Made by a program: the position numbers and the translations under genes. From assembly GCA_002110465.1 (NCBI GenBank), contig NEED01000023.1, positions 457,297 to 521,296 on the forward strand: a stretch of DNA of 64,000 nt, read 5' to 3'. The notes under the pieces were generated by a model. The model was not told where the DNA came from and searched no databases. It worked only from the letters and a program-made list of their open reading frames with translations. Source of the stretch: an unicellular cyanobacterium SU2 (GTDB lineage Bacteria; Cyanobacteriota; Cyanobacteriia; Cyanobacteriales; Microcystaceae). Of the stretch, positions 1-64,000 are shown in pieces. Within the stretch, counting starts at the first letter, position 1. The number at the start of each line of letters is the position of its first letter.

Positions 1-745
1 TTCTTCCTCCAACGGCCATATTTCCCCGAAATTCTTTACCCGTTGGAACTCGATTAACAGCCCCAATGGGTTGACCATCAAGGAGAATAATTCGTTTATC
101 CCCGTCCTTTGCTTCAGGAATAAAACGCTGTACCATCACGGGTTCTTGTCCATAAAAGGTACTAACTTCAATGAGAGAATTAAAATTGCGATCACTAGGA
201 TCTAAAAATAAAATTCCTTCCCCTGCTTTGCCCCCCAAAGGTTTGAGAATCGCCAATTTTTTCTCTTCTACAAACTTCCGAATAATCGTCTTATCCAAAC
301 TGACGACGGTTTCCGGCATCACTGAATAAAATTGCAGAGTATACATTTTTTCATTGGCTTCGCGCAACCCTTGGGGGGAATTAATCACTAAGGTTTTTTC
401 AGGATTAATTAACTCTAAAATATAGGTAGCATAGAGATAGCGAACAGTGACAGGGGGGTCTTTTCTCATGAACACTGCATCCATGTCTTCTAGACACATT
501 AAAACTGTCTCGGAAATTTCATACCACTTGGGAACCGCCACCCATTTTTGAGCTTGTAATTTAACAGGAGTTAGCTGAACTTGAGATAAGGTAGCCCAAG
601 CTTTTCCTTCAATAACACTGAGTTGATGAACTTGTGTTACCCAAACTTCATGACCGGCTGTTTGGGCTGCTTCCATAATGGCTACTGTGCTATCATGGCC
701 AGGGTCTAAGCGAGATAGGGGATCAATAATAAAGGCAAATTTCAT
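1..745 (-). CDS. gshB: Glutathione synthetase, C-terminus cut off by the window edge
   Basis: This gene makes glutathione by ATP-dependent ligation of glycine to gamma-glutamylcysteine in the cytoplasm. The visible part is the N-terminal 248 codons, starting MKFAFIIDPLSRLDPGHDST, the usual start of cyanobacterial and proteobacterial GshB. It continues through ATP-grasp segments: a PEKTLVINSPQGLREANEK stretch, LKPLGGKAGEGI for nucleotide binding, and VQRFIPEAKDGDKRI. The remaining third lies outside the window. An array of three AGGAAAT heptamers sits directly upstream of the start. The family assignment is secure from the motifs; the gene is divided only by the window boundary, with no sign of a break in the visible part. 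Confidence 0.93.
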   Translation of the reverse strand, partial: MKFAFIIDPLSRLDPGHDSTVAIMEAAQTAGHEVWVTQVHQLSVIEGKAWATLSQVQLTPVKLQAQKWVAVPKWYEISETVLMCLEDMDAVFMRKDPPVTVRYLYATYILELINPEKTLVINSPQGLREANEKMYTLQFYSVMPETVVSLDKTIIRKFVEEKKLAILKPLGGKAGEGILFLDPSDRNFNSLIEVSTFYGQEPVMVQRFIPEAKDGDKRIILLDGQPIGAVNRVPTGKEFRGNMAVGGR

Positions 746-750
746 TTGAC

Positions 751-771
751 AGGAAATAGGAAATAGGAAAT
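751..771. repeat. Three perfect AGGAAAT heptamers
   Basis: Three head-to-tail copies of AGGAAAT lie in the short gap between the divided ends of gshB and mtnP. Tandem heptamers of this kind (STRR) are common between cyanobacterial genes and have no proven function. Other heptamer arrays in this window are listed separately. Confidence 0.8.
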
Positions 772-809
772 GGGGAACATCATAGATATCCTAATTTATC
801 AGCGTTGTG

Positions 810-1682
810 CTATAAATATTTTTGGATTAATACAGCTAATTTTTCCTTGGTTGTCGGTGGAATTTTATCCCAAGGAGTCAAACCCGCATATTTTAGGGCA
901 TTATGGGCTTCGGACACCGGGGGATTTTTACTCAACCGTCTTACTGTCTCTAGAATAACCTTCTGGGCGTTAATGGCATTGTGGTTTAAATTATCAATGA
1001 TCATCTCCACAGTGACATGATCATGGTCTGGATGCCAGCAATCATAGTCCGTCACTAATGCTAGGGTAGCATAGGCAATTTCTGCTTCTCTGGCTAGTTT
1101 GGCTTCGGGTAAATTGGTCATTCCGATGATAGACGCGCTCCAACTGCGATAAAGGTTAGACTCTGCAATGGTAGAAAAAGCTGGCCCTTCCATGCACACA
1201 TAGGTTCCTCCTCGGTGTAAGGTGGTGTCAGGTAAGTCAAGACTTTCTACCGCATCCCCTAAAATAGCGGCTAACTGGTTACAAACGGGATGACCAAAAC
1301 CAATATGGGCAACCATTCCTTCTCCAAAAAACGTGGAAATTCGGTTACGGGTGCGATCAATAAATTGATCAGGGATAATCAAATCACGGGGCTTAATTTC
1401 AGCTTTGAGAGACCCTACCGCAGATGCTGAGATAAGGTATTCTACCCCTAACTGTTTCATGCCGTGGATATTAGCACGAAAGGGTAATTCTGAGGGGATT
1501 AAATGATGATTTCGTCCGTGACGGGCGAGAAAGGCGACAGGCGTTCCTTCAAGGGTTCCTACAATGTAAGCATCGGAGGGGGAACCAAAGGGCGTGTCGA
1601 GGTGGACTTCTTGGACATCTTGGAGGGCATCCATTTTATATAGACCACTACCGCCTAGAATACCAATTTTTGCTTGAGTCAT
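810..1682 (-). CDS. mtnP: S-methyl-5'-thioadenosine phosphorylase
   Basis: The enzyme splits methylthioadenosine, a by-product of polyamine synthesis and SAM use, into adenine and methylthioribose-1-phosphate in the methionine salvage pathway. The 290-residue protein has the purine nucleoside phosphorylase type-II pattern: GGSGLY at residues 10-15, the phosphate-binding ARHGRNHH at 53-60, the substrate-binding segment [12 protein letters not shown] at 160-171, [15 protein letters not shown] at about 187-201 and TDYDCW at about 211. The length is normal for the family. It lies on the same strand as gshB and ends about 65 bases before the gshB start, so the two may be cotranscribed. Assignment to MTAP rather than generic PNP rests on the HGRNHH and MTNLPEA motifs. 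Confidence 0.93.
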
Positions 1683-1986
1683 GACTTAATTTAGAATAGA
1701 GCCAACAATAATCATACCCCTTAACAGAACCTGAGTTCGGTGTTAGAAGTTAGAAGTTGAGAGTTAAGAGTTAGGAAATCTTCAACGAAAGAATGAGGAA
1801 TACGGACTGACAATGGTTGCAAGTTATCCTTCGTTTGGCTTACGTCGAACTTAAGTTTAACAGAACACAAAAGACTACACGCGACAGGCTATTTCAACAA
1901 GTCTCTAAAATAATATTGAGTTCGTAGTAAAGGCTTTAGCCTCTTTCATTACTTAAAAAATATATTAATCACCAAAGGTAACAATT
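1683..1986. other. Intergenic region with degenerate heptamer array
   Basis: This gap separates the divergent mtnP and the Uma2 gene. It holds a degenerate heptamer array at about 1741-1775 (units of the AGAAGTT/GAGTTAA type) and a short AGGCTTTAGCCT palindrome at about 1930-1943 of the kind often dispersed in cyanobacterial genomes. I see no gene or convincing promoter. Confidence 0.5.
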
Positions 1987-2670
1987 ATGACTAAAAACAT
2001 CATCAACCCTAGCCATTTTTTTCCTCCTTTAGAAAACGGAGATCAATTAACTCGTATTGCATTTGAACAACGTTATGACAGAATGCCCAATCTCAAGAAG
2101 GCGGAATTAATAGAAGGAATTGTTTATATGCCAGCAGCATTAAGATTTAGACAACATGGCAAACCTCATGCGCAGATTCTGACGTGGCTAGGTTTTTATC
2201 AAGCTAATACCCAGGGAGTTGAAATAGCCGATAATGCTACTGTAAGACTGGATGCTGATAATGAACCTCAACCTGATGCTTTACTTAGAATAGAAAAGGG
2301 CGGACAATCAATTATTAGTGACGATGATTATGTCGAAGGTGCGCCAGAATTAATTGTTGAAATTGCTGCTTCTTCTGTATCTCTTGATTTACACACTAAA
2401 CTGAAAGCCTACCGACGTAATCAAGTTCAAGAATATCTAGTTTGGCGGGTTTATGATGGTGAATTTGATTGGTTTAGATTAAGAGAAGGACAATATATCA
2501 AACGACAATCCAATGAAGAAAATATGATTAAAAGTGAAGTTTTTCCTGGTTTGTGGTTAGACATTAATGCTTTACTAACAGGAGATATTGCTCAAGTTTT
2601 AGCGGTTTTACAACAAGGAATAGCGACTGAAGACCATCAATTATTTATCCAACAATTAGGTAATAGATAA
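1987..2670 (+). CDS. Uma2-family (DUF820) putative endonuclease
   Basis: The 227-residue protein belongs to the Uma2/DUF820 family, which has a PD-(D/E)XK nuclease-like fold and is massively expanded in cyanobacteria; the biological role is unknown. Visible landmarks are an ELIEGIVYMP-type strand near residues 40-50, QPDALLRI near 97, the core GAPELIVEIAASS at about 118-130 and VQEYLVWRVYDGEFDWF at about 146-162. The Asp of PDALL, the Glu of LIVEI and a following Lys (KLKAYR) fit the expected catalytic triad. It stands alone, divergent from mtnP and converging on the ATPase/HNH pair. Family is sure; function is not known. Confidence 0.85.
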   Translation: MTKNIINPSHFFPPLENGDQLTRIAFEQRYDRMPNLKKAELIEGIVYMPAALRFRQHGKPHAQILTWLGFYQANTQGVEIADNATVRLDADNEPQPDALLRIEKGGQSIISDDDYVEGAPELIVEIAASSVSLDLHTKLKAYRRNQVQEYLVWRVYDGEFDWFRLREGQYIKRQSNEENMIKSEVFPGLWLDINALLTGDIAQVLAVLQQGIATEDHQLFIQQLGNR

Positions 2671-2974
2671 AAATTATTGTTTTTATTGAAAATTAGTTGT
2701 TTTATTCTGAATTTGGGAGGGAAGTAGATGAAAATAGCGCAATATTAACAGTCTCATCATTCACAAAGCCTATTTGTATTATATTTGTAGTTGAAATTAG
2801 TCTTCTGTCAGCACTTTTTGGAAAACAGTAACATTTGATACCAAAAAAAGCCCCAACATCCTTAATTTATCAAGAATTATTTTCAATAACTAACGAAGGA
2901 ATGGGGGTTGACAAGGTTGTAGTATTCGTTGTATGCTCTAGAGGTAGGTTAATGATATATTACCCATTTTGTAC
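2671..2974. other. Convergent intergenic region, nothing recognisable
   Basis: This gap lies between the 3' ends of the Uma2 gene and the HNH gene. It holds AT-rich sequence with a weak imperfect inverted repeat (GCCCCAACATCCTT near 2850 against AAGGAATGGGGG near 2896) that could act as a bidirectional terminator. I see no open frame worth calling. Confidence 0.35.
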
Positions 2975-3652
2975 CTAAAATTCAGTAGAAGAATTTATAT
3001 ATTGTTCAAGGATATAAGTTAAAACGGTGCAAAACGGGTTATATTTTCCTTCGTTATCTACTGTATCGAATCCTTGAATGAGTTGCTGGATTTCAGTCTG
3101 ATTTTCAATATCGATAAACTTTAAGATACTTTCTATAGCTTGCTTTCGTATTCGTTGCAACTTATCAATATTTAATCCTAATCTCTCAATGGTTTCCCTA
3201 GCAGCATTTTGTTGATTCTCATCTAATTCAGATGCGGGTAATATTTCACCTGCTTCTGTATAGCAGAAAAACTCAGCACAGTTTATGTCTAGAGGAGAAA
3301 CCATTAATTCCTCATCATACCAATCTTGCTTTTTGTGTCCGCAATATTCAGGAATAGTTGAGGGTTGATCATCTTCTTTTATACCTTGACAAGACGCTAA
3401 TAAATTATTGTATTCTAAAGCTAATTCTGGATAGTGGTTTTTGGGTTTTAGGTGTTCTATGTGACTTTCTTGAAGATCAACTGGTCCACCACAATAACAA
3501 CAAATATAACCTTGTTCTTGTAATAAAATTCCATGAATTAAGGGTTTTTCAGGTTGCTGAAAATTTTCCCATGTGGGTCTCCAATTTTCATTTTCTCTTG
3601 CTTTCCAGTTAATCAATTCTTCAGGTGTTTGATTTTTTTCAATGTATCTCAT
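2975..3652 (-). CDS. ptuB: HNH nuclease of the PtuB / TIGR02646 type (Septu effector)
   Basis: The 225-residue protein matches the retron-associated/Septu HNH family. An N-terminal segment (MRYIEKNQTPEEL) precedes a zinc-type HNH motif: YICCYCGGPVDLQESHIEHLKPK at residues about 50-72, with CxxC and the SHIEH catalytic region, then YNNLLASC near 82 and CGHKKQ near 104. In characterised Septu systems PtuB is the DNA-cutting effector controlled by the PtuA ATPase. It starts one base after the stop codon of the upstream ATPase gene, so the two are surely translated together. No reverse transcriptase lies nearby, arguing against a retron. Function in defence is inferred from family and operon. Confidence 0.78.
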   Translation of the reverse strand: MRYIEKNQTPEELINWKARENENWRPTWENFQQPEKPLIHGILLQEQGYICCYCGGPVDLQESHIEHLKPKNHYPELALEYNNLLASCQGIKEDDQPSTIPEYCGHKKQDWYDEELMVSPLDINCAEFFCYTEAGEILPASELDENQQNAARETIERLGLNIDKLQRIRKQAIESILKFIDIENQTEIQQLIQGFDTVDNEGKYNPFCTVLTYILEQYINSSTEF

Positions 3653-3653
3653 A

Positions 3654-5057
3654 TTAACGTCTTAAAATCTCCTTTCTTTTGATAGAAGTTGCTGCTTTGA
3701 TTAATTCTGGTTCATCATTGCCAATTTCATTGATAATTTCTTCTTGTAATTCTTTTGCTTGTTCTAAGTTTCCTTGATCAATAATTCTGAATAATTCAAG
3801 AATTTTGTCTTTAATTATCTGAGGACGTTCTGAGGTTCCCATAATATCTTCTAAAATTTGGTTACTATCTCTACCATAAGAACTTTCAGGATGTTGAATA
3901 ATAATGTCGTCATTCTTGGAGTTTAAGATATAAACATTTTCGGGTTGAACATGACTGATAACTTGAGGAGAATGGGTAGTAACAATAAATTGACAATGAG
4001 GAAAAGTTTGGGTTAACTTAGGAATAATTTCTCGTTGCCATTTGGGATGTAAATGAAGTTCAATTTCATCTATTAATACTATTCCTTCTCCTTCTAACGG
4101 TTGCTCTAAACTTGGGTTAGCAATGGCTAATCTTCTCGCTAAATCTCCTACCATTGCTAATAAGCATTTTTCCCCGTCAGAAAGTTGATCAACAATTAAT
4201 TCTTTCCCGTTTTTATTTAGCGTCATTCTTAAAGGCGATCGTCTAACTCTTAAGTTAGTAAACCCAGTTAAAGATTCAATTGCTTGTCTAACTGCTTGTA
4301 ATTGTGTATCTTGATAGGTTCGAGTTTCAAGCTGTTTTAAAAAATCAGACACTCTCTCGGATGATAATTCATTTTCTGTTTTAATTAAAGATTCAAATAA
4401 TTTAGATAATTCGCTTTGTTTACCTTCATTTTTAGCTTGTGTTAAAATTTCTCTAATTATTGGATCTTTTTCAAGTTTTAATTCATTTTCTATATCTTCT
4501 TGAGTCCGAAACCATTCAAAGAAAATTCTAAAATCTATTGCACCTCCAACTAGAGACTTTTCATAAACATCTTGAGGTTTAAAAGAATGTTTAGTACGAA
4601 TTCTTAAAGGAATATCTAAAACTGCACGGTTCGTATTATAATGGACGATAATTAGTAAATCTTGTAACTCAGGATTTTGATCTTTATATAGTTTATGACG
4701 AACACCTTCAACAAGCTTATGTAATTCTTGTAAATTGCTTTGGGTTTCTTTCGTTTGCTTAGTTCTAGTTTTAGTTAAAGACCAAGTAACCTTTTGAGAA
4801 TTATCTAAAACTGTGATACTGTTTTGAGTTAATTTATTACCATTTTTAATATCATGAACGGTAAATAGTCTCCCTCCTTTTTGAGAACCTTGAATCAAGC
4901 TAATATAACGAGAAAGGAGAATTGCTAAAGCATCTAAAATACTAGACTTACCAACGCCATTAACCCCAATAAAAACGGCAGGAGAATTAGGATTAAATTT
5001 AATCGTAATATCTCCAAATCCCCGAAATGATTTTAAGGTTAAACATTTAACTTTCAT
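3654..5057 (-). CDS. ptuA: AAA ATPase of the PtuA type (Septu sensor/regulator)
   Basis: A 467-residue SMC/ABC-like ATPase. Walker A is GVNGVGKSS at residues 31-39, the ABC signature region is LSDGEKCLL near 300, Walker B is GIVLIDEIELHLHP near 332, and the switch histidine is in VTTHSPQVI near 368. The middle is a helical, charged insertion, consistent with a coiled-coil arm. No TOPRIM domain follows, which separates it from OLD nucleases. PtuA of Septu systems forms an ATPase assembly that restrains the PtuB nuclease; phage infection is thought to release it. The gene is first in a two-gene operon with the HNH gene. An inverted repeat lies upstream. Other AAA-HNH pairs exist, so the name is well supported but not certain. 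Confidence 0.75.
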   Translation of the reverse strand: MKVKCLTLKSFRGFGDITIKFNPNSPAVFIGVNGVGKSSILDALAILLSRYISLIQGSQKGGRLFTVHDIKNGNKLTQNSITVLDNSQKVTWSLTKTRTKQTKETQSNLQELHKLVEGVRHKLYKDQNPELQDLLIIVHYNTNRAVLDIPLRIRTKHSFKPQDVYEKSLVGGAIDFRIFFEWFRTQEDIENELKLEKDPIIREILTQAKNEGKQSELSKLFESLIKTENELSSERVSDFLKQLETRTYQDTQLQAVRQAIESLTGFTNLRVRRSPLRMTLNKNGKELIVDQLSDGEKCLLAMVGDLARRLAIANPSLEQPLEGEGIVLIDEIELHLHPKWQREIIPKLTQTFPHCQFIVTTHSPQVISHVQPENVYILNSKNDDIIIQHPESSYGRDSNQILEDIMGTSERPQIIKDKILELFRIIDQGNLEQAKELQEEIINEIGNDEPELIKAATSIKRKEILRR

Positions 5058-5104
5058 AGAACAACCATAGCATAATATGTACTCATGGTAGGTATATGAG
5101 TTGT

Positions 5105-5170
5105 GTAGGGTGGATCAAAAAATTTAAGCAAGAATTCAAACAAAATAATAGAATATTTTACCCACCCTAC
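5105..5170. repeat. Inverted repeat upstream of the Septu-like operon
   Basis: The arms GTAGGGTGG (5105-5113) and CCACCCTAC (5162-5170) are perfectly complementary and enclose about 48 AT-rich bases. The GTAGGGTGG/CCACCCTAC arms resemble a dispersed cyanobacterial repeat; a related GGTGGGTTA element is at 10390-10456. It lies between the divergent-facing end of the PucC gene and the start of the ATPase gene. Confidence 0.6.
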
Positions 5171-5173
5171 CAT

Positions 5174-6652
5174 TTAGCCATCTAAATCCCCTTCCATGAC
5201 CGCAGAAATTGCTGACTTAGTATTATCCTTAAACTCTTTAATACTAATACGTCCCAACAAATAAATTGCCATAATCATCCCTAGTCCTTGTGCCACAAAA
5301 ACCAACCCATAAGCTAAAAAAGGAGCAGAAAAAAGTACCTTTCCTAAGTTCAAAACTGCCCCTCCTAAAACGGTGGCAAAACCCCTCGCCATGGACTGGG
5401 CTAACCCCCATGCACCAATAAACGTTCCGGCGGTTTCTGCTGCGGTTAAATCTAACATCAAACCTGTTGCCCCTGCGGTTAAAACTCCTGATGCTAACCC
5501 GAAAAAGAGTAACCCAGATTTCAATAAACTTTGACTTTCTATTCCGCCAGCTAAGATAATTAAACCAAAACAAAATATTGATAAAATACAGCCTAATTTG
5601 GTAGTTTGTTGCTTTCCTAAACGGGGAACTACTAAAAACCCGGTTGAACCAATACCAAATAGGGTTCCCATGCCATAAAACGCATTTAATTGAGTCGTTT
5701 CAGAAATACACATCCCGAATACCTCACCCCCATAAGGTTCAAGTACCGTATCCTGCATAAACAAACTCAGGGTAAGCATCAACAAAAAGCTAAAAAATAA
5801 CCAAGTTTGACGATTAGCAGTCAAAATTCCCATCGCTCGTCCTAGGGTAATCTGATCTTCCCGTTCAACTACCTGCGATCGCAAACTAAACCGAGAATAT
5901 CGCTTTTCTACGCCCCAAGTGGCTAAAAAACATAATCCTAACACCACCCCAGGCATAATAATAAACACAGGGTTAACCGTTCCTTGTAGGGTAGGAATAT
6001 TCGCTACTTTGGCTGTTGCTGTCGGATCATAAGAAAGAATAGCGTCCCCACAAATATCGGGGCTATTGAGCAAGTTTGAGCTAACAATTGCCCCAACCAC
6101 AATGCCCACCATCAACATCGACCAGACAATACTGATCAGTTGGGAACGGTTATCCTCGTCAGAAATATCCACCAACATCGCGGCAAAAGGAGTGCCACTA
6201 AAACTTAACGCTAAACCATAGAGGGCAAAAATGACCCCTAATAAGACTGCCCAGGTATAGGTCATCAAACTCCATCCTGTGTCTTGTAAGCTAAATCCCA
6301 ACTGCCAAACTACTTGAAGGGCAATAAAAGCAATGGAGGTAAATAAAATCGCCCCGATCCAGACATAGCCGGTGCGGTGATAGCCCCAAATTTTTTTGGT
6401 ATCGGACATTTGGCCGAACCACACCTTAGCCGGACTAACAAACTGGTACATAGCGATCGCCGTTGCTGCTATCCAGGGCAACACTGTCAATTCATCGATC
6501 ATGATCCGGTTGAGAACTCCCAAGGTTAGCAACGACATAATCCCTAACCCCATCTGGAATAATCCTAGACGGAACATGGTGAACAGGTTAAGTTTTGGGA
6601 GGGGTTTGTGGGGACTCGGTTGAGAAAGGGGAGAAAGGTCGCTAGTAGCCAT
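5174..6652 (-). CDS. PucC/LhaA-family MFS transporter (BCH-type)
   Basis: The 492-residue, twelve-helix membrane protein belongs to the PucC branch of the major facilitator superfamily. Members in purple bacteria help assemble light-harvesting complexes; cyanobacterial members are linked to chlorophyll or Hlip handling. Diagnostic stretches are NLFTMFRLGLFQMGLGIMS (residues about 22-40), LNRIMIDELTVLP, the FVSPAKVWFGQMSDT loop and GYHRTGYVWIG. A soluble loop lies near 250-270 (EKRYSRFSLRSQ). The length is normal. It is a single gene with its own upstream region, which it shares with the start of the TnpB element. The substrate cannot be told from sequence. Confidence 0.85.
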   Translation of the reverse strand: MATSDLSPLSQPSPHKPLPKLNLFTMFRLGLFQMGLGIMSLLTLGVLNRIMIDELTVLPWIAATAIAMYQFVSPAKVWFGQMSDTKKIWGYHRTGYVWIGAILFTSIAFIALQVVWQLGFSLQDTGWSLMTYTWAVLLGVIFALYGLALSFSGTPFAAMLVDISDEDNRSQLISIVWSMLMVGIVVGAIVSSNLLNSPDICGDAILSYDPTATAKVANIPTLQGTVNPVFIIMPGVVLGLCFLATWGVEKRYSRFSLRSQVVEREDQITLGRAMGILTANRQTWLFFSFLLMLTLSLFMQDTVLEPYGGEVFGMCISETTQLNAFYGMGTLFGIGSTGFLVVPRLGKQQTTKLGCILSIFCFGLIILAGGIESQSLLKSGLLFFGLASGVLTAGATGLMLDLTAAETAGTFIGAWGLAQSMARGFATVLGGAVLNLGKVLFSAPFLAYGLVFVAQGLGMIMAIYLLGRISIKEFKDNTKSAISAVMEGDLDG

Positions 6653-6852
6653 CTTTGGTTTATTTTAAGGGTTTTTGTCTTAATCCTTTCGGGAACAAAT
6701 TGTTTTTGATTTTATCGTAAAATTCGGCAAACATTATAGATTAGCGATCGCCAGATTATGGAGTCACCACGCAGAAGTCAGTCTTTCAACCAGTCAAATA
6801 TTTCACCTACCTTAATATTGTATAATAAGCTTATATTATTCAGATAGTAAAA

Positions 6853-8088
6853 GTGTTAAACCTCAATTATTGCTACAGAATATATCCTGATGCCAGTCAA
6901 GAAAAGGAATTGCTTGACTGGCTAGAAATCTGTCGAGGTGTATATAATTACGCTTTGAGAGAAAGAAAAGAATGGATAAATTCTCGCAAGTGTAAAGTTA
7001 ATGCTTGTCGCATCAAATCTGAATATATTATTCCGGCTGACCAACCATTTCCTGACTATTACAAACAGAAAAAAGCTTTAACTCAGGCGAAAAAAGAATA
7101 CCCAGAGCTTAAACGAGTTCAGTCTCAAGTATTGCAAGAGGTTATGGGGCGATTGGATAAAGCGTTTAATTTTTTTTGGAAGAAAAGTTTTGGTTTTCCA
7201 AGGTTTACAAAATATGGTCAGTTTCGGTCTATTAACTTTCCTCAGTTTAAAGATAATCCTATTACGGGGTATCAGATAAAACTGCCAAAAATAGGCAGCG
7301 TATCAATTAATTTACATAGACCTATCCCAGATGGATTTGTTATTAAACAAGTTCAAATAGTTAAAAAAGCTTCTGGTTGGTATGCTGTTGTCTGTATTCA
7401 GTCAGATATTAAAGTTCCATCTCAATCACCTCAAGGTAAATCTTTGGGTATTGACCTAGGGCTTGAGAAATTTATAGCTACTTCACAGCAAGAGTTAATA
7501 GCTAGACCAAGGTTTTTTGTTGAGCTTCAAAGCAAGCTTCGATGGCTGCAACGAAGATTATCCAAAAAGCAGAAAGGGTCTAAAAACTGGCATAAAGCCC
7601 GTGAAAAGGTAGCCCGATTACACGAATATATATATAACACTCGCAAGAATTTCCATTATCAAGTAGCTCATCATCTTTGTAACCAAGCAAACATAATATT
7701 TGCAGAAAATTTAAACTTAAAAGCTATGTCGAGAGGGATGTTATGTAAGCATACTCTTGATGCTGGCTTTGGTAGTTTTCTGGAAATATTAAAGCACGTT
7801 GCTTGGAAGCGAGATGTCTATTTTGAAAAAGTTGATGCTAATTTGACCAGTCAAACCTGTCCTAATTGTGGAGTGGTAACAGGTAAAAAAGACTTATCTC
7901 AACGAGTACATGAATGTTCCAATTGTGGTTTGATAACCAATAGAGACGTTGCAGCTGCAATGATTGTAGAGCAACGTGGACTTGCAGCCCTCGGACTGGG
8001 GGTCAAGCTGCCTGTGGAGGAAGAGGTTATCGGGGATGTCTCTAAAAAGATGTCTAGAGCCTCCCGTAGAAGCAGGAAAGCCTCATAG
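6853..8088 (+). mobile_element. tnpB: TnpB, RNA-guided nuclease of an IS200/IS605-type element
   Basis: The 411-residue protein has the full TnpB plan. An N-terminal helix-turn-helix-like region (LNYCYRIYPDASQEKELLDW) is followed by a wedge domain and a RuvC nuclease. Catalytic acids are D201 in GIDLG, E285 in FAENLN and D365 in TNRDVAAA. A zinc ribbon is formed by C336/C339 and C355/C358. The start used is GTG at 6853, because the alignment with the family starts at LNYCYRIYP; no ATG lies near. There is no tnpA transposase beside it, so mobility would need a helper elsewhere. All catalytic residues are present, so guided cleavage is possible. A strong hairpin follows the gene. Confidence 0.93.
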
Positions 8089-8099
8089 CAATATGGGGA

Positions 8100-8162
8100 A
8101 GCCCGCCCCGTACCTACTGGTACGGGGTCGGGAGAATGTCACTTTGATGAACAGCAACCATT
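8100..8162 (+). ncRNA. Candidate omega-RNA 3' end with terminal hairpin and guide
   Basis: Just after the tnpB stop, CCCG-CCCCGTACC (8102-8114) pairs with GGTACGGGG-T-CGGG (8119-8132), leaving a TACT loop and one bulged T. This is followed by GAGAATGTCAC. Similar hairpins mark the right end of cyanobacterial IS200/IS605 TnpB elements, where the 3' part of the tnpB mRNA is processed into omega RNA and the guide begins at the element border. If the border is near 8142, the guide would start with TTTGATGAACAGCAAC. The exact border is inferred from resemblance, not measured. Confidence 0.45.
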
Positions 8163-8247
8163 TGTAATCCCTTCTTTCCCTAGGTTTTAAGGGATCGTCA
8201 TGGGAACCCCACAAGCGATCGCCTCATTCCCCAACTTAAGATTACAG

Positions 8248-8847
8248 TTATGGTTGGGTTGATGGATAAATAGGACTTTCATCCAATGCACCCAGTCGGT
8301 TAAACGGCCAAAAACGCACAAAGGCTTTACCAATAATCTTATCTTTTGGAACATAGCCCCAGTAGTGGGAATCGTAGCTATTATTGCGATTATCTCCTAA
8401 GACTAGATATTCTCCTTCAGGAACCGTTACGGGTCCATAATCGTAATTAGGATCTTCAGCGATGTATTTTTCTTTAATAACTTGACCATTAACATAAACC
8501 TTTCCCATTTTCACCTCAATGGTTTCTCCCGGTAAACCGATTACCCGTTTGATAAACGCATCATGAAAGTCTTTTTCTTGAAGGGCTTTTGTTGGGTTAA
8601 ATACCACCACGTCTCCCCGTTTAGGTTCTTGGAAATGATAGCTAATTTTTTCGATAATGAGGCGATCGTTGATCTGTAGAGTCGGTTCCATCGAAGAGGA
8701 CGGAATATAACGCGCTTCTGCCACAAAAGTCCGAATGCCAAAGGCCAAAATAGCGGCGGTGGCGATGGTTTTAATTGCTTCAATCCAAGGATTCTCTTGG
8801 GGAGGCTGATTTGATTTGTTAGTATTTTGTTTCAAGCTTCGAGCCAT
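8248..8847 (-). CDS. lepB: Signal peptidase I
   Basis: The 199-residue protease removes signal peptides from exported preproteins at the outer face of the cytoplasmic or thylakoid membrane. One N-terminal transmembrane helix (about 22-43) is followed by the catalytic Ser/Lys pair: S52 in PSSSMEPTL and K100 in [10 protein letters not shown]. Box D is RGDVVVF (about 77-83), and [19 protein letters not shown] is box E. Length and box order are typical of cyanobacterial LepB. It stands alone and is transcribed away from pyrC. Confident assignment. Confidence 0.95.
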
Positions 8848-8975
8848 AGGAGTTATTTAATAAACTGAAATATTACAAGAAACAGGGCTAGATAAAATTT
8901 AACGTAACGAATATCTAATTTTTAGTTTAACTATATCCAAGGCAATGGCAAGATTAAATTATTCTTAGAATTTAT

Positions 8976-10310
8976 ATGGGTTTGCCAATTTCTACACTTA
9001 TGACACAACTCCTCATTCGTCACGCTCAAATTCTCTTACCTAATGGTCAGTTTCTTCTGGGGGATGTTTTAACCCAAGACGGAAAGATCCTTGAGGTAGC
9101 CTCAGAAATTGCGGCAACAGACCTTAGTAACATCATAGACGCAACGGGATTAACTTTGTTGCCTGGGGTGATTGATCCTCAAGTTCATTTTCGTGAACCT
9201 GGACTAGAACACAAGGAAGACCTCTTTACCGCGACTTGCGCCTGTGCTAAGGGTGGGGTCACTTCTTTTCTTGAAATGCCCAACACTCGCCCGTTAACCA
9301 CCACTCAAGCAGCTTTAGATGATAAGCTTCACCGCGCCTCCCAAAAATGTCTAGTTAATTATGGCTTTTTTATCGGTGCTACTCCCGACAATTTGCCTGA
9401 TTTATTAACAGCTAATCCTACCTGTGGCATTAAAATTTTTATGGGGTCAGCCCATGGGGCGTTATTGGTGAGTCGAGAAGCTGAATTAGAGCCAATTTTT
9501 GCGAAAGGAAGCCGATTAATTGCAGTTCATGCTGAAGATCAAGCCAGAATTCTTCAACGTCGTCAGGAATTTTCTGGGATTACTAATCCGGCCATTCATT
9601 CCCAAATCCAAGATGAAGATGCTGCCCTTAATGCGACGAAATTAGCCCTCAAATTGTCAAATAAGTATCAACGACGGTTGCATATTCTCCATCTTTCGAC
9701 AGGGGTTGAAGCGGAATTTTTACGGGATAATAAACCCAATTGGGTAACAGCAGAAGTTACCCCCCAACATTTATTACTTAATACGGAAGCCTATGACAAA
9801 ATAGGGACATTAGCTCAAATGAATCCCCCGTTGCGATCGCCTGAAAATAATACCATTTTATGGCAAGCTTTATTAGATGGGGTCATTGATTTTATCGCTA
9901 CCGATCACGCCCCCCATACCTTAGAAGAAAAAGCCAAAGGCTATCCTAATTCTCCTTCGGGAATGCCAGGAGTAGAGACCTCTTTACCCTTAATGTTAAC
10001 TCAAGCGAAATTGGGACGCTGTAGCGTTTCTCAAGTGGCTAATTGGATGTCTACTGCGGTTGCCAAGGCGTATAAAATTCCTAATAAAGGGTTAATTAAA
10101 CCTGGATATGATGCTGATTTAGTATTAGTTGATTTAGAAAATTATTCCCCCGTTAAACGAGAAGATCTACAAACTAAATGCGGTTGGAGTCCTTTTGAAG
10201 GATGGGAGTTAACCGGATGGCCAATAGTAACGATTGTTGGGGGAGAAGTGGTTTATGAAGGAGGAAAATTAAATACTGAAGTTCGGGGAAAACCCTTAAG
10301 ATTTGAATAG
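8976..10310 (+). CDS. pyrC: Dihydroorotase, type I class
   Basis: The enzyme closes carbamoyl aspartate to dihydroorotate in pyrimidine synthesis. Metal and carbamate positions are visible: IDPQVHFREPG near residue 65, IKIFMGSAHG (lysine) near 152, AVHAED near 183, LHILHLSTG near 225 and DFIATDHAPH near 315. The first histidine of the usual HxH is Gln here (QVH). The start at 8976 gives 444 residues; an internal ATG at 9000 (MTQLLIRHAQ) gives 436 and fits the family start better, but neither has a clear ribosome site. The stop codon lies inside a heptamer array. The Gln could reduce metal binding, though I believe related cyanobacterial proteins share it. Confidence 0.9.
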   Translation: MGLPISTLMTQLLIRHAQILLPNGQFLLGDVLTQDGKILEVASEIAATDLSNIIDATGLTLLPGVIDPQVHFREPGLEHKEDLFTATCACAKGGVTSFLEMPNTRPLTTTQAALDDKLHRASQKCLVNYGFFIGATPDNLPDLLTANPTCGIKIFMGSAHGALLVSREAELEPIFAKGSRLIAVHAEDQARILQRRQEFSGITNPAIHSQIQDEDAALNATKLALKLSNKYQRRLHILHLSTGVEAEFLRDNKPNWVTAEVTPQHLLLNTEAYDKIGTLAQMNPPLRSPENNTILWQALLDGVIDFIATDHAPHTLEEKAKGYPNSPSGMPGVETSLPLMLTQAKLGRCSVSQVANWMSTAVAKAYKIPNKGLIKPGYDADLVLVDLENYSPVKREDLQTKCGWSPFEGWELTGWPIVTIVGGEVVYEGGKLNTEVRGKPLRFE

Positions 10311-10327
10311 TTAATAGTTAATAGTTA
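10307..10327. repeat. Three ATAGTTA heptamers starting in the pyrC stop codon
   Basis: Three perfect ATAGTTA units run in tandem, and the first contains the TAG stop of pyrC. The array therefore fixes the 3' end of that gene. It is the same class as the AACTATC arrays at 12784 and 28573, read on the other strand. Confidence 0.75.
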
Positions 10328-10389
10328 ACTAACGTTGGCTCTCCCAACATTTTGGGTTAAACTGTACAATTAGTGACAGATTCTAATCT

Positions 10390-10456
10390 GGTGGGTTACG
10401 GTCGGGATAAAAACTTATTAGTTTCCTATCACAATCAACCTTATGCCTAACCCACC
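10390..10456. repeat. Inverted repeat with GGTGGGTTA/TAACCCACC arms
   Basis: The arms at 10390-10398 and 10448-10456 are perfect complements around a loop of about 49 bases. It lies in the convergent gap between pyrC and stpA, so it may end transcription from either side, although no T-run follows the + strand arm; a T-run lies 5' of the hairpin on the minus strand. The size and arm type match the repeat at 5105-5170. Confidence 0.6.
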
Positions 10457-10503
10457 CTAAAAAAATATTAAGATTTTATGATTACTACAAGGACAAGAGA
10501 ACC

Positions 10504-11823
10504 CTAACTTTTCCCTTGATGTCTTGCTAGGGCAGCTTTTTGAAAGAATTCAATATACTGTCTATATCCCCCAGGAAAAGCAACATTTAGGGTCAGTGGA
10601 TCATTCTTATCTCGGTGATCTCCTGGTCCTTCTATTACCCTTACTTCTTTTTCATTATTAACATTATTGGTGTTAATAAACGTTTCGAGTTTTAGGGGTT
10701 TACGGTTTTTCACTTCCCCATCACTACTATCAATATAAACGATAACATTTCCTGTCTTAAATTCTTTGCCAATCTCTTGAATGAGTTGTAAAAATCCGCG
10801 ATCGCTTCCCCCTCTTTGAAAGGTTAATTGACTGTTAATTTCTTTAGCTTTGCTGGTAACAGTATCCCCCACTCCTATCATCGTTGGCATTTGTATCGGA
10901 TCAAAATTGTCCTTAATTAATTTGAGTAATTCTTGATGTTCTCTGGGGGCTTGTCGAACGTTAAAATTTTCTCCTAATGGATATTTTCCTGTTTGATTGT
11001 AATAGTAACGATTTAGGATAACCAGTACCCCAACCTCTTTAATTGCCCCTCGTAACATAAATTGGAAATCTGTTGTTCCCGAATCTTTCCCCTCAGCTAC
11101 TTGCATAATTTCTTGTCCTTGAGAATCTTTGCCTAAGTTGGGGGCATAATGAACAAAAAATGAATCACCTAATCCTTGATTTTTAGCTTGTTCAAGTAAG
11201 TCATCCGTTAAATTTTTCATCCCTTGCTGTAATTTATAGTAACCATCTTCTTCATGGCGTAAGTATTCATGAAATACGTTTAAATTTATGGTCGGAGAAA
11301 CTTTATTATCTAAAACAGTTGATTGAATTCCTTGTTTAATTTTGCTTTCTTCGAGTCCACAGTTATTCTGCTTAAAAAATTCGGTTAAAGCGTCTTCAAT
11401 TTTTTGGGGAACTTGTTCTAAAAAGGTTAATTCTTTTTCACTAACCCCAGGATGAGAAACATTTCCATAACGATCTTGCCATTGAACTCCTCCACCTGCT
11501 AAACCGGGTAAATAAAGTCCTTTTTCTTGAACTAACTCTTTATTATTTAAGGTCCGTTCAATAATTCCATTTACCCCTCGCTTGCCAATATGTTCCCCAT
11601 TGGTTAAGACAAAAAAGTGACCTTCAAATAATTTAGTTGCTTCTAAGTATTTTTGGTCAATTACTCTTGTTAGAGGATCTTTGACTAACCCCATACAAAC
11701 ACCATCAAGATCTTGAATAATTAAAATATTTTGTTGCTTAGAAATTAAATTGATGAGTCCTTGATGATCAAGAGATAGGGAACGTTGATGTAAGGATGTA
11801 TTGCTAGGAGACATTGTAATCAA
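10504..11823 (-). CDS. stpA: Glucosylglycerol-3-phosphate phosphatase
   Basis: The enzyme removes phosphate from glucosylglycerol phosphate to give glucosylglycerol, the main osmolyte of moderately salt-tolerant cyanobacteria. The 439-residue protein opens with SLDHQGLINLISKQQ and the HAD-like motif QDLDGVCMGLV (residues about 36-46), followed by FVLTNGEHIGKRGVNG. A later TMIGVGDTVTSKA supplies the acidic HAD motif. Length and N-terminus agree with Synechocystis StpA. The partner synthase GgpS is not in the window. A second start, MSPSNTSLH, three codons in, is equally possible. The assignment rests on memory of the family and is strong but not absolute. Confidence 0.82.
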   Translation of the reverse strand: MITMSPSNTSLHQRSLSLDHQGLINLISKQQNILIIQDLDGVCMGLVKDPLTRVIDQKYLEATKLFEGHFFVLTNGEHIGKRGVNGIIERTLNNKELVQEKGLYLPGLAGGGVQWQDRYGNVSHPGVSEKELTFLEQVPQKIEDALTEFFKQNNCGLEESKIKQGIQSTVLDNKVSPTINLNVFHEYLRHEEDGYYKLQQGMKNLTDDLLEQAKNQGLGDSFFVHYAPNLGKDSQGQEIMQVAEGKDSGTTDFQFMLRGAIKEVGVLVILNRYYYNQTGKYPLGENFNVRQAPREHQELLKLIKDNFDPIQMPTMIGVGDTVTSKAKEINSQLTFQRGGSDRGFLQLIQEIGKEFKTGNVIVYIDSSDGEVKNRKPLKLETFINTNNVNNEKEVRVIEGPGDHRDKNDPLTLNVAFPGGYRQYIEFFQKAALARHQGKS

Positions 11824-12065
11824 TCATTGATAATACTAAGAGGGCAAGTTACAACAAAACCCTAATTTGTGACTTATGATACACAGTTTGACCTTAACAT
11901 AGTCATCATGGCTATGCAAGTCTTATCTATAACTGGAAACTTCACAGGGCATTTCTTATCTTATTTTGAAGATTTTAATCAGAAGTTAACCTAGATTTAA
12001 CCTCTGATTCTTTCGGCAATCTAATTCCTTTATTTTCTAGAAAATATCTAATTGATAATTCCTGA

Positions 12066-12350
12066 TTACTTATAATAAAAAGTAATTTCTTTATCTTTTA
12101 GTGGAACAAAATCACTATCAATTAACATCTGGTTTAATTCTGCTTGGGGAATATGTTTAGCCCCAATGCGAACAATACGAGAACGCATAGTATTGGTGAC
12201 TCCACTGCGTTTACGTTGAGCTTCTAATGCCATGACTTTGTTGTATAGTTCTAATTTAGCAGAGGGAATGGGAGTACCATCTAAATCAATTCCTTGAGCG
12301 ATCGCCACATCAACCGCATCAGCCCCAGTATTAGAAGTTGGTGAATTCAT
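12066..12350 (-). CDS. Small conserved cyanobacterial protein (possibly DUF4090)
   Basis: A 94-residue soluble protein with no membrane segment or signal peptide. The core runs GIDLDGTPIPSAKLELYNKV (about 20-39), EAQRKRSGV, then MRSRIVRIGAKHIP and a C-terminal LKDKEITFYYK. I recognise it as one of the short proteins conserved across cyanobacteria, probably the DUF4090 family, without known function. It lies between stpA and a broken VOC gene, both on the same strand. No function is proposed. Confidence 0.65.
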   Translation of the reverse strand: MNSPTSNTGADAVDVAIAQGIDLDGTPIPSAKLELYNKVMALEAQRKRSGVTNTMRSRIVRIGAKHIPQAELNQMLIDSDFVPLKDKEITFYYK

Positions 12351-12406
12351 AATTAATTATGCTATTTGTTTATCTTTGATTACTATATCAGAATCTTGAC
12401 TAGCTG

Positions 12407-12698
12407 TTATGAATTTTTTGATAAATTTTTCATATCATAAAGAACAATTAAATGACTATCATGATCTAAAAATGCTTGTTCCCGAAGCCGCAAACTTAAG
12501 TTTAGCTTCTGGCGGAAAACGAAAGACTGGATAAAGATAAGATGTAGGCTTTTCATCTATTATATATTCTAGTTTAAAACCTAGAATATTTTGATAAAGG
12601 TTTAATGATATTTCTAAGTTTTTAATCACTAAACAAGGTCGTTTCAAATGCAGTCCATCTTCTGGTAAAACAGTTAATTGATAAGTTTTATTTTTCAT
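12407..12698 (-). pseudogene. VOC/glyoxalase-fold gene broken by internal deletion and frameshift
   Basis: The first frame (12698 down to 12459) encodes a normal VOC start: HLKRPCLVIKNLEISLNLYQ, LGFKLEYIIDEKPTSYLY, then FPPEAKLKFAAS, followed at once by a stop. Shifting frame at about 12489 reveals the family's usual C-terminus: EQAFLDHDSHLIVLYDMK, ending with a stop at 12407-12409. Intact relatives are about 135 residues, with some 50-60 residues between these two pieces. That stretch is missing here, so an internal out-of-frame deletion is the simplest account. The family carries out varied metal-dependent reactions; the remnant cannot fold as a full domain. A sequencing error alone would not explain the missing middle. 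Confidence 0.7.
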
Positions 12699-12783
12699 TA
12701 AAATACCTTTTCAAACTATCAAAAATAATTGTATTTTATTTAATAAATTCAAGCAAGAGTGTTTTGGCAGAGTTCCCTCTATC

Positions 12784-12829
12784 AGCTATCAACTATCAAC
12801 TATCAACCGTTAACTATCAACTATTAACT
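12784..12829. repeat. AACTATC heptamer array
   Basis: Five to six units of AACTATC, with one interrupted CCGTTAACTATC unit, run up to the 3' end of the large membrane protein gene. It is the longest heptamer array in the window and shares its unit with arrays at 22231 and 28573. Confidence 0.75.
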
Positions 12830-12832
12830 TGA

Positions 12833-15800
12833 TCATTGCCACTTTTTAAAAACTTCTGACCAACTTTGCCAAACAGTCATGATTTTTTCTCTTTTTTGTT
12901 CAAAAATCGCCGCGATCGCAATCAAAATAATCCCTAATAATAAGCCAAATAACCATTTAGCCAAAGAATAATCTAAACTAACAATAATCAATTGATACAA
13001 AATATTTATAATAAAAGTGCTTGTTCCACTATATAAAAAAGCGCGAATTTTCAACCCAAGTCCGAGACTAATCGTTAGTAAACTAATGCCAAGAGGAATC
13101 ACCCCTAAATGTTGATAATATAATAAAGCTGTAATGTTAATTAAACTACTCCCTAATAAACGTAAATAATGACGAAATTTACTTTTTTCTCTGTTTCTAA
13201 AAGCGGGATCAAACTGAGCAACATAAAGAATAGATAAGCCAATCAACAAAGAATTATTTAAAGGGGTAATTAGTTGATTTTCATAGAGAAAGCGAATGAT
13301 TGCCCAATCAAGGAATCCGAGACTAATATAACTCCAACGTAGGTTATTTTGATTAATCCCAATTTGTAAGTAGAAAACAGCCACTAACAACAAACTTCCA
13401 TAGGCAATTTCTCGAGTGGTGACTAATGCTAATAAACTTGGGAGAATTAGAGACACTCGCTGCCAGGGAGTAGATTTCCAGCCTAAATTGCCCCAAGGAA
13501 TATAATACATAAACAAAGCAATAATTCCAACAAAACCAGCATAATAAGCATCAAAATTGCCTAATTGTTTCCAAATTAAACGAGAGAATATTAGGGTACT
13601 TGCCATATCTAAAAATCCTAGATAAACCCAAATATCTTTTAGAAAATCTTGATTATTATTACCAGAAATTAGATGAGTATCTCTTCCCTGAATGAAAGCA
13701 TAACTTGATAATACTAAGCTTAAAGATACATTAATTGGGTTAAGATAAGGATTGGCTTTAGTAGTTAAAAGTGTCATGGCTGCCCAAGCAACACCAATCG
13801 TTTTTAATAGAGTTGCAAACCCCCAATGAGTATGGGCTGTTCGTTGAATTTCTACTAAACTTAAATTGAGAAAATAATGGTGTCCTCTTAATGCTAAAAT
13901 CCAATCAAAAAGACGATAAAATAAAGCTAAAGTCGCCGTAACTAAGCCTAAAATTAGTAATTGATTTGGTAAAGTTCCACCAACCCCTTGTAGGAGATGA
14001 TATATAACTCCTTCGTAAATGCCAAAAGTTATCAACCCCAAACCAATATAAGTTCGCCTTTTTTGCTGGTGAAAATAATAATTTACTCCAACTCCTATTA
14101 ACCCAACTCCTAGGGTAATTAATCCAGTATAATAGGTAAAAATTCCGATCCGTAGAATAACTGCCATAACCCCAAAGAATAGGGGTAATAGTTGAAGAAT
14201 CTTTGTCTGAGAAAGGCGAGAAAATTTTGATAGTAACCAAGGGGTAAACCCTAAAATTATCAACCCTGTGATTAAATTAATAAATGCGATTGTAACTCTA
14301 GATCCTTCCCCCCATAAAACACTATTAATAATTAATAATTCTAAGGACAATGCAGTTCCATAAATCGACCAAATATTCGGATTTTTTCCATAGCGATAGC
14401 TGAGCATTCCAAGCACAATACAAGGGGCTATTAGGTGTTGCCAATAAAGAGAAAATATCCCCTCGTTGTTAAATAAAATTAATCCACTAATTAAGGTTAT
14501 TCTTGTTAAGAGTAACCCACAAAAAAAGATAGCCCATCCATTCGTTGCTTTAGCATAAATAACAGCGACAGGATGATGAAATCCTCTTAACCATTGACTC
14601 ACGAACCAAAGAATCATTATCCCGATACCGTCATCTAGCAAAGTATCAGAAAAGTTCAAAAATTCGAGCCATGATCCTTGAAAATTTTCCAAAATCCAAA
14701 GTATAAGAATTCCAACCGTAAATCCAATTTGAATTCTAGCAGCAAAAGGATGACGAAAAAAATAACTATTAATTAACATTAAAATGGCTGAAACTGTCAA
14801 AGAAATCAACCTAATGTTGGGTTGACAAAGGGTAAGAGATTGGAATAATATTAAAGAATAAATACTCAAAAATGCGGCTCTTCTGCGCTTTTTTATATTC
14901 TTGGCATAGACAATAGCAACTCCTGTTAAACTCAAAGGAGTTAGGAACCACCAAAAGACGACAGGTTGAAGAGTTTCTGTAGACAAAAAAGTTTCTACAT
15001 TCTGCCATAAAAAAGCAAAACTTATACCGCCTAATACAAATCCTAAATATCGACTACTATGGCGATAAATGTTAATAACCGGCAATTCTAAAATTGATAT
15101 TATTCGTGAAATCATCATTAAGCCTAACAAAATCTTTGCCCATGAGGTGAGAGATAAATTAGGATATTGCCAATAAATAAAAGCACAAATAGCTAAGATT
15201 CCAGAGGTATTTGCTAGATAAATAAAGGGTGATTTTAGAGGGTTTTGGTGACAACTGATATAAGCGAAAATAGCTGTTGAAAATACTAAATCAACCCATC
15301 GCCATAAAGGATTATCAAAGGCGAGGATAGATAAAATTATTGTCATTCCTAGAATTAACCAGTCTCCAAACTGTGCCAATTTAGGATGAGATTTATGATA
15401 AATCCAAGAAGTTAAAATAGCGAAAATAATAATATAGGGAAATAGGATGAGGCTATAAAAAGTATAGGAAACACCTTGAGTATTAGAAACTTCCATCGCC
15501 CATTGCATAACCTCTTGACGAAATTCTAGGGGGAATAATTCCCTAATTAAAAATAGACTTTGTAACCCAATAATAAAAATTGCCAATAAATCTCGTCGCC
15601 ACCAATCTCGTTGTAACCGTTGATAAAAAAAATGTAATCCTAATCCACTAATAATAGTAGCTTCCCAAGGAAATATTTCCCTCCTTTCAACTAACCATCC
15701 CAAGAATAATAAAACAATCCCTATCCCTTCTAAAATTGGGGTTAGGGGATGGCGAAAAGTGGAGTGTTTACGCTGTAAAAGCCATCCTGAAATTCCAATA

Positions 15801-16729
15801 GCTAATCCCAACGCTTGTAGAGGAATCTCAGCTACAAAAATTCCCCGTAACAGCAAGATAAATAACGCATAAACAATTAACCCTTTATCTAAATCCAAAG
15901 AATATCGAGTCGTGGTTTGAGGTATGCGAAGAAACCGCACGATCATAACTGTTATTAAAGTTCCGCCATAAATAGCTATTAAAGGAAAAGAAGAAACTTT
16001 CCACCCCCAATTCAGACAACTGAGAACTAAAATATTAATAATAATTAGCCAACCTTGGGGGTACTGACGATACTTCAAGAACGTCCCCATCAAGCTAACC
16101 GAGGCGATCGCTAACAGGATCCATTCCCCCCAGCGATTACCCAACAATAGACTATCCATCGCCCAAAAATTAATCGGAACCAGCAACCAGGCGATCGCTT
16201 GTAAACTCTTCGACGTGAGGGATAAATGAGGTTGTTGACTCGTCCATTGTCCCAATCCCCAAAACCCCAAAGTATAAACCCACAAAACCCCATAAACGCC
16301 TAAATTAGGCAATTTTTCCCATTGGGAGGCAGCCAGTAACCCAGAGGAAGTCACCACTAAAAATACCCCAAGAAAAAGGAACCAACGAACACTTAATTCC
16401 TCTTTAAAACCTTGTCCGATTTCCCCCGTCAGATGACTTACCTGTTTGACAGGGGCAGCAAGGGTTGAGAAAATCCAGCTTGGGGTTAAACGAACAAAAT
16501 CCTTGTCTTCGGTTTGAGGAATGTCAGGGGTTGCGACGATAACCGATTCAGGGATCAGACAACTCAAGTGAGTTTCACAAAGTTCTCTGACTTGTTGATC
16601 CTCAATTAATCCTAATTTTAGCCATTGATCCAACCCAGTGAGTAATTGAGGTTGAGTCGGATCAAAAATAATTTCGAGTCTTTGGTGATCAAAGGAACGA
16701 TCAGAAGTCATAGAGTTCACCATTCCCAA
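12833..16729 (-). CDS. Very large multi-pass membrane protein, cyanobacterial, DUF2157-like
   Basis: The 1298-residue protein is almost entirely made of hydrophobic helices, roughly thirty or more. A soluble N-terminal part of about 110 residues precedes them: FDPTQPQLLTGLDQWLKLGLIEDQQVRELCETHL, which looks like the short helical domain seen before DUF2157 membrane regions. No catalytic motif, signal peptide or cofactor site is visible. It is divergent from dnaA, whose start is 156 bases away. The start could be the first Met or the MTSDRSF Met six residues later. Function is unknown; related large proteins occur in many cyanobacteria. Confidence 0.75.
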   Translation of the reverse strand: MGMVNSMTSDRSFDHQRLEIIFDPTQPQLLTGLDQWLKLGLIEDQQVRELCETHLSCLIPESVIVATPDIPQTEDKDFVRLTPSWIFSTLAAPVKQVSHLTGEIGQGFKEELSVRWFLFLGVFLVVTSSGLLAASQWEKLPNLGVYGVLWVYTLGFWGLGQWTSQQPHLSLTSKSLQAIAWLLVPINFWAMDSLLLGNRWGEWILLAIASVSLMGTFLKYRQYPQGWLIIINILVLSCLNWGWKVSSFPLIAIYGGTLITVMIVRFLRIPQTTTRYSLDLDKGLIVYALFILLLRGIFVAEIPLQALGLAIGISGWLLQRKHSTFRHPLTPILEGIGIVLLFLGWLVERREIFPWEATIISGLGLHFFYQRLQRDWWRRDLLAIFIIGLQSLFLIRELFPLEFRQEVMQWAMEVSNTQGVSYTFYSLILFPYIIIFAILTSWIYHKSHPKLAQFGDWLILGMTIILSILAFDNPLWRWVDLVFSTAIFAYISCHQNPLKSPFIYLANTSGILAICAFIYWQYPNLSLTSWAKILLGLMMISRIISILELPVINIYRHSSRYLGFVLGGISFAFLWQNVETFLSTETLQPVVFWWFLTPLSLTGVAIVYAKNIKKRRRAAFLSIYSLILFQSLTLCQPNIRLISLTVSAILMLINSYFFRHPFAARIQIGFTVGILILWILENFQGSWLEFLNFSDTLLDDGIGIMILWFVSQWLRGFHHPVAVIYAKATNGWAIFFCGLLLTRITLISGLILFNNEGIFSLYWQHLIAPCIVLGMLSYRYGKNPNIWSIYGTALSLELLIINSVLWGEGSRVTIAFINLITGLIILGFTPWLLSKFSRLSQTKILQLLPLFFGVMAVILRIGIFTYYTGLITLGVGLIGVGVNYYFHQQKRRTYIGLGLITFGIYEGVIYHLLQGVGGTLPNQLLILGLVTATLALFYRLFDWILALRGHHYFLNLSLVEIQRTAHTHWGFATLLKTIGVAWAAMTLLTTKANPYLNPINVSLSLVLSSYAFIQGRDTHLISGNNNQDFLKDIWVYLGFLDMASTLIFSRLIWKQLGNFDAYYAGFVGIIALFMYYIPWGNLGWKSTPWQRVSLILPSLLALVTTREIAYGSLLLVAVFYLQIGINQNNLRWSYISLGFLDWAIIRFLYENQLITPLNNSLLIGLSILYVAQFDPAFRNREKSKFRHYLRLLGSSLINITALLYYQHLGVIPLGISLLTISLGLGLKIRAFLYSGTSTFIINILYQLIIVSLDYSLAKWLFGLLLGIILIAIAAIFEQKREKIMTVWQSWSEVFKKWQ

Positions 16730-16884
16730 CTTCGCGCTACACTAATACCATTCCTTAGCCATCTCATTAGCCCTTTTCGTGTATGTTAACTATCTCCACA
16801 CTGTAATGTTATTCGTTCTTGCCGTTTGGGTGAGACAACCAGGACAAATTATTTTGATTTTGATGTCTATTTTTAAACTAACCT

Positions 16885-18240
16885 GTGAACATCTCCGTCC
16901 AATACCTCTGGAATCAAATTCTAGAACGTTTACGAATTCGGTTAACCAGGCCGGCCTTTGAAACCTGGATTGAAAGCGCGACAGTACAGGAATGGCAAGA
17001 TAATTGTTTGGTGATTCAAGTAGCTAATCCCTTTGTTCTTAATCATCTACAAAAAACCTATCAACCGATAATTGCTGAAGAAGTCGCTAACGTGATGGGG
17101 TATCAAGTGGATATAAAATTGACCACACCCCACGGAGAAGAGACAACAATCTTTAACGAAAAGAATTTAGGTCAATCAATCCCTCAGACAACCCTTGAAT
17201 CCCCAAAACTGAGTAAACTCAATTCCCGTTATACTTTTTCGCGGTTTGTGGTAGGGCCAACCAATCGCATGGCCCATGCGGCCTCCCTAGCAGTAGCGGA
17301 GTCCCCAGGACGAGAATTTAATCCCCTCTTTTTGTGTGGAGGGGTTGGGTTAGGAAAAACCCATTTGATGCAAGCGATCGCCCATTATCGTCTGGAACTC
17401 TATCCCCAGGCAAAAGTCTTGTATATCTCTACCGAACAATTTACCAATAACCTAATTGTGGCCATTCGTCAAGATAGCATGGCCAGTTTCCGAGACCATT
17501 ATCGGACGGCTGATTTTTTATTAATTGATGATATTCAATTTATTGAAGGCAAAGAATATACCCAAGAAGAATTGTTTCATACCTTTAATAACTTACACGA
17601 AGGGGGAAAACAGGTGGTTTTAGCTTCAGATCGTCCCCCTAAACGCATTCCGACCCTACAAGATCGTTTGATTTCTCGTTTTTCGATGGGATTAATTGCA
17701 GATATTCAAGTCCCCGATTTGGAAACTCGCATGGCTATTCTGCAAAAAAAAGCCCAATATGACAATGTGTGTCTTCCTCGAAGTGTGATTGAATATATTG
17801 CCACCAACTATACGTCTAATATTCGAGAATTGGAGGGTGCGTTAATTCGGGCGATCGCCTATACGTCTATTTCTGGACTATCGATGACGGTGGAAAATAT
17901 TGCCCCCGTGTTAAACCCTCCCGTAGAAAAGGTTCCTGCTTCTCCAGAGATTATTTTACGCACGGTAGCAGAAAAGCTTAAGGTATCCGTGGAAGATTTA
18001 AAAGGAAGTTCTCGACGACGAGAAATCAGTCTAGCGCGACAGGTGGGGATGTATTTGATCCGTCAACACACCGAGTTGAGTTTACCCCGTATTGGTGAAG
18101 AATTTGGGGGAAAAGACCACACAACGGTGTTATATAGTTGCGACAAAATTTCTAAATTACAGAAAAAAGACTGGGAACTTAGTCAAACCCTATCGGAATT
18201 GAGCGATCGCATTAATATAGCTAGTCGGGTTCAACCTTAA
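16885..18240 (+). CDS. dnaA: Chromosomal replication initiator DnaA
   Basis: DnaA binds and opens the replication origin. The 451-residue protein has all four domains: N-terminal NISVQYLWNQILERLRIRL (interaction domain), a short linker around 90-115, an AAA+ core with Walker A GGVGLGKTH near 151 and Walker B LLIDDIQF near 212, and the DNA-binding domain ending with GGKDHTTVLYSCDKI near 412. The start is GTG at 16885; this puts the protein start at the family position. It stands alone, without dnaN beside it. No cluster of TTATCCACA-like boxes is obvious nearby, so an origin here is not supported. Confidence 0.97.
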   Translation: MNISVQYLWNQILERLRIRLTRPAFETWIESATVQEWQDNCLVIQVANPFVLNHLQKTYQPIIAEEVANVMGYQVDIKLTTPHGEETTIFNEKNLGQSIPQTTLESPKLSKLNSRYTFSRFVVGPTNRMAHAASLAVAESPGREFNPLFLCGGVGLGKTHLMQAIAHYRLELYPQAKVLYISTEQFTNNLIVAIRQDSMASFRDHYRTADFLLIDDIQFIEGKEYTQEELFHTFNNLHEGGKQVVLASDRPPKRIPTLQDRLISRFSMGLIADIQVPDLETRMAILQKKAQYDNVCLPRSVIEYIATNYTSNIRELEGALIRAIAYTSISGLSMTVENIAPVLNPPVEKVPASPEIILRTVAEKLKVSVEDLKGSSRRREISLARQVGMYLIRQHTELSLPRIGEEFGGKDHTTVLYSCDKISKLQKKDWELSQTLSELSDRINIASRVQP

Positions 18241-18925
18241 CTGTTCCTGTTCAAAATTTTCTCCTTCAAACTTGGCCAATGTTGAATGATTTATCGAAAA
18301 TAATAGACTTATTAATTTTAAGTTGGTACAATTTTGACCTTCAATTGAATAATTTTATGATTTGATAATACCAATTTCAAAAACTTAGACTACAGATATA
18401 AATGTTGTAGGGGTCAACGGCCGTTGACCCCTACGAAAATGTGTAGTTAGACTTTAGGAAATTGGTATAACCAGATCTTGGACAGACAAGGTATTGACAA
18501 AAGCGTATTTTATAAATACCCCAATTTAGCTTGTTTTTGTCTACTTAAGTCTATTTAACCTTGAGATTTGTCATTTTTAAATTTCAGTCATGAAAAATTT
18601 GTGATCTAAATCACTAAAACACTGAGATTAGGATCAATCCTGTTAATTCTAATTTATAACATAATTAAAGTCAGGAAGTAGAAAAAATGAAAATTTGATG
18701 ATTTAAAAACCGTTTATTAAGTCATCATAATTCTCTTGTTTATTTTCTCAAAAAAATTCATATATAGCGTGATAAAATCAATAAAAATGACTTCTATCAA
18801 TTATCAACTTTTAATGAAATTAAAATTCATAAAAGGGAATTTGAAAGAATAATGTGAGACAACTTTTTATAAAAAATTTTCCTTAAAAAAACTGACATAA
18901 TATTACTATTTGGAGAAACCTAATA
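18241..18925 (+). other. AT-rich intergenic region holding a MITE-like element
   Basis: This 685-base gap between dnaA and the FHA-GGDEF-EAL gene contains the palindromic element described at 18368-18468. The rest is strongly AT-rich with no open frame that looks coding. It likely includes the long leader and promoter of the downstream gene. Confidence 0.5.
18368..18468. repeat. 101-bp palindromic MITE-like element
   Basis: The ends ATACCAATTTC (18368-18378) and GAAATTGGTAT (18458-18468) are perfect 11-base terminal inverted repeats. In the centre, 18407-18434 is a perfect 28-base palindrome with arms GTAGGGGTCAACGG. The flanking stretches (AACTTAGACTACA and TGTAGTTAGACTTT) are nearly complementary too, so the whole unit can fold into one long hairpin. 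TA at each outer end fits IS630/Tc1-like insertion. There is no coding capacity. Confidence 0.75.
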
Positions 18926-20794
18926 ATGAAAGTTGGACAGAATCATCCTTTACACATTTTGGTCATTGAAGATACAAAATTTAGGCAAACAATCTCCTTA
19001 GAAAAAAAAGTTTATTCTATTGGAAGACATAAAAATAATATAATTATGATTTGTGATGACAAAGCCTCTCGATTTCATGCTACTTTAATGCGCCGATATA
19101 GAGAAGATAATCAGAATTATTCTTATTGGATTGTTGATGGAGATATGCAAGGCAATAAAAGCCTTAATGGGATCTATGTCAATGGGGAGAAATGTCTAGT
19201 TAAAGAACTCAAAAATGGTGATTTAATTAACTTTGGTTGTCAAGTGAATGCTACCTATCATGCCCTCAATAATTGGTCAGATACTGTGATTGATATTCAG
19301 ACTTTAAAATCAGATATAGTTGAGCAAAACTCTGTTAATTCACTATCTTTAAACAACAATATTTTGACTAATTCAATTAACAAACTTCCAACATCTAAAC
19401 AATTTTATTTAAGAGATTTAGATCCTGATCTAGATATCAATATAAATTTTGACTCTTACTTACATCATAAAGAGACATTTACATCCCCAGAAAATCAAGA
19501 CAATTTCAATCATTTAATTGATAAACATTTATTTCAAGAATATTTATCTTTAGCAATTGAAAAAAGAGCCACTAATCAATCCATCATGGCTATTTTATTA
19601 TTAGAAATTGAAAACTTTCATGGTTTTAATAAAACATTGGGTAGCAATTTTGGAAAAGAATTATCAGAAAAAGTTTCTCAAAATTTAAAATCTAAGATTC
19701 GTAAAAGTGATATTTTATCCCGTTGGAATGATAATAAATTTGCCTTGTTTTTACCGCAAATAAATCAAGTCAAAAATATTGATATTATCTATAAAAGAAT
19801 TCAGCAAAACATGAATCAACCCATTGAAATATCAGGTTATACTTTAAAGCTAGATATTAATTTTGGATTGGCAATTTATCCACAAGATGGTCAAAATTCA
19901 TCAAGTCTTTTAAATAAAGCAACAATTAGTTTATTAGATGATAAGTACCAAAACACTAAAAAAGAATCTGACAAAAATCAATTGCTTATCTCAAACATTA
20001 ATCCTGAGTATTCTCGTTTAGTTAGATCAAAAAAAATTCTACAACAAGCCTTAGAAAGTAGAGAAATCAAGGTTTTCTATAAACCGCAAGTTAAATTTGA
20101 AACAGGATTAGTAACAGGAATAGAAGCTATTGTACGCTGGAATCATCCCCGTCTTGGACAAATCCCTAATCATCAATTTATATCTCTAGCTAACCGAACT
20201 AATTTTAGTATTTTGCTTGGTTATTGGCTTCTTAAAACTGCCTGTCTTCAAAATAAAGTCTGGCAAAAAATGGAATTACCTTTTGTCAGGATGTCTGTTA
20301 ATTTATACCCCCAACAATTAGAAGATCCCAATTTAGTTTTTATGATCAAACAGGTATTAGAAGAAACGGAACTTAGTCCCCATTGGTTAGGATTAGAAGT
20401 TAGAGAAAAAACGATTTTACAAAATGTCGAAAAAAATCATAAAGTCTTACAAGAACTTAAACAATTGGGGATTCATTTATCGATAGATGATGTTACTGGT
20501 GATCAGACTTCATTGAGTTATTTTGCTCAACTTTCTCTGACAACCTTAAAAATTACTCAAGACACTAAAAGAATCTCAAAAATTCTTGAATTTAGTCGAA
20601 ATTTTAATCTTCAAGTCGTAGCAGAGGGAATAGAAACCGTGGAACAACTCAAGAAATTACATAATTTATATTCCAAAGAAATTCGGGAATATTTATTAAA
20701 TAAACCCGTTACTCAAGACAAAGCAACTAAGTTCTTGTTACTAAATAATTCTCCCCTTAATAATCTAACTCTCAACCATAGCACTATCCATTGA
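18926..20794 (+). CDS. FHA domain + degenerate GGDEF + degenerate EAL protein
   Basis: The 622-residue protein starts with an FHA phosphothreonine-binding domain: YSIGRHKNN near residue 29 and KASRFHATL near 47, then GIYVNGE near 85. A GGDEF-fold domain follows at about 205-345, but the signature is RWNDNKFALFLP, so the GGDEF motif is lost. The EAL-fold domain at about 365-600 reads GIEAIVRWNHP, with DDVTGDQTS where DDFGTGxSS is expected and LKIT in place of LKID. Both catalytic sites therefore look dead. The likely role is a cyclic-di-GMP or protein-binding regulator that senses a phosphorylated partner through FHA. It is monocistronic. Confidence 0.85.
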   Translation: MKVGQNHPLHILVIEDTKFRQTISLEKKVYSIGRHKNNIIMICDDKASRFHATLMRRYREDNQNYSYWIVDGDMQGNKSLNGIYVNGEKCLVKELKNGDLINFGCQVNATYHALNNWSDTVIDIQTLKSDIVEQNSVNSLSLNNNILTNSINKLPTSKQFYLRDLDPDLDININFDSYLHHKETFTSPENQDNFNHLIDKHLFQEYLSLAIEKRATNQSIMAILLLEIENFHGFNKTLGSNFGKELSEKVSQNLKSKIRKSDILSRWNDNKFALFLPQINQVKNIDIIYKRIQQNMNQPIEISGYTLKLDINFGLAIYPQDGQNSSSLLNKATISLLDDKYQNTKKESDKNQLLISNINPEYSRLVRSKKILQQALESREIKVFYKPQVKFETGLVTGIEAIVRWNHPRLGQIPNHQFISLANRTNFSILLGYWLLKTACLQNKVWQKMELPFVRMSVNLYPQQLEDPNLVFMIKQVLEETELSPHWLGLEVREKTILQNVEKNHKVLQELKQLGIHLSIDDVTGDQTSLSYFAQLSLTTLKITQDTKRISKILEFSRNFNLQVVAEGIETVEQLKKLHNLYSKEIREYLLNKPVTQDKATKFLLLNNSPLNNLTLNHSTIH

Positions 20795-20805
20795 GGTTAG
20801 GAAAA

Positions 20806-20830
20806 CGTAAGTCACTCAAACTGACTCACG
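20806..20830. terminator. Hairpin in the convergent gap after the FHA-EAL gene
   Basis: CGTAAGTCA (20806-20814) pairs with TGACTCACG (20822-20830), with one mismatch and a seven-base loop. It lies just beyond the stop codon of the + strand gene and faces the DUF445 gene. No long T-run follows, so its termination role is a guess. Confidence 0.35.
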
Positions 20831-20934
20831 ACAAGGTTGTTCATTCTAAATTCTACATTAATTATGCTATATACCCCGAACAAACCTTAAAATCAGTTAC
20901 TTTCGGATGATTCCATTCAATATTTTTATATGAC

Positions 20935-22179
20935 TTACCTTAATAAAAATAAAATTGTTTGCAATACCCCGACGACAAATCCTAAAATCCCCCCAAGATT
21001 AACAATGGCTTGTAACTCGCTTTTAACAATTCCTTGAACCGCCATTTCCAAATTTTCAGGGGTTGTCGCATTAACCCGATCAATAATCACTTGATCTATC
21101 GATAAAATGGGAATAGCTTGAGCAACAATTTTTTCTAAATCTTCTTCAAGATATCGCTCTAAAATTAACGCTAATTCTTCACTAATTGTCTCTAAAGAAC
21201 TGGTTAATGCTGTTGAATCTTGTAGACGATTAATAATTAAAACTGATAATTGATCCCAATCAATTGTGCGCCCAAAATCTTGAATAAATTGCGCGCCCCT
21301 ATTTTGAATATAATTCCGTACCGTTTCCCTGGTCGTTTTGCGTAATTGTCGCACCGTGGAAACAGGTAAATTTTCTAAGCAAAGACTTTGTAGCCATGTT
21401 CGTAATCGACTACGAAGTTCTAAAGACAGCATTAATTCCTTAAAGCGAGTATTGGCTATCTCTTGTTCTTCTAAACAAAAATTTCGCAACCGAGTTAAAG
21501 TATTACTTAATCCAAATAAATTAGCCACCACCCAATAGGTTCCACTGGTTTTTTCCCGAAACCCTTCATCAATCACTTGAATATTGCGATCGCTCAAAAA
21601 ATCAATTAAGGTTCGTCTCAAAACATCAGGAGGGACAACGGTTTCTAACAACCAGTCAGCTAACTGTCGCGCCTGGGTATCTGTCAGACGAAAATCTAAT
21701 AAGACTTGGTCAAAAATTTGATTAATTTGACTTTCTAAGAAATCTTGACGACGAGCAAACGCCTTTAACAGTCGAGGTAAAGACTCACTAAACAAATCTC
21801 GCAAAATACCGGCTAAAATTTTTGCTGTTTTTTGTTCTTTATCGCTTTTAACTTGTTTCAGGGCTAGGTTTAATAACCAAAGAATCGCTGATTGCACCCG
21901 TTCGGTTTTCAGCAAGCGTCGCGCTAACTTTTGTAACTCTTCTGGAGTCAGAAGAGAACCCATAATCGTATCAGAGACTTTCTTCGCTAAGCGTTCCTGA
22001 TTACGGGGAATTAACCCTGGTGTAAAGGGTAAACGACGTTTGCCAAGATAAATTGCTCTATAGGGACGAAAGAGCATCTTAATAGCTATATCGTTAGTAA
22101 AGTAGCCAATAATCGTCCCTGCAAGCGGCGGAATGAGAATCGTCCAGAGTAACGATAAATCTAGGTTAGTGACTATCAA
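20935..22179 (-). CDS. DUF445 family membrane-anchored protein
   Basis: The 414-residue protein matches the DUF445 (YjiN/YheB-like) family. The N-terminus is a membrane helix with the family's typical [24 protein letters not shown], followed by [24 protein letters not shown] long alpha-helical middle follows, and the C-terminus ends in a second hydrophobic helix ([20 protein letters not shown]). The two helices place both ends in the membrane. Its role is unknown in cyanobacteria. The gene is followed at a distance by ppc on the same strand but with its own leader. Confidence 0.85.
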
Positions 22180-22230
22180 GGGTTATCTGTAGTTGCTGTG
22201 AATTCTCCTTTTCCCATTATGAACAATCAT

Positions 22231-22268
22231 GATAACGATTAACTATCAACGATTGTCCATCAACTATT
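22231..22268. repeat. Degenerate AACTATC heptamer array
   Basis: AACTATC-type units (GATAACGATTAACTATC, CATCAACTATTATC) lie between the ends of DUF445 and ppc. It belongs to the same dispersed heptamer family as the array at 12784. Confidence 0.55.
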
Positions 22269-22269
22269 A

Positions 22270-25200
22270 TCATCCCGTATTTCTCATCCCTGCCGCAATG
22301 CCATTAATCGTTAATAATGCACCTCGTAACAATTCTTCTTTTGAATAGCGGAAGTGAACCACCCCTGACTCAGCTTGATGGGTATATTGACGTAACCGCT
22401 TTAAGAGAGAAACTTGCAGAAATCCTAGGGGAACGATGGTTCCATTGCGTAATTGAACCGAACGTTGTAAGCTCGCATCGCTATCAAGTAACCGTTGATG
22501 ATTGGTAATATTGAGAATAATATCACGAGTACGATAATATTCCTGGGATATCTGCTGAAAAACCCGATCAAATCGTTCTATATCTTCTGGCTTAGACAGT
22601 TCTCTTACATAATGATAAGCAATTTGTAAATCTACCTTCGATAAGGTCATCTCAACTTTGGAAACCACCATTTTGAAAAATGGCCATTTAAGGTAAAAAT
22701 ACCGCAATAATTTCAAATTTTCTTCTGGTTCTTGCTCTAGAAATGTCTGTAACGCTGTTCCGACCCCGTACCATGCTGGTAATAGAAAACGACTTTGGGT
22801 CCAACTAAACACCCAAGGAATTGCCCGTAGGCTACTTAAATCTTTTTTCCCGCTTTTACGTCTTGCTGGACGAGAACTAATTTGAAGTTGACTAATTTCG
22901 GGAATCGGGGTGACGGATAAGAAGAAATCTAGAAAATCGGGCTGTTCGTAAATGAGTCCCCGATAAGCTTTTCTGGCGGCTTTAGCCAATTCCTCCATAA
23001 TCTCATTCCACGGGGTAATATCATCAAACCCGCTTCCGAGCAAACTCGACTGAATAACAGCCGTGGCAACGGTTTCTAGGTTATAGAGGGCTAATTCAGG
23101 AAGGGAATACTTAGACGCTAACACTTCCCCCTGTTCCGTAATTTTAATCCGTCCGTTGATGGTGGAAGTCGGTTGAGCTAAAATCGCTGCATAAGCAGGT
23201 CCCCCACCTCGTCCAACGGAGCCGCCCCGTCCGTGAAACAGTCTTAAATTAATTCCATGGGGTTGAGCGACTTTTTGTAGGGCTTTTTGGGCTTTGTGAA
23301 TTTCCCAGTTACTACTCAGGAATCCTGAATCTTTGTTACTGTCGGAATACCCTACCATGATTTCTTGCAAGTTAGGTGGTTGCAAGGTAGGAAGGGTTGA
23401 GGGGGTAGAAAGGTTGCCATTGTTTGATGATGAAAGCTTGTCGTATCCTCCGGCAAGGGCAGCGCGATAGAGAGGTAATTGAAAGAGATCTCCCATCACT
23501 TGTGGGGCGCGTTTTAAGTCATCAACTGTTTCAAACAGGGGAACAATGCGAATCGTGGTGTTACTGGTAGCTGGATCATACAGTCCTGCTTCTTTAGCTA
23601 ACAACAACACTTCTAAAACATCACTCACATAATTGGTCATGCTAATGATGTAAGTCTGGCAAATTTCTAAGCCAAATTCCTGCTGCAGATAGCGTAACAT
23701 CTGTAAGGTTTCTACTGTTTCCCGATTTTCGGGTTTTTTGAACTGCATCCCTGTCGGAATTAGGGGTCGTCGGGTTCCGAGTTCTTGCACCAACCAGGTA
23801 ACTTTCTCAGCTTCGGAAAGCTGGTTATAGGGTTGGGGGAGGATATTTAAGTATTCGGCAATTTCTTCGATCGCATCGGAATGACGGGAGGAGTCTTGAC
23901 GAAAATCTAGCTGAGTCAGGGTAAAGCCAAACATCCCAGCTTGGAAGATTAAGTTATCTAATTCCTGACAACTTAGTCCTGTTTCTTCGAGATTTCGCTT
24001 AATTAGTTCTAATTCTTCTTGAAACTCTGTTCCGGAATGATAAATATTGCGCTCGGTTAAATCAGAGATGATTTGACGTTGATCGGGGTTGGCCAAACGA
24101 TTATTGCGATCGCGGGTATTTTCTAGTCGTTTTTCAATGTACGCTAGTTTGAGACGATAGGGTTCGTGGCGGTAACGGATGGCCAGTTGTTCGTAAATTT
24201 CTGGCATGGCTGCGCGATCGCGTTCTAGGGCATCGAGTAAGTCTTGGGAGACATTACTCCAATGGAGAGAAGCACTTAGGAGTTCGGTTAAATCGGCGAT
24301 CGAATTCAAATATTTTTCTAAGACCAAATTACGCTGATAACAAGCGGTTCGCCAGGTTACTTCCGGGGTCACAAAGGGGTTGCCATCGCGATCGCCCCCG
24401 ACCCAAGACCCAAACCGACAAAAGGTACTGCTAGGGGGACGCAACCAAGGAAAAGACAATTTCAACGCTTGTTGCAACCGCTGGGACAGTTGGGGCAGGG
24501 CATCAAATAGCACTTCATCAAAGTAGTGAAGGGCATAGTCTACTTCATCGAGGACACTGGGTTTAAACTGATGCAGTTCGTCTGTACGCCACCAGAGGCG
24601 AATTTCTTCGGTGAGTTGTTCTTTGGCTGCTTGGGCTTCCCAAGAGTTACTTAGTCCCATTCCTCGATAAGATTCTTCGGCCTGGTCTAACCGCCGTAAA
24701 ATTCCCACAATACGCCGTTGTTTGCGTCGGATCGTGTGGCGGACAATTTCTGTGGGATGGGCTGTAAAGATTAGCCGAATGTCTAGTTGATCGAAAAGCC
24801 GTTGAATTTGTTGGGGGGGAACGTTGAGTTGTTTTAATTGGGGGAATAACCAGTAAAAGGTTCCCGCTTTATCTGAGGCAATATCTCCCCCAAAGCGTTT
24901 TTCTAATAAGTTTATTTCTCCTGACGTACTCGCTATTTCTTCTTGCCCATTTGAGGGTTTGCTTTCTATTTTCGGATCAGTTGCTCGTCGCGTTAGTTGT
25001 TGATCCCGTTGTTCGTAGTGTTGCTCAACAATGTTAATTAACTGAAAATATAAGGCAAAGGCTCGGGCTGCTCGAATGGCTTCATTGAGTTCTAATTGCT
25101 CAATGACTTCAGTTATCGAGGCTTCAGGGATACTTGTTACTTGTCCTTCGGGGGAACACATTGTCCGAAGTTGTTTCAGTAAATCCACTAATTCCTGACC

Positions 25201-25332
25201 GCATTCAGCCTTTAATACCGCCTCCCATAGATCTTCGACTAATTTGAGGCGATTACGTAAAAATAAGTCGGAAGTCGAAAAAATATTGATGTCTTCGACT
25301 ATGGATTGAGATGATTCAAGCAGCGAACTCAT
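22270..25332 (-). CDS. ppc: Phosphoenolpyruvate carboxylase
   Basis: The enzyme adds bicarbonate to phosphoenolpyruvate to form oxaloacetate, feeding the TCA branch and amino-acid synthesis. The 1020-residue length is normal for cyanobacteria. Motifs in order: [21 protein letters not shown] near 190, [17 protein letters not shown] near 307, the [10 protein letters not shown] segment near 665, and the glycine-rich [14 protein letters not shown] near 700. The C-terminus ends RNTG, as in the family. A serine- and proline-rich stretch of about 20 residues ([17 protein letters not shown]) lies just before [10 protein letters not shown], a site where cyanobacterial enzymes vary in length. It stands alone. 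Confidence 0.97.
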
Positions 25333-25569
25333 GGGAACCTCAGGGACGTTCTATAACCTAGGAGTAAGGGAAATCTCTAGTAATCGAGAGAAGAATTTAG
25401 AGAGATTATTCCTTACCTATCCTTTAAAAAGCTAGATAGTTACTCTATTTTTGTCAGTATTTGCTAAGCTTTTCTTTGCCTAGTCACACCCATTATTTTA
25501 TCGGTTCTTGTCTAGATTAGAAGTTATTTAGACTATATTCATCGAAAATTTAATTATGCTTTAAGAAAG

Positions 25570-25824
25570 TTAGTCTGTAGCACCGCTCTTGGGAAAGTTA
25601 AGGGTTGGCAAGCGATCGCCCCTAAATACTTCTTCGCTGGCTTCCCCTAGTTCCCCTAGTCCTTGAGCCACTTCACGGGCAACTAGCAAGGTACACAACA
25701 ACGGAGCAGTTGCTAAACTTAAGCAGATAATCAAGGGATTAGACGGCTCATTAACTTGACTCAAGATTAGGAACTCCTCAATAGATTTACTACTAATTTC
25801 ATCATATCGCAAAAAAGTCAACAA
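25570..25824 (-). CDS. Small conserved membrane protein
   Basis: The 84-residue protein has one membrane helix (PLIICLSLATAPLLCTLLV, about 29-47) and a soluble tail with VAREVAQGLGELGEASEEVFRGDRLP, which I recognise as a short protein repeated across cyanobacteria. Its first codons overlap the last 23 bases of the haem-oxygenase-fold enzyme gene, so it is likely translationally coupled; alternatively the true start is an internal one downstream of the overlap. Function is unknown. Confidence 0.6.
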   Translation of the reverse strand: MLTFLRYDEISSKSIEEFLILSQVNEPSNPLIICLSLATAPLLCTLLVAREVAQGLGELGEASEEVFRGDRLPTLNFPKSGATD

Positions 25825-26818
25825 ATTGTCGAGGAAAATAGTTTCCTTGATGAGTATAGTAGTCTTTTATTTCTAGCTTTTGTAAATCAAAGGCATGCTT
25901 AAGATCATGAATTTTGTTAACCACTACATCTAGTTTAGCTATTTCTATTTTGTCTAATAAATCTCTATGGTTTTCTAGCATTTTTCCATGACCTAACTGT
26001 GCATCTATTCTAGTATGTTCAAGAAAAGGTCTGAAAGTTTCTGGGGATAACTGATAGTTTTGGGTCAGATTTTGCTGAAATTCATCAGCTTGAGAAGCTT
26101 CAAAATCAGTTGCTTCAATTATGTTAGCTACTAATAAGACTGAGCAAGGCTCAAATTCAAAAAGTTCTCTCATTAAAAGGTTAATGGTACGAGTAGAAAC
26201 CAAGGGAATACTTTGTTCAATTTCCTGCCGTGAAAGTCCTATGTGCAGGAGTGATTCAGTAATAAATTCTTCATGTCCCTGTTCTTCTTGAGCATATTGA
26301 GTCAGAACAGCTTTAAGATCACCTGTCGCATCGTTAGCAGCAAGATCGATTACCTTGGGAAATTCTTTAATATAATGGTAAGTTTCTAAAAGCCAGCCAA
26401 TGACAACATTTTTGCAGACTTTTCCTTGCATAATTTCGTTGATAATATGGGTTTCTCTAAGTTGTTCTCCCCAAATTTTACAAGCGGCTAAAAGGTTTTT
26501 TTTGATTTCTTGAGGAGTGAGCAAATCAAGAGGTTTTATGGGCGGATGCAGAATATTAGCTGCAATTAATGAATTAATTAAAGCCGAAACCTCGTTAACA
26601 GAAACCCCACTTTTGTGAGCAATTTCTTCAATGGTGTTATGTCCTGTACAGTGGCTTCTAATCTGCATAAACTTAGAGGCATCACTGGTAGGAACAGAAA
26701 AGGTCGAATGACTGACAGTAAGGTAAGTTATCGTTGGATCATCTTCTGGCGTAATCCAGAGATTATGACGAAACTTAGGATACTGATTAAAATTGTGATT
26801 AGTAGAATAATTGACCAT
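25802..26818 (-). CDS. PqqD-like domain + haem-oxygenase-fold (HDO) putative di-iron enzyme
   Basis: The 338-residue protein appears to have two parts. Residues about 15-95 resemble a PqqD-like winged helix: a strand pair (TITYLTVSHSTFSVP), then ASKFMQIRSHCTGHNTIEEIAHKSGV and VSALINSLIAANIL. Residues about 110-320 are helical with metal-ligand patterns of haem-oxygenase-like iron enzymes: ETYHYIKEF, AQEEQGHEEF, NIIEATDFEA and RIDAQLGH. Such enzymes perform oxygen-dependent chemistry on small molecules or peptides, and PqqD-like domains often bind peptide substrates. Upstream is a secreted small protein and downstream a small membrane protein, all on one strand. The assignment to a RiPP-like role is inference. 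Confidence 0.65.
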   Translation of the reverse strand: MVNYSTNHNFNQYPKFRHNLWITPEDDPTITYLTVSHSTFSVPTSDASKFMQIRSHCTGHNTIEEIAHKSGVSVNEVSALINSLIAANILHPPIKPLDLLTPQEIKKNLLAACKIWGEQLRETHIINEIMQGKVCKNVVIGWLLETYHYIKEFPKVIDLAANDATGDLKAVLTQYAQEEQGHEEFITESLLHIGLSRQEIEQSIPLVSTRTINLLMRELFEFEPCSVLLVANIIEATDFEASQADEFQQNLTQNYQLSPETFRPFLEHTRIDAQLGHGKMLENHRDLLDKIEIAKLDVVVNKIHDLKHAFDLQKLEIKDYYTHQGNYFPRQFVDFFAI

Positions 26819-26930
26819 TTTTGACCGGGATTTTAAACTGCAATAGGATGAGATAAGTAGAGACAGTTTAAAGAACGGTCTCTACCTCAAGCAATAAAGC
26901 TAATACAAAATTGCCTATGAAACGGATTTA

Positions 26931-27263
26931 TTAACCACAAGTAGCACCGACAATTGTAGTGATCCCTTTTTTCTCAACTGGAGTAAGTCTTAAACCACCT
27001 TGACGTTGAGTTTCTTCTGATACTTGAGTGCGTTCATTTTTCTGGGTTAATGGACGAGAAAATTGTCTTTGTCCCTGTTGAATTACCTCACGACGTACTT
27101 CACGAGCAGAATTAGTTATAGGAGATCTAGTACTCGGTTCAATTTTAACTGATTCAGCCATTGCTACTGTAGATAATAAAATAGTAGGTGCAACAACACT
27201 TAGGACAAGCAGCAAACGGCCTGATAAATTCAAGGTAGACATCAAAATTAATTTGACTTTCAT
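26931..27263 (-). CDS. Small secreted protein with Sec signal peptide
   Basis: The 110-residue protein has a clear signal peptide: basic MKVK, a hydrophobic core (LLLVLSVVAPTILLSTV) and an AMA-ES cleavage site near residue 36. The mature part of about 74 residues is hydrophilic, rich in Arg, Gln, Thr and Glu, and ends in TTIVGATCG, the only cysteine in the mature chain. No known domain is visible. It lies about 110 bases upstream of the haem-oxygenase-fold enzyme gene on the same strand. It may be a substrate of that enzyme or simply a periplasmic protein. The start could also be the Met at residue 8. Confidence 0.55.
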   Translation of the reverse strand: MKVKLILMSTLNLSGRLLLVLSVVAPTILLSTVAMAESVKIEPSTRSPITNSAREVRREVIQQGQRQFSRPLTQKNERTQVSEETQRQGGLRLTPVEKKGITTIVGATCG

Positions 27264-27736
27264 TATTATTAGCCCTCACTAGGTTTATCTTTTTGGTGAA
27301 ACTCAATGATTAGCTTAACATTATCAAAAATAGACTTCAGTCCCATCAAAAGTGATAACAAGTAGAACAAAATAGAAAAAAGTAGAATACTCTTGATTGT
27401 TTATGAGGGGATTTAAAAAGCCTAATTTTTGTGCTTAAAAATACCAATATTTTAGAGAGATCTACAATAAAAAATATCGGAAATCACTCTAGTTTAAAAA
27501 ATTAATATATTTCAAATTCAATAATATATTAAAAAATTTTGATTTAAAAATATTATCTTATAATCAATACAAATAAAGTAACAATTAAATAATTAAACCT
27601 GTCAAACCAAAGTTGAATTATTAAAAAGTGAAGGGTGGTTGATCAGACAACAATTAGTTTAAGATAAAATAGTCAGAGCTATCAATTTATACTCATCACG
27701 AGTGAACTAATACTTTAGACTAACAATAGTTGAACC
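27264..27736. other. AT-rich divergent intergenic region
   Basis: This 473-base gap separates divergent genes (the secreted small protein and the lysozyme-like protein). It is very AT-rich around 27480-27600 and has no open frame that looks coding. It must hold both promoters, but I cannot place them with confidence. Confidence 0.4.
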
Positions 27737-28372
27737 ATGCGCCCTATTTATAAAACATTTTTGATGGTTACTGTCTTGAGCATCGGATTACGATTATTCT
27801 CCATATCCATTAATAATTATCATAAGCGATCGCCATTTCCTTTATCGTCTTCCTATGAATCTCAACCCCTAGTAATGCAAGGAGGAGATCCCTATATTCG
27901 CGCCTTAATGCGAACCATTACAGCCAGTGAAGCCAATGTTAGTCAACCTTATCATGTCCTCTACGGGGGTCAATCTGTTTCAGATTTGAAGCAACACCCT
28001 AACCGTTGCATTACCATTGTTACCGGACCGAATGAAGGTAACTGCACCACCGCAGCCGGACGTTATCAATTTTTAAACATAACTTGGGCAGAAAAAGCAA
28101 AACAATATCATCCCAAGTCTTCAGGGTTATTATGGTGGAAATCCTACAGCTTTGAACCAGAATATCAAGATAAAGTAGTTTATCGCTGGTTAAAAGATCC
28201 TCAAGCTTGGGGGGTTAATATTCCTCAACTACTTCGGGAAGGAAATATTGATCAGGTGTTACGATTGCTATCGGGGACTTGGACAAGCTTAGGATACGGA
28301 ATTGAGACAAATTCGATGAGTCCCCATTTACCCAAAATCTATCATCAGGTATTACAAGAGGAATTAGGTTGA
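27737..28372 (+). CDS. Lysozyme-like glycoside hydrolase (GH24-type), membrane-anchored
   Basis: The 211-residue protein has an N-terminal hydrophobic segment (FLMVTVLSIGLRLFSI) that serves as anchor or signal, then a lysozyme-like domain. Key stretches are LMRTITASEANVSQPYHVLYGG (with the likely catalytic Glu of ASEAN), DLKQHPN and NCTTAAGRYQFLNITW, as in phage-type muramidases that cut peptidoglycan glycan strands. The tail (LLSGTWTSLGYG) matches the family. It probably acts on the cell wall in the periplasm. It is a single gene between the secreted-protein cluster and dnaX. The fold family is fairly sure; the target is inferred. Confidence 0.75.
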   Translation: MRPIYKTFLMVTVLSIGLRLFSISINNYHKRSPFPLSSSYESQPLVMQGGDPYIRALMRTITASEANVSQPYHVLYGGQSVSDLKQHPNRCITIVTGPNEGNCTTAAGRYQFLNITWAEKAKQYHPKSSGLLWWKSYSFEPEYQDKVVYRWLKDPQAWGVNIPQLLREGNIDQVLRLLSGTWTSLGYGIETNSMSPHLPKIYHQVLQEELG

Positions 28373-28572
28373 GGGTGATTGAAAGGGAGAGAACATCGAG
28401 AGATTAATTTCTAGAGAACGGCTCTTTGGTATAATACGATTGTTCTAAAGCCTTGTTATCGATTCAGTTCTCAGATTGACTAAGTAGGTTAGCAAAAATA
28501 AACGACTGTTTGTAATAAATTGTTTTAGGAAAAACTTTTTATTTTATGTTTAATTTAAACAACTTACTTGCT

Positions 28573-28605
28573 TAACTATAAACTATCAACCATCAACTAT
28601 TAACT
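28573..28605. repeat. AACTATC/AACTATT heptamer array upstream of dnaX
   Basis: Four to five AACTATM-type heptamers end only about eight bases before the dnaX start codon. The array therefore takes the place where a ribosome site would be expected. It is the same family as the arrays at 12784 and 22231. Confidence 0.6.
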
Positions 28606-28613
28606 AAGCGTAA

Positions 28614-30437
28614 ATGTCTTCCTATGAACCCCTACATCATAAATATCGTCCCCAGACCTTTGCTGATTTAGTGGGACAAGAAGCGATCGCCACAACCCTA
28701 ATTAATGCCATTGCTTCTCAAAGAATTGCTCCTGCTTACTTATTTACAGGACCGAGGGGAACAGGAAAAACCTCCTCAGCAAGAATTTTAGCCAAATCTC
28801 TCAACTGTCAACAAGTAGAAAATCCTACTTCAACCCCTTGCGGTGAGTGTGAGGTTTGTCGAGCGATCGCTAGGGGATCAGCCTTAGATGTCATTGAAAT
28901 TGACGCAGCCAGTAACACAGGGGTGGATAATATTCGAGAAATTATTGAAAGAGCACAATTTGCCCCTGTTCAGTGCCGCTATAAAGTTTATGTGATTGAT
29001 GAATGTCATATGCTCAGTGTGGCGGCGTTTAATGCCCTCCTTAAAACCCTTGAAGAACCCCCAGACCGAGTGATTTTTGTCCTGGCTACCACCGACCCCC
29101 AACGAGTTTTACCCACCATTATTTCTCGCTGTCAAAGGTTTGACTATCGACGCATACCTCTAGAAGCGATGGTCAGTCATTTAGGAAAAATTGCCCAGCA
29201 TGAAACCATTAAGATTGAAGATCAAGCCTTAACCTTGGTCGCCCAAATTGCCAATGGAGGGTTACGAGATGCAGAAAGTCTTCTAGACCAACTAAGTTTG
29301 CTCTCAGGAACGATTACGGCTGAAAAAGTCTGGGATCTAGTGGGGGCAGTTCCTGAACAGGATTTACTAAAATTATTACAGGCGATCGCTTCTGATAGTC
29401 CAGAATTAGTAATCGATAGCTGTCGTCACTTAATGAATCGAGGGAGAGAACCCTTAGTGGTTCTCCAAAATTTAGGGGGATTTTACCTCAACCTTTTGAT
29501 TGCTAAAACAGCCCCTAATCGTCCTGATCTGGTAGCGGTAACAGCTACTACTTGGCAAGCTTTGTGTACCGAAGCCCAACAATGGGAAATCAATACGATT
29601 CTACAAGGACAGCAACGACTTAAAGAAAGTGAAGTTCAACTGAGGAATACTACCCAACCCCGTTTATGGTTAGAAGTGACTCTTTTGAGCCTATTACCAT
29701 CGGCTTGTCGTTCTCAACTTGTTGTCGAATCTCATCAGGAAATACAAAATAATACTTCGATCCTTCGACAAGCTCACGACAAAGCCAGTTCAGTGACCGG
29801 GCAGATCGCAACTAAGTGCGATAATCAGGCAAAAGGCAACATTTCTCCTGCTTTATCTCCTCCTCCCCCTTGGGCTGAGCGACAGTCGAAGCCCCACTCC
29901 CCATCTCCTCCCCCCTCACCCTCCCCACTCCCTCAAGTAGAAAAGACAACGACGGATCAAGAACTTAATGTCAATCAAATCTGGTCTTTAGTATTAGCTA
30001 AATTACAACCTTTTGCTCAAGATATGGTGAAATCTAATTGTCATTTTCTGAAATTAGAGGAGTCAGCAGCTTATATTGGCGTTAAGAGTCAAGGATTGCT
30101 CAAATTAGTCCAAGGAAAAATTCCTGATCTTGAAGCGGCTTTTGAAGCAGTGTGTCAGCATCCCATCAGAGTCCATCTCAAAGTGGCTTCTCCTCCACCT
30201 TCTGGTACTTCTGGGATTTCCCAAACCGTTCAGTCGTCATCTCCTTCTGTTTCCCCATCTCCTTCAACTGCTTCTCCACTCGATAATAAAGCAATCTCTC
30301 AACCTGTTAACCCTCAACTTATTACACAGTCTCATCCTTCCCAAAGCCAAAACGGAGCAACGCGGAAAGTTGTTGAACCCCAGAATAAATTACCCCTTCA
30401 ACCAGAGACTTCTATTCCTGAAAAAAAAAAGATTTAA
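28614..30437 (+). CDS. dnaX: DNA polymerase III gamma/tau subunit, zero-frame product
   Basis: DnaX is the clamp-loader ATPase of the replisome. The AAA+ core has Walker A GPRGTGKTS at residues 46-54, a zinc module (C65, C76, C79, C82), Walker B VYVIDECHMLS near 123 and LEEPPDRVIFVLATTDP near 145. A long Ser/Pro-rich linker follows domain III, containing two repeat-derived pieces. No intein is present. The zero frame ends at 30437, just after a run of ten A (30421-30430). In the -1 frame the protein continues for 131 codons. The zero frame holds AAA AAG codons after an A, i.e. the A-AAA-AAG slippery heptamer. The 607-residue form is probably the short product of a slippage site. Confidence 0.95.
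   Translation: MSSYEPLHHKYRPQTFADLVGQEAIATTLINAIASQRIAPAYLFTGPRGTGKTSSARILAKSLNCQQVENPTSTPCGECEVCRAIARGSALDVIEIDAASNTGVDNIREIIERAQFAPVQCRYKVYVIDECHMLSVAAFNALLKTLEEPPDRVIFVLATTDPQRVLPTIISRCQRFDYRRIPLEAMVSHLGKIAQHETIKIEDQALTLVAQIANGGLRDAESLLDQLSLLSGTITAEKVWDLVGAVPEQDLLKLLQAIASDSPELVIDSCRHLMNRGREPLVVLQNLGGFYLNLLIAKTAPNRPDLVAVTATTWQALCTEAQQWEINTILQGQQRLKESEVQLRNTTQPRLWLEVTLLSLLPSACRSQLVVESHQEIQNNTSILRQAHDKASSVTGQIATKCDNQAKGNISPALSPPPPWAERQSKPHSPSPPPSPSPLPQVEKTTTDQELNVNQIWSLVLAKLQPFAQDMVKSNCHFLKLEESAAYIGVKSQGLLKLVQGKIPDLEAAFEAVCQHPIRVHLKVASPPPSGTSGISQTVQSSSPSVSPSPSTASPLDNKAISQPVNPQLITQSHPSQSQNGATRKVVEPQNKLPLQPETSIPEKKKI
29764..29895. repeat. Dispersed-repeat-like pieces inserted in the dnaX linker
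   Basis: TTCGACAAGCTCACGAC (29764-29780) and GGGCTGAGCGACAGTCGAAGCCC (29871-29893) look like the dispersed 'TTCGACAAGCTCA' and 'GGGCTTCGACTTCGCTCAGCCC' repeats seen between genes in many cyanobacteria. Both are in frame within the unstructured linker of DnaX, which probably tolerates insertions. Confidence 0.45.
30421..30430 (+). promoter_or_regulatory. A10 slippery site in dnaX
   Basis: Ten consecutive A, giving codons GAA AAA AAA AAG ATT TAA in the zero frame. A one-base gain in RNA (eleven A) or a -1 ribosomal slip on A-AAA-AAG joins the dnaX frame to the downstream open frame at GAT (30431). A-runs of nine or more are known sites of transcript slippage, and A-AAA-AAG is the E. coli dnaX frameshift heptamer. 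Confidence 0.65.
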
Positions 30438-30826
30438 GTGATATTTCTGGAGATATTTCTGCCGAAGAAATTGAAAAAGTAGCAGAAAGTTTAGCGAAGA
30501 TGTTTGATGGGGAAATTATTGATTTATCTGATCACATTGACAGTGAATTATCTGATATAGTGGAGGAAACTTCAGAAGCAATTACGCCTATTCCTTCTTT
30601 TTCAAACCCCTTGGAAGATAATGAAATACAAGAGACTATAATTTCCCAAGCTATTGATCAACAGCAGTTAGAAATTATTCAAAAAAATTCACAGACGAAC
30701 CCTAGCCCATCTTCTTTAAGCCAACCATCAGAAAAACCTCAAAATTCTGCTACTCCATTACAATCAAAACCCTTAGTTCGAGGAAGACCAAGGATTATAG
30801 AAGATGAAGCGGATCTTGATTTTTGA
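30431..30826 (+). CDS. C-terminal extension of DnaX (tau-like) in the -1 frame
   Basis: From 30431 the -1 frame reads DLSDISGDISAEEIEKVAES, then LAKMFDGEIIDLSDHIDSEL, and ends RGRPRIIEDEADLDF at the stop of 30826. No stop interrupts it after the A-run. The start looks like the usual end of cyanobacterial DnaX (a short conserved helix with FDGEII), which argues that it is the genuine end of this protein, not a separate gene. An internal ATG at 30500 would give a 108-residue protein, but the 69 upstream bases are also coding-like. Full-length product: about 737 residues. Whether slippage is programmed or an assembly error cannot be told here. Confidence 0.7.
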   Translation, partial: DLSDISGDISAEEIEKVAESLAKMFDGEIIDLSDHIDSELSDIVEETSEAITPIPSFSNPLEDNEIQETIISQAIDQQQLEIIQKNSQTNPSPSSLSQPSEKPQNSATPLQSKPLVRGRPRIIEDEADLDF

Positions 30827-30850
30827 TCATGTATTTTGCGCTATCTAAAC

Positions 30851-31387
30851 TTATCTAAGTTTGGCTAATGATTGGCTAATCACTTGTTTAGCTTGACTAA
30901 TGTTTTCATCATAGTCAATTCCCCCCATTAAAGAACTACGGCGACGAGGGGAAGCGGTATTATTAATAATACTGACTTGGAATACTTCTTGATTGGGAAT
31001 ATATACTAAGCGGCCATTATAGGTTCTCATGGTGATCGCCCGCAATTGAATTTGGGTAATGGTTCCCTCATAATCAGCAATCACTACTTGATCATTAATA
31101 CCAAAAGGACGCGCCGCTAGTAAAATCATGCCAGAGATATAGTTACTCAACATATCTTTGAGGCCAAACCCAATAGCGACACTGGTAAGTCCTAGGGTTC
31201 CTAACATTGCCCCTAAATCAAGTCCTAAAACCCCTAAAGCAATAACTCCACCAATAACCCAAACCCCACTATAACTCAGACGACTGATAAGCATTTCGGT
31301 ACTGGAGTCTCCTTCTGTTTGTTGAGTCCAGGTGAAAGCGACATAACGCATTCCTTTAGCCACGCTCCAAGTAATTTCGGCGACCAC
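30851..31387 (-). CDS. MscS-family mechanosensitive channel, N-terminally short
   Basis: The 178-residue product contains the pore helix and beta domain of MscS: LGTLGLTSVAIGFGLKDMLSNYISGMILL (TM3, about 82-110), RPFGINDQVVIADYEGTI and VYIPNQEVFQ. Usual members are about 280 residues or longer with two more N-terminal membrane helices. Only one helix (GVWVIGGVIALGVLGLDLG) precedes TM3 here, and the C-terminal alpha-beta domain is also short. Upstream in frame the sequence runs QSFDSLPSIVGAIV into a heptamer array and an IS-end-like hairpin, with no ATG before a stop. The start may be GTG at about 31393. Likely a truncated gene; an assembling channel is doubtful. Confidence 0.65.
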   Translation of the reverse strand: MVAEITWSVAKGMRYVAFTWTQQTEGDSSTEMLISRLSYSGVWVIGGVIALGVLGLDLGAMLGTLGLTSVAIGFGLKDMLSNYISGMILLAARPFGINDQVVIADYEGTITQIQLRAITMRTYNGRLVYIPNQEVFQVSIINNTASPRRRSSLMGGIDYDENISQAKQVISQSLAKLR

Positions 31388-31420
31388 TATTGCCCCTACA
31401 ATAGAAGGGAGGCTGTCAAA

Positions 31421-31449
31421 GGATTGCAGATTGTAGATTGTAGATTGTA
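31421..31449. repeat. GATTGTA heptamer array
   Basis: GATTGCA followed by three GATTGTA units. The hairpin at 31450-31470 and its CTTGGGAGGGTT tail follow at once, and another GATTGTA lies beyond, so the hairpin unit looks inserted inside the array. Confidence 0.7.
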
Positions 31450-31470
31450 CCCACGACTGAAGTACGTGGG
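31450..31470. repeat. CCCACG...CGTGGG hairpin, IS200/IS605 end-like
   Basis: CCCACG (31450-31455) and CGTGGG (31465-31470) enclose a nine-base loop and are followed by CTT. A second copy with the same TACCCACG/CGTGGGCTT borders is at 42683-42712. Hairpins of this form mark the ends of IS200/IS605-type elements in cyanobacteria. No transposase is nearby, so this is a solo end or a MITE-like unit. Confidence 0.5.
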
Positions 31471-31716
31471 CTTGGGAGGGTTGATTGTAGATTTAAGATT
31501 AATTGTCATTAACTAACCTTCCTTATGGTTATCATAGAATCAAGTTCTGGGGGTTCGTGTCAGTAGTCTTTTGAATAGGGACTGAGATCATTATTTTTAC
31601 TGAATTAAACTTTAGCTAATCATGCTATATTACAGAATTAAGTTACGCCTAAAAAATCAAGAATTACCGAATATCATATATAGGTTATCATAGAAAAGAA
31701 GTAATCAGGTAGAACG

Positions 31717-32241
31717 ATGAATAAATCTTCCCCTAATAACCCATCTGTTGATGAATTACTCAATCAAGTTAAATCAAAATATAAAAATAAACAAAGTGAT
31801 TCTCCCCAAGTCAAAGAATCAAACCCACTTGAAGAAAATAACCAAACAGAAAAGCTATTAGCCAAGATAAAATGTCAGTTAACAGATTCCAAAAAGTCAA
31901 ATATAAATGAAAAATCAATCAAGGCTATTCAAGAAGAAATCAAAAACAAACAACAGTTAGTCAATCAATCAGATAGTATCCTAACTGAATTAAAAAATAA
32001 ATATGAAAACAAAAAAATATCACCAGATAATAACTTTGATCAAAACCAAGAAGAAATTCGTTATGCTGAACAGCGACGACAACAACAAAGGAAATTATTA
32101 ACTCGTCAAGCTGAACAATGGTTAAAAAATCTCGATGTCACCTCAGATGAAGGGTTTTGGTTTGAAGAGTTTTCCACTTCTTATCCATCAAAATTAGAAG
32201 CTGCTATTGATTATCTTTTGGCTTTAGATAATCCCTCTTAA
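31717..32241 (+). CDS. Slr1339-like salt-stress-associated protein
   Basis: The 174-residue soluble protein has a low-complexity, Lys/Asn-rich N-terminal two thirds with repeated ELLNQVKSKYKNK-like and ILTELKNKYENKK-like units (about 13-24 and 86-98). The C-terminus carries the conserved block LTRQAEQWLKNLDVTSDEG and WFEEFSTSYPSKLEAAIDYL. I recognise that C-terminal block from the cyanobacterial Slr1339 family, which is annotated as salt-stress related. Its gene lies directly before two terD genes on the same strand, with 173 bases between. Its molecular role is unknown. Confidence 0.6.
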   Translation: MNKSSPNNPSVDELLNQVKSKYKNKQSDSPQVKESNPLEENNQTEKLLAKIKCQLTDSKKSNINEKSIKAIQEEIKNKQQLVNQSDSILTELKNKYENKKISPDNNFDQNQEEIRYAEQRRQQQRKLLTRQAEQWLKNLDVTSDEGFWFEEFSTSYPSKLEAAIDYLLALDNPS

Positions 32242-32414
32242 AAGGTAAGTTAAAGATTATTAAAATATCAGGGTTTGGGGGTTGACTAAAAATGTTTTTT
32301 ATTCTAATATCTCAAAAGATTGTTAAAGCCCTAGTGAGAAAAGTAATACGGTACTTAATAGTCTTGTCTCAGAAATGAAAGTCAACATTTGTTCATAAGC
32401 AGAGGTAATAATTA

Positions 32415-32993
32415 ATGGGAATTTCATTAAGTAAAGGTCAAAGAGTTTCTCTAGATAAAATTTCCCCTGGATTAGAAGCTGTTTTAGTAGGATTAGGATG
32501 GGATGTAAAAAAAACTGACACAGGGAGTGATTTTGACATTGATGTCTCTGTCTTTATGTTAGGTCAAAACGATAAGCTTCTTTCTGACAATCACTTTGTT
32601 TTTTATAATAATTTAAAAAGTCCTGATCCTGATCACTGTGTTGAACATATGGGAGATAATTTAACCGGTGCGGGAGAGGGGGATGATGAAGTTATTTTAG
32701 TTAATCTAACCAAAATTCCTGGGGATATTCAAAAGCTAGTTTTTGTTGTGACTATTCACCAAGCTGATAAACGGGGACAAAACTTTGGTCAAGTAGAAAA
32801 TGCTTTTGTGCGCTTAGTTGATGTAAAAACCAAACAAGAAGTGCTGCGCTATGATTTAACCGAAGATTACTCGATTGAGACCGCAATTATCGTCGCAGAA
32901 ATTTATAAAAAAGATGGGCAATGGCGCATGAGTGCCATTGGTTCAGGATATCAAGGGGGTTTGCAAGCTATTCTCAATCGTTATCAAAATTAG
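32415..32993 (+). CDS. TerD-family stress protein
   Basis: The 192-residue TerD-domain protein belongs to a calcium-binding family tied to tellurite, phage and general stress resistance. Landmarks are ISLSKGQRVSLDK at the N-terminus, LGWDV near 31, the acidic calcium-binding FDIDVSVFML near 42, HMGDNLTGAGEGDDE near 78, and NFGQVENAFVRLVD near 124. The length matches single-domain TerD. It is followed eight bases later by a second terD. The two share about the same order of motifs and probably arose by duplication. Confidence 0.9.
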   Translation: MGISLSKGQRVSLDKISPGLEAVLVGLGWDVKKTDTGSDFDIDVSVFMLGQNDKLLSDNHFVFYNNLKSPDPDHCVEHMGDNLTGAGEGDDEVILVNLTKIPGDIQKLVFVVTIHQADKRGQNFGQVENAFVRLVDVKTKQEVLRYDLTEDYSIETAIIVAEIYKKDGQWRMSAIGSGYQGGLQAILNRYQN

Positions 32994-33001
32994 GAAAAAA
33001 C

Positions 33002-33601
33002 ATGGCTATCAATCTACAAAAAGGACAACGAATTTCCCTCAAAAAAGAAGACCCTAACCTTAATAAACTGATGTGTGGTTTAGGATGGGATGTCGCTGAA
33101 AGATCTGGAGGATTATTAGGCTTATTGACACGCCAAGCTGATTTTGATCTTGATGCTTCTGTTTTATGTTTGAACCCTAATGATAAGCTAACGAGCAAAT
33201 CTGATGTGGTTTATTACGGAAATTTACGTCATAATTCCAATGCAATTACTCACTTAGGAGATAATCTAACAGGTCAAGGAGACGGAGATGATGAACAAAT
33301 TTTAGTTGACTTACCTCAAATTCCTGATAGTATTTCTAAGTTGGTTTTTATGGTTAATATTTATGATTGTCGTAAAAGAAAGCAAAACTTTGGACAAGTA
33401 AAAAATGCTTTTGTGCGATTAGTTAATTTGGGAACTAATCAAGAAATTGCTCGTTATAGTCTTTCAGGGAGTGAATATCAAGGCAAAACAGGTATGATTT
33501 TAGCAGAAGTTTATCGTTACCATGATGAGTGGAGAATGGCGGCTATTGGAGAAGGGATTGAAGTAAAGAATGTTCAAGAGATCGTCAATCAATATTGCTA
33601 A
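33002..33601 (+). CDS. TerD-family stress protein, second copy
   Basis: The 199-residue paralogue of the preceding gene. INLQKGQRISLKK opens it, then LGWDV, FDLDASVLCLN, HLGDNLTGQGDGDDE and NFGQVKNAFVRLVN. I chose ATG at 33002 over an upstream in-frame start at 32921: the upstream part overlaps the first terD in another frame and has no family match, and AGGA lies just before 33002. Compared with the first copy it has an insertion after LGWDV (ERSGGLLGLLTRQ). The tight spacing suggests one transcript with the first terD. Confidence 0.9.
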   Translation: MAINLQKGQRISLKKEDPNLNKLMCGLGWDVAERSGGLLGLLTRQADFDLDASVLCLNPNDKLTSKSDVVYYGNLRHNSNAITHLGDNLTGQGDGDDEQILVDLPQIPDSISKLVFMVNIYDCRKRKQNFGQVKNAFVRLVNLGTNQEIARYSLSGSEYQGKTGMILAEVYRYHDEWRMAAIGEGIEVKNVQEIVNQYC

Positions 33602-33847
33602 CAGAAACTAGACCTTGATATTTAAGTAAACATTGACCATGATAACTTTCCAAGGTTTAAGGGCCAATCTTGTCACAATAATTTAGGATCATCAAACATC
33701 ATTAAACCTTTAGCGTGAGGAAAAATGTAGATAATCGAAACTATTATGATGGAGAAAAAACATATATTTTATTATTTGATTTTTGGTGATTTATATTCCG
33801 TCTAGTCAACCCATAGAATGGTTAGCTTCGAGAATAACAGTAGCATT

Positions 33848-34615
33848 CTAAGCAACTTGAGATACTAATAAATCGCTTAATTGTTTAATTCCTTTATTGA
33901 GATGACGGGTAACAGTCATAGGACTCATGCCAATTTTTTTAGCAGCTTCTTTGCGGGGTAAATCTTTAAGAAATACGCACTCAAGGGCAGCTTTTGTTTT
34001 TTGTTCAAGCTGACTCATTGCCCGTTGCAATTGTAATCTATCTTCTTCTTGTAATTGTTTAACTTGGTAGTTATGATCAGGAATTGTGTCCCCAAAGCTA
34101 ATCGAAGAATCCGTCGTTTGATTGATGGTTGCATCCAAACTAACTAACATACGGTTTTTCAAAGCGAGTTCACATTCATGCCATTCTTCTAAAGAAACAT
34201 TCAAACCTTGAGCAATTTCCACATCTTTGGGGGTGCGTCCCAAACTAGCGGTTAACTGTTTCCGTAATTTTTTTCCTTTATTGTAAAGTTCTTGCCAACG
34301 ACGAGGAATCCGCATGATACTACCTTTATCACGAAGATAGTGAAGGATTTCACCGCGAATGTAAGGAATTGCAAAAGAACTAAATGCACAACCTTGATGG
34401 AGGTCAAACCGTTCGATAGCACGAATCAATCCTAAATAGCCAATTTGCTCTAAATCTTCATAAAGTTCTGAACATTGATTGCTAATACGATGGGCAACTT
34501 GACGAACTAATCCGGTATGGGTCTCAACCAGTTTATTCCGCAAACCTAGGGATGGAGTACGGGAATAAGCAATTAAGAGTTCCATACCATGTACGCTGTT
34601 ATACTTACTTTTCAT
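33848..34615 (-). CDS. sigF: Group 3 RNA polymerase sigma factor, SigF type
   Basis: The 255-residue sigma-70 family protein has regions 2 (DLEQIGYLGLIRAIERFDLHQG, near residue 56, with SSFAIPYIRGEILHYLRD), 3 (GRTPKDVEIAQGLNVS) and 4 (LKDLPRKEAAKKIGMSPMTVTRHLNKGIKQL). Region 1.1 is absent, as in alternative factors. The closest match is cyanobacterial SigF, needed in Synechocystis for type IV pili, motility and stress genes. It is a single gene converging on the terD pair. The region upstream carries repeated AAAATTCGG-type motifs. Confidence 0.87.
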   Translation of the reverse strand: MKSKYNSVHGMELLIAYSRTPSLGLRNKLVETHTGLVRQVAHRISNQCSELYEDLEQIGYLGLIRAIERFDLHQGCAFSSFAIPYIRGEILHYLRDKGSIMRIPRRWQELYNKGKKLRKQLTASLGRTPKDVEIAQGLNVSLEEWHECELALKNRMLVSLDATINQTTDSSISFGDTIPDHNYQVKQLQEEDRLQLQRAMSQLEQKTKAALECVFLKDLPRKEAAKKIGMSPMTVTRHLNKGIKQLSDLLVSQVA

Positions 34616-34970
34616 GAGTTTTCTATCCTTAACGAATATTGATAGTCTGAAAATGACTAATCTAGGTCATCCATCTTTTTTTAATTGTCCTGCTCAGAAA
34701 AAATTCGGACTATCGGCATTACACGGAAATCTTTGAGACTCGTTTATCCTACCCCTGAGAAAATACGGATATTGTGCAAGGTTTATGGGATAACTGGTTA
34801 ATCGGTGGTCAATTGTGTCCCCCTTCACTAGAAAAACTGCCGCACTTGACCTAGAGTCTTGGTAAACTCATAAAAAAAATTCGGTATTCCTGACTAGCTG
34901 ATTGCCCTCAATTTCAGCTATAAAACATAAGTAAACCCGTCAAAAACTCAAAGGTAGAAAAACAAATTCT
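34616..34970. other. Divergent promoter region with repeated A-tract/CGG motif
   Basis: The gap between sigF and the BI-1 gene holds three similar blocks: AAAAATTCGGACTAT (about 34698), GAAAATACGGATATT (about 34759) and AAAAATTCGGTATTCC (about 34875). They may be binding sites for a regulator of sigF or of the BI-1 gene. I cannot name a -10/-35 pair with confidence. Confidence 0.35.
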
Positions 34971-35699
34971 ATGAGCAACACTAGCAACTTTCGTAACGCT
35001 ATCCGCGACGTTAGGGGTCAATCCCTCATTGGGCCTAACGTCATTGGTAATGCCCTACCCTATCTTGGGGGTGGATTGGTACTAACGGCTGTTGGCACTT
35101 ATGGGGGATTAGGCGTTATTCAATCCTATCCCAATCTATTTTTTCCCTCTTTTATCGCAGCTATCATTGTTGAGTTAATCCTGTTTTTTGTTGCCCGTAA
35201 TGTAGCTGAAAATGGTAATAACGGGACTGCTTTACCTCTACTTGCTCTTTATAGCCTCCTTTCGGGGTATACCCTTAGTGGCATCGTGTTTGTTGCCCTA
35301 GGAACTCAAGGAGTCGGACTACAAGGCATTGCCATTGCTGCTGGAGGTTGTGGAATTGCTTTTGTCGCTGGTCGCAGTATTGGTTCTAATCTTTCAGACC
35401 AAGATGGTATGGCTTTAACCAAAACCATTAGCTTGGGGGTTATTGCCCTATTTGTGGTGATGGTTGGTCAATTACTGTTTTCCCTATTTGGGGTTTATAC
35501 ACCGACTTGGTTAGAAATTGCGATTTCTGGCCTTGGGGTATTTTTATTTGCTGGGGCTGCGGTGGTAGACTTTTATATTCTTCCCCGTACCTATCGTGAT
35601 GATCAGTATCTTTCAGCCGCCTTGTCAATGTATCTCACCTACATCAACTTGTTTATCTTTATCTTGCGTCTTTTGATTGCCATCAACGGCCGCGACTAA
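34971..35699 (+). CDS. Bax inhibitor-1 / YccA family membrane protein
   Basis: The 242-residue protein has seven predicted membrane helices in the BI-1 arrangement. A short soluble N-terminus (SNTSNFRNAIRDVRGQ) precedes them. TM5 to TM7 include SLGVIALFVVMVGQLLFSLFG, WLEIAISGLGVFLFAGAAVVDFYI and the closing YLSAALSMYLTYINLFIFILRLL with the family's NLFIFILRLL ending. In other bacteria members act as calcium-leak channels or protein quality-control partners. It lies about 140 bases upstream of the hli gene on the same strand. Confidence 0.85.
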   Translation: MSNTSNFRNAIRDVRGQSLIGPNVIGNALPYLGGGLVLTAVGTYGGLGVIQSYPNLFFPSFIAAIIVELILFFVARNVAENGNNGTALPLLALYSLLSGYTLSGIVFVALGTQGVGLQGIAIAAGGCGIAFVAGRSIGSNLSDQDGMALTKTISLGVIALFVVMVGQLLFSLFGVYTPTWLEIAISGLGVFLFAGAAVVDFYILPRTYRDDQYLSAALSMYLTYINLFIFILRLLIAINGRD

Positions 35700-35797
35700 A
35701 ATTTTGTCAAGCAGGAGGAGTTTTTAGTCAGGAAGATATTACAGATAATCTTCCCCCGCTCCCCTGTCTCCCCATTTCTCCGAAAAATAGTCTACAT

Positions 35798-35815
35798 TAG
35801 GTGAACAATTGTAAA
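35798..35815 (-). promoter_or_regulatory. HLR1-like (RpaB) box upstream of hli
   Basis: On the minus strand 35815-35798 reads TTTACAAT-TG-TTCACCTA. It matches the HLR1 plan of two KTTACAWW octamers two bases apart, with two mismatches in the second octamer. HLR1 is bound by RpaB, the partner of NblS, and controls hli genes. The site is 24 bases before the hli start. Two mismatches make the call tentative. Confidence 0.35.
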
Positions 35816-35838
35816 TATTATTGTTTGGTAAATGACCT

Positions 35839-36015
35839 ATGGCAGATTCCCAATCCCAACCCACCCAAACGCCTAAGCTAGAAGACCCTAAGTTTGGCTT
35901 TAATGAATATGCAGAACGCCTGAATGGCCGCGCCGCGATGATAGGGTTTGTTCTGACCTTAGTAATCGAATATCTGACGGGTCAAGGTTTATTAACTTGG
36001 TTAGGCCTACAGTAA
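35839..36015 (+). CDS. hli: High-light-inducible protein (Hlip/Scp)
   Basis: A 58-residue one-helix protein, MADSQSQPTQTPKLEDPKFG at the start, then FNEYAERLNGRAAMIGFVLTLVIEYLTGQGLLTWLGLQ split around the membrane helix. ERLNGRAAMIGF is the chlorophyll-binding Hlip signature. These proteins bind chlorophyll and carotenoid, quench excess energy and protect photosystem II assembly. The helix length and lack of a signal peptide are typical. It is too short for many ORF filters. An HLR1-like element lies upstream. Confidence 0.93.
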   Translation: MADSQSQPTQTPKLEDPKFGFNEYAERLNGRAAMIGFVLTLVIEYLTGQGLLTWLGLQ

Positions 36016-36186
36016 GATTAGATCGGGTATTTCGGGAGAGGGAACTTCTCTAACTCTCTTCCGACTTGTAGTATCTATACCTTAAATTAATCTAAGGAAT
36101 TTCTGGGATATCTGTTCGGTTTTGGTATGGGTACGATAAGCTGAAATTAGAATAGTTACTTAATACAGCACAAGATTAATACATCA

Positions 36187-36483
36187 ATGAACGCTTTTTT
36201 TCCTCGTTTTCTGAAAACAGCCTACCGTAAAGAGCCGATTTCTAGCTTTATCCTAGTGGTAGGTGCTGTTGATGCAGTGATTGGAGGTGTAGGGGAAAAG
36301 TGGACTTTACTATCGTTTGGACTCCTTGTGGTTTTACTCTCGGTAATCCTACGCTGGTGGCAAACTCAAAAAGCCCAACCCCTAGTCACCGAAGATACTC
36401 CCAGACGATATCTTCCCCCTAGTTCAACGCGATCGCCTCTCCCGATGTTAACTCATGATAAACCTCGTCGGGGAAGAGGATAA
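36187..36483 (+). CDS. Small membrane protein, conserved in cyanobacteria
   Basis: The 98-residue protein has two hydrophobic segments (ISSFILVVGAVDAVIGGV, about 18-35, and LLSFGLLVVLLSVILRWW, about 41-58) and a Pro/Arg-rich tail ending DKPRRGRG. No catalytic motif is visible. The sequence from PISSFILVVG to LRWWQ looks like a small family I have seen in cyanobacteria, without function. It ends about 20 bases before the DUF3288 gene, so the two may share a transcript. Confidence 0.65.
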   Translation: MNAFFPRFLKTAYRKEPISSFILVVGAVDAVIGGVGEKWTLLSFGLLVVLLSVILRWWQTQKAQPLVTEDTPRRYLPPSSTRSPLPMLTHDKPRRGRG

Positions 36484-36502
36484 TTTATTTTATTCTTAAT
36501 TG

Positions 36503-36784
36503 ATGCCTCAAGATCAACAACATCCCCAGGAAAAAGCCGATCAAGAACTGGTTAATACTCTTCTTCAAGAAGGGGCGACTCCTCATAATTTAGCCGAATT
36601 AGCTCGATTGCGGATTCGTTATCATAACTTTCCAGGGGCTAGACAGATTCAAAAGGATTTAGACGTAGTTTTGCAACAATGGGAATTGACCGAAGAACAA
36701 CTTTTTGAACAAACTCGTCAACTCCACGAAACCCGTCAGGTTTATCAACGCCTCAAGACAGAAGATGCCCAAGATTGGAGTTGA
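36503..36784 (+). CDS. DUF3288 family protein
   Basis: The 93-residue soluble, alpha-helical protein opens with PQDQQHPQEKADQELVNTLL and contains HNLAELARLRIRYHNFPGAR and QIQKDLDVVLQQWELTEEQLFEQTRQLH, which is the DUF3288 pattern of cyanobacteria. Function is unknown. ATG at 36503 is preferred over TTG at 36500. It follows the small membrane protein gene by 19 bases. Confidence 0.75.
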   Translation: MPQDQQHPQEKADQELVNTLLQEGATPHNLAELARLRIRYHNFPGARQIQKDLDVVLQQWELTEEQLFEQTRQLHETRQVYQRLKTEDAQDWS

Positions 36785-36819
36785 GATTTACCGTTGATCA
36801 GGCAGACCTCAAATTTTAG

Positions 36820-37014
36820 TTTATTGTTGTTGCAAAACTTTGTATAGTCTCCTTTTTGCTATCGTATTCTTTTCGTCAAAAACTCCAAGAAATCAATCCT
36901 GGTGATCGCCGGTTAGTGTATACTTTGGTTGATCCAGGAGTGGTAGTCGAAGGGACCGCCCATCGTCAATCCCCTACGATAGGAATTCATCATCGACAAT
37001 TAGCCAATTTCTAA
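36820..37014 (+). pseudogene. Unassigned open frame without start codon, possible remnant
   Basis: A frame of about 64 codons is open without ATG, reading SFRQKLQEINPGDRRLVY, then TLVDPGVVVEGTAHRQSP and HHRQLANF before the stop. The residue pattern (INPGDRRLVYTLVDPG) looks protein-like rather than random. I do not recognise the family. It converges on and overlaps the stop of the methyltransferase gene, so it may be a 3' remnant of a lost gene. Confidence 0.25.
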
Positions 37015-37964
37015 GCTTTTTTAAGGGCAATAATCGTCCGATGGCGAGGATCACTCGCAATGGTGGTTTTATAGTCAAATCCCACTTGTGTGAGGGTTGA
37101 TTCTACATCAAAGGTATAGTAATCATCACTCCAGGGTTCGGTACTCTTCATTAAAACAAATAAGGCGGGGGGCAAGTTTTGAATGACAGGGGAAGCGGGG
37201 TTATTATCTACAATTCCTAATACTCCCCCTGGACGGAGAATCCGTAAAATTTCTGTAAAAATCCCTTGACTAGCAAAGCTTGGGAGTTCATGTAGCACAA
37301 ATTGTAAGGTCACTACATCGAAGGAATTATCAGAAAAATCTGTTTTTTCAGCTAAACCGTGTACCCATTGGCTGATTTCTTGCTTTTCGTCCTTAACTTT
37401 AGCCACTGCTAACATCTGGGGAGATAAATCTAACCCCACGGTTCGCACTAATGTGTTCTGTTGCTTTTGTTTATAATATCGGTGCAACGCTAACGTAGAA
37501 ACGCCCACCGAACAACCCACATCTAAGATATCTTTAACCACCGTGGGACTATAATTGTCTAGAATTTGATGAAAGCCTCCCCGTAAACGATTTTGAGCAG
37601 CTTCTGGGGTCAAATTTTCTCCTTTCCAAACCCTCAACGCCATAGACTGAGTAGCGGAGTCTGCTTCAAAGGCGGCTTGCCAACACAGATTACCCTCATC
37701 ATAAGCATGAAAAGGAACCAAATAATAGTCAGGATAGGTGATGTTAGGGTTAGTAATTTCTTCTAATAAGCTTTTGACTTCTGATTTTTCGAGGTTGCGA
37801 CAATCTTCTTTCCACGGAATTCCATTTTTGGTTGCTGTTTTGATTAGAACCTGTCGCGCTTGGTTCTTCATCAAGCGATAGAGGGGTTTAGATTCAATTA
37901 AACGGTTAACGCAGCGAGAGAGAAAATCTTCTCCAGCCCAGTCTGGTTTTAGCTTGTCTGCCAT
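37011..37964 (-). CDS. Class I SAM-dependent methyltransferase
   Basis: The 317-residue soluble protein has a Rossmann methyltransferase domain in its C-terminal two thirds: ILDVGCSVGVSTLAL (motif I, near 148), GLDLSPQML (motif II), FDVVTLQFVLHELP (motif IV) and ILRPGGVLGIVDNNP (motif V/VI). The N-terminal 100 residues are helical and family-specific. The glycine-rich motif reads DVGCSVG, with Ser at a usually conserved Gly/Gln position, which is still allowed. Substrate is unknown. It stands alone. Confidence 0.8.
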   Translation of the reverse strand: MADKLKPDWAGEDFLSRCVNRLIESKPLYRLMKNQARQVLIKTATKNGIPWKEDCRNLEKSEVKSLLEEITNPNITYPDYYLVPFHAYDEGNLCWQAAFEADSATQSMALRVWKGENLTPEAAQNRLRGGFHQILDNYSPTVVKDILDVGCSVGVSTLALHRYYKQKQQNTLVRTVGLDLSPQMLAVAKVKDEKQEISQWVHGLAEKTDFSDNSFDVVTLQFVLHELPSFASQGIFTEILRILRPGGVLGIVDNNPASPVIQNLPPALFVLMKSTEPWSDDYYTFDVESTLTQVGFDYKTTIASDPRHRTIIALKKA

Positions 37965-38195
37965 GATAAGGAGAACCTTACAGAGTCAAGGACATCCTTC
38001 AAAATATCATTTTTAGGGGGGTGATTTTACTCACCTTAAATGATTCGTAATAAAGTTAGAAAATCTAAATAATCGACCCAAACTTGTAACGCTTCGCGCG
38101 CTACAGCACTTGTTAGTGTTAGAAGGTTATTTGATATTTCCAGAATGAGAGTTAGCTTAATGCACCGTAGTTAATATTTTCTTGACAAACAGTCT

Positions 38196-38897
38196 CTAAG
38201 ATGTTGTGGAAACCTCTTCTAGAGAATTAGAATAAATTTTCTGTTGAATCATTTGACAACATTCTTCAACCGATGACCGTTTGTCCATCATTTCTACTAA
38301 AGTTTTATAAACATCTTGATGCTTTTCAATCAGGGTTTGAGCTTGTAAGATTGCCCATCGTTCTTTCTGTAAATAATTTCTCGGATTAATTCCCGCGATA
38401 CTCATCATTTCTCGAAGAATTTGTCTATCTTGTTGCCCGCCACTAGCATTACCATAGATAACTTTTTCAGCCGCTATTCCTGCCATCCAAACAGTAAAAA
38501 ATCTCTCAAAAATTAAAGGAGCTTCTTTTATTTTAAGATCGGATAAAATATCGAGATTAAATTGAACTCCTCCATAGCCAAGTTCTCCTTGTTTAAAAGC
38601 TTCCCAAGCTGATAAAGTATACCCAGTAATTGGAATTCCTAAACAACAGGCCACTAGAAAATGACCGGCTTCATGATTAATAATTCGTTGACGGTCTTCG
38701 GAGGAGGCAAATAAATCCAAAAACAAGGTTAATCCCTTGCCTTGCCAAGTTAAACTATCAACACTGACCAATCCTAGTAACCCAACCGTTGTCGCCGCTG
38801 GAATGAAAGGGGAAATATTAAAAATCGGACTGAGTAAGGCTGATAACATCATAGCGAAAACAGAGATCGCTATTAAATTTAATGAGGTTTTATCCAT
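38196..38897 (-). CDS. FtsH-like metalloprotease domain protein without ATPase
   Basis: The 233-residue protein has two N-terminal membrane helices (about 7-25 and 32-48) and then an M41-type zinc protease core: INHEAGHFLVACCLGIPI with HEAGH near residue 75, and a helical tail. The downstream acid may be in ASGGQQDRQILREM. FtsH proteins normally carry an AAA+ ATPase before the protease; none is present here or next door. Proteins of this compact type occur in cyanobacteria and plastids. It probably cuts membrane proteins without ATP or works with a partner. The small membrane protein gene upstream is 47 bases away. Confidence 0.75.
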   Translation of the reverse strand: MDKTSLNLIAISVFAMMLSALLSPIFNISPFIPAATTVGLLGLVSVDSLTWQGKGLTLFLDLFASSEDRQRIINHEAGHFLVACCLGIPITGYTLSAWEAFKQGELGYGGVQFNLDILSDLKIKEAPLIFERFFTVWMAGIAAEKVIYGNASGGQQDRQILREMMSIAGINPRNYLQKERWAILQAQTLIEKHQDVYKTLVEMMDKRSSVEECCQMIQQKIYSNSLEEVSTTS

Positions 38898-38944
38898 AGT
38901 TTAAAGTTAGTTTATATTAGCGTTAATTTATTCACTAATTATAA

Positions 38945-39154
38945 CTAATTTTTGGGTTTTATCCAGATAGCAGACACTAAAGAAGCAGTTCCCCCAATTA
39001 ATCCGAGAATAACCCACCGGTTGCCATTGTATCCTTTTTTAACCGCAATTTTGGCAGCAATGCCTCCAATAATACAATGAAATCCTAATAGCAGATAAGG
39101 GGTTAATGATGAATCAATGTTTCCTAAATTGCTCATTTTTTTGATTAAATACAA
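38945..39154 (-). CDS. Small membrane protein
   Basis: A 69-residue protein with two hydrophobic helices (LTPYLLLGFHCIIGGIAAKIAV and WVILGLIGGTASLVSAIWI) separated by KKGYNGNRW. An internal start at MSNLGN is possible. I do not recognise it. It lies directly between the GldA-like dehydrogenase gene and the FtsH-like gene on the same strand, with gaps of 5 and 47 bases, so the three are probably one operon. Confidence 0.5.
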   Translation of the reverse strand: MYLIKKMSNLGNIDSSLTPYLLLGFHCIIGGIAAKIAVKKGYNGNRWVILGLIGGTASLVSAIWIKPKN

Positions 39155-39159
39155 ATCCT

Positions 39160-40305
39160 CTAGGATACTCGGTTAGAAATAGCTTCAGTCGTAGTAGACA
39201 CCATTGCTGCTAATAATTGTTCAGGGGAAACCACAAAAGGAAGACGATGAATATCTGATTTAGGGTGACAAGCAATTTCGGCTGCTTCTTGCAACTCGGC
39301 TATGGTTACATTAAATAATCCTAAGTCTTTTAAGGTTTTAGGTAAACCAATTTCCTCATAAAACTTGAGTAATTGTTGTCGAGAGGAAACCGCCAATTGA
39401 TTGCCCTGTATCATCTCTTCTAGACGCAACTGGACTAAAATCCCATAAGCTACCTTTTCTCCGTGTAAAACGTCATGGGCAGCCCGAATATGGGTTAATC
39501 CATTATGGACAGCATGGGCAGCCACAGTACGGCAATTAGCACCCCCTAACCCCCCAATGACTCCCGCTAATAACACACAGGCATCGACGACTTCTCGCCA
39601 TTCCTCACTCCCAGGGGTTTCCAACGCTTTCACCGATTTTTGAAATAATAGATCCCGTAACACCCGTGCTTGTTGAACAGCCGCAATAGCAAGGGTAGAC
39701 GTAGAATTACCACTACTAACAGACGCTTCATACCACTTAGCGATCGCATCACCAATTCCTGCGACTAAAGTCCGTTTTGAAGCGGTTTGAATAATGGCGT
39801 AATCTAAAATCAATAAATCAGGGCATTTTAATAAAGAAACGTCGTATTGAAACGCCCCTTCATTGGAATAAATATTAGATAAAGCCGTCCACGCTGCACA
39901 GGTAGCGGCTGAAGTCGGGATAGTAATAATGGGTAACTGATGTTGATGGGCAAGTAACTTGGCCGTATCGAGTGCCTTACCGCCTCCTACCCCAATGACA
40001 ACGTCTCCTTGATGTTCCTTAAGTGCCGTTATCAGAGCTTCTAAAGAACTTTCTGAACAGTCTGGTGTATAGGTAGCGTAGGCTGACTGTAACTTAAATT
40101 TGCTAAAGATGGGGTCAAGGTAAGGGGAGATCACCTGGAGGGTTTGCTGTCCTCCCACTACTAAAGGATGTTGGCCAAGACGTGCGATCATACTTCCAGC
40201 TTGGGACAAAATCCCTTTCCCCTTGATCACTTGACTGGGGGAGACTAACAAAGGGGTTAAGGTTGTAGAGACACAAGAAGAGACGGAGGACTTTTTTGCT
40301 GGCAT
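39160..40305 (-). CDS. Iron-containing alcohol/glycerol dehydrogenase-like oxidoreductase
   Basis: The 381-residue protein is of the GldA-type branch of iron-dependent dehydrogenases. Nucleotide-binding motif: GVGGGKALDTAKLLA near 102; metal ligands: AIAKWYE (Asp in GIGDAIAKW near 170), HAVHNGLTH near 250 and AHDVLHGEKVAYG near 260. It should oxidise a polyol or alcohol with NAD, cytoplasmic. A low-complexity start (PAKKSSVSSCVSTTLTP) precedes the fold and may not all belong to the mature protein. The substrate cannot be told. It is the first gene of a likely operon with two membrane proteins. Confidence 0.82.
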   Translation of the reverse strand: MPAKKSSVSSCVSTTLTPLLVSPSQVIKGKGILSQAGSMIARLGQHPLVVGGQQTLQVISPYLDPIFSKFKLQSAYATYTPDCSESSLEALITALKEHQGDVVIGVGGGKALDTAKLLAHQHQLPIITIPTSAATCAAWTALSNIYSNEGAFQYDVSLLKCPDLLILDYAIIQTASKRTLVAGIGDAIAKWYEASVSSGNSTSTLAIAAVQQARVLRDLLFQKSVKALETPGSEEWREVVDACVLLAGVIGGLGGANCRTVAAHAVHNGLTHIRAAHDVLHGEKVAYGILVQLRLEEMIQGNQLAVSSRQQLLKFYEEIGLPKTLKDLGLFNVTIAELQEAAEIACHPKSDIHRLPFVVSPEQLLAAMVSTTTEAISNRVS

Positions 40306-40575
40306 TGCTACAGAATAATCTGGCGTTATGGAATTGAGGATACTTAATTTAACCTAACAAATCGATTAAGTTAATTAAACCTTAATCAAAAAATTAGATC
40401 CCATCTAGGTATGAGGGGAAGAGGGGGAGACTGGGGGAATTTCTAAGTCCTGCCTCAAAATCTTTTACCTTCTACAGCAACTGCCAAAACGGTTAGGACA
40501 ATTTAGATTGCTAGAACTTGTTGATGATAATGCTTTTCATTCTACATTCTGTTATACCTTTTGCCTTACCAAAGA

Positions 40576-40989
40576 TTAGGGAATAATCAAGACAGGACAA
40601 GGAGATAGATTGATCACGCGGTTAGTCACGCTTTCTGATGCCCCTTCTGTGGTTAACCCCAGTCCTCGACATCCCATAATAATTAAATCTGCATTGACTT
40701 CATCAGCCACATCGCAGATAGTAAACGATGGCATTCCTTCACGTTCGATGACATCGACTTCGATCCCTTTCTCGGCAAAAAGTGCCTGAGCCCCCTGCAA
40801 TAATTTAGCCACTGCATCAGCCGAACCCATAATTCCTCCTTCAATGACTTTATCTTCTCCTGGCGGATGTTCTACCACTGATAGTAAAACAAGACGACTA
40901 TTGTAGGTTTTGACAATATTAGCTACAGTTTCCGCCGCTTCGCGGGCTTCTCGACTTTGATCGACAGGGAATAAAACGGTATTAAACAT
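40576..40989 (-). CDS. Universal stress protein (UspA family)
   Basis: The 137-residue single-domain Usp starts MFNTVLFPVDQSREAREAAE and ends SVTNRVINLSPCPVLIIP. The loop MGCRGLGLTTEGASESVTNRV is the Usp nucleotide-binding type, and the ATP motif G-x2-G-x9-G(S/T) is only partly kept. Soluble, probably dimeric, induced under stress. It is a single gene divergent from pgk. Confidence 0.9.
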   Translation of the reverse strand: MFNTVLFPVDQSREAREAAETVANIVKTYNSRLVLLSVVEHPPGEDKVIEGGIMGSADAVAKLLQGAQALFAEKGIEVDVIEREGMPSFTICDVADEVNADLIIMGCRGLGLTTEGASESVTNRVINLSPCPVLIIP

Positions 40990-41244
40990 AACTTATCCAT
41001 CTCCTGTTCAGACATTCAGATACAATCAGCAACCTCAACGATCGCCTGATTTCTTGCTTCTATTCCTATTATCTCAGGAATAATTCCCTTTCAATGCTTG
41101 CTCAAGAAACGAATTGTATAATTCTTTGGTCAACAACCAACGGAATTTTTGCCATTAAACTCTTGAATAGATTAGGGACTTGGGGCAACATTGATGTTAA
41201 TCTTTTTTTTAGGATTACCAAGCAATCATAAGAGGAGATTGACA

Positions 41245-42447
41245 ATGGCCAAGAAGACTATCGCAAATTTATCGGCGGCTGATGTTGCTGGAAAGCGGGT
41301 TTTAGTTCGTGTTGACTTTAATGTTCCCCTCGATGGCGGAAAGATTACGGATGATACTCGAATTCGGGCAGCCTTACCAACGATTAAAGATTTAATTGAA
41401 AAGGGGGCTAAGGTGATCCTCTGTAGTCACATGGGTCGTCCCAAAGGTAAAGTGGTTGATAGTATGCGCCTGACCCCTGTATCTACCCGCTTGTCTGAAT
41501 TGTTAGGACAAGAGGTGGTCATGTGTGATGACTGTGTCGGTGACTCTGTAACCGCAGCCATTGGTAAACTCGAAAATGGTCAAGTGGCTTTACTTGAAAA
41601 CCTCCGCTTCCACGGAGAAGAAGAAGGTAATGATCCTGAATTTGCTAAGCAATTGGCTTCTAATGCAGATTTATATGTTAATGATGCTTTTGGAACTGCT
41701 CACCGCGCTCATGCTTCTACTGAAGGGGTTACTCACTATCTTAATCCCTGTGTTGCTGGTTATTTAATTGAGAAGGAACTTAATTATCTGCAAGCGGCGA
41801 TCAATAACCCTCAACGTCCTTTAGCGGCTATCATCGGTGGTTCTAAAGTTTCTAGCAAAATTGGGGTAATTGAAACTCTTTTAGAAAAATGCGATAAGCT
41901 CATCATTGGTGGAGGTATGATTTTTACCTTCTATAAAGCTCGTGGCATGAGCGTTGGTAAGTCTTTAGTTGAAGAAGATAAATTAGAATTAGCTAAGTCT
42001 CTTGAAGCCAAAGCTAAGGAGAAAGGAGTTGATTTCTTATTACCTTCTGATGTAGTTTTAGCTGATAATTTTGCTCCAGATGCTAATTCTAAAACTGTTA
42101 GCGTTGATAGTATTGAAGATGGCTGGATGGGGTTAGATATTGGACCTGATTCTGTTAAAGTATTCCAAGAGGCTTTAGGTGATTGTAAAGCAGTCATTTG
42201 GAATGGACCAATGGGTGTTTTTGAGTTTGATAAATTTGCCGTTGGAACTGAAGCGATCGCGCGGACTTTAGCAGATTTAACTGGAACAGGAACTACGACT
42301 ATTATTGGCGGTGGCGACTCTGTTGCTGCGGTAGAAAAAGTCGGTGTTGCTGAAAAAATGAGCCACATTTCTACTGGTGGTGGTGCTAGTCTAGAGTTAC
42401 TTGAAGGTAAAACTTTGCCTGGTATTGCTGCTTTAAATGAAGCTTAA
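41245..42447 (+). CDS. pgk: Phosphoglycerate kinase
   Basis: The enzyme moves phosphate between 1,3-bisphosphoglycerate and ADP in glycolysis and the Calvin cycle. From ATG 41245 the protein is 400 residues: [24 protein letters not shown] (near 14), [23 protein letters not shown], and the nucleotide end [15 protein letters not shown] chose 41245 because AGAGGAG lies just upstream and the family starts MAKKTIANL; a longer in-frame start at 41191 adds [10 protein letters not shown], which has no match. It stands alone. Confidence 0.97.
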
Positions 42448-42750
42448 TTTTGAGCTTAGTTGATAATTTTTGGGTGGGCAAAATTGAGTTGTTAGCAATA
42501 ATAATTCATTTTGTCCTCTTTCTTATTTTTTGAATAATAAATAGTCACGTCTTGCACCTTCGATAAAACTAGCTAGTGAATCCCCCCGATAGAAACAGGG
42601 TTTATTTTGACTGTAACTGCTTGAGAATTTATTTTCTTTAGTTTCTTATTAAATTTTTACCTACTGGTACAATATATCAGAATACCCACGAATAAATTCT
42701 ATCCGTGGGCTTAATTTTGCTAAATAATTCCTGATTAATGAGGTTAGAAA
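42448..42750. other. Convergent intergenic region with IS-end-like hairpin
   Basis: The gap between pgk and petE holds the CCCACG/CGTGGG hairpin at 42685-42709 and AT-rich sequence otherwise. No gene is seen. The hairpin may also end transcription. Confidence 0.45.
42685..42709. repeat. CCCACG...CGTGGG hairpin, second copy
   Basis: CCCACG (42685-42690) pairs with CGTGGG (42704-42709). The borders TACCCACG and CGTGGGCTT equal those of the copy at 31450-31470, while the loops differ. This suggests a mobile or formerly mobile small unit rather than two unrelated terminators. Confidence 0.5.
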
Positions 42751-43110
42751 TTACTTAACGATAATTTTACCAACCATACCAGCACCGCGATGGGGTTCAC
42801 ACCAGTAGGTATATTCTCCAGGTTCATTGAAAGTAGAGGAGAAAGACTCACCAGGAGCAAAGACAAGTCCTTTGTGGTTGAACTCACCGGCCTTATCAAA
42901 AACAACGTTGTGGGGGGCTAACTTATTATTAACCCACTTAACTGTATCTCCAGCACTGATGGTAATTTCTTTGGGTTGAAACGCAAGCATTCCACTATCG
43001 GCACCCATTTTAACTTCAACGGTTTCTGCGGCGGCGGGGTTGACAGCAACAAAGAAGCTAGAAACAACAAGCATCAAAGTAGCAACAAGCAATCCTAGTT
43101 TTTTTGACAT
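42751..43110 (-). CDS. petE: Plastocyanin precursor
   Basis: The copper protein carries electrons from cytochrome b6f to photosystem I in the thylakoid lumen. A signal peptide ([20 protein letters not shown], cut at [10 protein letters not shown] near residue 28) precedes the cupredoxin fold. The copper ligands are H67 (APHN), C104, H107 (YWCEPH) and M112 (GAGM). The 119-residue length is typical. It is a single gene; copper control cannot be seen in the sequence. Confidence 0.97.
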
Positions 43111-43246
43111 TTGGTTAATCCTGTGAATGGTTTAATGACTTTAATAGTTTAGTATGTCACCTATTTTACTATGTTTATCCCTAATCTGACTACTAAGTTT
43201 GACAGCTTGTCTTTTGACAAATCCTTTAAACTTTGCTGCTTAATCC

Positions 43247-44434
43247 CTAGGATGGGTAACGAATTCCCGCTTGTTGTAGACGGAGCAAGGCTTCGCCCAG
43301 GCGATCGCAATCAGCAATTAAACTAATGCGAACATAGCCCTCACCTCCTTCTCCAAAGGCATTCCCAGGGGTAAAAACGATCCCTGTTTTTTGTAACACA
43401 TCTAGAGCAAAATCTGTCGAATTGCTTCCTACTGGACAAGGAACCCAAAGATACATCGTTGCTTTTGAAGGGGGGATTTTCCATCCTAGTTGTGCCAACC
43501 CTTTAATCAAAAAATCTCGCCGTTTTTGGTAGCGTTCTTGAACTTGTTTAATATAGATATCAGGGAGTTGTAACGCGGTTTGCGCTGCGGTTTGAACCGC
43601 CGCAAAGATCCCATAATCTAGATTTGTCTTTAGGGTTCGCAGTCCCTGAATAATATCAGCATTACCTACCACAAACCCGACACGCCATCCAGCCATGTTG
43701 TAAGTTTTCGAGAGGGTATGAAACTCTACCCCAATTTTTTTCGCCCCCGAAATTTCCAACAAACTGGTGGGTTGATAGCCATCAAAAGCCAGTTCAGCGT
43801 AACATAAATCATGGACTAAGATAATTTCATAATGATTAGCCCAGGCCACGATTTCCTCAAAAAATTCTCTGGGAGCGGTGGCTGTTGTGGGATTATTAGG
43901 ATAATTAAAATAGATTAGTTTAGCCCGTTGTGCAATAGGTTCAGGAATTGTTGTTAAATCGATTAACCAGTCTTGTTGGGCTGACAGAATCAAAGGATAG
44001 AGTTCGCCGCCCGCAATTAACGGACCCCGAAAATGAGCAGGATAAGCAGGACTCGGAACTAAGACCACATCCCCAGGATTAACGTAGGCTAATGCTAGAT
44101 GACCTAACCCTTCTTTTGACCCAATTAAGGGTAATGCTTCGCTATTGGGATCGAGATCGACGCTGTAAGACTTTTGATACCAAGCAGTAATCGACTGGCG
44201 GAAACTTGCCGTTCCTTCAAAAGGAGGATAGCCATGGGTTTGGGGTTCATCTAAAGCAGCGATCGCCGCCTCAATGATCGGTTGGGGGGCGCAACCATCA
44301 GGGTTGCCCATTCCTAAATCAATTAAATCTAAGCCCTGTTCTCTTGCCCGTATTTTAAGTTCATCTAAACGAGCAAAAACGTAGGGTGGTAAAGCCTTTA
44401 AGCGATCGGCACGGCGAATCCACTTGACACTCAT
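43247..44434 (-). CDS. Class I/II PLP aminotransferase (AlaC / LL-DAP aminotransferase-like)
   Basis: The 395-residue protein belongs to the fold-type I aminotransferases: DLGMGNPDG near 42, YPPFEGTASFRQSI near 74, YFNYPNNPTTA near 175, and the Schiff-base lysine in FHTLSKTYNMAGWRVGF near 235. Its best relatives are annotated as glutamate-pyruvate or LL-diaminopimelate aminotransferases. The substrate cannot be separated by sequence alone. It stands alone, upstream of petE on the same strand with a gap of about 136 bases. Confidence 0.88.
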   Translation of the reverse strand: MSVKWIRRADRLKALPPYVFARLDELKIRAREQGLDLIDLGMGNPDGCAPQPIIEAAIAALDEPQTHGYPPFEGTASFRQSITAWYQKSYSVDLDPNSEALPLIGSKEGLGHLALAYVNPGDVVLVPSPAYPAHFRGPLIAGGELYPLILSAQQDWLIDLTTIPEPIAQRAKLIYFNYPNNPTTATAPREFFEEIVAWANHYEIILVHDLCYAELAFDGYQPTSLLEISGAKKIGVEFHTLSKTYNMAGWRVGFVVGNADIIQGLRTLKTNLDYGIFAAVQTAAQTALQLPDIYIKQVQERYQKRRDFLIKGLAQLGWKIPPSKATMYLWVPCPVGSNSTDFALDVLQKTGIVFTPGNAFGEGGEGYVRISLIADCDRLGEALLRLQQAGIRYPS

Positions 44435-44542
44435 CGTTACGCAAGCCTAGCAAAGTACACATAAACTTTTATTGTCCCATTGATCCAGTCATTTTGTTCT
44501 TTTAAAAACGATCAACTCGGTCCCCCACCAGGATGAGAATTG

Positions 44543-46054
44543 CTATAGTGCTTGAAGTTTGTCAACAATTGATGGTTTAAGCTTCTCAAACTCTTTGCGT
44601 AACATTTGTTTAGTTTCTTTAGCTTTGCCACCTTGTAGCAATTGACTTTGATTAGACCATTGGGCTAGGTTTTTTCGTTGGTTAGGGGCAATGGTAGCTG
44701 TCATAAGGTGCTGACAAGGCTGATTTTTTTCTAAAGAGAAAAATAAAATCCAATAGCAGCCAGTATTCCTTAACAAGCGAGCGAAGTTTTGACCAGAACG
44801 GGTTTTTAAGTCAAGATAACAAGGAAGCCATCTTGGGCCATATTGGCGGTGATAAAGAACCGTCAGCCAAAGAATCATCGGATGGGGAGTGGTAACAAAA
44901 ACGAATTGGTTATAACGAATACTTGACCATCGATTGATAATATCTTGCTCATTGAGCATCACCCACAAACTCGCAAAAGTTCCCTCTGAGGCTTGTATGG
45001 TGTGGGGAAAGACAATTTTTTGCCTTGGTTTGTTGTCAGGCCAGGTCATTTTCAGACAGGAATCTTTAGCTGAAGGAAAATCCTTCGATATGAATGTTTT
45101 CGGCTCAGAGGGTTTGGCTATTACAGTAGGAGTAACCACCATCGTCTCATCTTCGGATTCGACTTCAGTTGGTTCTAGCCTTTCTAGGGCTTTTAGTAAC
45201 TCACTGATGGTTTGAGGTCGATCATTAGGTTTTTTAGCCAGACAATTAAGGATGAGATTTTCTAAGGCTGATGGAAGATTCAGTTTAGAAGGTATGGGTT
45301 TGGGTTTAGCGTAGTGATGGGCTTCATACCAACCCCCAAAAGAAGAATTTTCGGGGAGAAGGGGCATTTCCCCAGTTAGCATTTCGTACATCATAATCCC
45401 CAAACTATAAATATCAGAACGACTATCAAGTTCTTTCCCTTCAATTTGTTCGGGAGAACAATAGGCCAAGGTTCCCATAAAAGACTGAGTTTGAGATTGT
45501 CCTGATTGTACTAATTTGGCAATTCCAAAGTCTAAAATTTTCACCAATTCTCCTAAAGCCGCATCTTGTATTACCAAAACGTTACTGGGTTTAATATCTC
45601 GGTGAATAATTGGACACAATTCCCCTTGAAACAAAATCCCTTTGTGGGCGCACTCCATTCCGAAGCACATTTGTCGTGTTAGCTGTAAAAAGCGGCCCAT
45701 CGATAGGGGACGAAACTTAATAATTTCGTTGAGGGGTTCTCCTTCGAGATATTCCATCACATAGAAAGGAATTTCTTTTTCATCGACTCCATAGTCTCTC
45801 ACACGGACGATATGGATACTTTTTTCGCCTAAAAGAGCAGAAATAGTAGCTTCTCGCTCAAACCGCTCACGCATATTGTCGTTTAATAAAGCTTGGGAAA
45901 GAAATTTAACGGCGACGGTAACTCCCCCAAGGAGTTTGTCTTCAGCACGATAAACTTGACCCATCGCACCACTTCCTACTAAATCAATCAGTTGATAGCG
46001 GTTGGCTAGTAAGCGGCGGTGTCGGGCATCTTTTGTTTTTACAGGACGACTCAT
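44543..46054 (-). CDS. Serine/threonine protein kinase (PknB-type, soluble)
   Basis: The 503-residue kinase has a full catalytic domain in its first 290 residues: glycine loop VGSGAMGQVYRA (27-36), ATP lysine K50, HRDIKPSNVLV near 151, KILDFGIAKL near 173 and GTLAYCSPEQIEG near 192. No membrane helix follows. The C-terminal 200 residues begin with a Ser/Thr-rich linker and end in an unassigned helical domain (GKAKETKQMLRKEFEKLKP). The arrangement is a known cyanobacterial type. Targets are unknown. It lies just upstream of a conserved unknown gene. Confidence 0.93.
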   Translation of the reverse strand: MSRPVKTKDARHRRLLANRYQLIDLVGSGAMGQVYRAEDKLLGGVTVAVKFLSQALLNDNMRERFEREATISALLGEKSIHIVRVRDYGVDEKEIPFYVMEYLEGEPLNEIIKFRPLSMGRFLQLTRQMCFGMECAHKGILFQGELCPIIHRDIKPSNVLVIQDAALGELVKILDFGIAKLVQSGQSQTQSFMGTLAYCSPEQIEGKELDSRSDIYSLGIMMYEMLTGEMPLLPENSSFGGWYEAHHYAKPKPIPSKLNLPSALENLILNCLAKKPNDRPQTISELLKALERLEPTEVESEDETMVVTPTVIAKPSEPKTFISKDFPSAKDSCLKMTWPDNKPRQKIVFPHTIQASEGTFASLWVMLNEQDIINRWSSIRYNQFVFVTTPHPMILWLTVLYHRQYGPRWLPCYLDLKTRSGQNFARLLRNTGCYWILFFSLEKNQPCQHLMTATIAPNQRKNLAQWSNQSQLLQGGKAKETKQMLRKEFEKLKPSIVDKLQAL

Positions 46055-46141
46055 AATAATTCACAAACGATCAACAGGGTTTTTAAGAGGGGTTAGGAAT
46101 AGTGAGGTTAATAGGTGATTGTTGAGGACTCACATCCTCAA

Positions 46142-46612
46142 TTAGGGTTGACGTTCCATCGTTGCTTCCATGGTGCTAGTTAAATAGTGGCCTTTTAAGA
46201 TGCCACTCGATAGGTGATAAGTAGTTTTGTTAAGGCGATGGAAGGTTTCAAAGCCACTCCGTCTTTGGCGATCGCCTAATACCCAATATCGTTGAATAAT
46301 TGAGTTGGGAGCGATCCAACCTTCTCCTTCAACTCGTTCTAATAAGCTATGGTGAAGGATATAATTATATTGTCGTTCTCCCCCATCGAGACGGCCGCGA
46401 TATTGACAAGAAATTTCTGGGTAATGATGTCCTGGGAAGACCAATTTAGTCACCATGGTAAACCAGTTGTCTTGATTCCAGGCAATAATACTCGCTCCTT
46501 TGACGGCAATGGGCATTTCATTCCGTTCAAGCCAATTTCCTTCAATTGTCCAGCGTCCAGCCTCCATGAAAAAGGTGTGAGCCAATTTACCACTCCTGAT
46601 TCTCCTTGACAA
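46142..46612 (-). CDS. Conserved protein of unknown function, possibly beta-barrel
   Basis: The 156-residue soluble protein alternates short strands: AHTFFMEAGRWTIEGNWLER, NWFTMVTKLVF, ISCQYRGRLDGGERQYNYILHHS, SGFETFHRLNKTTYHLSSG. The WxIEGxWxER pattern and strand-rich layout suggest a lipocalin-like or similar small barrel. I do not recognise a named family. It is on the same strand as the kinase and lies 87 bases upstream of it, so they may be linked. The first residues MSRRIRSGK may be an over-extended start. Confidence 0.55.
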   Translation of the reverse strand: MSRRIRSGKLAHTFFMEAGRWTIEGNWLERNEMPIAVKGASIIAWNQDNWFTMVTKLVFPGHHYPEISCQYRGRLDGGERQYNYILHHSLLERVEGEGWIAPNSIIQRYWVLGDRQRRSGFETFHRLNKTTYHLSSGILKGHYLTSTMEATMERQP

Positions 46613-46844
46613 TAGTGACGAGAGACTTATAAATATAAGGTTTACTTTAAGGTTTCTCTCCCTAAGAATTCCCCAGAATTAAAGGAAATTAACAGTTCCC
46701 TTCGAACAGATGCTCCTATAATTTTTTCCGTAACCTCGATTAATCTTAAACATAATAGCAATAGCTACTAAATTCAGCTTGATCAAACCCCTTAATACTT
46801 TGGCTCGATATTCTTCTTAAGTGTTCTCTTATCTCCCTAAGGGG

Positions 46845-48023
46845 TCACTCTCCTACACACACGGGAAGATGAATATCTCCTAATAGCATTGACTTTTTTG
46901 CTCCTGTTACTTGGGGTAAATTGCCGAATATCCCACAAACAAATCTCCAGTAGGCTAAGACACCAAAGGCGATGGATTCTTTAAAGTCTATATTAATTCC
47001 GACATCATTGGTGGTCATAATTTGGGACTTGGGTAAGTATTGTTGTAATCTTTGGGCTAAATACTGATTACGACTTCCTCCACCACACAATAATATTTCA
47101 TTGATTGAATTTTTTATAAATTGCTCGTAGCTATGGGCAATGGATGCTACTGTTAACTCTGTCACCGTAGCTAACCAGTCTTCGTTTGTGAGACGATAGG
47201 GTTGTGCTTCTTGCCAACATTGTTCTAGGTAGGTTGGACTAAATAATTCTCGTCCGGTTGATTTGGGAGGGGGTTGTTGAAAAAATTCCTGTTCTAACCA
47301 TTTTTGGATTAAGGGTTGACAAGGGGTTCCCTGAGCCGCCCATTGACCATTTTTATCGTAGGTTTGTTGCCCATTGGTCATTTTTTGAATGGCTAAGTCT
47401 ATTAAAACGTTTCCAGGTCCTGTATCCCAGCCACGAATTTTTTGTACCCAATTAGCTTGTTGATGGGGAGGAAGATACGTTACGTTTCCTATCCCCCCAA
47501 TATTTTGAATGCAGCGATGATGAGTAGGATGGCTTAATAAATAAGCGTCAACTTTGGAAACCAAAGGCGCGCCTTGTCCTCCTGCAGCAATATCAGCAAC
47601 TCGGAAGTTACTAACGGTGGGAATTCCCGTTAAATTGGCGATAACTTCCCCTCGACCTATTTGTAAACTATACCCTAACTGGGTTTCTTTCCCTTTATCT
47701 CTTTTGCTTACAAAAGGAGGACGATGGAAGACGGTTTGTCCATGAGACCCAATTAATTCAGCACGAGGGTAGCCATTTTGAATTATCTTAGCTGCTTGAG
47801 CAAAACAGTGGGCGATCGCGTCATCTAATTGGCTTAATTCTTCAACGGAAATGGGTTTTCCACTACAAACTTCTATAATTTGCTGGCGAATTTCTTGGGG
47901 ATAGGGATAGGTTTTTCCTGCAATTAAATTAATTTTTAAGTCTAATTCTGTTCCCGTAATGTCTACTAAGGCAGCGTCAATTCCGTCTACAGATGTCCCG
48001 CTCATTAAACCAATACAATACAT
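46845..48023 (-). CDS. anmK: Anhydro-N-acetylmuramic acid kinase
   Basis: The enzyme phosphorylates and opens anhydro-MurNAc released from cell-wall turnover, giving MurNAc-6-phosphate. The 392-residue protein starts [20 protein letters not shown], a diagnostic AnmK start, followed by [11 protein letters not shown] near 89, [19 protein letters not shown] near 137, [22 protein letters not shown] near 198 and [12 protein letters not shown] near 318. Length is normal. It is divergent from the ABC exporter gene. Confidence 0.94.
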
Positions 48024-48167
48024 CAGTTTATGTTTCTTGTTTTTCTAAATTATATATTGATAGAGTAATCACCAGAAATTGACAACTTGACTTCTAGAGT
48101 AAAACTTTGTATATTCTATGTTAATATTTCTCTAAAAGCTTAAGCTCTTATCCTTAGAAATAATTCA

Positions 48168-50150
48168 ATGTCAAATTCTTCCCGTTTCGAGTTTAACAAG
48201 AAACTTTGGTTACGTTTTATTAGGATAGCACAACCTTATTTTTTCCCAGTTGCCTCGAGACAAACAGCAATTTTTTTAGGTCTAATTGTTGCTTTATCTA
48301 TCGGAGTTGTTTCTTTATCTTTTTTGAGTGTAGTTGGCTTGACCCTCCTAGGAAAAGAAGTTTTTCCTGATTTATTTACAGGGTTTGCTCAAGAGCTAAT
48401 TAATAATGTCAATAATTTATTAAATACGCCACTTCTTTATGTCGCAACAGGAGCATTATTACTGGTTAGCATAACCTTTGCTTCTCAGAGACAAAAAATT
48501 GAAAATAAATGGGTTCCTTGGTTGTTACTCGGAAGCTTATTATTTTTGTTGCTTTCTGTGACGGGTTTGAATGTTGTTATCAGCTATGCTTTACGGTTAA
48601 TTCAAACTGCACTGAATCAGAAAAATGCAGACAGTTTTTGGCACTCCATAATTATTGTTTTCGGTATTTTTGTTGTCGCCATTCCTATTATTACCCTTTA
48701 TAGTTATACTCGGTCAAAATTTGGCTTACTCTGGCGAGAATGGTTAACCAAAAGTTTGCTAAATCGTTATTTTAATAACCGCTCTTACTATACCCTTGAT
48801 TCTAACTCTAGTCATACGGAAATTGACAACCCTGATCAACGGATTACCCAAGATGTTCAATCTTTTACTGCTGTTACCCTAGACTTTCTTTTAGACATTT
48901 TATCTTCTATTTTAAACCTGTTTGCTTTCACAACAGTGCTCTATAGTATTTCTCCAGAATTAATGTGGGCTTTATTAGTTTACGGTCTATTGGGAACGCT
49001 AGCAAGTATTAAAATTGGTCAGCGATTAATTGGGATTAACTACGAACAACTAAGGTTAGAAGCTAACTTTCGTTATAGTTTAGTTAGAGTTAGAAATAAT
49101 GCTGAATCTATTGCTTTTTATCGAGGAGAAAGATTAGAAGTAAATCAAGTTATTAAGCAATTAATGGCTGCCATAAAAAACTTTGATATTCTAATCATAT
49201 GGCAATCAATTCTTAACTTATTTCAATCAACTTATACTTATTTGCCTCAAATTATTCCTTATATTATTGTTGCTCCTTTGTACCTATCAGGAAAGTTAGA
49301 TTTTGGGGCAATCCTTCAAGCTAATTTTGCATTTTCGCAAGTTCTTTATGCCCTGTCTTTAATTACCAATAGAATGGAAAGAATTACTGAGTTTGCAGCA
49401 AGTATTAACCGTTTAGGAGAATTTTATGAATCGTTAGAAGACTCTTCAAGTAGCTATCCAATAAAAGAAGATGTAAAAGTTCAAGTCACTTATATTGATT
49501 ACGATAACAGCGATAGAATCGCACTTGAGAGAGTCACCTTAAAAACCCCAAATTATTTGAGAACACTGATTGAAAACCTTTCAGTTATGGTTAGTCCCCA
49601 ACATCATTTATTAATTATGGGAGCAAGTGGTTCAGGAAAAAGTTCTCTCCTAAGAGCAATTGCTCAATTATGGACTTCGGGAACAGGACTTATCGTGCAT
49701 CCCGAACCAGAAAAAATGTTATTTTTGCCTCAACGTCCTTATATGATTGTGGGAACATTGCGACAACAGTTGTTATATCCCAATCTCACAGAAAAAATCA
49801 ATGATAATCGATTACAAGAAATTCTAGAAATGGTTAATTTACCCAATTTAGCTGAACGTTTTGGGGGATTTGATACTCAAGAAAACTGGGAAAATATCCT
49901 GTCTTTAGGAGAACAACAACGGGTAGCGTTTGCTAGAATTTTGGTGAATCAGCCTCGCTATGCAATTTTAGATGAATCCACCAGTGCGTTAGATGTTACT
50001 AATGAAGCATATCTGTATCAAAAATTATCTCAGCAGGGGACTACTTATATCAGTGTGGGACATCGACCCACCTTAGTCGAGTACCATCAGCAATTACTTA
50101 CCATTTTCGAGGGAGGAAAGTGGGAACTCAAAGAAATTAACAAGTATTGA
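48168..50150 (+). CDS. ABC exporter, permease-ATPase fusion of the SbmA/BacA-ABCD type
   Basis: The 660-residue half-transporter has about six membrane helices (residues about 30-420) and a C-terminal ATPase. Walker A is GASGSGKSSLLRAI near 484, signature LSLGEQQRVAFARI near 580 and Walker B YAILDEST near 604. The permease has the ABCD/YddA-type layout (EIDNPDQRITQDVQSF loop). Related proteins move vitamin B12, peptides or fatty acyl compounds. The substrate is not visible. It is a single gene that converges on cdsA. Confidence 0.87.
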   Translation: MSNSSRFEFNKKLWLRFIRIAQPYFFPVASRQTAIFLGLIVALSIGVVSLSFLSVVGLTLLGKEVFPDLFTGFAQELINNVNNLLNTPLLYVATGALLLVSITFASQRQKIENKWVPWLLLGSLLFLLLSVTGLNVVISYALRLIQTALNQKNADSFWHSIIIVFGIFVVAIPIITLYSYTRSKFGLLWREWLTKSLLNRYFNNRSYYTLDSNSSHTEIDNPDQRITQDVQSFTAVTLDFLLDILSSILNLFAFTTVLYSISPELMWALLVYGLLGTLASIKIGQRLIGINYEQLRLEANFRYSLVRVRNNAESIAFYRGERLEVNQVIKQLMAAIKNFDILIIWQSILNLFQSTYTYLPQIIPYIIVAPLYLSGKLDFGAILQANFAFSQVLYALSLITNRMERITEFAASINRLGEFYESLEDSSSSYPIKEDVKVQVTYIDYDNSDRIALERVTLKTPNYLRTLIENLSVMVSPQHHLLIMGASGSGKSSLLRAIAQLWTSGTGLIVHPEPEKMLFLPQRPYMIVGTLRQQLLYPNLTEKINDNRLQEILEMVNLPNLAERFGGFDTQENWENILSLGEQQRVAFARILVNQPRYAILDESTSALDVTNEAYLYQKLSQQGTTYISVGHRPTLVEYHQQLLTIFEGGKWELKEINKY

Positions 50151-50161
50151 CAAGTAACGTT

Positions 50162-51103
50162 TTAATTGAGTAAAGGCAAAAATAAAGTGACAAAATAATA
50201 GACCAAAGGAGCCGTAAAAACATAACTATCCGTACGATCTAAAATTCCACCGTGGCCAGGAATTAATTGACCTGAATCTTTCACCCCTGCATCTCGTTTC
50301 ATCATAGACTCGGTTAAGTCTCCCAATAAACTAACAATACCAATCAATACACCTAACAAAAGTCCTGTTAAATACCAGTAAGGCCAAGCCAAATACCAAG
50401 CTCCCAATTCAGCAACAATAACACTACCTAGGAGTCCAAAAATTGCCCCTTCAACCGTTTTTTTCGGACTAATATTAGATAAGCGTGTCCGTCCCAACCA
50501 CTTCCCCATAATATAAGCACCAATATCAGCCGCCCAAATGCAGCCAAAGGCGAGAAACGTAACCATTAAAGCAGGAGGAAATAAATGGGGTTCGAGCCAA
50601 GATTCTGGCCAATATCGCATCAACGGTAAATTATTACTGGCAATGTTAACGGTGGGAACCGCATGAGCAAACCCGACTCGTAATCTTACCCAATAACTGG
50701 GTAAATACCCCCCATAGAATAATCCTAAGATAGACGTTGAGATATCAGCAATAGTGGCTAATTTAGGTTGAAATAGTAGATAAAAGCAAATTAAAGCTCC
50801 TGTCAAGGGAAACAGGGCATCAGTCAGGGGAGGGGCGATCGCAGATGTAATAAGTAACAATTGAGATACGACTAAGGTTGTCTTAGCGGCAGGAGCGATC
50901 CCTTTTGCCCTAACTAATTGAAAATATTCTAACTGTCCCAGAAAGACGATGAGGGATAGCCCTAGGGTAAAGTACCATCCTCCAATAATGAGCATGGCTA
51001 AGGCAACGGCGATGGCGACAATGGTACTGATAATGCGAGTCCAAGGCATAAGCGGGGATGGTTGATGTGAGGAGGTTAAGAAATCCTTATGAAAGGTTAA
51101 CAA
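50162..51103 (-). CDS. cdsA: Phosphatidate cytidylyltransferase
   Basis: The enzyme makes CDP-diacylglycerol from phosphatidate and CTP for phospholipid synthesis in the membrane. The 313-residue protein has eight or so helices and the CDP-OH signature near the C-terminus: GIVSLLGDLTESMMKRDAGVKDSGQLIPGHGGILDRTDS in pieces around residues 252-290. ISPKKTVEGAIFG is also typical. It converges with the ABC transporter gene, with an 11-base gap. Confidence 0.95.
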   Translation of the reverse strand: MLTFHKDFLTSSHQPSPLMPWTRIISTIVAIAVALAMLIIGGWYFTLGLSLIVFLGQLEYFQLVRAKGIAPAAKTTLVVSQLLLITSAIAPPLTDALFPLTGALICFYLLFQPKLATIADISTSILGLFYGGYLPSYWVRLRVGFAHAVPTVNIASNNLPLMRYWPESWLEPHLFPPALMVTFLAFGCIWAADIGAYIMGKWLGRTRLSNISPKKTVEGAIFGLLGSVIVAELGAWYLAWPYWYLTGLLLGVLIGIVSLLGDLTESMMKRDAGVKDSGQLIPGHGGILDRTDSYVFTAPLVYYFVTLFLPLLN

Positions 51104-51190
51104 ATTCTTCTATCTTTCATTGTATAAATTCCCTTGGATAAGAGGAGGTGAGTTATTCATGGAAAACGTCTTTAAAACCCAAAAGAGAAG

Positions 51191-51781
51191 TTAAAATTTT
51201 TCTCCACTCAAAATAAAACTAGGATCAACGGCAGCGAAGATTTGATTAAGTCCCCGCATCTCTAAACGGTTTACCCCTGCTTGAACCACTTCCACATTAC
51301 GCGCTTGAAGCTCAGCCAACCCCTCTGAAATCAGATAAAGGTTTTCTAAGGTAGTAGCAGTAGCAACAAGACGGCCACCGGGGTTCAATAACTTCCAAGC
51401 TTCTGTGATGATTGCTTTAATGGGTCGGCCACCTTCAATACAGATACGATCGGGTAACGGTTGCAATTCTCTAAAACAGTCCGGCGCACTTCCTTCAAAA
51501 ATGGTTACGTTATTGACCCCGAAGCGATCGCAGTTATGACGAATGATGTTCAGAACATCTTCATCTCGTTCTACGGCAATAATGGTACTCTCAGGACATA
51601 GTAGGCCGATTTCTACTGGTATTGTCCCTGTTCCTGCTCCAATATCCCAGAGGACTGATTGAGCATTGAGTCGTAAAGCAGAAATTAACAAAAGACGCAC
51701 TTCTCGTTTGCTCAGGGGAATCCCTGGAAAGCGTTCAAAAAGATTATCGGGAATACCAGGGGTTTTATAAGGCCAGAGCAT
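51191..51781 (-). CDS. cbiT: Precorrin-6Y/cobalt-precorrin C15-methyltransferase (decarboxylating)
   Basis: The enzyme methylates C15 and decarboxylates a precorrin intermediate in cobalamin synthesis. The 196-residue protein starts with GIPDNLFERFPGIPLSKREVR and carries WDIGAGTGTIPVEIG near residue 45 (SAM motif I), IAVERDEDVLN near 68 and ICIEGGRPIKAII near 110. Single-domain length matches CbiT rather than fused CobL. It is followed downstream by cdsA on the same strand, 87 bases away. Confidence 0.9.
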   Translation of the reverse strand: MLWPYKTPGIPDNLFERFPGIPLSKREVRLLLISALRLNAQSVLWDIGAGTGTIPVEIGLLCPESTIIAVERDEDVLNIIRHNCDRFGVNNVTIFEGSAPDCFRELQPLPDRICIEGGRPIKAIITEAWKLLNPGGRLVATATTLENLYLISEGLAELQARNVEVVQAGVNRLEMRGLNQIFAAVDPSFILSGEKF

Positions 51782-51950
51782 AGGGGGGCAATCACATTCG
51801 TTGATATTAGTTGATAAAATTTAATATACTTTAAGATATTTTTCTCCAGCAAATGACTGCTTAGGTTATCTTTCATCTCTAATAATGATTAATTTTCTCT
51901 CTTAGTTTTATCCCGGAGGAAAGACCTACGGGACTCCTCAATTTTATCAG

Positions 51951-52760
51951 TTAAAAACGAGATCCCTGATAAATTCTTTGAGATTGTTCTGAAGAAAGGT
52001 GTTCATAACCCGGTAAGTGAGGATCGTTTTTGCCATTTTTAATTGAGGTTTGACTCGCAGAAGACGGAACCTTAAAAGGAGATTGAAGTCCTAACGGACA
52101 ACTCGGATGTAAATTATATTCGGGTTCAGTTGCTTCAAGACGACTATGAGGGGCAAGAAAATCGTGGAATTTGCCATCGTAAGCTAAAACTTCTCCAGTT
52201 TCGAGACGATAAATCCAGCCATGAAGCGTTAAATTGCCTTGATGAAGTCGTGAACGAATTACCGGATAAGTTTGTAGATTATCCAATTGATTTAAAACAT
52301 TTTCAGCAACCGTCACTTCAAGAAGTTCTAGTCCTTCAAAATGACTGTAATTATCTTTAACAACACGGCGGGTTGCTTCTGCGTGTTTGAGCCAATTATA
52401 AACCAAGGGCATTTTTTCAGCTAAGCTGTCCATTTTCAGGAGACCTTTCATCGCGCCACAAAGGGAATGTCCACAGACAATAACTTGTTCAATATCCAAC
52501 GCAGAAATTGCATATTCAATGGCTGCTCCTTCTCCTCCATTCGCTGCACCAAAAGGAGGAATAATATTACCCGCGTTACGAATAACAAAAAGTTCTCCTA
52601 CTTGTGCTTGAGTGATTAAGTTAGGATCAATCCGAGAATCAGAACAAGTAATAAAAAGAATTCGGGGGTGTTGACCGTGGCTAAGTTCCTCAAACAGTTC
52701 TCTATGACTACTAAAGTACCCTGTTTGAAACTTTTCTAGTCCCTCTAATAATTTTTTCAT
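51951..52760 (-). CDS. ccaA: Carboxysomal beta-carbonic anhydrase
   Basis: The enzyme converts bicarbonate to CO2 beside Rubisco in the carboxysome. Zinc ligands are C39 (with D41 and R43 in TCSDSRIDPN), H98 and C101 (VIVCGHSLCGAM). The family core ends near residue 205. A further 65 residues carry the CcaA-type tail, ending HLSSEQSQRIYQGSRF, like the extension of Synechocystis CcaA that binds the shell protein CcmM. That tail supports a carboxysomal, rather than cytosolic, enzyme. It is divergent from the CNNM gene. Confidence 0.9.
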   Translation of the reverse strand: MKKLLEGLEKFQTGYFSSHRELFEELSHGQHPRILFITCSDSRIDPNLITQAQVGELFVIRNAGNIIPPFGAANGGEGAAIEYAISALDIEQVIVCGHSLCGAMKGLLKMDSLAEKMPLVYNWLKHAEATRRVVKDNYSHFEGLELLEVTVAENVLNQLDNLQTYPVIRSRLHQGNLTLHGWIYRLETGEVLAYDGKFHDFLAPHSRLEATEPEYNLHPSCPLGLQSPFKVPSSASQTSIKNGKNDPHLPGYEHLSSEQSQRIYQGSRF

Positions 52761-52930
52761 AGGAAAAGTGTCGCTGACTTGAGCAATTTATGACTTCATC
52801 TATACTTTATTATTATCGAAACAGGCATTCTTGTATAGAGATCTCCCCAAAATATTAAAGTTTAATAACACGGTATGATTTATCTAATGCCAAATCAAGT
52901 AAAAAAGTCTTTAATTAGAATTGTTTAACT

Positions 52931-53980
52931 ATGTTAACCATTGTTATTGTTGTATTAATTGTTTTAACGGGATCAGCCCTTTGTGCTTGTGCAGAAACTG
53001 CCTTATTTTCCATTCCTAGGGTAAAAGTTCGACAGTTAGCCCAATCCAGAAAACCAGCGGCGATCGCTCTCCAATCAATTCGCAGTAAAATGAATCGTCC
53101 TATTGCTACTATTGTTATTCTCAATAATATATTTAATATTGTTGGTAGTATCACGATTGGGAGTTTAGCCGCGAATGCTTTCGACGATAGTTGGTTAGGA
53201 TTATTTTCAGCTATTTTGACTTTTTTGATTATTGTTCTTGGGGAAATTGTTCCTAAAACAATTGGAGAACGTTATGCGGAAAAAATCAGCTTGACTGTTG
53301 CTATTCCTGTTCAGTTTTTGACTTTAGTTTTTACGCCAATTGTTTGGTTGATGGAACAGATTACGTCTCCTTTTACGAAAACCAAAAAATTACCTACGAC
53401 CAATGAGGCGGAGATTCGATTTTTAACTATGATTGGTTATAAAGAAGGCGTCATTGAGGATGATGAAGCAGAAATGATCCAACGAGTTTTTCAATTAAAT
53501 GATCTAATGGCCGCTGATTTGATGACACCGCGAGTTGTTCTTACTTTTCTTAGGGGGGATGGAACCTTAGAAGAATACCAAGAAGAAATTATTAAGTCTG
53601 AACATAGCAGAATTTTAATCATCAAAGAATCGATTGATCAGATTATTGGTTATAGTTTAAAGGACGAACTTTTGGCTGCCATTATTCAAGGGAATGGACA
53701 AAAAAAAATCAAGACCTTAATCCGTAAAGTTCATTATGTCCCTGAAACAATTAAAGCTGATAAACTACTTAAAAATATTCAAGAAACTCATGAACATCTA
53801 ATGGTAGTTTTAGACGAATATGGTGGCGTTTCAGGAGTAGTAACTTTAGAAGATGTTTTAGAAGTTTTAACCGGAGAAATTGTTGATGAAACCGATCGAA
53901 TTATTGATTTACAAGAAATTGCTCGTAAAAAACGCAAGAGTTTATTAAATTCACGGGGAATCAACGCTGAAAATCAATAA
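52931..53980 (+). CDS. CNNM/CorC-type protein with DUF21 and CBS domains
   Basis: The 349-residue membrane protein has the DUF21 transmembrane domain (SALCACAETALFSIPRVKVR near 15-35, three to four helices to about 130) followed by two CBS domains (MTPRVVLTFLRGDGTL near 197 and VLDEYGGVSGVVTLEDVLEVL near 293). Such proteins are linked to magnesium or divalent cation efflux, and were once called hemolysin-like. The usual C-terminal CorC/HlyC domain is absent, so it is the short type. A single gene. Confidence 0.9.
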   Translation: MLTIVIVVLIVLTGSALCACAETALFSIPRVKVRQLAQSRKPAAIALQSIRSKMNRPIATIVILNNIFNIVGSITIGSLAANAFDDSWLGLFSAILTFLIIVLGEIVPKTIGERYAEKISLTVAIPVQFLTLVFTPIVWLMEQITSPFTKTKKLPTTNEAEIRFLTMIGYKEGVIEDDEAEMIQRVFQLNDLMAADLMTPRVVLTFLRGDGTLEEYQEEIIKSEHSRILIIKESIDQIIGYSLKDELLAAIIQGNGQKKIKTLIRKVHYVPETIKADKLLKNIQETHEHLMVVLDEYGGVSGVVTLEDVLEVLTGEIVDETDRIIDLQEIARKKRKSLLNSRGINAENQ

Positions 53981-54020
53981 TATTTTCCTAGATTTATTAT
54001 AAATTAAAGTAATTTTTGTC

Positions 54021-54458
54021 TCAAGGTAAATATTTTTGAACAACAGTCCAACCAGTTAATCCTACTGTAAGAAACCCAAAAAATAGAATAATATTAGTTC
54101 CAATATGTAGCGATCGCACCCAAGGTTGTTTGGGATTAATTTGAGTTGCACTAATAGCGGAAATTAACACTAAGATAACAACAGAAACCCCGGCGATTAG
54201 ATGAAATGAATGACCTAAACTTCCATAATGACCAATGGTTCCTATTAAGCCAATACTTAGCAATAATAAGACCAAACTCACCATAATTGAGCCAATCCCA
54301 TAGTGAAATGGTCTTAACCAGGAGGGACGGGGAAGCTTATTGTGACGCGAATAAAACATCCATCCCCCAGAAATCGCTAAAATAGCATAAGTTGTTAGGG
54401 ATAAACCCATTGACCAAGCGGCAATTTTCCAAAGCCAAAGAAAGGATGGTAAATTCAT
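54021..54458 (-). CDS. DUF4079 family membrane protein
   Basis: A 145-residue protein with four hydrophobic helices: AAWSMGLSLTTYAILAISGGW, FHYGIGSIMVSLVLLLLSIGL, SFHLIAGVSVVILVLISAISA and SLHIGTNIILFFGFLTVGLTG. The spaced histidines (FHYG, GHYGSLGHSFH, LHIG) resemble haem-binding ferric-reductase-like bundles, as in DUF4079. Cyanobacterial, function unknown. It converges with the CNNM gene. Confidence 0.78.
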   Translation of the reverse strand: MNLPSFLWLWKIAAWSMGLSLTTYAILAISGGWMFYSRHNKLPRPSWLRPFHYGIGSIMVSLVLLLLSIGLIGTIGHYGSLGHSFHLIAGVSVVILVLISAISATQINPKQPWVRSLHIGTNIILFFGFLTVGLTGWTVVQKYLP

Positions 54459-54504
54459 GAGTCATTATTAATAATTATTGATCTGATATAGAAATCATAA
54501 CTTA

Positions 54505-54534
54505 ATAAGAAAAGGTTGCCCTTTCAGACAACCT
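54505..54534 (-). terminator. Rho-independent terminator after the DUF1830 gene
   Basis: On the minus strand AGGTTG (54534-54529) and CAACCT (54518-54513) form a stem around a ten-base loop, followed by TTTTCTTATT. Its position just downstream of the DUF1830 stop codon fits a terminator. Confidence 0.6.
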
Positions 54535-54564
54535 ACAGTCAATGGATTTAATTATCCAAATGTG

Positions 54565-54948
54565 TTAAACTAAAGCAAGTTTTAAAGAAGAAAGTTTATT
54601 ATGAGTGCCATTTTCACTCACTTCTATCGTTGTTTTATTATCGGTTGGGATGGAAACGGTGATCAGTTCCTCTTCGATTTCCTCATCATCCCCATCATTG
54701 ATACTCAAACGTTGACAAGGAATTGTATCTGAGAGAATAGCACTTGCCATCATTCCAGTATGAATTTCTAACAAGGCTTGAGGAACAGCTTCAAACACAA
54801 GGCGTTGTCCAGGAAAAACAACTCTCTCAAAATACCAGTTATCAATGTTTGTGCTCCGAACAACTTGAATTTGACTGGTTGCGTTTACATAGCAGCAAAG
54901 GAGAATATTCCTTTGTCCGGTTGGAATAGGATCGAGTATCTGGGCCAT
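54565..54948 (-). CDS. DUF1830 family protein
   Basis: The 127-residue protein has the DUF1830 core: ILLCCYVNATSQIQVVRSTN near 15-34 and NWYFERVVFPGQRLVFEA near 37-54. The rest is an acidic, low-complexity tail (NDGDDEEIEEELITV). It is soluble and cyanobacteria-specific, with no known function. A good terminator follows the gene, so it is probably its own unit. Confidence 0.82.
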   Translation of the reverse strand: MAQILDPIPTGQRNILLCCYVNATSQIQVVRSTNIDNWYFERVVFPGQRLVFEAVPQALLEIHTGMMASAILSDTIPCQRLSINDGDDEEIEEELITVSIPTDNKTTIEVSENGTHNKLSSLKLALV

Positions 54949-55405
54949 AGTAATTGAGGCAATGTAAAGTCCAATTTGTCATTTCCTCTATACCCTAACA
55001 CTCAGCGATCCCAACTAGCTGTAATCAATATTACATTCAATATTTTTCTATCAAAATATAGCGTGCTACTAAAGTAGTATGCTAGGAAATCTACTTAAAT
55101 TCAGAAAAAATTTTTTTTAATCATTCATTAATCTTCTTAATCAGCCTTAATGTCTTGAAATAATTCCCTTTAAACTTGCTGAGTTCCACTGAAACCTGTC
55201 TTTCTCTAATCATCATCGAGCTTGCGATCTACCGATAATCTCGTTAAAGTTTAAGATATGTTGCAAAGTGATTAACTAAGGTTTAGGGACGAATTAACCC
55301 TTAAATAAGGCTGGGATCGCCCAGTATCACTTGCGATAAACCTTTATTGATCCCCATTTTTTAGGAATCAACGCAACCCAACTAAATTTTAAGAAAAATT
55401 TAACA
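54949..55405. other. Divergent intergenic region
   Basis: This gap holds the promoters of the DUF1830 and radical SAM genes. Small palindromes are present: GCGTGCTACT / AGTAGTATGC (about 55061-55082) and CTGGGATCGCCCAG (about 55311-55324). I see no gene or named RNA. Confidence 0.4.
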
Positions 55406-56974
55406 ATGAAACAGCGCATTCTTTATGTTCGCCTCCCATGTAATCCCATTTTTCCCATAGGTGTTGTCTATTTATCTGATCACGTTCATAAGATATTTCC
55501 TGGAATTGAGCAAAAAATATTCGATCTTGGAACCGTACCGCCTCTAGAATTCAAAAAAGATTTAGATTGCTGTATCGATGAGTTTCAACCGACCTTACTT
55601 GTCTTTTCTTGGCGAGACATCCAAATTTATGCTCCCGTTGGTGGCCGAGGAGGTAACCCATTACAAAATGCTTTTGAGTTTTATTACGCTAAAAATCCCT
55701 TAATTCGCCTAAGAGGAGCATTGGGAGGCTTTAAAGTTAGCAGTGCTTACTACAGCGAACTCTGGCGCAACTTAGGACTAATTCGGCGTGGACTCAAACG
55801 GGCGCAACAATATCACCCAGAAGCACGTCTAGTAGTAGGAGGCGGTGCAGTTAGCGTGTTTTATGAGCAGTTAAAGTCTGCTCTTCCCCAAAGAACCATT
55901 GTTTCGGTAGGAGAAGGGGAAACCTTGTTAGAAAAGCTCTTGCAAGGTCAAGATTTTTCAGGGGAACGCTGCTATGTAGTGGGAGAGAGTGATCCCCGTC
56001 AAAGATTAATTCATGAAGCCCCCACCCCTCTTGAAAAGACGGCCTGTAATTACGACTATATTCAGAGTATTTGGCCAGAATTTGATTATTATTTCCAAGA
56101 AAACGACTTTTACATTGGAGTCCAAACTAAGCGAGGTTGTCCCCATAATTGCTGTTACTGCGTATATACAGTGGTAGAAGGAAAGCAAGTCAGGATCAAC
56201 CCGGCTGATGAAGTGGTTAAGGAAATGCGCCAACTTTATGATCGGGGAATTCGTAATTTCTGGTTCACTGATGCTCAGTTTATTCCTGCTCGTAAATTTA
56301 TTCAAGACGCAGAGGAATTATTACAAAAAATCCTTGATTCTGGAATGACAGATATTCATTGGGCGGCTTATATTCGGGCAGATAATTTAACCCCAAACTT
56401 GTGTCAATTGATGGCTAAAACGGGGATGAATTATTTTGAGATTGGGATCACCAGTGGCTCACAAGAATTAGTTCGTAAAATGCGAATGGGCTATAATTTG
56501 CGGACTGTTTTACAAAATTGTCGGGATCTCAAATCCGCCGGGTTTAATGACTTGGTATCGGTTAATTATTCTTTTAATGTCATTGATGAAACCTTTGATA
56601 CCATCCGTCAAACTATTGCTTATCATCGAGAATTGGAAAACATTTTCGGGGTTGATAAAGTTGAACCTGCTATCTTTTTTATTGGGTTACAACCTCATAC
56701 CCACCTTGAAGAATATGCCTTTAAAAATGACATTCTAAAACCGGGATATAATCCTATGAGTTTGATGCCTTGGACAGCCAAAAAGTTACTTTGGAATCCT
56801 GAACCATTAGGATCATTTTTTGGAGAAGTTTGTTTACAAGCTTGGCAACAAAATCCTAATGATTTCGGACGGGAAGTCATGAAAATACTGGAAGAAAAAC
56901 TAGGAAAAGCAGGGTTAGAGGAAGCTTTAACTGCCCCTGTTAAAGACAAGGAAAAACAATTAGTCTCTGTTTAA
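55406..56974 (+). CDS. Radical SAM protein linked to photosystem II high-light acclimation
   Basis: The 522-residue protein has a B12-binding-like N-terminal part (RLPCNPIFPIGVVYLSDHV, and LVVGGGAVSVFYEQL near 145) and a radical SAM core with the cluster motif RGCPHNCCYCVY (CxxxCxxC) near residue 245. I recall the family annotated as 'photosystem II high light acclimation radical SAM protein' (TIGR04479) in cyanobacteria. The exact reaction is unknown. A 457-base upstream region leaves room for regulation. A single gene. Confidence 0.85.
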   Translation: MKQRILYVRLPCNPIFPIGVVYLSDHVHKIFPGIEQKIFDLGTVPPLEFKKDLDCCIDEFQPTLLVFSWRDIQIYAPVGGRGGNPLQNAFEFYYAKNPLIRLRGALGGFKVSSAYYSELWRNLGLIRRGLKRAQQYHPEARLVVGGGAVSVFYEQLKSALPQRTIVSVGEGETLLEKLLQGQDFSGERCYVVGESDPRQRLIHEAPTPLEKTACNYDYIQSIWPEFDYYFQENDFYIGVQTKRGCPHNCCYCVYTVVEGKQVRINPADEVVKEMRQLYDRGIRNFWFTDAQFIPARKFIQDAEELLQKILDSGMTDIHWAAYIRADNLTPNLCQLMAKTGMNYFEIGITSGSQELVRKMRMGYNLRTVLQNCRDLKSAGFNDLVSVNYSFNVIDETFDTIRQTIAYHRELENIFGVDKVEPAIFFIGLQPHTHLEEYAFKNDILKPGYNPMSLMPWTAKKLLWNPEPLGSFFGEVCLQAWQQNPNDFGREVMKILEEKLGKAGLEEALTAPVKDKEKQLVSV

Positions 56975-57044
56975 TTACTGATTAAAATTAGAAGAAATAC
57001 CTAAAGTTTTAGGCTATGATGTTCGGCTTAATAGGAGAAGTTAA

Positions 57045-57161
57045 ATGGCTAAAATACTGTTTTTAAAAACTTCTTCTATTTTGCTTTGTGCCTTTAGACT
57101 ACGTAACCTTTCTGCAATTTTGTTATCATTAAAATTTAATAGTATTAGGGTTAGACAATGA
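57045..57161 (+). CDS. Possible short upstream ORF coupled to the Uma2 gene
   Basis: ATG at 57045 follows AGGAGA, a good ribosome site, and opens 38 codons (MAKILFLKTSSILLCAF, then RLRNLSAILLSLKF) ending in TGA that overlaps the Uma2 ATG (ATGA). The product is short, basic and hydrophobic, without a known family. It may act as a leader peptide that couples translation, or be chance. Confidence 0.3.
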   Translation: MAKILFLKTSSILLCAFRLRNLSAILLSLKFNSIRVRQ

Positions 57162-57730
57162 CTAATATTACCATTAAATGCCATACCTTAAATATAACAG
57201 ATGATAACTTTTTCCAACTCTGTCAAGATAATCGTAATTTGCGGTTTGAAAGAAATGCCAATGGAGATTTAGTGATTATGTCACCTTCAGGAGGAGAAAC
57301 AGGTAATCGCAATGCAATAATTATTCAAAAATTAGGCATTTGGACAGAGAAAGATGGAACCGGAATCTTTTTTGATTCTTCAACAGGATTTAAGTTACCT
57401 AATGGTGCAGATAGATCTCCTGATGCGTCTTGGTTAACTTTAGAAAAATGGAATAGTTTAACGGAGGAACAACGTCAAACCTTTATTCCTTTATCTCCCG
57501 ATTTTGTAATTGAATTGCGCTCAAAAACTGATAGTCTAGATACGTTGCAAAAAAAGATGAAAGAATATCTAGAGAATGGAACTCAGTTAGGGTGGTTGAT
57601 TAATCGCAAAGATCGACAAGTTGAAATTTATAGAAGAGGAAAAGAAGTAGAAGTTTTAGATGATCCCTCAACTTTATCAGGGGAAAATTTTTTAAAAGAT
57701 TTTGTATTAGATTTAGACGTTGTTTGGTAA
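57158..57730 (+). CDS. Uma2-family putative endonuclease
   Basis: The 190-residue Uma2/DUF820 protein contains LVIMSPSGGETGNRN near 39, RSPDASWLTLEKW near 88, PDFVIELRSKTDSLDTLQKKMKEYL near 112 and GWLINRKDRQVEIY near 146. These are the PD-(D/E)XK-like residues of the family (Asp of SPDASW, Glu of VIELR, Lys of KKMKEY). It starts inside the stop of a short upstream ORF. Together with the ATPase gene 87 bases later it forms a small accessory patch that also includes broken genes. Function is unknown. Confidence 0.85.
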   Translation: MTNITIKCHTLNITDDNFFQLCQDNRNLRFERNANGDLVIMSPSGGETGNRNAIIIQKLGIWTEKDGTGIFFDSSTGFKLPNGADRSPDASWLTLEKWNSLTEEQRQTFIPLSPDFVIELRSKTDSLDTLQKKMKEYLENGTQLGWLINRKDRQVEIYRRGKEVEVLDDPSTLSGENFLKDFVLDLDVVW

Positions 57731-57817
57731 AATCGATAATAGTAAAATAATAATATTTTCAAGTTTTTTATTAAAATTAATTTGCAAAATTTATGATCAC
57801 AAGATATAATTAAGATT

Positions 57818-59134
57818 ATGCTAACATCTGTAACCCTTGGTAATTTTAAAAGCTATCAACGGGCGAAAATTCCCCTAGCACCAATGACTTTTATGATTGG
57901 GGCAAATGCTTCTGGAAAAAGTAATGCTTTAGAAGGAATTCGTCTACTGTCTTGGTTAGCTAGAGGGAGTCGGTTAGATGATATTGAACGTACCATACAA
58001 AGTGGCGATCCCGTTGTTCGAGGACAAGCAATAGATTTGTTTTATAATTCAGATGAAAGCTTTACATTAGGCGGTTATATTACAAATGTACAGTTGTTGG
58101 GTTGGAGAAACTTTGAAATCAAAATAGGACAATTATCAGATCAACTAATTATTACTGATGAAAGTGTTCAAAAGCTATCTGAAAGAGTTCCACTTTATAA
58201 AATCGATAGTGTTCCCAATCCCCATACAGATGAAATCAGCGTGATGTATAATAATTTTAAGAAAGGAAAATACAAACCCCATATTCCTTGCTCTAATCGA
58301 CAAGCTATTTTCTATCAGTTAGGAACCCCTAGTCGTTTTGACAAGAAACATGGTGAATCACAAAGAATTATTCCTCTAGTTAGTGACGTTATTCGTGAAA
58401 CCTTACGCAATATCGTTTTTCTTAATCCCCGTCCCGCATTAATGCGAGGTTACACCTATGCAAAGGATGATGATATTAAAGAAGATGGGGCTAATCTTTC
58501 GAGTGTTCTCTATCAGATTTGTCAAAAAGGAGAGGAAGAAAAACAAAAATTATTGAATTTTATTCGTTCTCTTCCAGAACAAGATATTATTGATATTCGC
58601 TTTATTAAAACAGAACGTAACGATGTTATGGTGCGTCTGGTGGAATCTTTTGGTAACCATAAACGTAATATGGATGCCCCTTTACTATCTGATGGTACAC
58701 TGCGAGTATTAGCAATTGGTGCAACCCTTCTGAGTGTTGATAAAGGCACGTTCGTTATTATCGAAGAAATTGATAATGGGGTTCATCCTAGTCGTGGGGA
58801 TAATCTAGTTAGGCAAATTAAAACTATCGCTTCAGAACGAGAACTACGGGTACTTGTTACTTCTCATAACCCTGCATTACTTGATGCTTTACCGGATGAA
58901 TCTATAGGGGATGTATTGTGTTGCTATCGTGATCCCAATCAAGGAGATAGTCGAATAGTACGATTATCAGATTTAGAGCGTTTTCCTGAATTAGTAGCGC
59001 AAGGAACCCTAGGGAAACTAATGACTAATAAAATCCTTGAACGTTTTGTAAAAGATGATTCAACGGCGGAACAACGAAAACAAAAAGCACTTGCTTGGTT
59101 AGAGCAGTTAAAGATGGGAGAACTGGCTCAATGA
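57818..59134 (+). CDS. OLD/ABC-like AAA ATPase, orphaned from its PIN partner
   Basis: The 438-residue ATPase has Walker A GANASGKSN at 28-36, signature LSDGTLRVLAIG near 289, Walker B TFVIIEEIDNGVHPSRG near 310 and the switch VTSHNPALLDAL near 347. No TOPRIM domain is seen. Its stop overlaps the ATG of a truncated PIN-domain gene (ATGA). In related genomes such ATPases, to my knowledge, pair with PIN RNases as two-gene units. Here the partner is destroyed, so the ATPase probably lacks its effector. It is related in type to, but distinct from, the ATPase at 3654-5057. Confidence 0.8.
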   Translation: MLTSVTLGNFKSYQRAKIPLAPMTFMIGANASGKSNALEGIRLLSWLARGSRLDDIERTIQSGDPVVRGQAIDLFYNSDESFTLGGYITNVQLLGWRNFEIKIGQLSDQLIITDESVQKLSERVPLYKIDSVPNPHTDEISVMYNNFKKGKYKPHIPCSNRQAIFYQLGTPSRFDKKHGESQRIIPLVSDVIRETLRNIVFLNPRPALMRGYTYAKDDDIKEDGANLSSVLYQICQKGEEEKQKLLNFIRSLPEQDIIDIRFIKTERNDVMVRLVESFGNHKRNMDAPLLSDGTLRVLAIGATLLSVDKGTFVIIEEIDNGVHPSRGDNLVRQIKTIASERELRVLVTSHNPALLDALPDESIGDVLCCYRDPNQGDSRIVRLSDLERFPELVAQGTLGKLMTNKILERFVKDDSTAEQRKQKALAWLEQLKMGELAQ

Positions 59135-59241
59135 GTGCGATCTGTCTAATTGATACTTCAATTTTTCTTGAAGTATTAAATGTTCCGAAAAAATCGACTC
59201 AACATAATAATGTTCTCGAATTAAACGGTTTCCTAAATTAA
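59131..59241 (+). pseudogene. Truncated PIN-domain gene
   Basis: Starting at the ATG inside the ATPase stop, 36 codons read MSAICLIDTSIFLEVLNVPK and then KSTQHNNVLE before a stop. ICLIDTSIFLEVL is a PIN-domain first strand with the catalytic Asp (LIDTS). Intact PIN proteins run about 130-150 residues, so only the start survives. The 3' part is joined to a Uma2 remnant in another frame. Confidence 0.7.
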
Positions 59242-59498
59242 TTATTGAAGTTTTATCTGAGTCTACAGAAGCATTTGATCGAGGAGACAAATTTGCTGAT
59301 TATCGAACCCTAGAGAGTTTAGAAGAATATGTTTTGATTAGCACTAAACATCAACGAGTTGAATGCTTTAGACGTAATGAACAAGGATTATGGGTTTTAC
59401 ACTTTTTTACTTCAGAGCAAAAAGTATTTCAAGTCAACAGTATTAATTTTGAGTCTAGTTTCGATCTTCTGTATGAAGATATTACTTGGCAACCCTAA
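59211..59498 (+). pseudogene. 3' remnant of a Uma2-family gene
   Basis: In the frame two bases off the PIN frame, the sequence reads KRFPKLIIEVLSESTEAFDR, GDKFADYRTLESLEEYVLIS and ends FDLLYEDITWQP. KLIIEVLSES...DxxxKFxxYR is the Uma2 core, here with no N-terminal half and no start. Uninterrupted from about 59220 to the stop at 59498. It must have reached its present place by a deletion that removed the PIN 3' part and the Uma2 5' part. Confidence 0.75.
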
Positions 59499-59567
59499 AA
59501 TCTCTAGATTTTTTTATACTCAATGTTCGGGATAAAAATGTTTGATTTAAATCAGAACAATAAACTA

Positions 59568-61607
59568 TTAAGTTCCGAGAGGAGTAGATGTTGACTTTTG
59601 TTTTTCTTCTTGAACTTGACTCTTTTCGAGAGCAGGACAGCTGTCCTGATAAACTACTAAATCAAACCAAAAAGTTGTGCCTATTCCAACTTCACTAATG
59701 AGATGAATTCGACTGTGATGTTTATCAATAATATTTTTAACAATTGACAATCCCAATCCTGTCCCTTCTAGAGTATGAACTCGATTTTCTACTCGAAAGA
59801 AGCGGTCAAAAATTGCTTCTTGATCTTTAGGATCAATCCCAATTCCTGTATCTGAAACTTCTATTCTGACCTGTTCTTGAGCAGTGGGATCATTTGAATT
59901 ACTTGGAATTTGATAGGCACGAATAACAATTTTTCCACCTGTTTCGGTAAATTTTAAGCTATTACCTACTAAATTAGTCATCACTTGTAGGAGATGATCG
60001 TAATGTCCTAAAACCGGTGTTAGATTGGGTTCAATTTCTTGACTTAGTTTTAAGCCTTTATCTTTAGCATTTAGTTGATACGTGCGTAGTATTTGTTCTA
60101 CCAATTGACTAACATCAACCGGATCAAGATGATAAATTTTAGACGACTCCAGACGAGACAAGTCTAAAACATCAGTGACTAAACGACTCAGGCGATCAGT
60201 TTCATTGTTAGCGGTTTCTAAGAATTCCCTGCGTTCCTCTTCAGTTAGATCTTCTCCGAATTCACTTAAGGTTTCAATAAAAGATTTAATATTAAATAAA
60301 GGGGTTCTCAACTCGTGAGAAACATTGCTTATGAATTGACTTTTAGCCGCATTTAATTCTACTTCACGGGTTATATCTTGGACTGTCATAGCAATTCCTT
60401 TGAGAGTTTCGCGGTATTGATCAAAAACTTGAGTTAAGAGAATCCGAACAATCCGTTGAGTCGGTTGAGTCAAGGTAATACGAAATTCCCAAGGGGAACT
60501 CCCTTGACTGCTTTCTGAAGCTTCTGAAAGTAATTCAGATACGTTTTCAGGCTCTTCGATAGTTTGAGTATCTTCCTGAGTCATTTCCTGAAGAGGGGCA
60601 GCTAATTGTAAAACTAATTCTGAGGGTAAAAGCTCAAAAATATTAACGCCAATTACATCTTTGCCTTCCCAACCAAACATCCGTCGCGCTCGTGGATTAA
60701 CTAACAGTAATTGTAGGTTAGAATCTAATAGAATCGCCCCATCAACAATCGTAGAAACTAGGGTTTCCAACTTAGCTTTTTCGGCAGTTAATTCTTCAAT
60801 ATTTTGTTCTTCATAGCGTTCGAGGCGTTCAGCCATTTCATTAAAACTAAAGATTAATTCCCCTAATTCTCCGCCAAAGGGAAGATTAATCCGTTGTTTA
60901 AAATTTCCGGCAGCAATATTTTTGACCCCAACCAATAATTCTTTAATCGGTCGGGTAATCGTTAAGGCATTAAACACAGCCCCTAAGATAACCATTGCCC
61001 AAATCGCCACAAAAACAGCAATTGTCACATCACGGGTAAGGTTAGAAGAGTTGACAACTGTAGGATTGGGATTAATACCAATGGCGAGAATTCCTAAATA
61101 GTTCCCCTCGTTTTTTAGGGGAACAAAAACATCAGTCACCCCTCCGTCAGGACTCAGATGTTGACGGACTAGGGGAAGGGTTGCATTTTGCAGATCACTT
61201 TCAGGCAATTGAATACGTCGTTCAATGGTCAGAGAATTTTGAACTTCTGCTGCCGAATAAGGAATCCCAAAGAAAATCTTACCCTCGCGATCAGCATAGA
61301 TAATATAACGGACGCTAGAGGTACTTTGATAGAAACGGCTCGAAAAACGAGCGACATCGGTTAAATTATGTTCAGCAATTAAGGGCGTAACGTTAGAGGC
61401 TAACAATAAACCTAAATCTCGACCAAAGCGAGTATCATTCAATTGGGCTTCTTGCTGAATACTATTCACTGCCCAAAAGGTTAACCCACTCATAAACAAC
61501 GAGACCGCTAGGGTAGCCCCTGCCAGAAGTTTAGTTTGCAGGGTAAATTCTGACCACCAGCGTCTAATAATTTCTTGAATTGTTGTCAGGAGCCTTAGCA
61601 AGGTCAA
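59568..61607 (-). CDS. nblS: Two-component sensor kinase NblS / Hik33 (DspA, Ycf26)
   Basis: The membrane sensor controls high-light, cold, nutrient and osmotic responses, mainly through the response regulator RpaB. The 679-residue protein has TM1 at about 27-47, a periplasmic sensor region to about 190, TM2 at about 193-215, HAMP at about 216-270, a PAS domain at about 285-410 (TIVDGAILLDSNLQLLLVNP), the phospho-acceptor H431 in SHELRTPL and a HATPase domain (NSLKFTETGGKI, DTGIGIDPKDQEAIFDRFF, GTGLGLSIVKNI). Length and order match Hik33. The target hli gene and a possible HLR1 box lie elsewhere in the window. Confidence 0.93.
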   Translation of the reverse strand: MTLLRLLTTIQEIIRRWWSEFTLQTKLLAGATLAVSLFMSGLTFWAVNSIQQEAQLNDTRFGRDLGLLLASNVTPLIAEHNLTDVARFSSRFYQSTSSVRYIIYADREGKIFFGIPYSAAEVQNSLTIERRIQLPESDLQNATLPLVRQHLSPDGGVTDVFVPLKNEGNYLGILAIGINPNPTVVNSSNLTRDVTIAVFVAIWAMVILGAVFNALTITRPIKELLVGVKNIAAGNFKQRINLPFGGELGELIFSFNEMAERLERYEEQNIEELTAEKAKLETLVSTIVDGAILLDSNLQLLLVNPRARRMFGWEGKDVIGVNIFELLPSELVLQLAAPLQEMTQEDTQTIEEPENVSELLSEASESSQGSSPWEFRITLTQPTQRIVRILLTQVFDQYRETLKGIAMTVQDITREVELNAAKSQFISNVSHELRTPLFNIKSFIETLSEFGEDLTEEERREFLETANNETDRLSRLVTDVLDLSRLESSKIYHLDPVDVSQLVEQILRTYQLNAKDKGLKLSQEIEPNLTPVLGHYDHLLQVMTNLVGNSLKFTETGGKIVIRAYQIPSNSNDPTAQEQVRIEVSDTGIGIDPKDQEAIFDRFFRVENRVHTLEGTGLGLSIVKNIIDKHHSRIHLISEVGIGTTFWFDLVVYQDSCPALEKSQVQEEKQKSTSTPLGT

Positions 61608-61803
61608 CTCAAAATGGATAATTTTACAAACTTTAATCCCTCTACTACTCTATTCTAAACTGTAATTGACTCCTAGAGTTAGAGAAATTGCTATGACTAT
61701 ACAGTTGACCATAAATATTTATCAAGCAATATCATTGAATCAACTCTTAGCGTAAAATTCTGTGTCTGGCTAAATTTATAGGGCGACAGAGATAATTACA
61801 GGA

Positions 61804-63027
61804 TTACATGATCGCCTCAAGTGCTGCTTCTAAAGCAAGAGAAATATGAGTCCAATGGGTTCCGCCTTGACAAAACACGATGTAGGGGTCTCTTAAGGGT
61901 CCATCAGCAGAAAATTCTGAGGTACTTCCATCGACAAATGTGCCACCAGCCATCACTAATGAACTCTCATACCCTGGCATTTGTGCGGGAACAGGGTCAA
62001 GGTAGGAACCGACAGGAGAACAGCTTTGAATTGTCCGACAGAAGGCAATTAATTTCTCAGGAGACCCCAATTTAATCGCCTGAATAACATCCCGCCGAGG
62101 AACCAAAGGCAAGGGGTTAACAGGATATCCTAATTGATCGAAAACATAGGCAATTAAATGACTTCCTTTAATTGCTTCCCCCACCATTTGCGAGGCTAAA
62201 AATAACCCCTGAAATAACAACCGATTTTGATTAAAGGTTGCTCCCCCCTCTGTGCCAATTCCTGGGGCAGTTAAGCGACAAGCGGCCTTTTCTACTAATT
62301 CCTTTTTTCCCACAACATAGCCCCCTGCTGTGACCAAAGTTCCCCCAGGATTTTTAATTAAAGAACCTGCCATTAAGTCTGCCCCAACTGCGGTCGGTTC
62401 TATGGTTTCAATAAACTCCCCATAGCAATTATCCACAAAGCAAACTGTCTGAGGATTTTGCTGTTTAACAATAGAAATAATTTGTTCTATTTCTGCAATA
62501 GAAAGACTTTTTCGCCAAGAATAGCCACAAGAGCGTTGAATTAAAACAAGACGGGTGTTCTCCTTAATTGTGGTTCTGAGAGCATTCCAATCAATCGTTC
62601 CTGAATCAAGTAACGGCAATTCTCGATAATCAATGTTAAAATCCTTTAAGGAACCTTGACAATTACCCCGCAGACCAATGACTTCTTCGAGAGTGTCATA
62701 AGGGGAACCTGCAACCGCTAACATTTCGTCTCCTGGACGAAGAACCCCAAATAAAGCACAGGCGATCGCATGGGTTCCTGAGACAAATTGTACGCGAACG
62801 GCGGCAGCTTCCGCTCCCATCACTTCTGCAAAAACTTGGTCTAAGGTTTCCCTGCCTAAATCATCGTGGCCATAGCCGCTAACACTGGCAAAATGGTGAA
62901 CCCCAAGGCGATGATGACGAAAGGCATCTAAGATTTTTTTGAGATTTTGCTTGACCTTAGCGTCAATTTCCGAAAAAATCGGAAGAAGCTTATTTTCGGC
63001 CTCTTCCAAAACCGTTAACCTGTTCAT
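61804..63027 (-). CDS. PLP-dependent lyase, methionine gamma-lyase / YnbB ('aluminium resistance') family
   Basis: The 407-residue protein is a fold-type I PLP enzyme of the YnbB-like family. RHHRLGVHHFASVSGYGHDDLGRETLD opens it, then VQFVSGTHAIACALFGVLRPGDE near 79, CFVDNCYGEFIE near 190, and the Schiff-base lysine in AGSLIKNPGGTLVTAGGYVVG near 223. It is annotated as methionine gamma-lyase-like or cystathionine beta-lyase-like; the real substrate is uncertain. It is divergent from desC. Confidence 0.85.
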   Translation of the reverse strand: MNRLTVLEEAENKLLPIFSEIDAKVKQNLKKILDAFRHHRLGVHHFASVSGYGHDDLGRETLDQVFAEVMGAEAAAVRVQFVSGTHAIACALFGVLRPGDEMLAVAGSPYDTLEEVIGLRGNCQGSLKDFNIDYRELPLLDSGTIDWNALRTTIKENTRLVLIQRSCGYSWRKSLSIAEIEQIISIVKQQNPQTVCFVDNCYGEFIETIEPTAVGADLMAGSLIKNPGGTLVTAGGYVVGKKELVEKAACRLTAPGIGTEGGATFNQNRLLFQGLFLASQMVGEAIKGSHLIAYVFDQLGYPVNPLPLVPRRDVIQAIKLGSPEKLIAFCRTIQSCSPVGSYLDPVPAQMPGYESSLVMAGGTFVDGSTSEFSADGPLRDPYIVFCQGGTHWTHISLALEAALEAIM

Positions 63028-63101
63028 TTGTTTTCTAAAAACACAATGTAATGTTGCTGATTACTGATTCAAAACCGAAACGGTTACTTCTGTCAAATGA
63101 A

Positions 63102-63263
63102 TACATTTAGGTTATTCAATTGTGTTAGGATATTATGAAAATTGTTTCTATAAAAAAAGTTAAGAATTCAATTTTTATGCCTACTTATTTTCATAATTGA
63201 ATGGCTAACATATTATCATGCAAGTTAGCACGATTTTGTCTAATTACGTTTACATTTAGGTTA
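63102..63263. promoter_or_regulatory. Two copies of TACATTTAGGTTA around the desC promoter
   Basis: TACATTTAGGTTA occurs at 63102-63114 and again at 63251-63263, the second ending four bases before the desC start codon. The unit resembles half an HLR1 site (TTTACATT) with a following GGTTA. The exact 13-base repeat in a 240-base gap suggests a regulator site or a duplicated leader. Confidence 0.4.
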
Positions 63264-63267
63264 CTAC

Positions 63268-64000
63268 ATGACTGTTGCTACCTCTCAAAAACTACCCCTC
63301 GACTGGGCAATTATTATTTATATGGCTACGATTCATCTTGTAGCATTGCTGGCCTTGTTGCCTAGCAATTTCAGTTGGGGAGCAGTTGGTTTAACATTTT
63401 TTCTATATTGGGTGACAGGGGCTTTAGGGATTACTTTAGGATTCCATCGCTTGGTTACTCACCGTAGTTTTCAAACTCCAAAATGGCTAGAATACCTACT
63501 GATTTTCTGTGGAACGTTAGCCTGTCAAGGAGGACCAATTCAATGGATTGGGTTACACCGAATTCACCATAAATACTCTGATACGGAAAAAGATCCCCAC
63601 GATTCTAATTTAGGGTTTTGGTGGAGTCATATGGCATGGATGTTACATAAAATTCCGGCTGATAATGAAGTTCCTCGTTACACACAAGATATTGCAGAAG
63701 ATCCCTTTTATCAATTTTGTCAAAAGTACATGATTGTGATCCAGGTAGCATTAGGATTACTTTTGTATGCTTGGGGAGGATGGTCTTTCGTTGTTTGGGG
63801 AATTTTTGTGCGTTTAGTGATGGTTTTTCACTTTACCTGGTTTGTTAATAGTGCTACCCACAAATTCGGCTATCAAAGTCATGAATCCAACGATCATTCT
63901 AAAAACTGTTGGTGGGTTGCCCTTCTTACCTTTGGAGAAGGTTGGCACAATAATCACCATGCTTATCAATATTCTGCCCGTCATGGGTTAGCTTGGTGGG
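63268..64000 (+). CDS. desC: Acyl-lipid delta-9 desaturase, 3' end cut by the window
   Basis: The di-iron membrane enzyme puts the first double bond into membrane fatty acids and is important at low temperature. The visible 244 codons start MTVATSQKLPLDW and contain the three histidine boxes: HRLVTHRSF near 53, HRIHHKYSD near 91 and GEGWHNNHHAY near 226. Helices lie at about 15-50 and 150-190. The end is beyond the window edge, so no judgement on the C-terminus is possible. Confidence 0.93.
   Translation, partial: MTVATSQKLPLDWAIIIYMATIHLVALLALLPSNFSWGAVGLTFFLYWVTGALGITLGFHRLVTHRSFQTPKWLEYLLIFCGTLACQGGPIQWIGLHRIHHKYSDTEKDPHDSNLGFWWSHMAWMLHKIPADNEVPRYTQDIAEDPFYQFCQKYMIVIQVALGLLLYAWGGWSFVVWGIFVRLVMVFHFTWFVNSATHKFGYQSHESNDHSKNCWWVALLTFGEGWHNNHHAYQYSARHGLAWW

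What the first reader, a model, noticed from the sequence alone, without database searches (positions are those of the whole stretch)
25570..27263. PqqD-like + haem-oxygenase-fold enzyme beside a secreted Cys-ending small protein: candidate peptide-modifying cluster
Three minus-strand genes sit together: a 110-residue secreted protein ending TTIVGATCG, an enzyme whose N-terminus resembles a PqqD-like peptide-binding domain and whose C-terminus has iron-ligand patterns of haem-oxygenase-like oxidases, and a small membrane protein overlapping its end. A substrate + tailoring enzyme + membrane helper layout is what a RiPP-type system would look like. The secreted protein carries a Sec signal, unusual for RiPP precursors, so the link is only a hypothesis. 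I know of no described system with this set.
Basis: inference. Interest (0 to 1): 0.6.

Follow-up and report, generated by a model that had tools for sequence, protein, structure and literature searches.

The report
Iron-oxidase-like enzyme with Cys-Gly-ending peptide
A rare bacterial gene pair, scattered over distant phyla, encodes a small peptide ending in cysteine-glycine and an iron-oxidase-like enzyme with a peptide-docking domain, so it probably makes a modified peptide of an undescribed type; the copy in this genome is unusual because its peptide carries a secretion signal.

Summary
The enzyme (25802-26818, minus) joins an N-terminal domain whose predicted fold resembles RiPP recognition elements (RRE) to a haem-oxygenase-like dimetal-oxidase (HDO) domain; six putative metal ligands are identical in 17 of 17 full-length enzymes. 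It is nearly unique in its own phylum, but sparse relatives occur in Proteobacteria, Bacteroidota, Bacillota and Actinomycetota. Relatives were found by enzyme only; in 15 of 16 a short same-strand ORF directly upstream ends in Cys-Gly and in the 16th in Cys-Ala, against 7 of 3,034 other ORFs. Some are only 20-22 residues long. The window's 110-residue protein ends VGATCG; three of its four closest relatives also end GATCG. It differs by a Sec-type signal, a long spacer and no adjacent exporter (an MFS gene follows directly in 8 of 16 relatives). Most likely this is a two-gene RiPP-type module in which the enzyme docks the peptide and oxidises its C-terminal Cys(-Gly). Substrate role, chemistry, product and function are inferred. 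Ten literature searches listed no description of the pair.

The parts
26931..27263 (-). Putative precursor gene, 110 aa, single Cys, ends VGATCG
   Evidence: a Cys-Gly-ending ORF lies at the same position upstream of 15 of 16 related enzymes
27156..27263 (-). Signal-like N-terminus of the precursor (about residues 1-36, AMA/ES)
   Evidence: read from the sequence; hydrophobic stretch from residue 17, mean KD 2.5 over 15; no signal-peptide program was run
26934..26993 (-). C-terminal 20 residues of the precursor, LRLTPVEKKGITTIVGATCG, the part comparable with whole 20-22 aa precursors of relatives; similarity is clear only in the last 8
26934..26939 (-). Terminal Cys-Gly, proposed site of modification
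   Evidence: modification itself inferred
26857..26885 (-). Hairpin GTAGAGAC-loop-GTCTCTAC between precursor and enzyme; possible attenuator or processing site
   Evidence: gap folds at -23.0 against -15.2 +- 2.5 in shuffles; more than 2 sd better than shuffles in 14 of 17 loci; only copy in the window
25802..26818 (-). RRE-like/HDO fusion enzyme, 338 aa
26534..26785 (-). N-terminal RRE-like domain (residues 12-95)
25853..26515 (-). HDO domain (residues 102-322) with putative ligands E179, H182, E235, H268, D272, H277
25811..25843 (-). Conserved tail motif N-Y-x-P-R-x-x-V-D-x-F (residues 326-336)

Best explanation
The pair is a minimal RiPP-type module. The short upstream gene makes the substrate peptide. 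The enzyme's N-terminal RRE-like domain docks the strand-like, often basic segment that precedes the end of the peptide and so presents the C-terminal Cys-Gly to the HDO site in the second domain. There a dimetal centre (3 His, 3 carboxylates) activates O2 and oxidises the terminal Cys residue or the Cys-Gly unit. Shown here: the gene pairing, the recurrent Cys-Gly end, predicted RRE-like and HDO folds, conserved ligands. Inferred: that the peptide is the substrate, that Cys is the modified residue, that iron and O2 are used, and the product. In half of the relatives an MFS exporter follows and could export the product; in this genome a Sec-type signal at the front of the precursor could do so instead.
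For: 15 of 16 full-length relatives have exactly one same-strand ORF ending Cys-Gly directly upstream of the enzyme, the 16th (L110) one ending Cys-Ala; of 3,134 ORFs of 15 aa or more in those loci 22 end Cys-Gly, 15 of them these. Window enzyme groups with L065, L066, L108, L109 (99/99), and 4 of these 5 precursors, the window's included, end GATCG while 0 of the other 12 do. Six ligands identical in 17 of 17; HO-fold matches Z 19.6 to 3dde, 18.5 to CADD, 16.8 to PqqC, 16.6 to UndA, 16.1 to FlcD. N-domain model matches McbBCD complex, heterocyclase, PqqD, PbtF-RRE, TbiB1 and MccB structures. The only enzyme with H148Q and N326S (L110) is the one whose peptide ends Cys-Ala. An HDO-type protein, VarO, is reported to act in a RiPP pathway (PMC6511847, passages).
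Against: No modification has been seen. No PqqD or RRE sequence profile matches the N-domain, Foldseek E is 0.03 at best, PqqD itself scores only Z 5.5, and unrelated winged helices and a methyltransferase score about as high as several RRE rows. A profile built from 14 other precursors does not retrieve the window protein, and over 20 residues without the last two columns it ranks only 22nd of 732 window ORFs. The window protein is far longer than the others and no relative of its N-terminal part was found. No conserved protease gene was noticed in the loci. Relatives are partly redundant (L071/L104; L105-L107).
Confidence: 0.7

Rival explanations
1. Carrier (pearlin-like) version of the same idea: the peptide is a scaffold and the real product is a small sulfur metabolite made from the terminal Cys(-Gly), later cut off and exported.
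For: Only the last two residues are shared by nearly all precursors; the gene after the enzyme is a sulfite-exporter-type TauE permease in L109 and a class-V aminotransferase in L065 and L107. MNIO enzymes act on C-terminal Cys of scaffold peptides in pearlins (PMC12452194, passages).
Against: No peptidase or Cys-adding enzyme was noticed beside the pair; in pearlins the Cys is first added to the scaffold, here it is encoded; the window copy has none of the extra genes.
Confidence: 0.25
2. The enzyme removes the terminal Gly oxidatively (like peptidylglycine amidation, recalled) and leaves a C-terminal Cys amide; Cys is not itself oxidised.
For: Gly is last in 16 of 17 precursors including the window's.
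Against: Cys is penultimate in 17 of 17, while the last residue can be Ala (L110).
Confidence: 0.12
3. The short ORF is a regulatory leader peptide (translation of its end, with the following hairpin, controls the enzyme), not a substrate.
For: Very short ORFs followed by a stable hairpin in 14 of 17 gaps.
Against: Four precursors are 65-67 aa and the window's is 110 aa with a signal-like start; the enzyme carries an RRE-like domain; one Cys codon at the very end is a poor attenuation sensor (inference).
Confidence: 0.08
4. In this genome the two genes are not a working pair: the 110-aa protein is an unrelated secreted protein whose end resembles the motif by chance, or the module is decaying.
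For: No relative beyond E 0.026 in 50 family genomes and none in plasmids; poor alignment before the last 8 residues.
Against: Same strand, 112 bases upstream, GATCG end as in its enzyme clade; ranks first of 732 window ORFs over the last 8 residues even without the Cys-Gly columns; the enzyme keeps all six ligands.
Confidence: 0.08

Closest known systems
VarO, the haem-oxygenase-like protein of the thiovarsolin RiPP cluster (PMC6511847, passages)
   Same: A haem-oxygenase-like protein acting in a RiPP pathway; deletion suggests a dehydrogenation
   Different: There the class-defining enzymes are YcaO-TfuA and the precursor is repetitive; here the HDO is the only tailoring gene beside a Cys-Gly-ending peptide. 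Sequences of VarO were not compared here
HDO enzymes CADD, UndA, FlcD, BesC, HrmI, MboA and the cofactorless relative PqqC
   Same: Fold of the catalytic domain; E-x2-H and D-x4-H spacing as in the MboA alignment
   Different: Reported to act on amino acids, small peptides or small molecules (partly recalled; MboA on a tripeptide, PMC13185094 passages); none of the matched structures was seen to carry this N-terminal domain arrangement
RRE domains (McbB, LynD, MccB, PbtF, TbiB1, PqqD)
   Same: Predicted fold of residues 12-95
   Different: No sequence-profile match; fused to an HDO here
Bufferins and other MNIO-modified RiPPs (PMC12452194, passages)
   Same: Iron oxidase acting on Cys of precursors, some with N-terminal Sec signals
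   Different: MNIO (DUF692) enzyme with a separate partner protein; here an HDO with a fused docking domain
Paired HDO genes of cyanobacterial clusters with GG-type or NHLP-like small proteins (L008-L014)
   Same: About 23-27% identical over the HDO domain; short peptides nearby by eye
   Different: Mostly two HDO genes side by side, one apparently lacking ligands; the small proteins listed nearby do not end Cys-Gly (by eye)

Membership tests
HDO (haem-oxygenase-like dimetal oxidases) | Haem-oxygenase-like fold | tested here: met
   Pfam Haem_oxygenas_2 E 1.6e-9; Z 15-19.6 to HDO structures and 3dde
HDO (haem-oxygenase-like dimetal oxidases) | Three His and three carboxylate ligands (3H/3C, PMC13108848 passages) | tested here: met
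   E179, H182, E235, H268, D272, H277 identical in 17 of 17; assignment by alignment with CADD and MboA, E235 by shifting a 2-residue offset
HDO (haem-oxygenase-like dimetal oxidases) | Binds a dimetal centre and activates O2 | not testable with these tools
   needs protein
RRE domain | Three strands and three helices, winged-helix fold | tested here: met
   best matches mostly RRE-bearing RiPP enzymes, weak E-values
RRE domain | Match to the PqqD profile in Pfam or NCBIfam | tested here: not met
   None for the window protein; TIGR04248 (PqqD-related) in 1 of 9 members at E 0.063; for the other members one search shows 25 of 37 families. RRE-Finder models were not available
RRE domain | Binds the leader of a precursor | not testable with these tools
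   needs binding assay
RiPP system | Ribosomal precursor gene conserved beside the tailoring enzyme | tested here: met
   15 of 16 CG and 1 of 16 CA ORFs directly upstream
RiPP system | Post-translational modification and maturation of the peptide | not testable with these tools
   needs mass spectrometry
Pearlins | C-terminal Cys added to the scaffold after translation | tested here: not met
   Cys is encoded in the ORF
Bufferin / MNIO RiPPs | Modifying enzyme is an MNIO (DUF692) | tested here: not met
   P0001 matches Haem_oxygenas_2 and no DUF692 model
   45 of 50 family genomes have it, 1 of 50 has the enzyme

The most novel reading that the evidence does not exclude
A new RiPP class, sparsely spread over about five bacterial phyla, in which a single RRE-HDO fusion enzyme performs new oxidative chemistry on a C-terminal Cys-Gly of peptides as short as 20 residues, giving a metallophore or a sulfur metabolite; in this genome it has been rewired into a Sec-secreted modified protein that needs no dedicated exporter.
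Probability: 0.45. Interest if true: 0.85.

Novelty: new variant of a known kind. Interest (0 to 1): 0.72.

Why it matters
HDOs are a large superfamily (over 10,000 members, PMC13108848 passages) with few known peptide substrates. A two-gene system with a 20-residue substrate and a fused docking domain would be a very simple handle on HDO chemistry on peptides. The Cys-Gly end predicts the modified site, and the pair can be mined by one rule: enzyme tail NYxPRxxVDxF plus an upstream ORF ending Cys-Gly. Such short ORFs are easily missed by gene callers.

Tried and rejected
Rejected: (a) the membrane protein as a system part. (b) A chance Cys-Gly end. (c) The gene 27737-28372 as a third member: divergent strand, no Pfam or NCBIfam match. 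(d) Defence gene: no PADLOC match for enzyme or peptide at E 0.01. (e) Mobile-element borders: only short imperfect repeats in 25400-28700.

The enzyme-peptide complex could not be predicted with the tool on hand. Families absent from the VIA lists are not thereby excluded, because VIA re-ranks Foldseek's candidates only.

Left out of the 16-locus count, with what was seen: distant HDO loci L111, L112, L113 (E about 1e-22 to 1e-34) have no CG ORF in the same window (0 of 3), so the pairing is tied to the full-length subfamily; L073 and L074 (partial, distant) show no CG ORF among the upstream ORFs printed; the second HDO of genome G663 (L093), the plasmid hits H2-H4 (L062-L064) and the cyanobacterial HDOs L002-L014 were not tested in that way.

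Papers: passages only of PMC13108848, PMC6511847, PMC13185094, PMC13419390, PMC8120280 and PMC12452194; term look-ups without hits in PMC12710340 and PMC7470986; abstract and outline of PMC13060819. Ten searches listed no paper on this pair; subscription papers and most preprints are not in that library.

Full report
What is in the window. Three minus-strand ORFs lie at 27263-26931 (110 aa), 26818-25802 (338 aa) and 25824-25570 (84 aa). The 338-aa enzyme matches Pfam Haem_oxygenas_2 (E 1.6e-9, residues 142-290), with only weak helix-turn-helix matches before it. The 110-aa protein has a signal-like start, one Cys, and ends VGATCG. The genome looks cyanobacterial: GCGATCGC occurs 34 times in the window against 0.19 expected; that this octamer marks cyanobacteria is recalled. 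The window lies in a 653-kb contig.

The membrane protein is not part of it. It has a match in 45 of 50 genomes of the same family, whereas the enzyme is found in 1 of 50. In four of six congeners (G182, G184, G185, G186) the order is ppc, this small gene, dnaX, and no ORF between matches the enzyme, the 110-aa protein or the 27737 gene; in the other two (G181, G183) the surroundings differ and none of these three is present in the stretch read either. So these genes are specific to this genome among those compared. In the other 44 genomes homology begins at residue 12 or later of the 84-aa ORF, so its overlap with the enzyme is probably an artefact of the early TTG.

The enzyme is rare. In the window's order 5 of 148 genomes (own included, E up to 1e-8) and in its phylum 3 of 386 (own included, E up to 1e-6) have a match; all but its own are 23-27% identical HDOs over part of the length. 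Plasmid records gave one full-length relative among four hits, on Rhizobium etli p42f (26% over 96%, E 6e-26). An alignment of the two found ten loci in genome contigs, eight of them full-length: Litchfieldella (51%), Serratia inhibens (42%), a Bacteroidetes MAG, Actinocrinis, Wocania, Alteribacillus, Streptomyces natalensis and a Hyphomonadaceae MAG. Searches of groups around these gave matches in 5 of 293, 2 of 303, 1 of 227, 2 of 220 and 4 of 220 genomes (seed genomes included; two of the last four are weak, E about 1e-35).

The key result. For the 16 full-length relatives (L061, L065-L072, L104-L110) I listed same-strand ORFs of 15 or more residues ending between 400 bases before and 200 after the start of the longest enzyme ORF: 100 ORFs. 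In 15 of 16 loci exactly one ends in Cys-Gly; in the 16th (L110) the ORF directly upstream ends Cys-Ala. In the same loci, both strands, 22 of 3,134 ORFs of that size end in Cys-Gly, 15 of them these, which leaves 7 of 3,034 as background. The relatives were chosen by enzyme, not by peptide. They are not all independent: L071 and L104 are nearly identical, and L105, L106 and L107 form one clade. Several peptides are complete at 20-22 residues, taking the internal ATG in L065 and L108: for example MKLKKISKKSTKKLGGATCG (Serratia, its whole ORF) and MKLKKVDAAKTSTRRVNGATCG (Litchfieldella). Four are 65-67 residues (L067 by an internal ATG).

The window copy fits its own clade. The window enzyme groups with Litchfieldella, G936, G1386 and Serratia (99/99). 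In this clade 4 of 5 precursors end GATCG; 0 of the other 12 do. Against this: a profile built from 14 of the 16 other precursors (L104 and L106 left out as near-duplicates) did not retrieve the window protein at E up to 20. By a right-anchored matrix it ranks first of 732 window ORFs over the last 8 residues, with or without the last two columns; over 20 residues it ranks second with them and 22nd without. Its best match in 49 other family genomes has E 0.026, and plasmids gave none. So only the end is clearly shared.

Enzyme anatomy. The AlphaFold2 model (nine sequences, mean pLDDT 82.5) has an N-terminal strand-strand-strand-helix-helix-helix unit and a C-terminal helical bundle. The bundle matches 3dde (Z 19.6), CADD (18.5), PqqC (16.8), UndA (16.6), FlcD (16.1) and BesC (15.1). 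The N-domain modelled alone (pLDDT 78) has as first Foldseek matches the McbBCD complex (rank 1), a heterocyclase, and PqqD at rank 6, with ThcOx, the PbtF RRE, TigE and TbiB1 among the first 16, but E is 0.03 at best and none reaches 0.001. The second aligner puts MccB (Z 8.6) and the PbtF RRE (7.8) on top; a methyltransferase (7.6) and GATOR1 winged helices (7.1-7.2) score as well as TigE (7.4) and lasso B1 (7.1), and PqqD has only 5.5. No PqqD profile matches. I therefore call the domain RRE-like by fold, not a proven RRE. Six putative ligands, E179, H182, E235, H268, D272 and H277, are identical in 17 of 17; the spacings E-x2-H and D-x4-H are those in the alignment to MboA. The tail NYxPRxxVDxF is nearly invariant (N326 16 of 17, the other fixed positions tested 17 of 17; Y327 not counted there). 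The one enzyme with H148Q and N326S is L110, the one whose peptide ends Cys-Ala: a single case, but a lead to the residues that read the peptide's end.

Operon features. Between precursor and enzyme the RNA folds more than 2 sd better than shuffles in 14 of 17 loci (not L061, L065, L068; in L068, L071 and L104 the gap was run to a late GTG and includes some likely coding bases). This may keep the peptide in excess over the enzyme (inference). The gene directly after the enzyme is an MFS transporter by Pfam in L066 (below the curated cut-off), L068, L070, L071, L104, L105 and L108 and by eye in L106: 8 of 16. In L065 an MFS gene is second, after a class-V aminotransferase; in L109 the next gene is a TauE permease, in L107 a class-V aminotransferase, in L069 a GMC oxidoreductase. 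In L061, L067, L072 and L110 I noticed no transporter directly after the enzyme on its strand. The window has none either, but has the Sec-type signal.

Mechanism. The best reading is that the RRE-like domain holds the segment before the end while the HDO site oxidises the terminal Cys(-Gly). That the peptide is the substrate, that Cys is the site, and that iron and O2 are used are inferred. HDO-type action on a RiPP is reported for VarO (PMC6511847 passages); Sec-exported, Cys-oxidised RiPPs are reported for bufferins (PMC12452194 passages). Whether the product is the peptide, a metal ligand or a released small molecule is open.

Novelty. Ten literature searches listed no description of this pair in the open-licence library; papers outside it could hold one. 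I class it as a new variant of a known kind: a RiPP-type system with an enzyme architecture and a substrate rule that I could not find described.

Noticed in passing
L008-L014 (e.g. L012 6363-8588, L010 8230-10359): In other cyanobacterial-phylum genomes, distant HDO relatives mostly come as two adjacent HDO genes, one apparently lacking metal-ligand residues, near small GG-type or NHLP-like proteins and ABC transporters: probably another family of HDO-based RiPP clusters (by eye).
   Followed up: partly
L064 6638-8713 (Tistrella mobilis pTM3): A 691-aa ORF joins two such HDO units in one protein, followed by a further HDO-like ORF (by eye).
   Followed up: no
L110 6770-7831 and 4077-6749: The one relative with a Cys-Ala-ending peptide also has H148Q and N326S in the enzyme; beyond it lie a membrane-protein ORF and a radical-SAM-like ORF on the other strand (by eye).
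   Followed up: partly
L061 10216-18975 (Rhizobium etli p42f): The Rhizobium pair sits beside AIPR, PD-(D/E)XK, Z1 and methyltransferase genes; the PD-(D/E)XK protein matches MzaD below its cut-off, so this looks like a defence island.
   Followed up: no
L105, L106, L107 (actinobacterial-order genomes): Larger clusters follow the pair: MFS, an ornithine-cyclodeaminase-like ORF and, in G663, a second HDO (by eye); a class-V aminotransferase and a carrier-protein-like ORF in L107.
   Followed up: no
window 25570-25764: Small membrane protein family found in 45 of 50 genomes of the taxonomic family, beside ppc in most of the stretches read; no Pfam match.
   Followed up: partly
window 27737-28372: Lysozyme-like gene (by eye), no Pfam or NCBIfam match, in the same genome-specific segment as the pair and divergent from it.
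   Followed up: no
L113 (Serratia inhibens, second locus): Two more adjacent HDO genes beside aminotransferase- and aldehyde-dehydrogenase-like ORFs (by eye), without a Cys-Gly ORF upstream.
   Followed up: no
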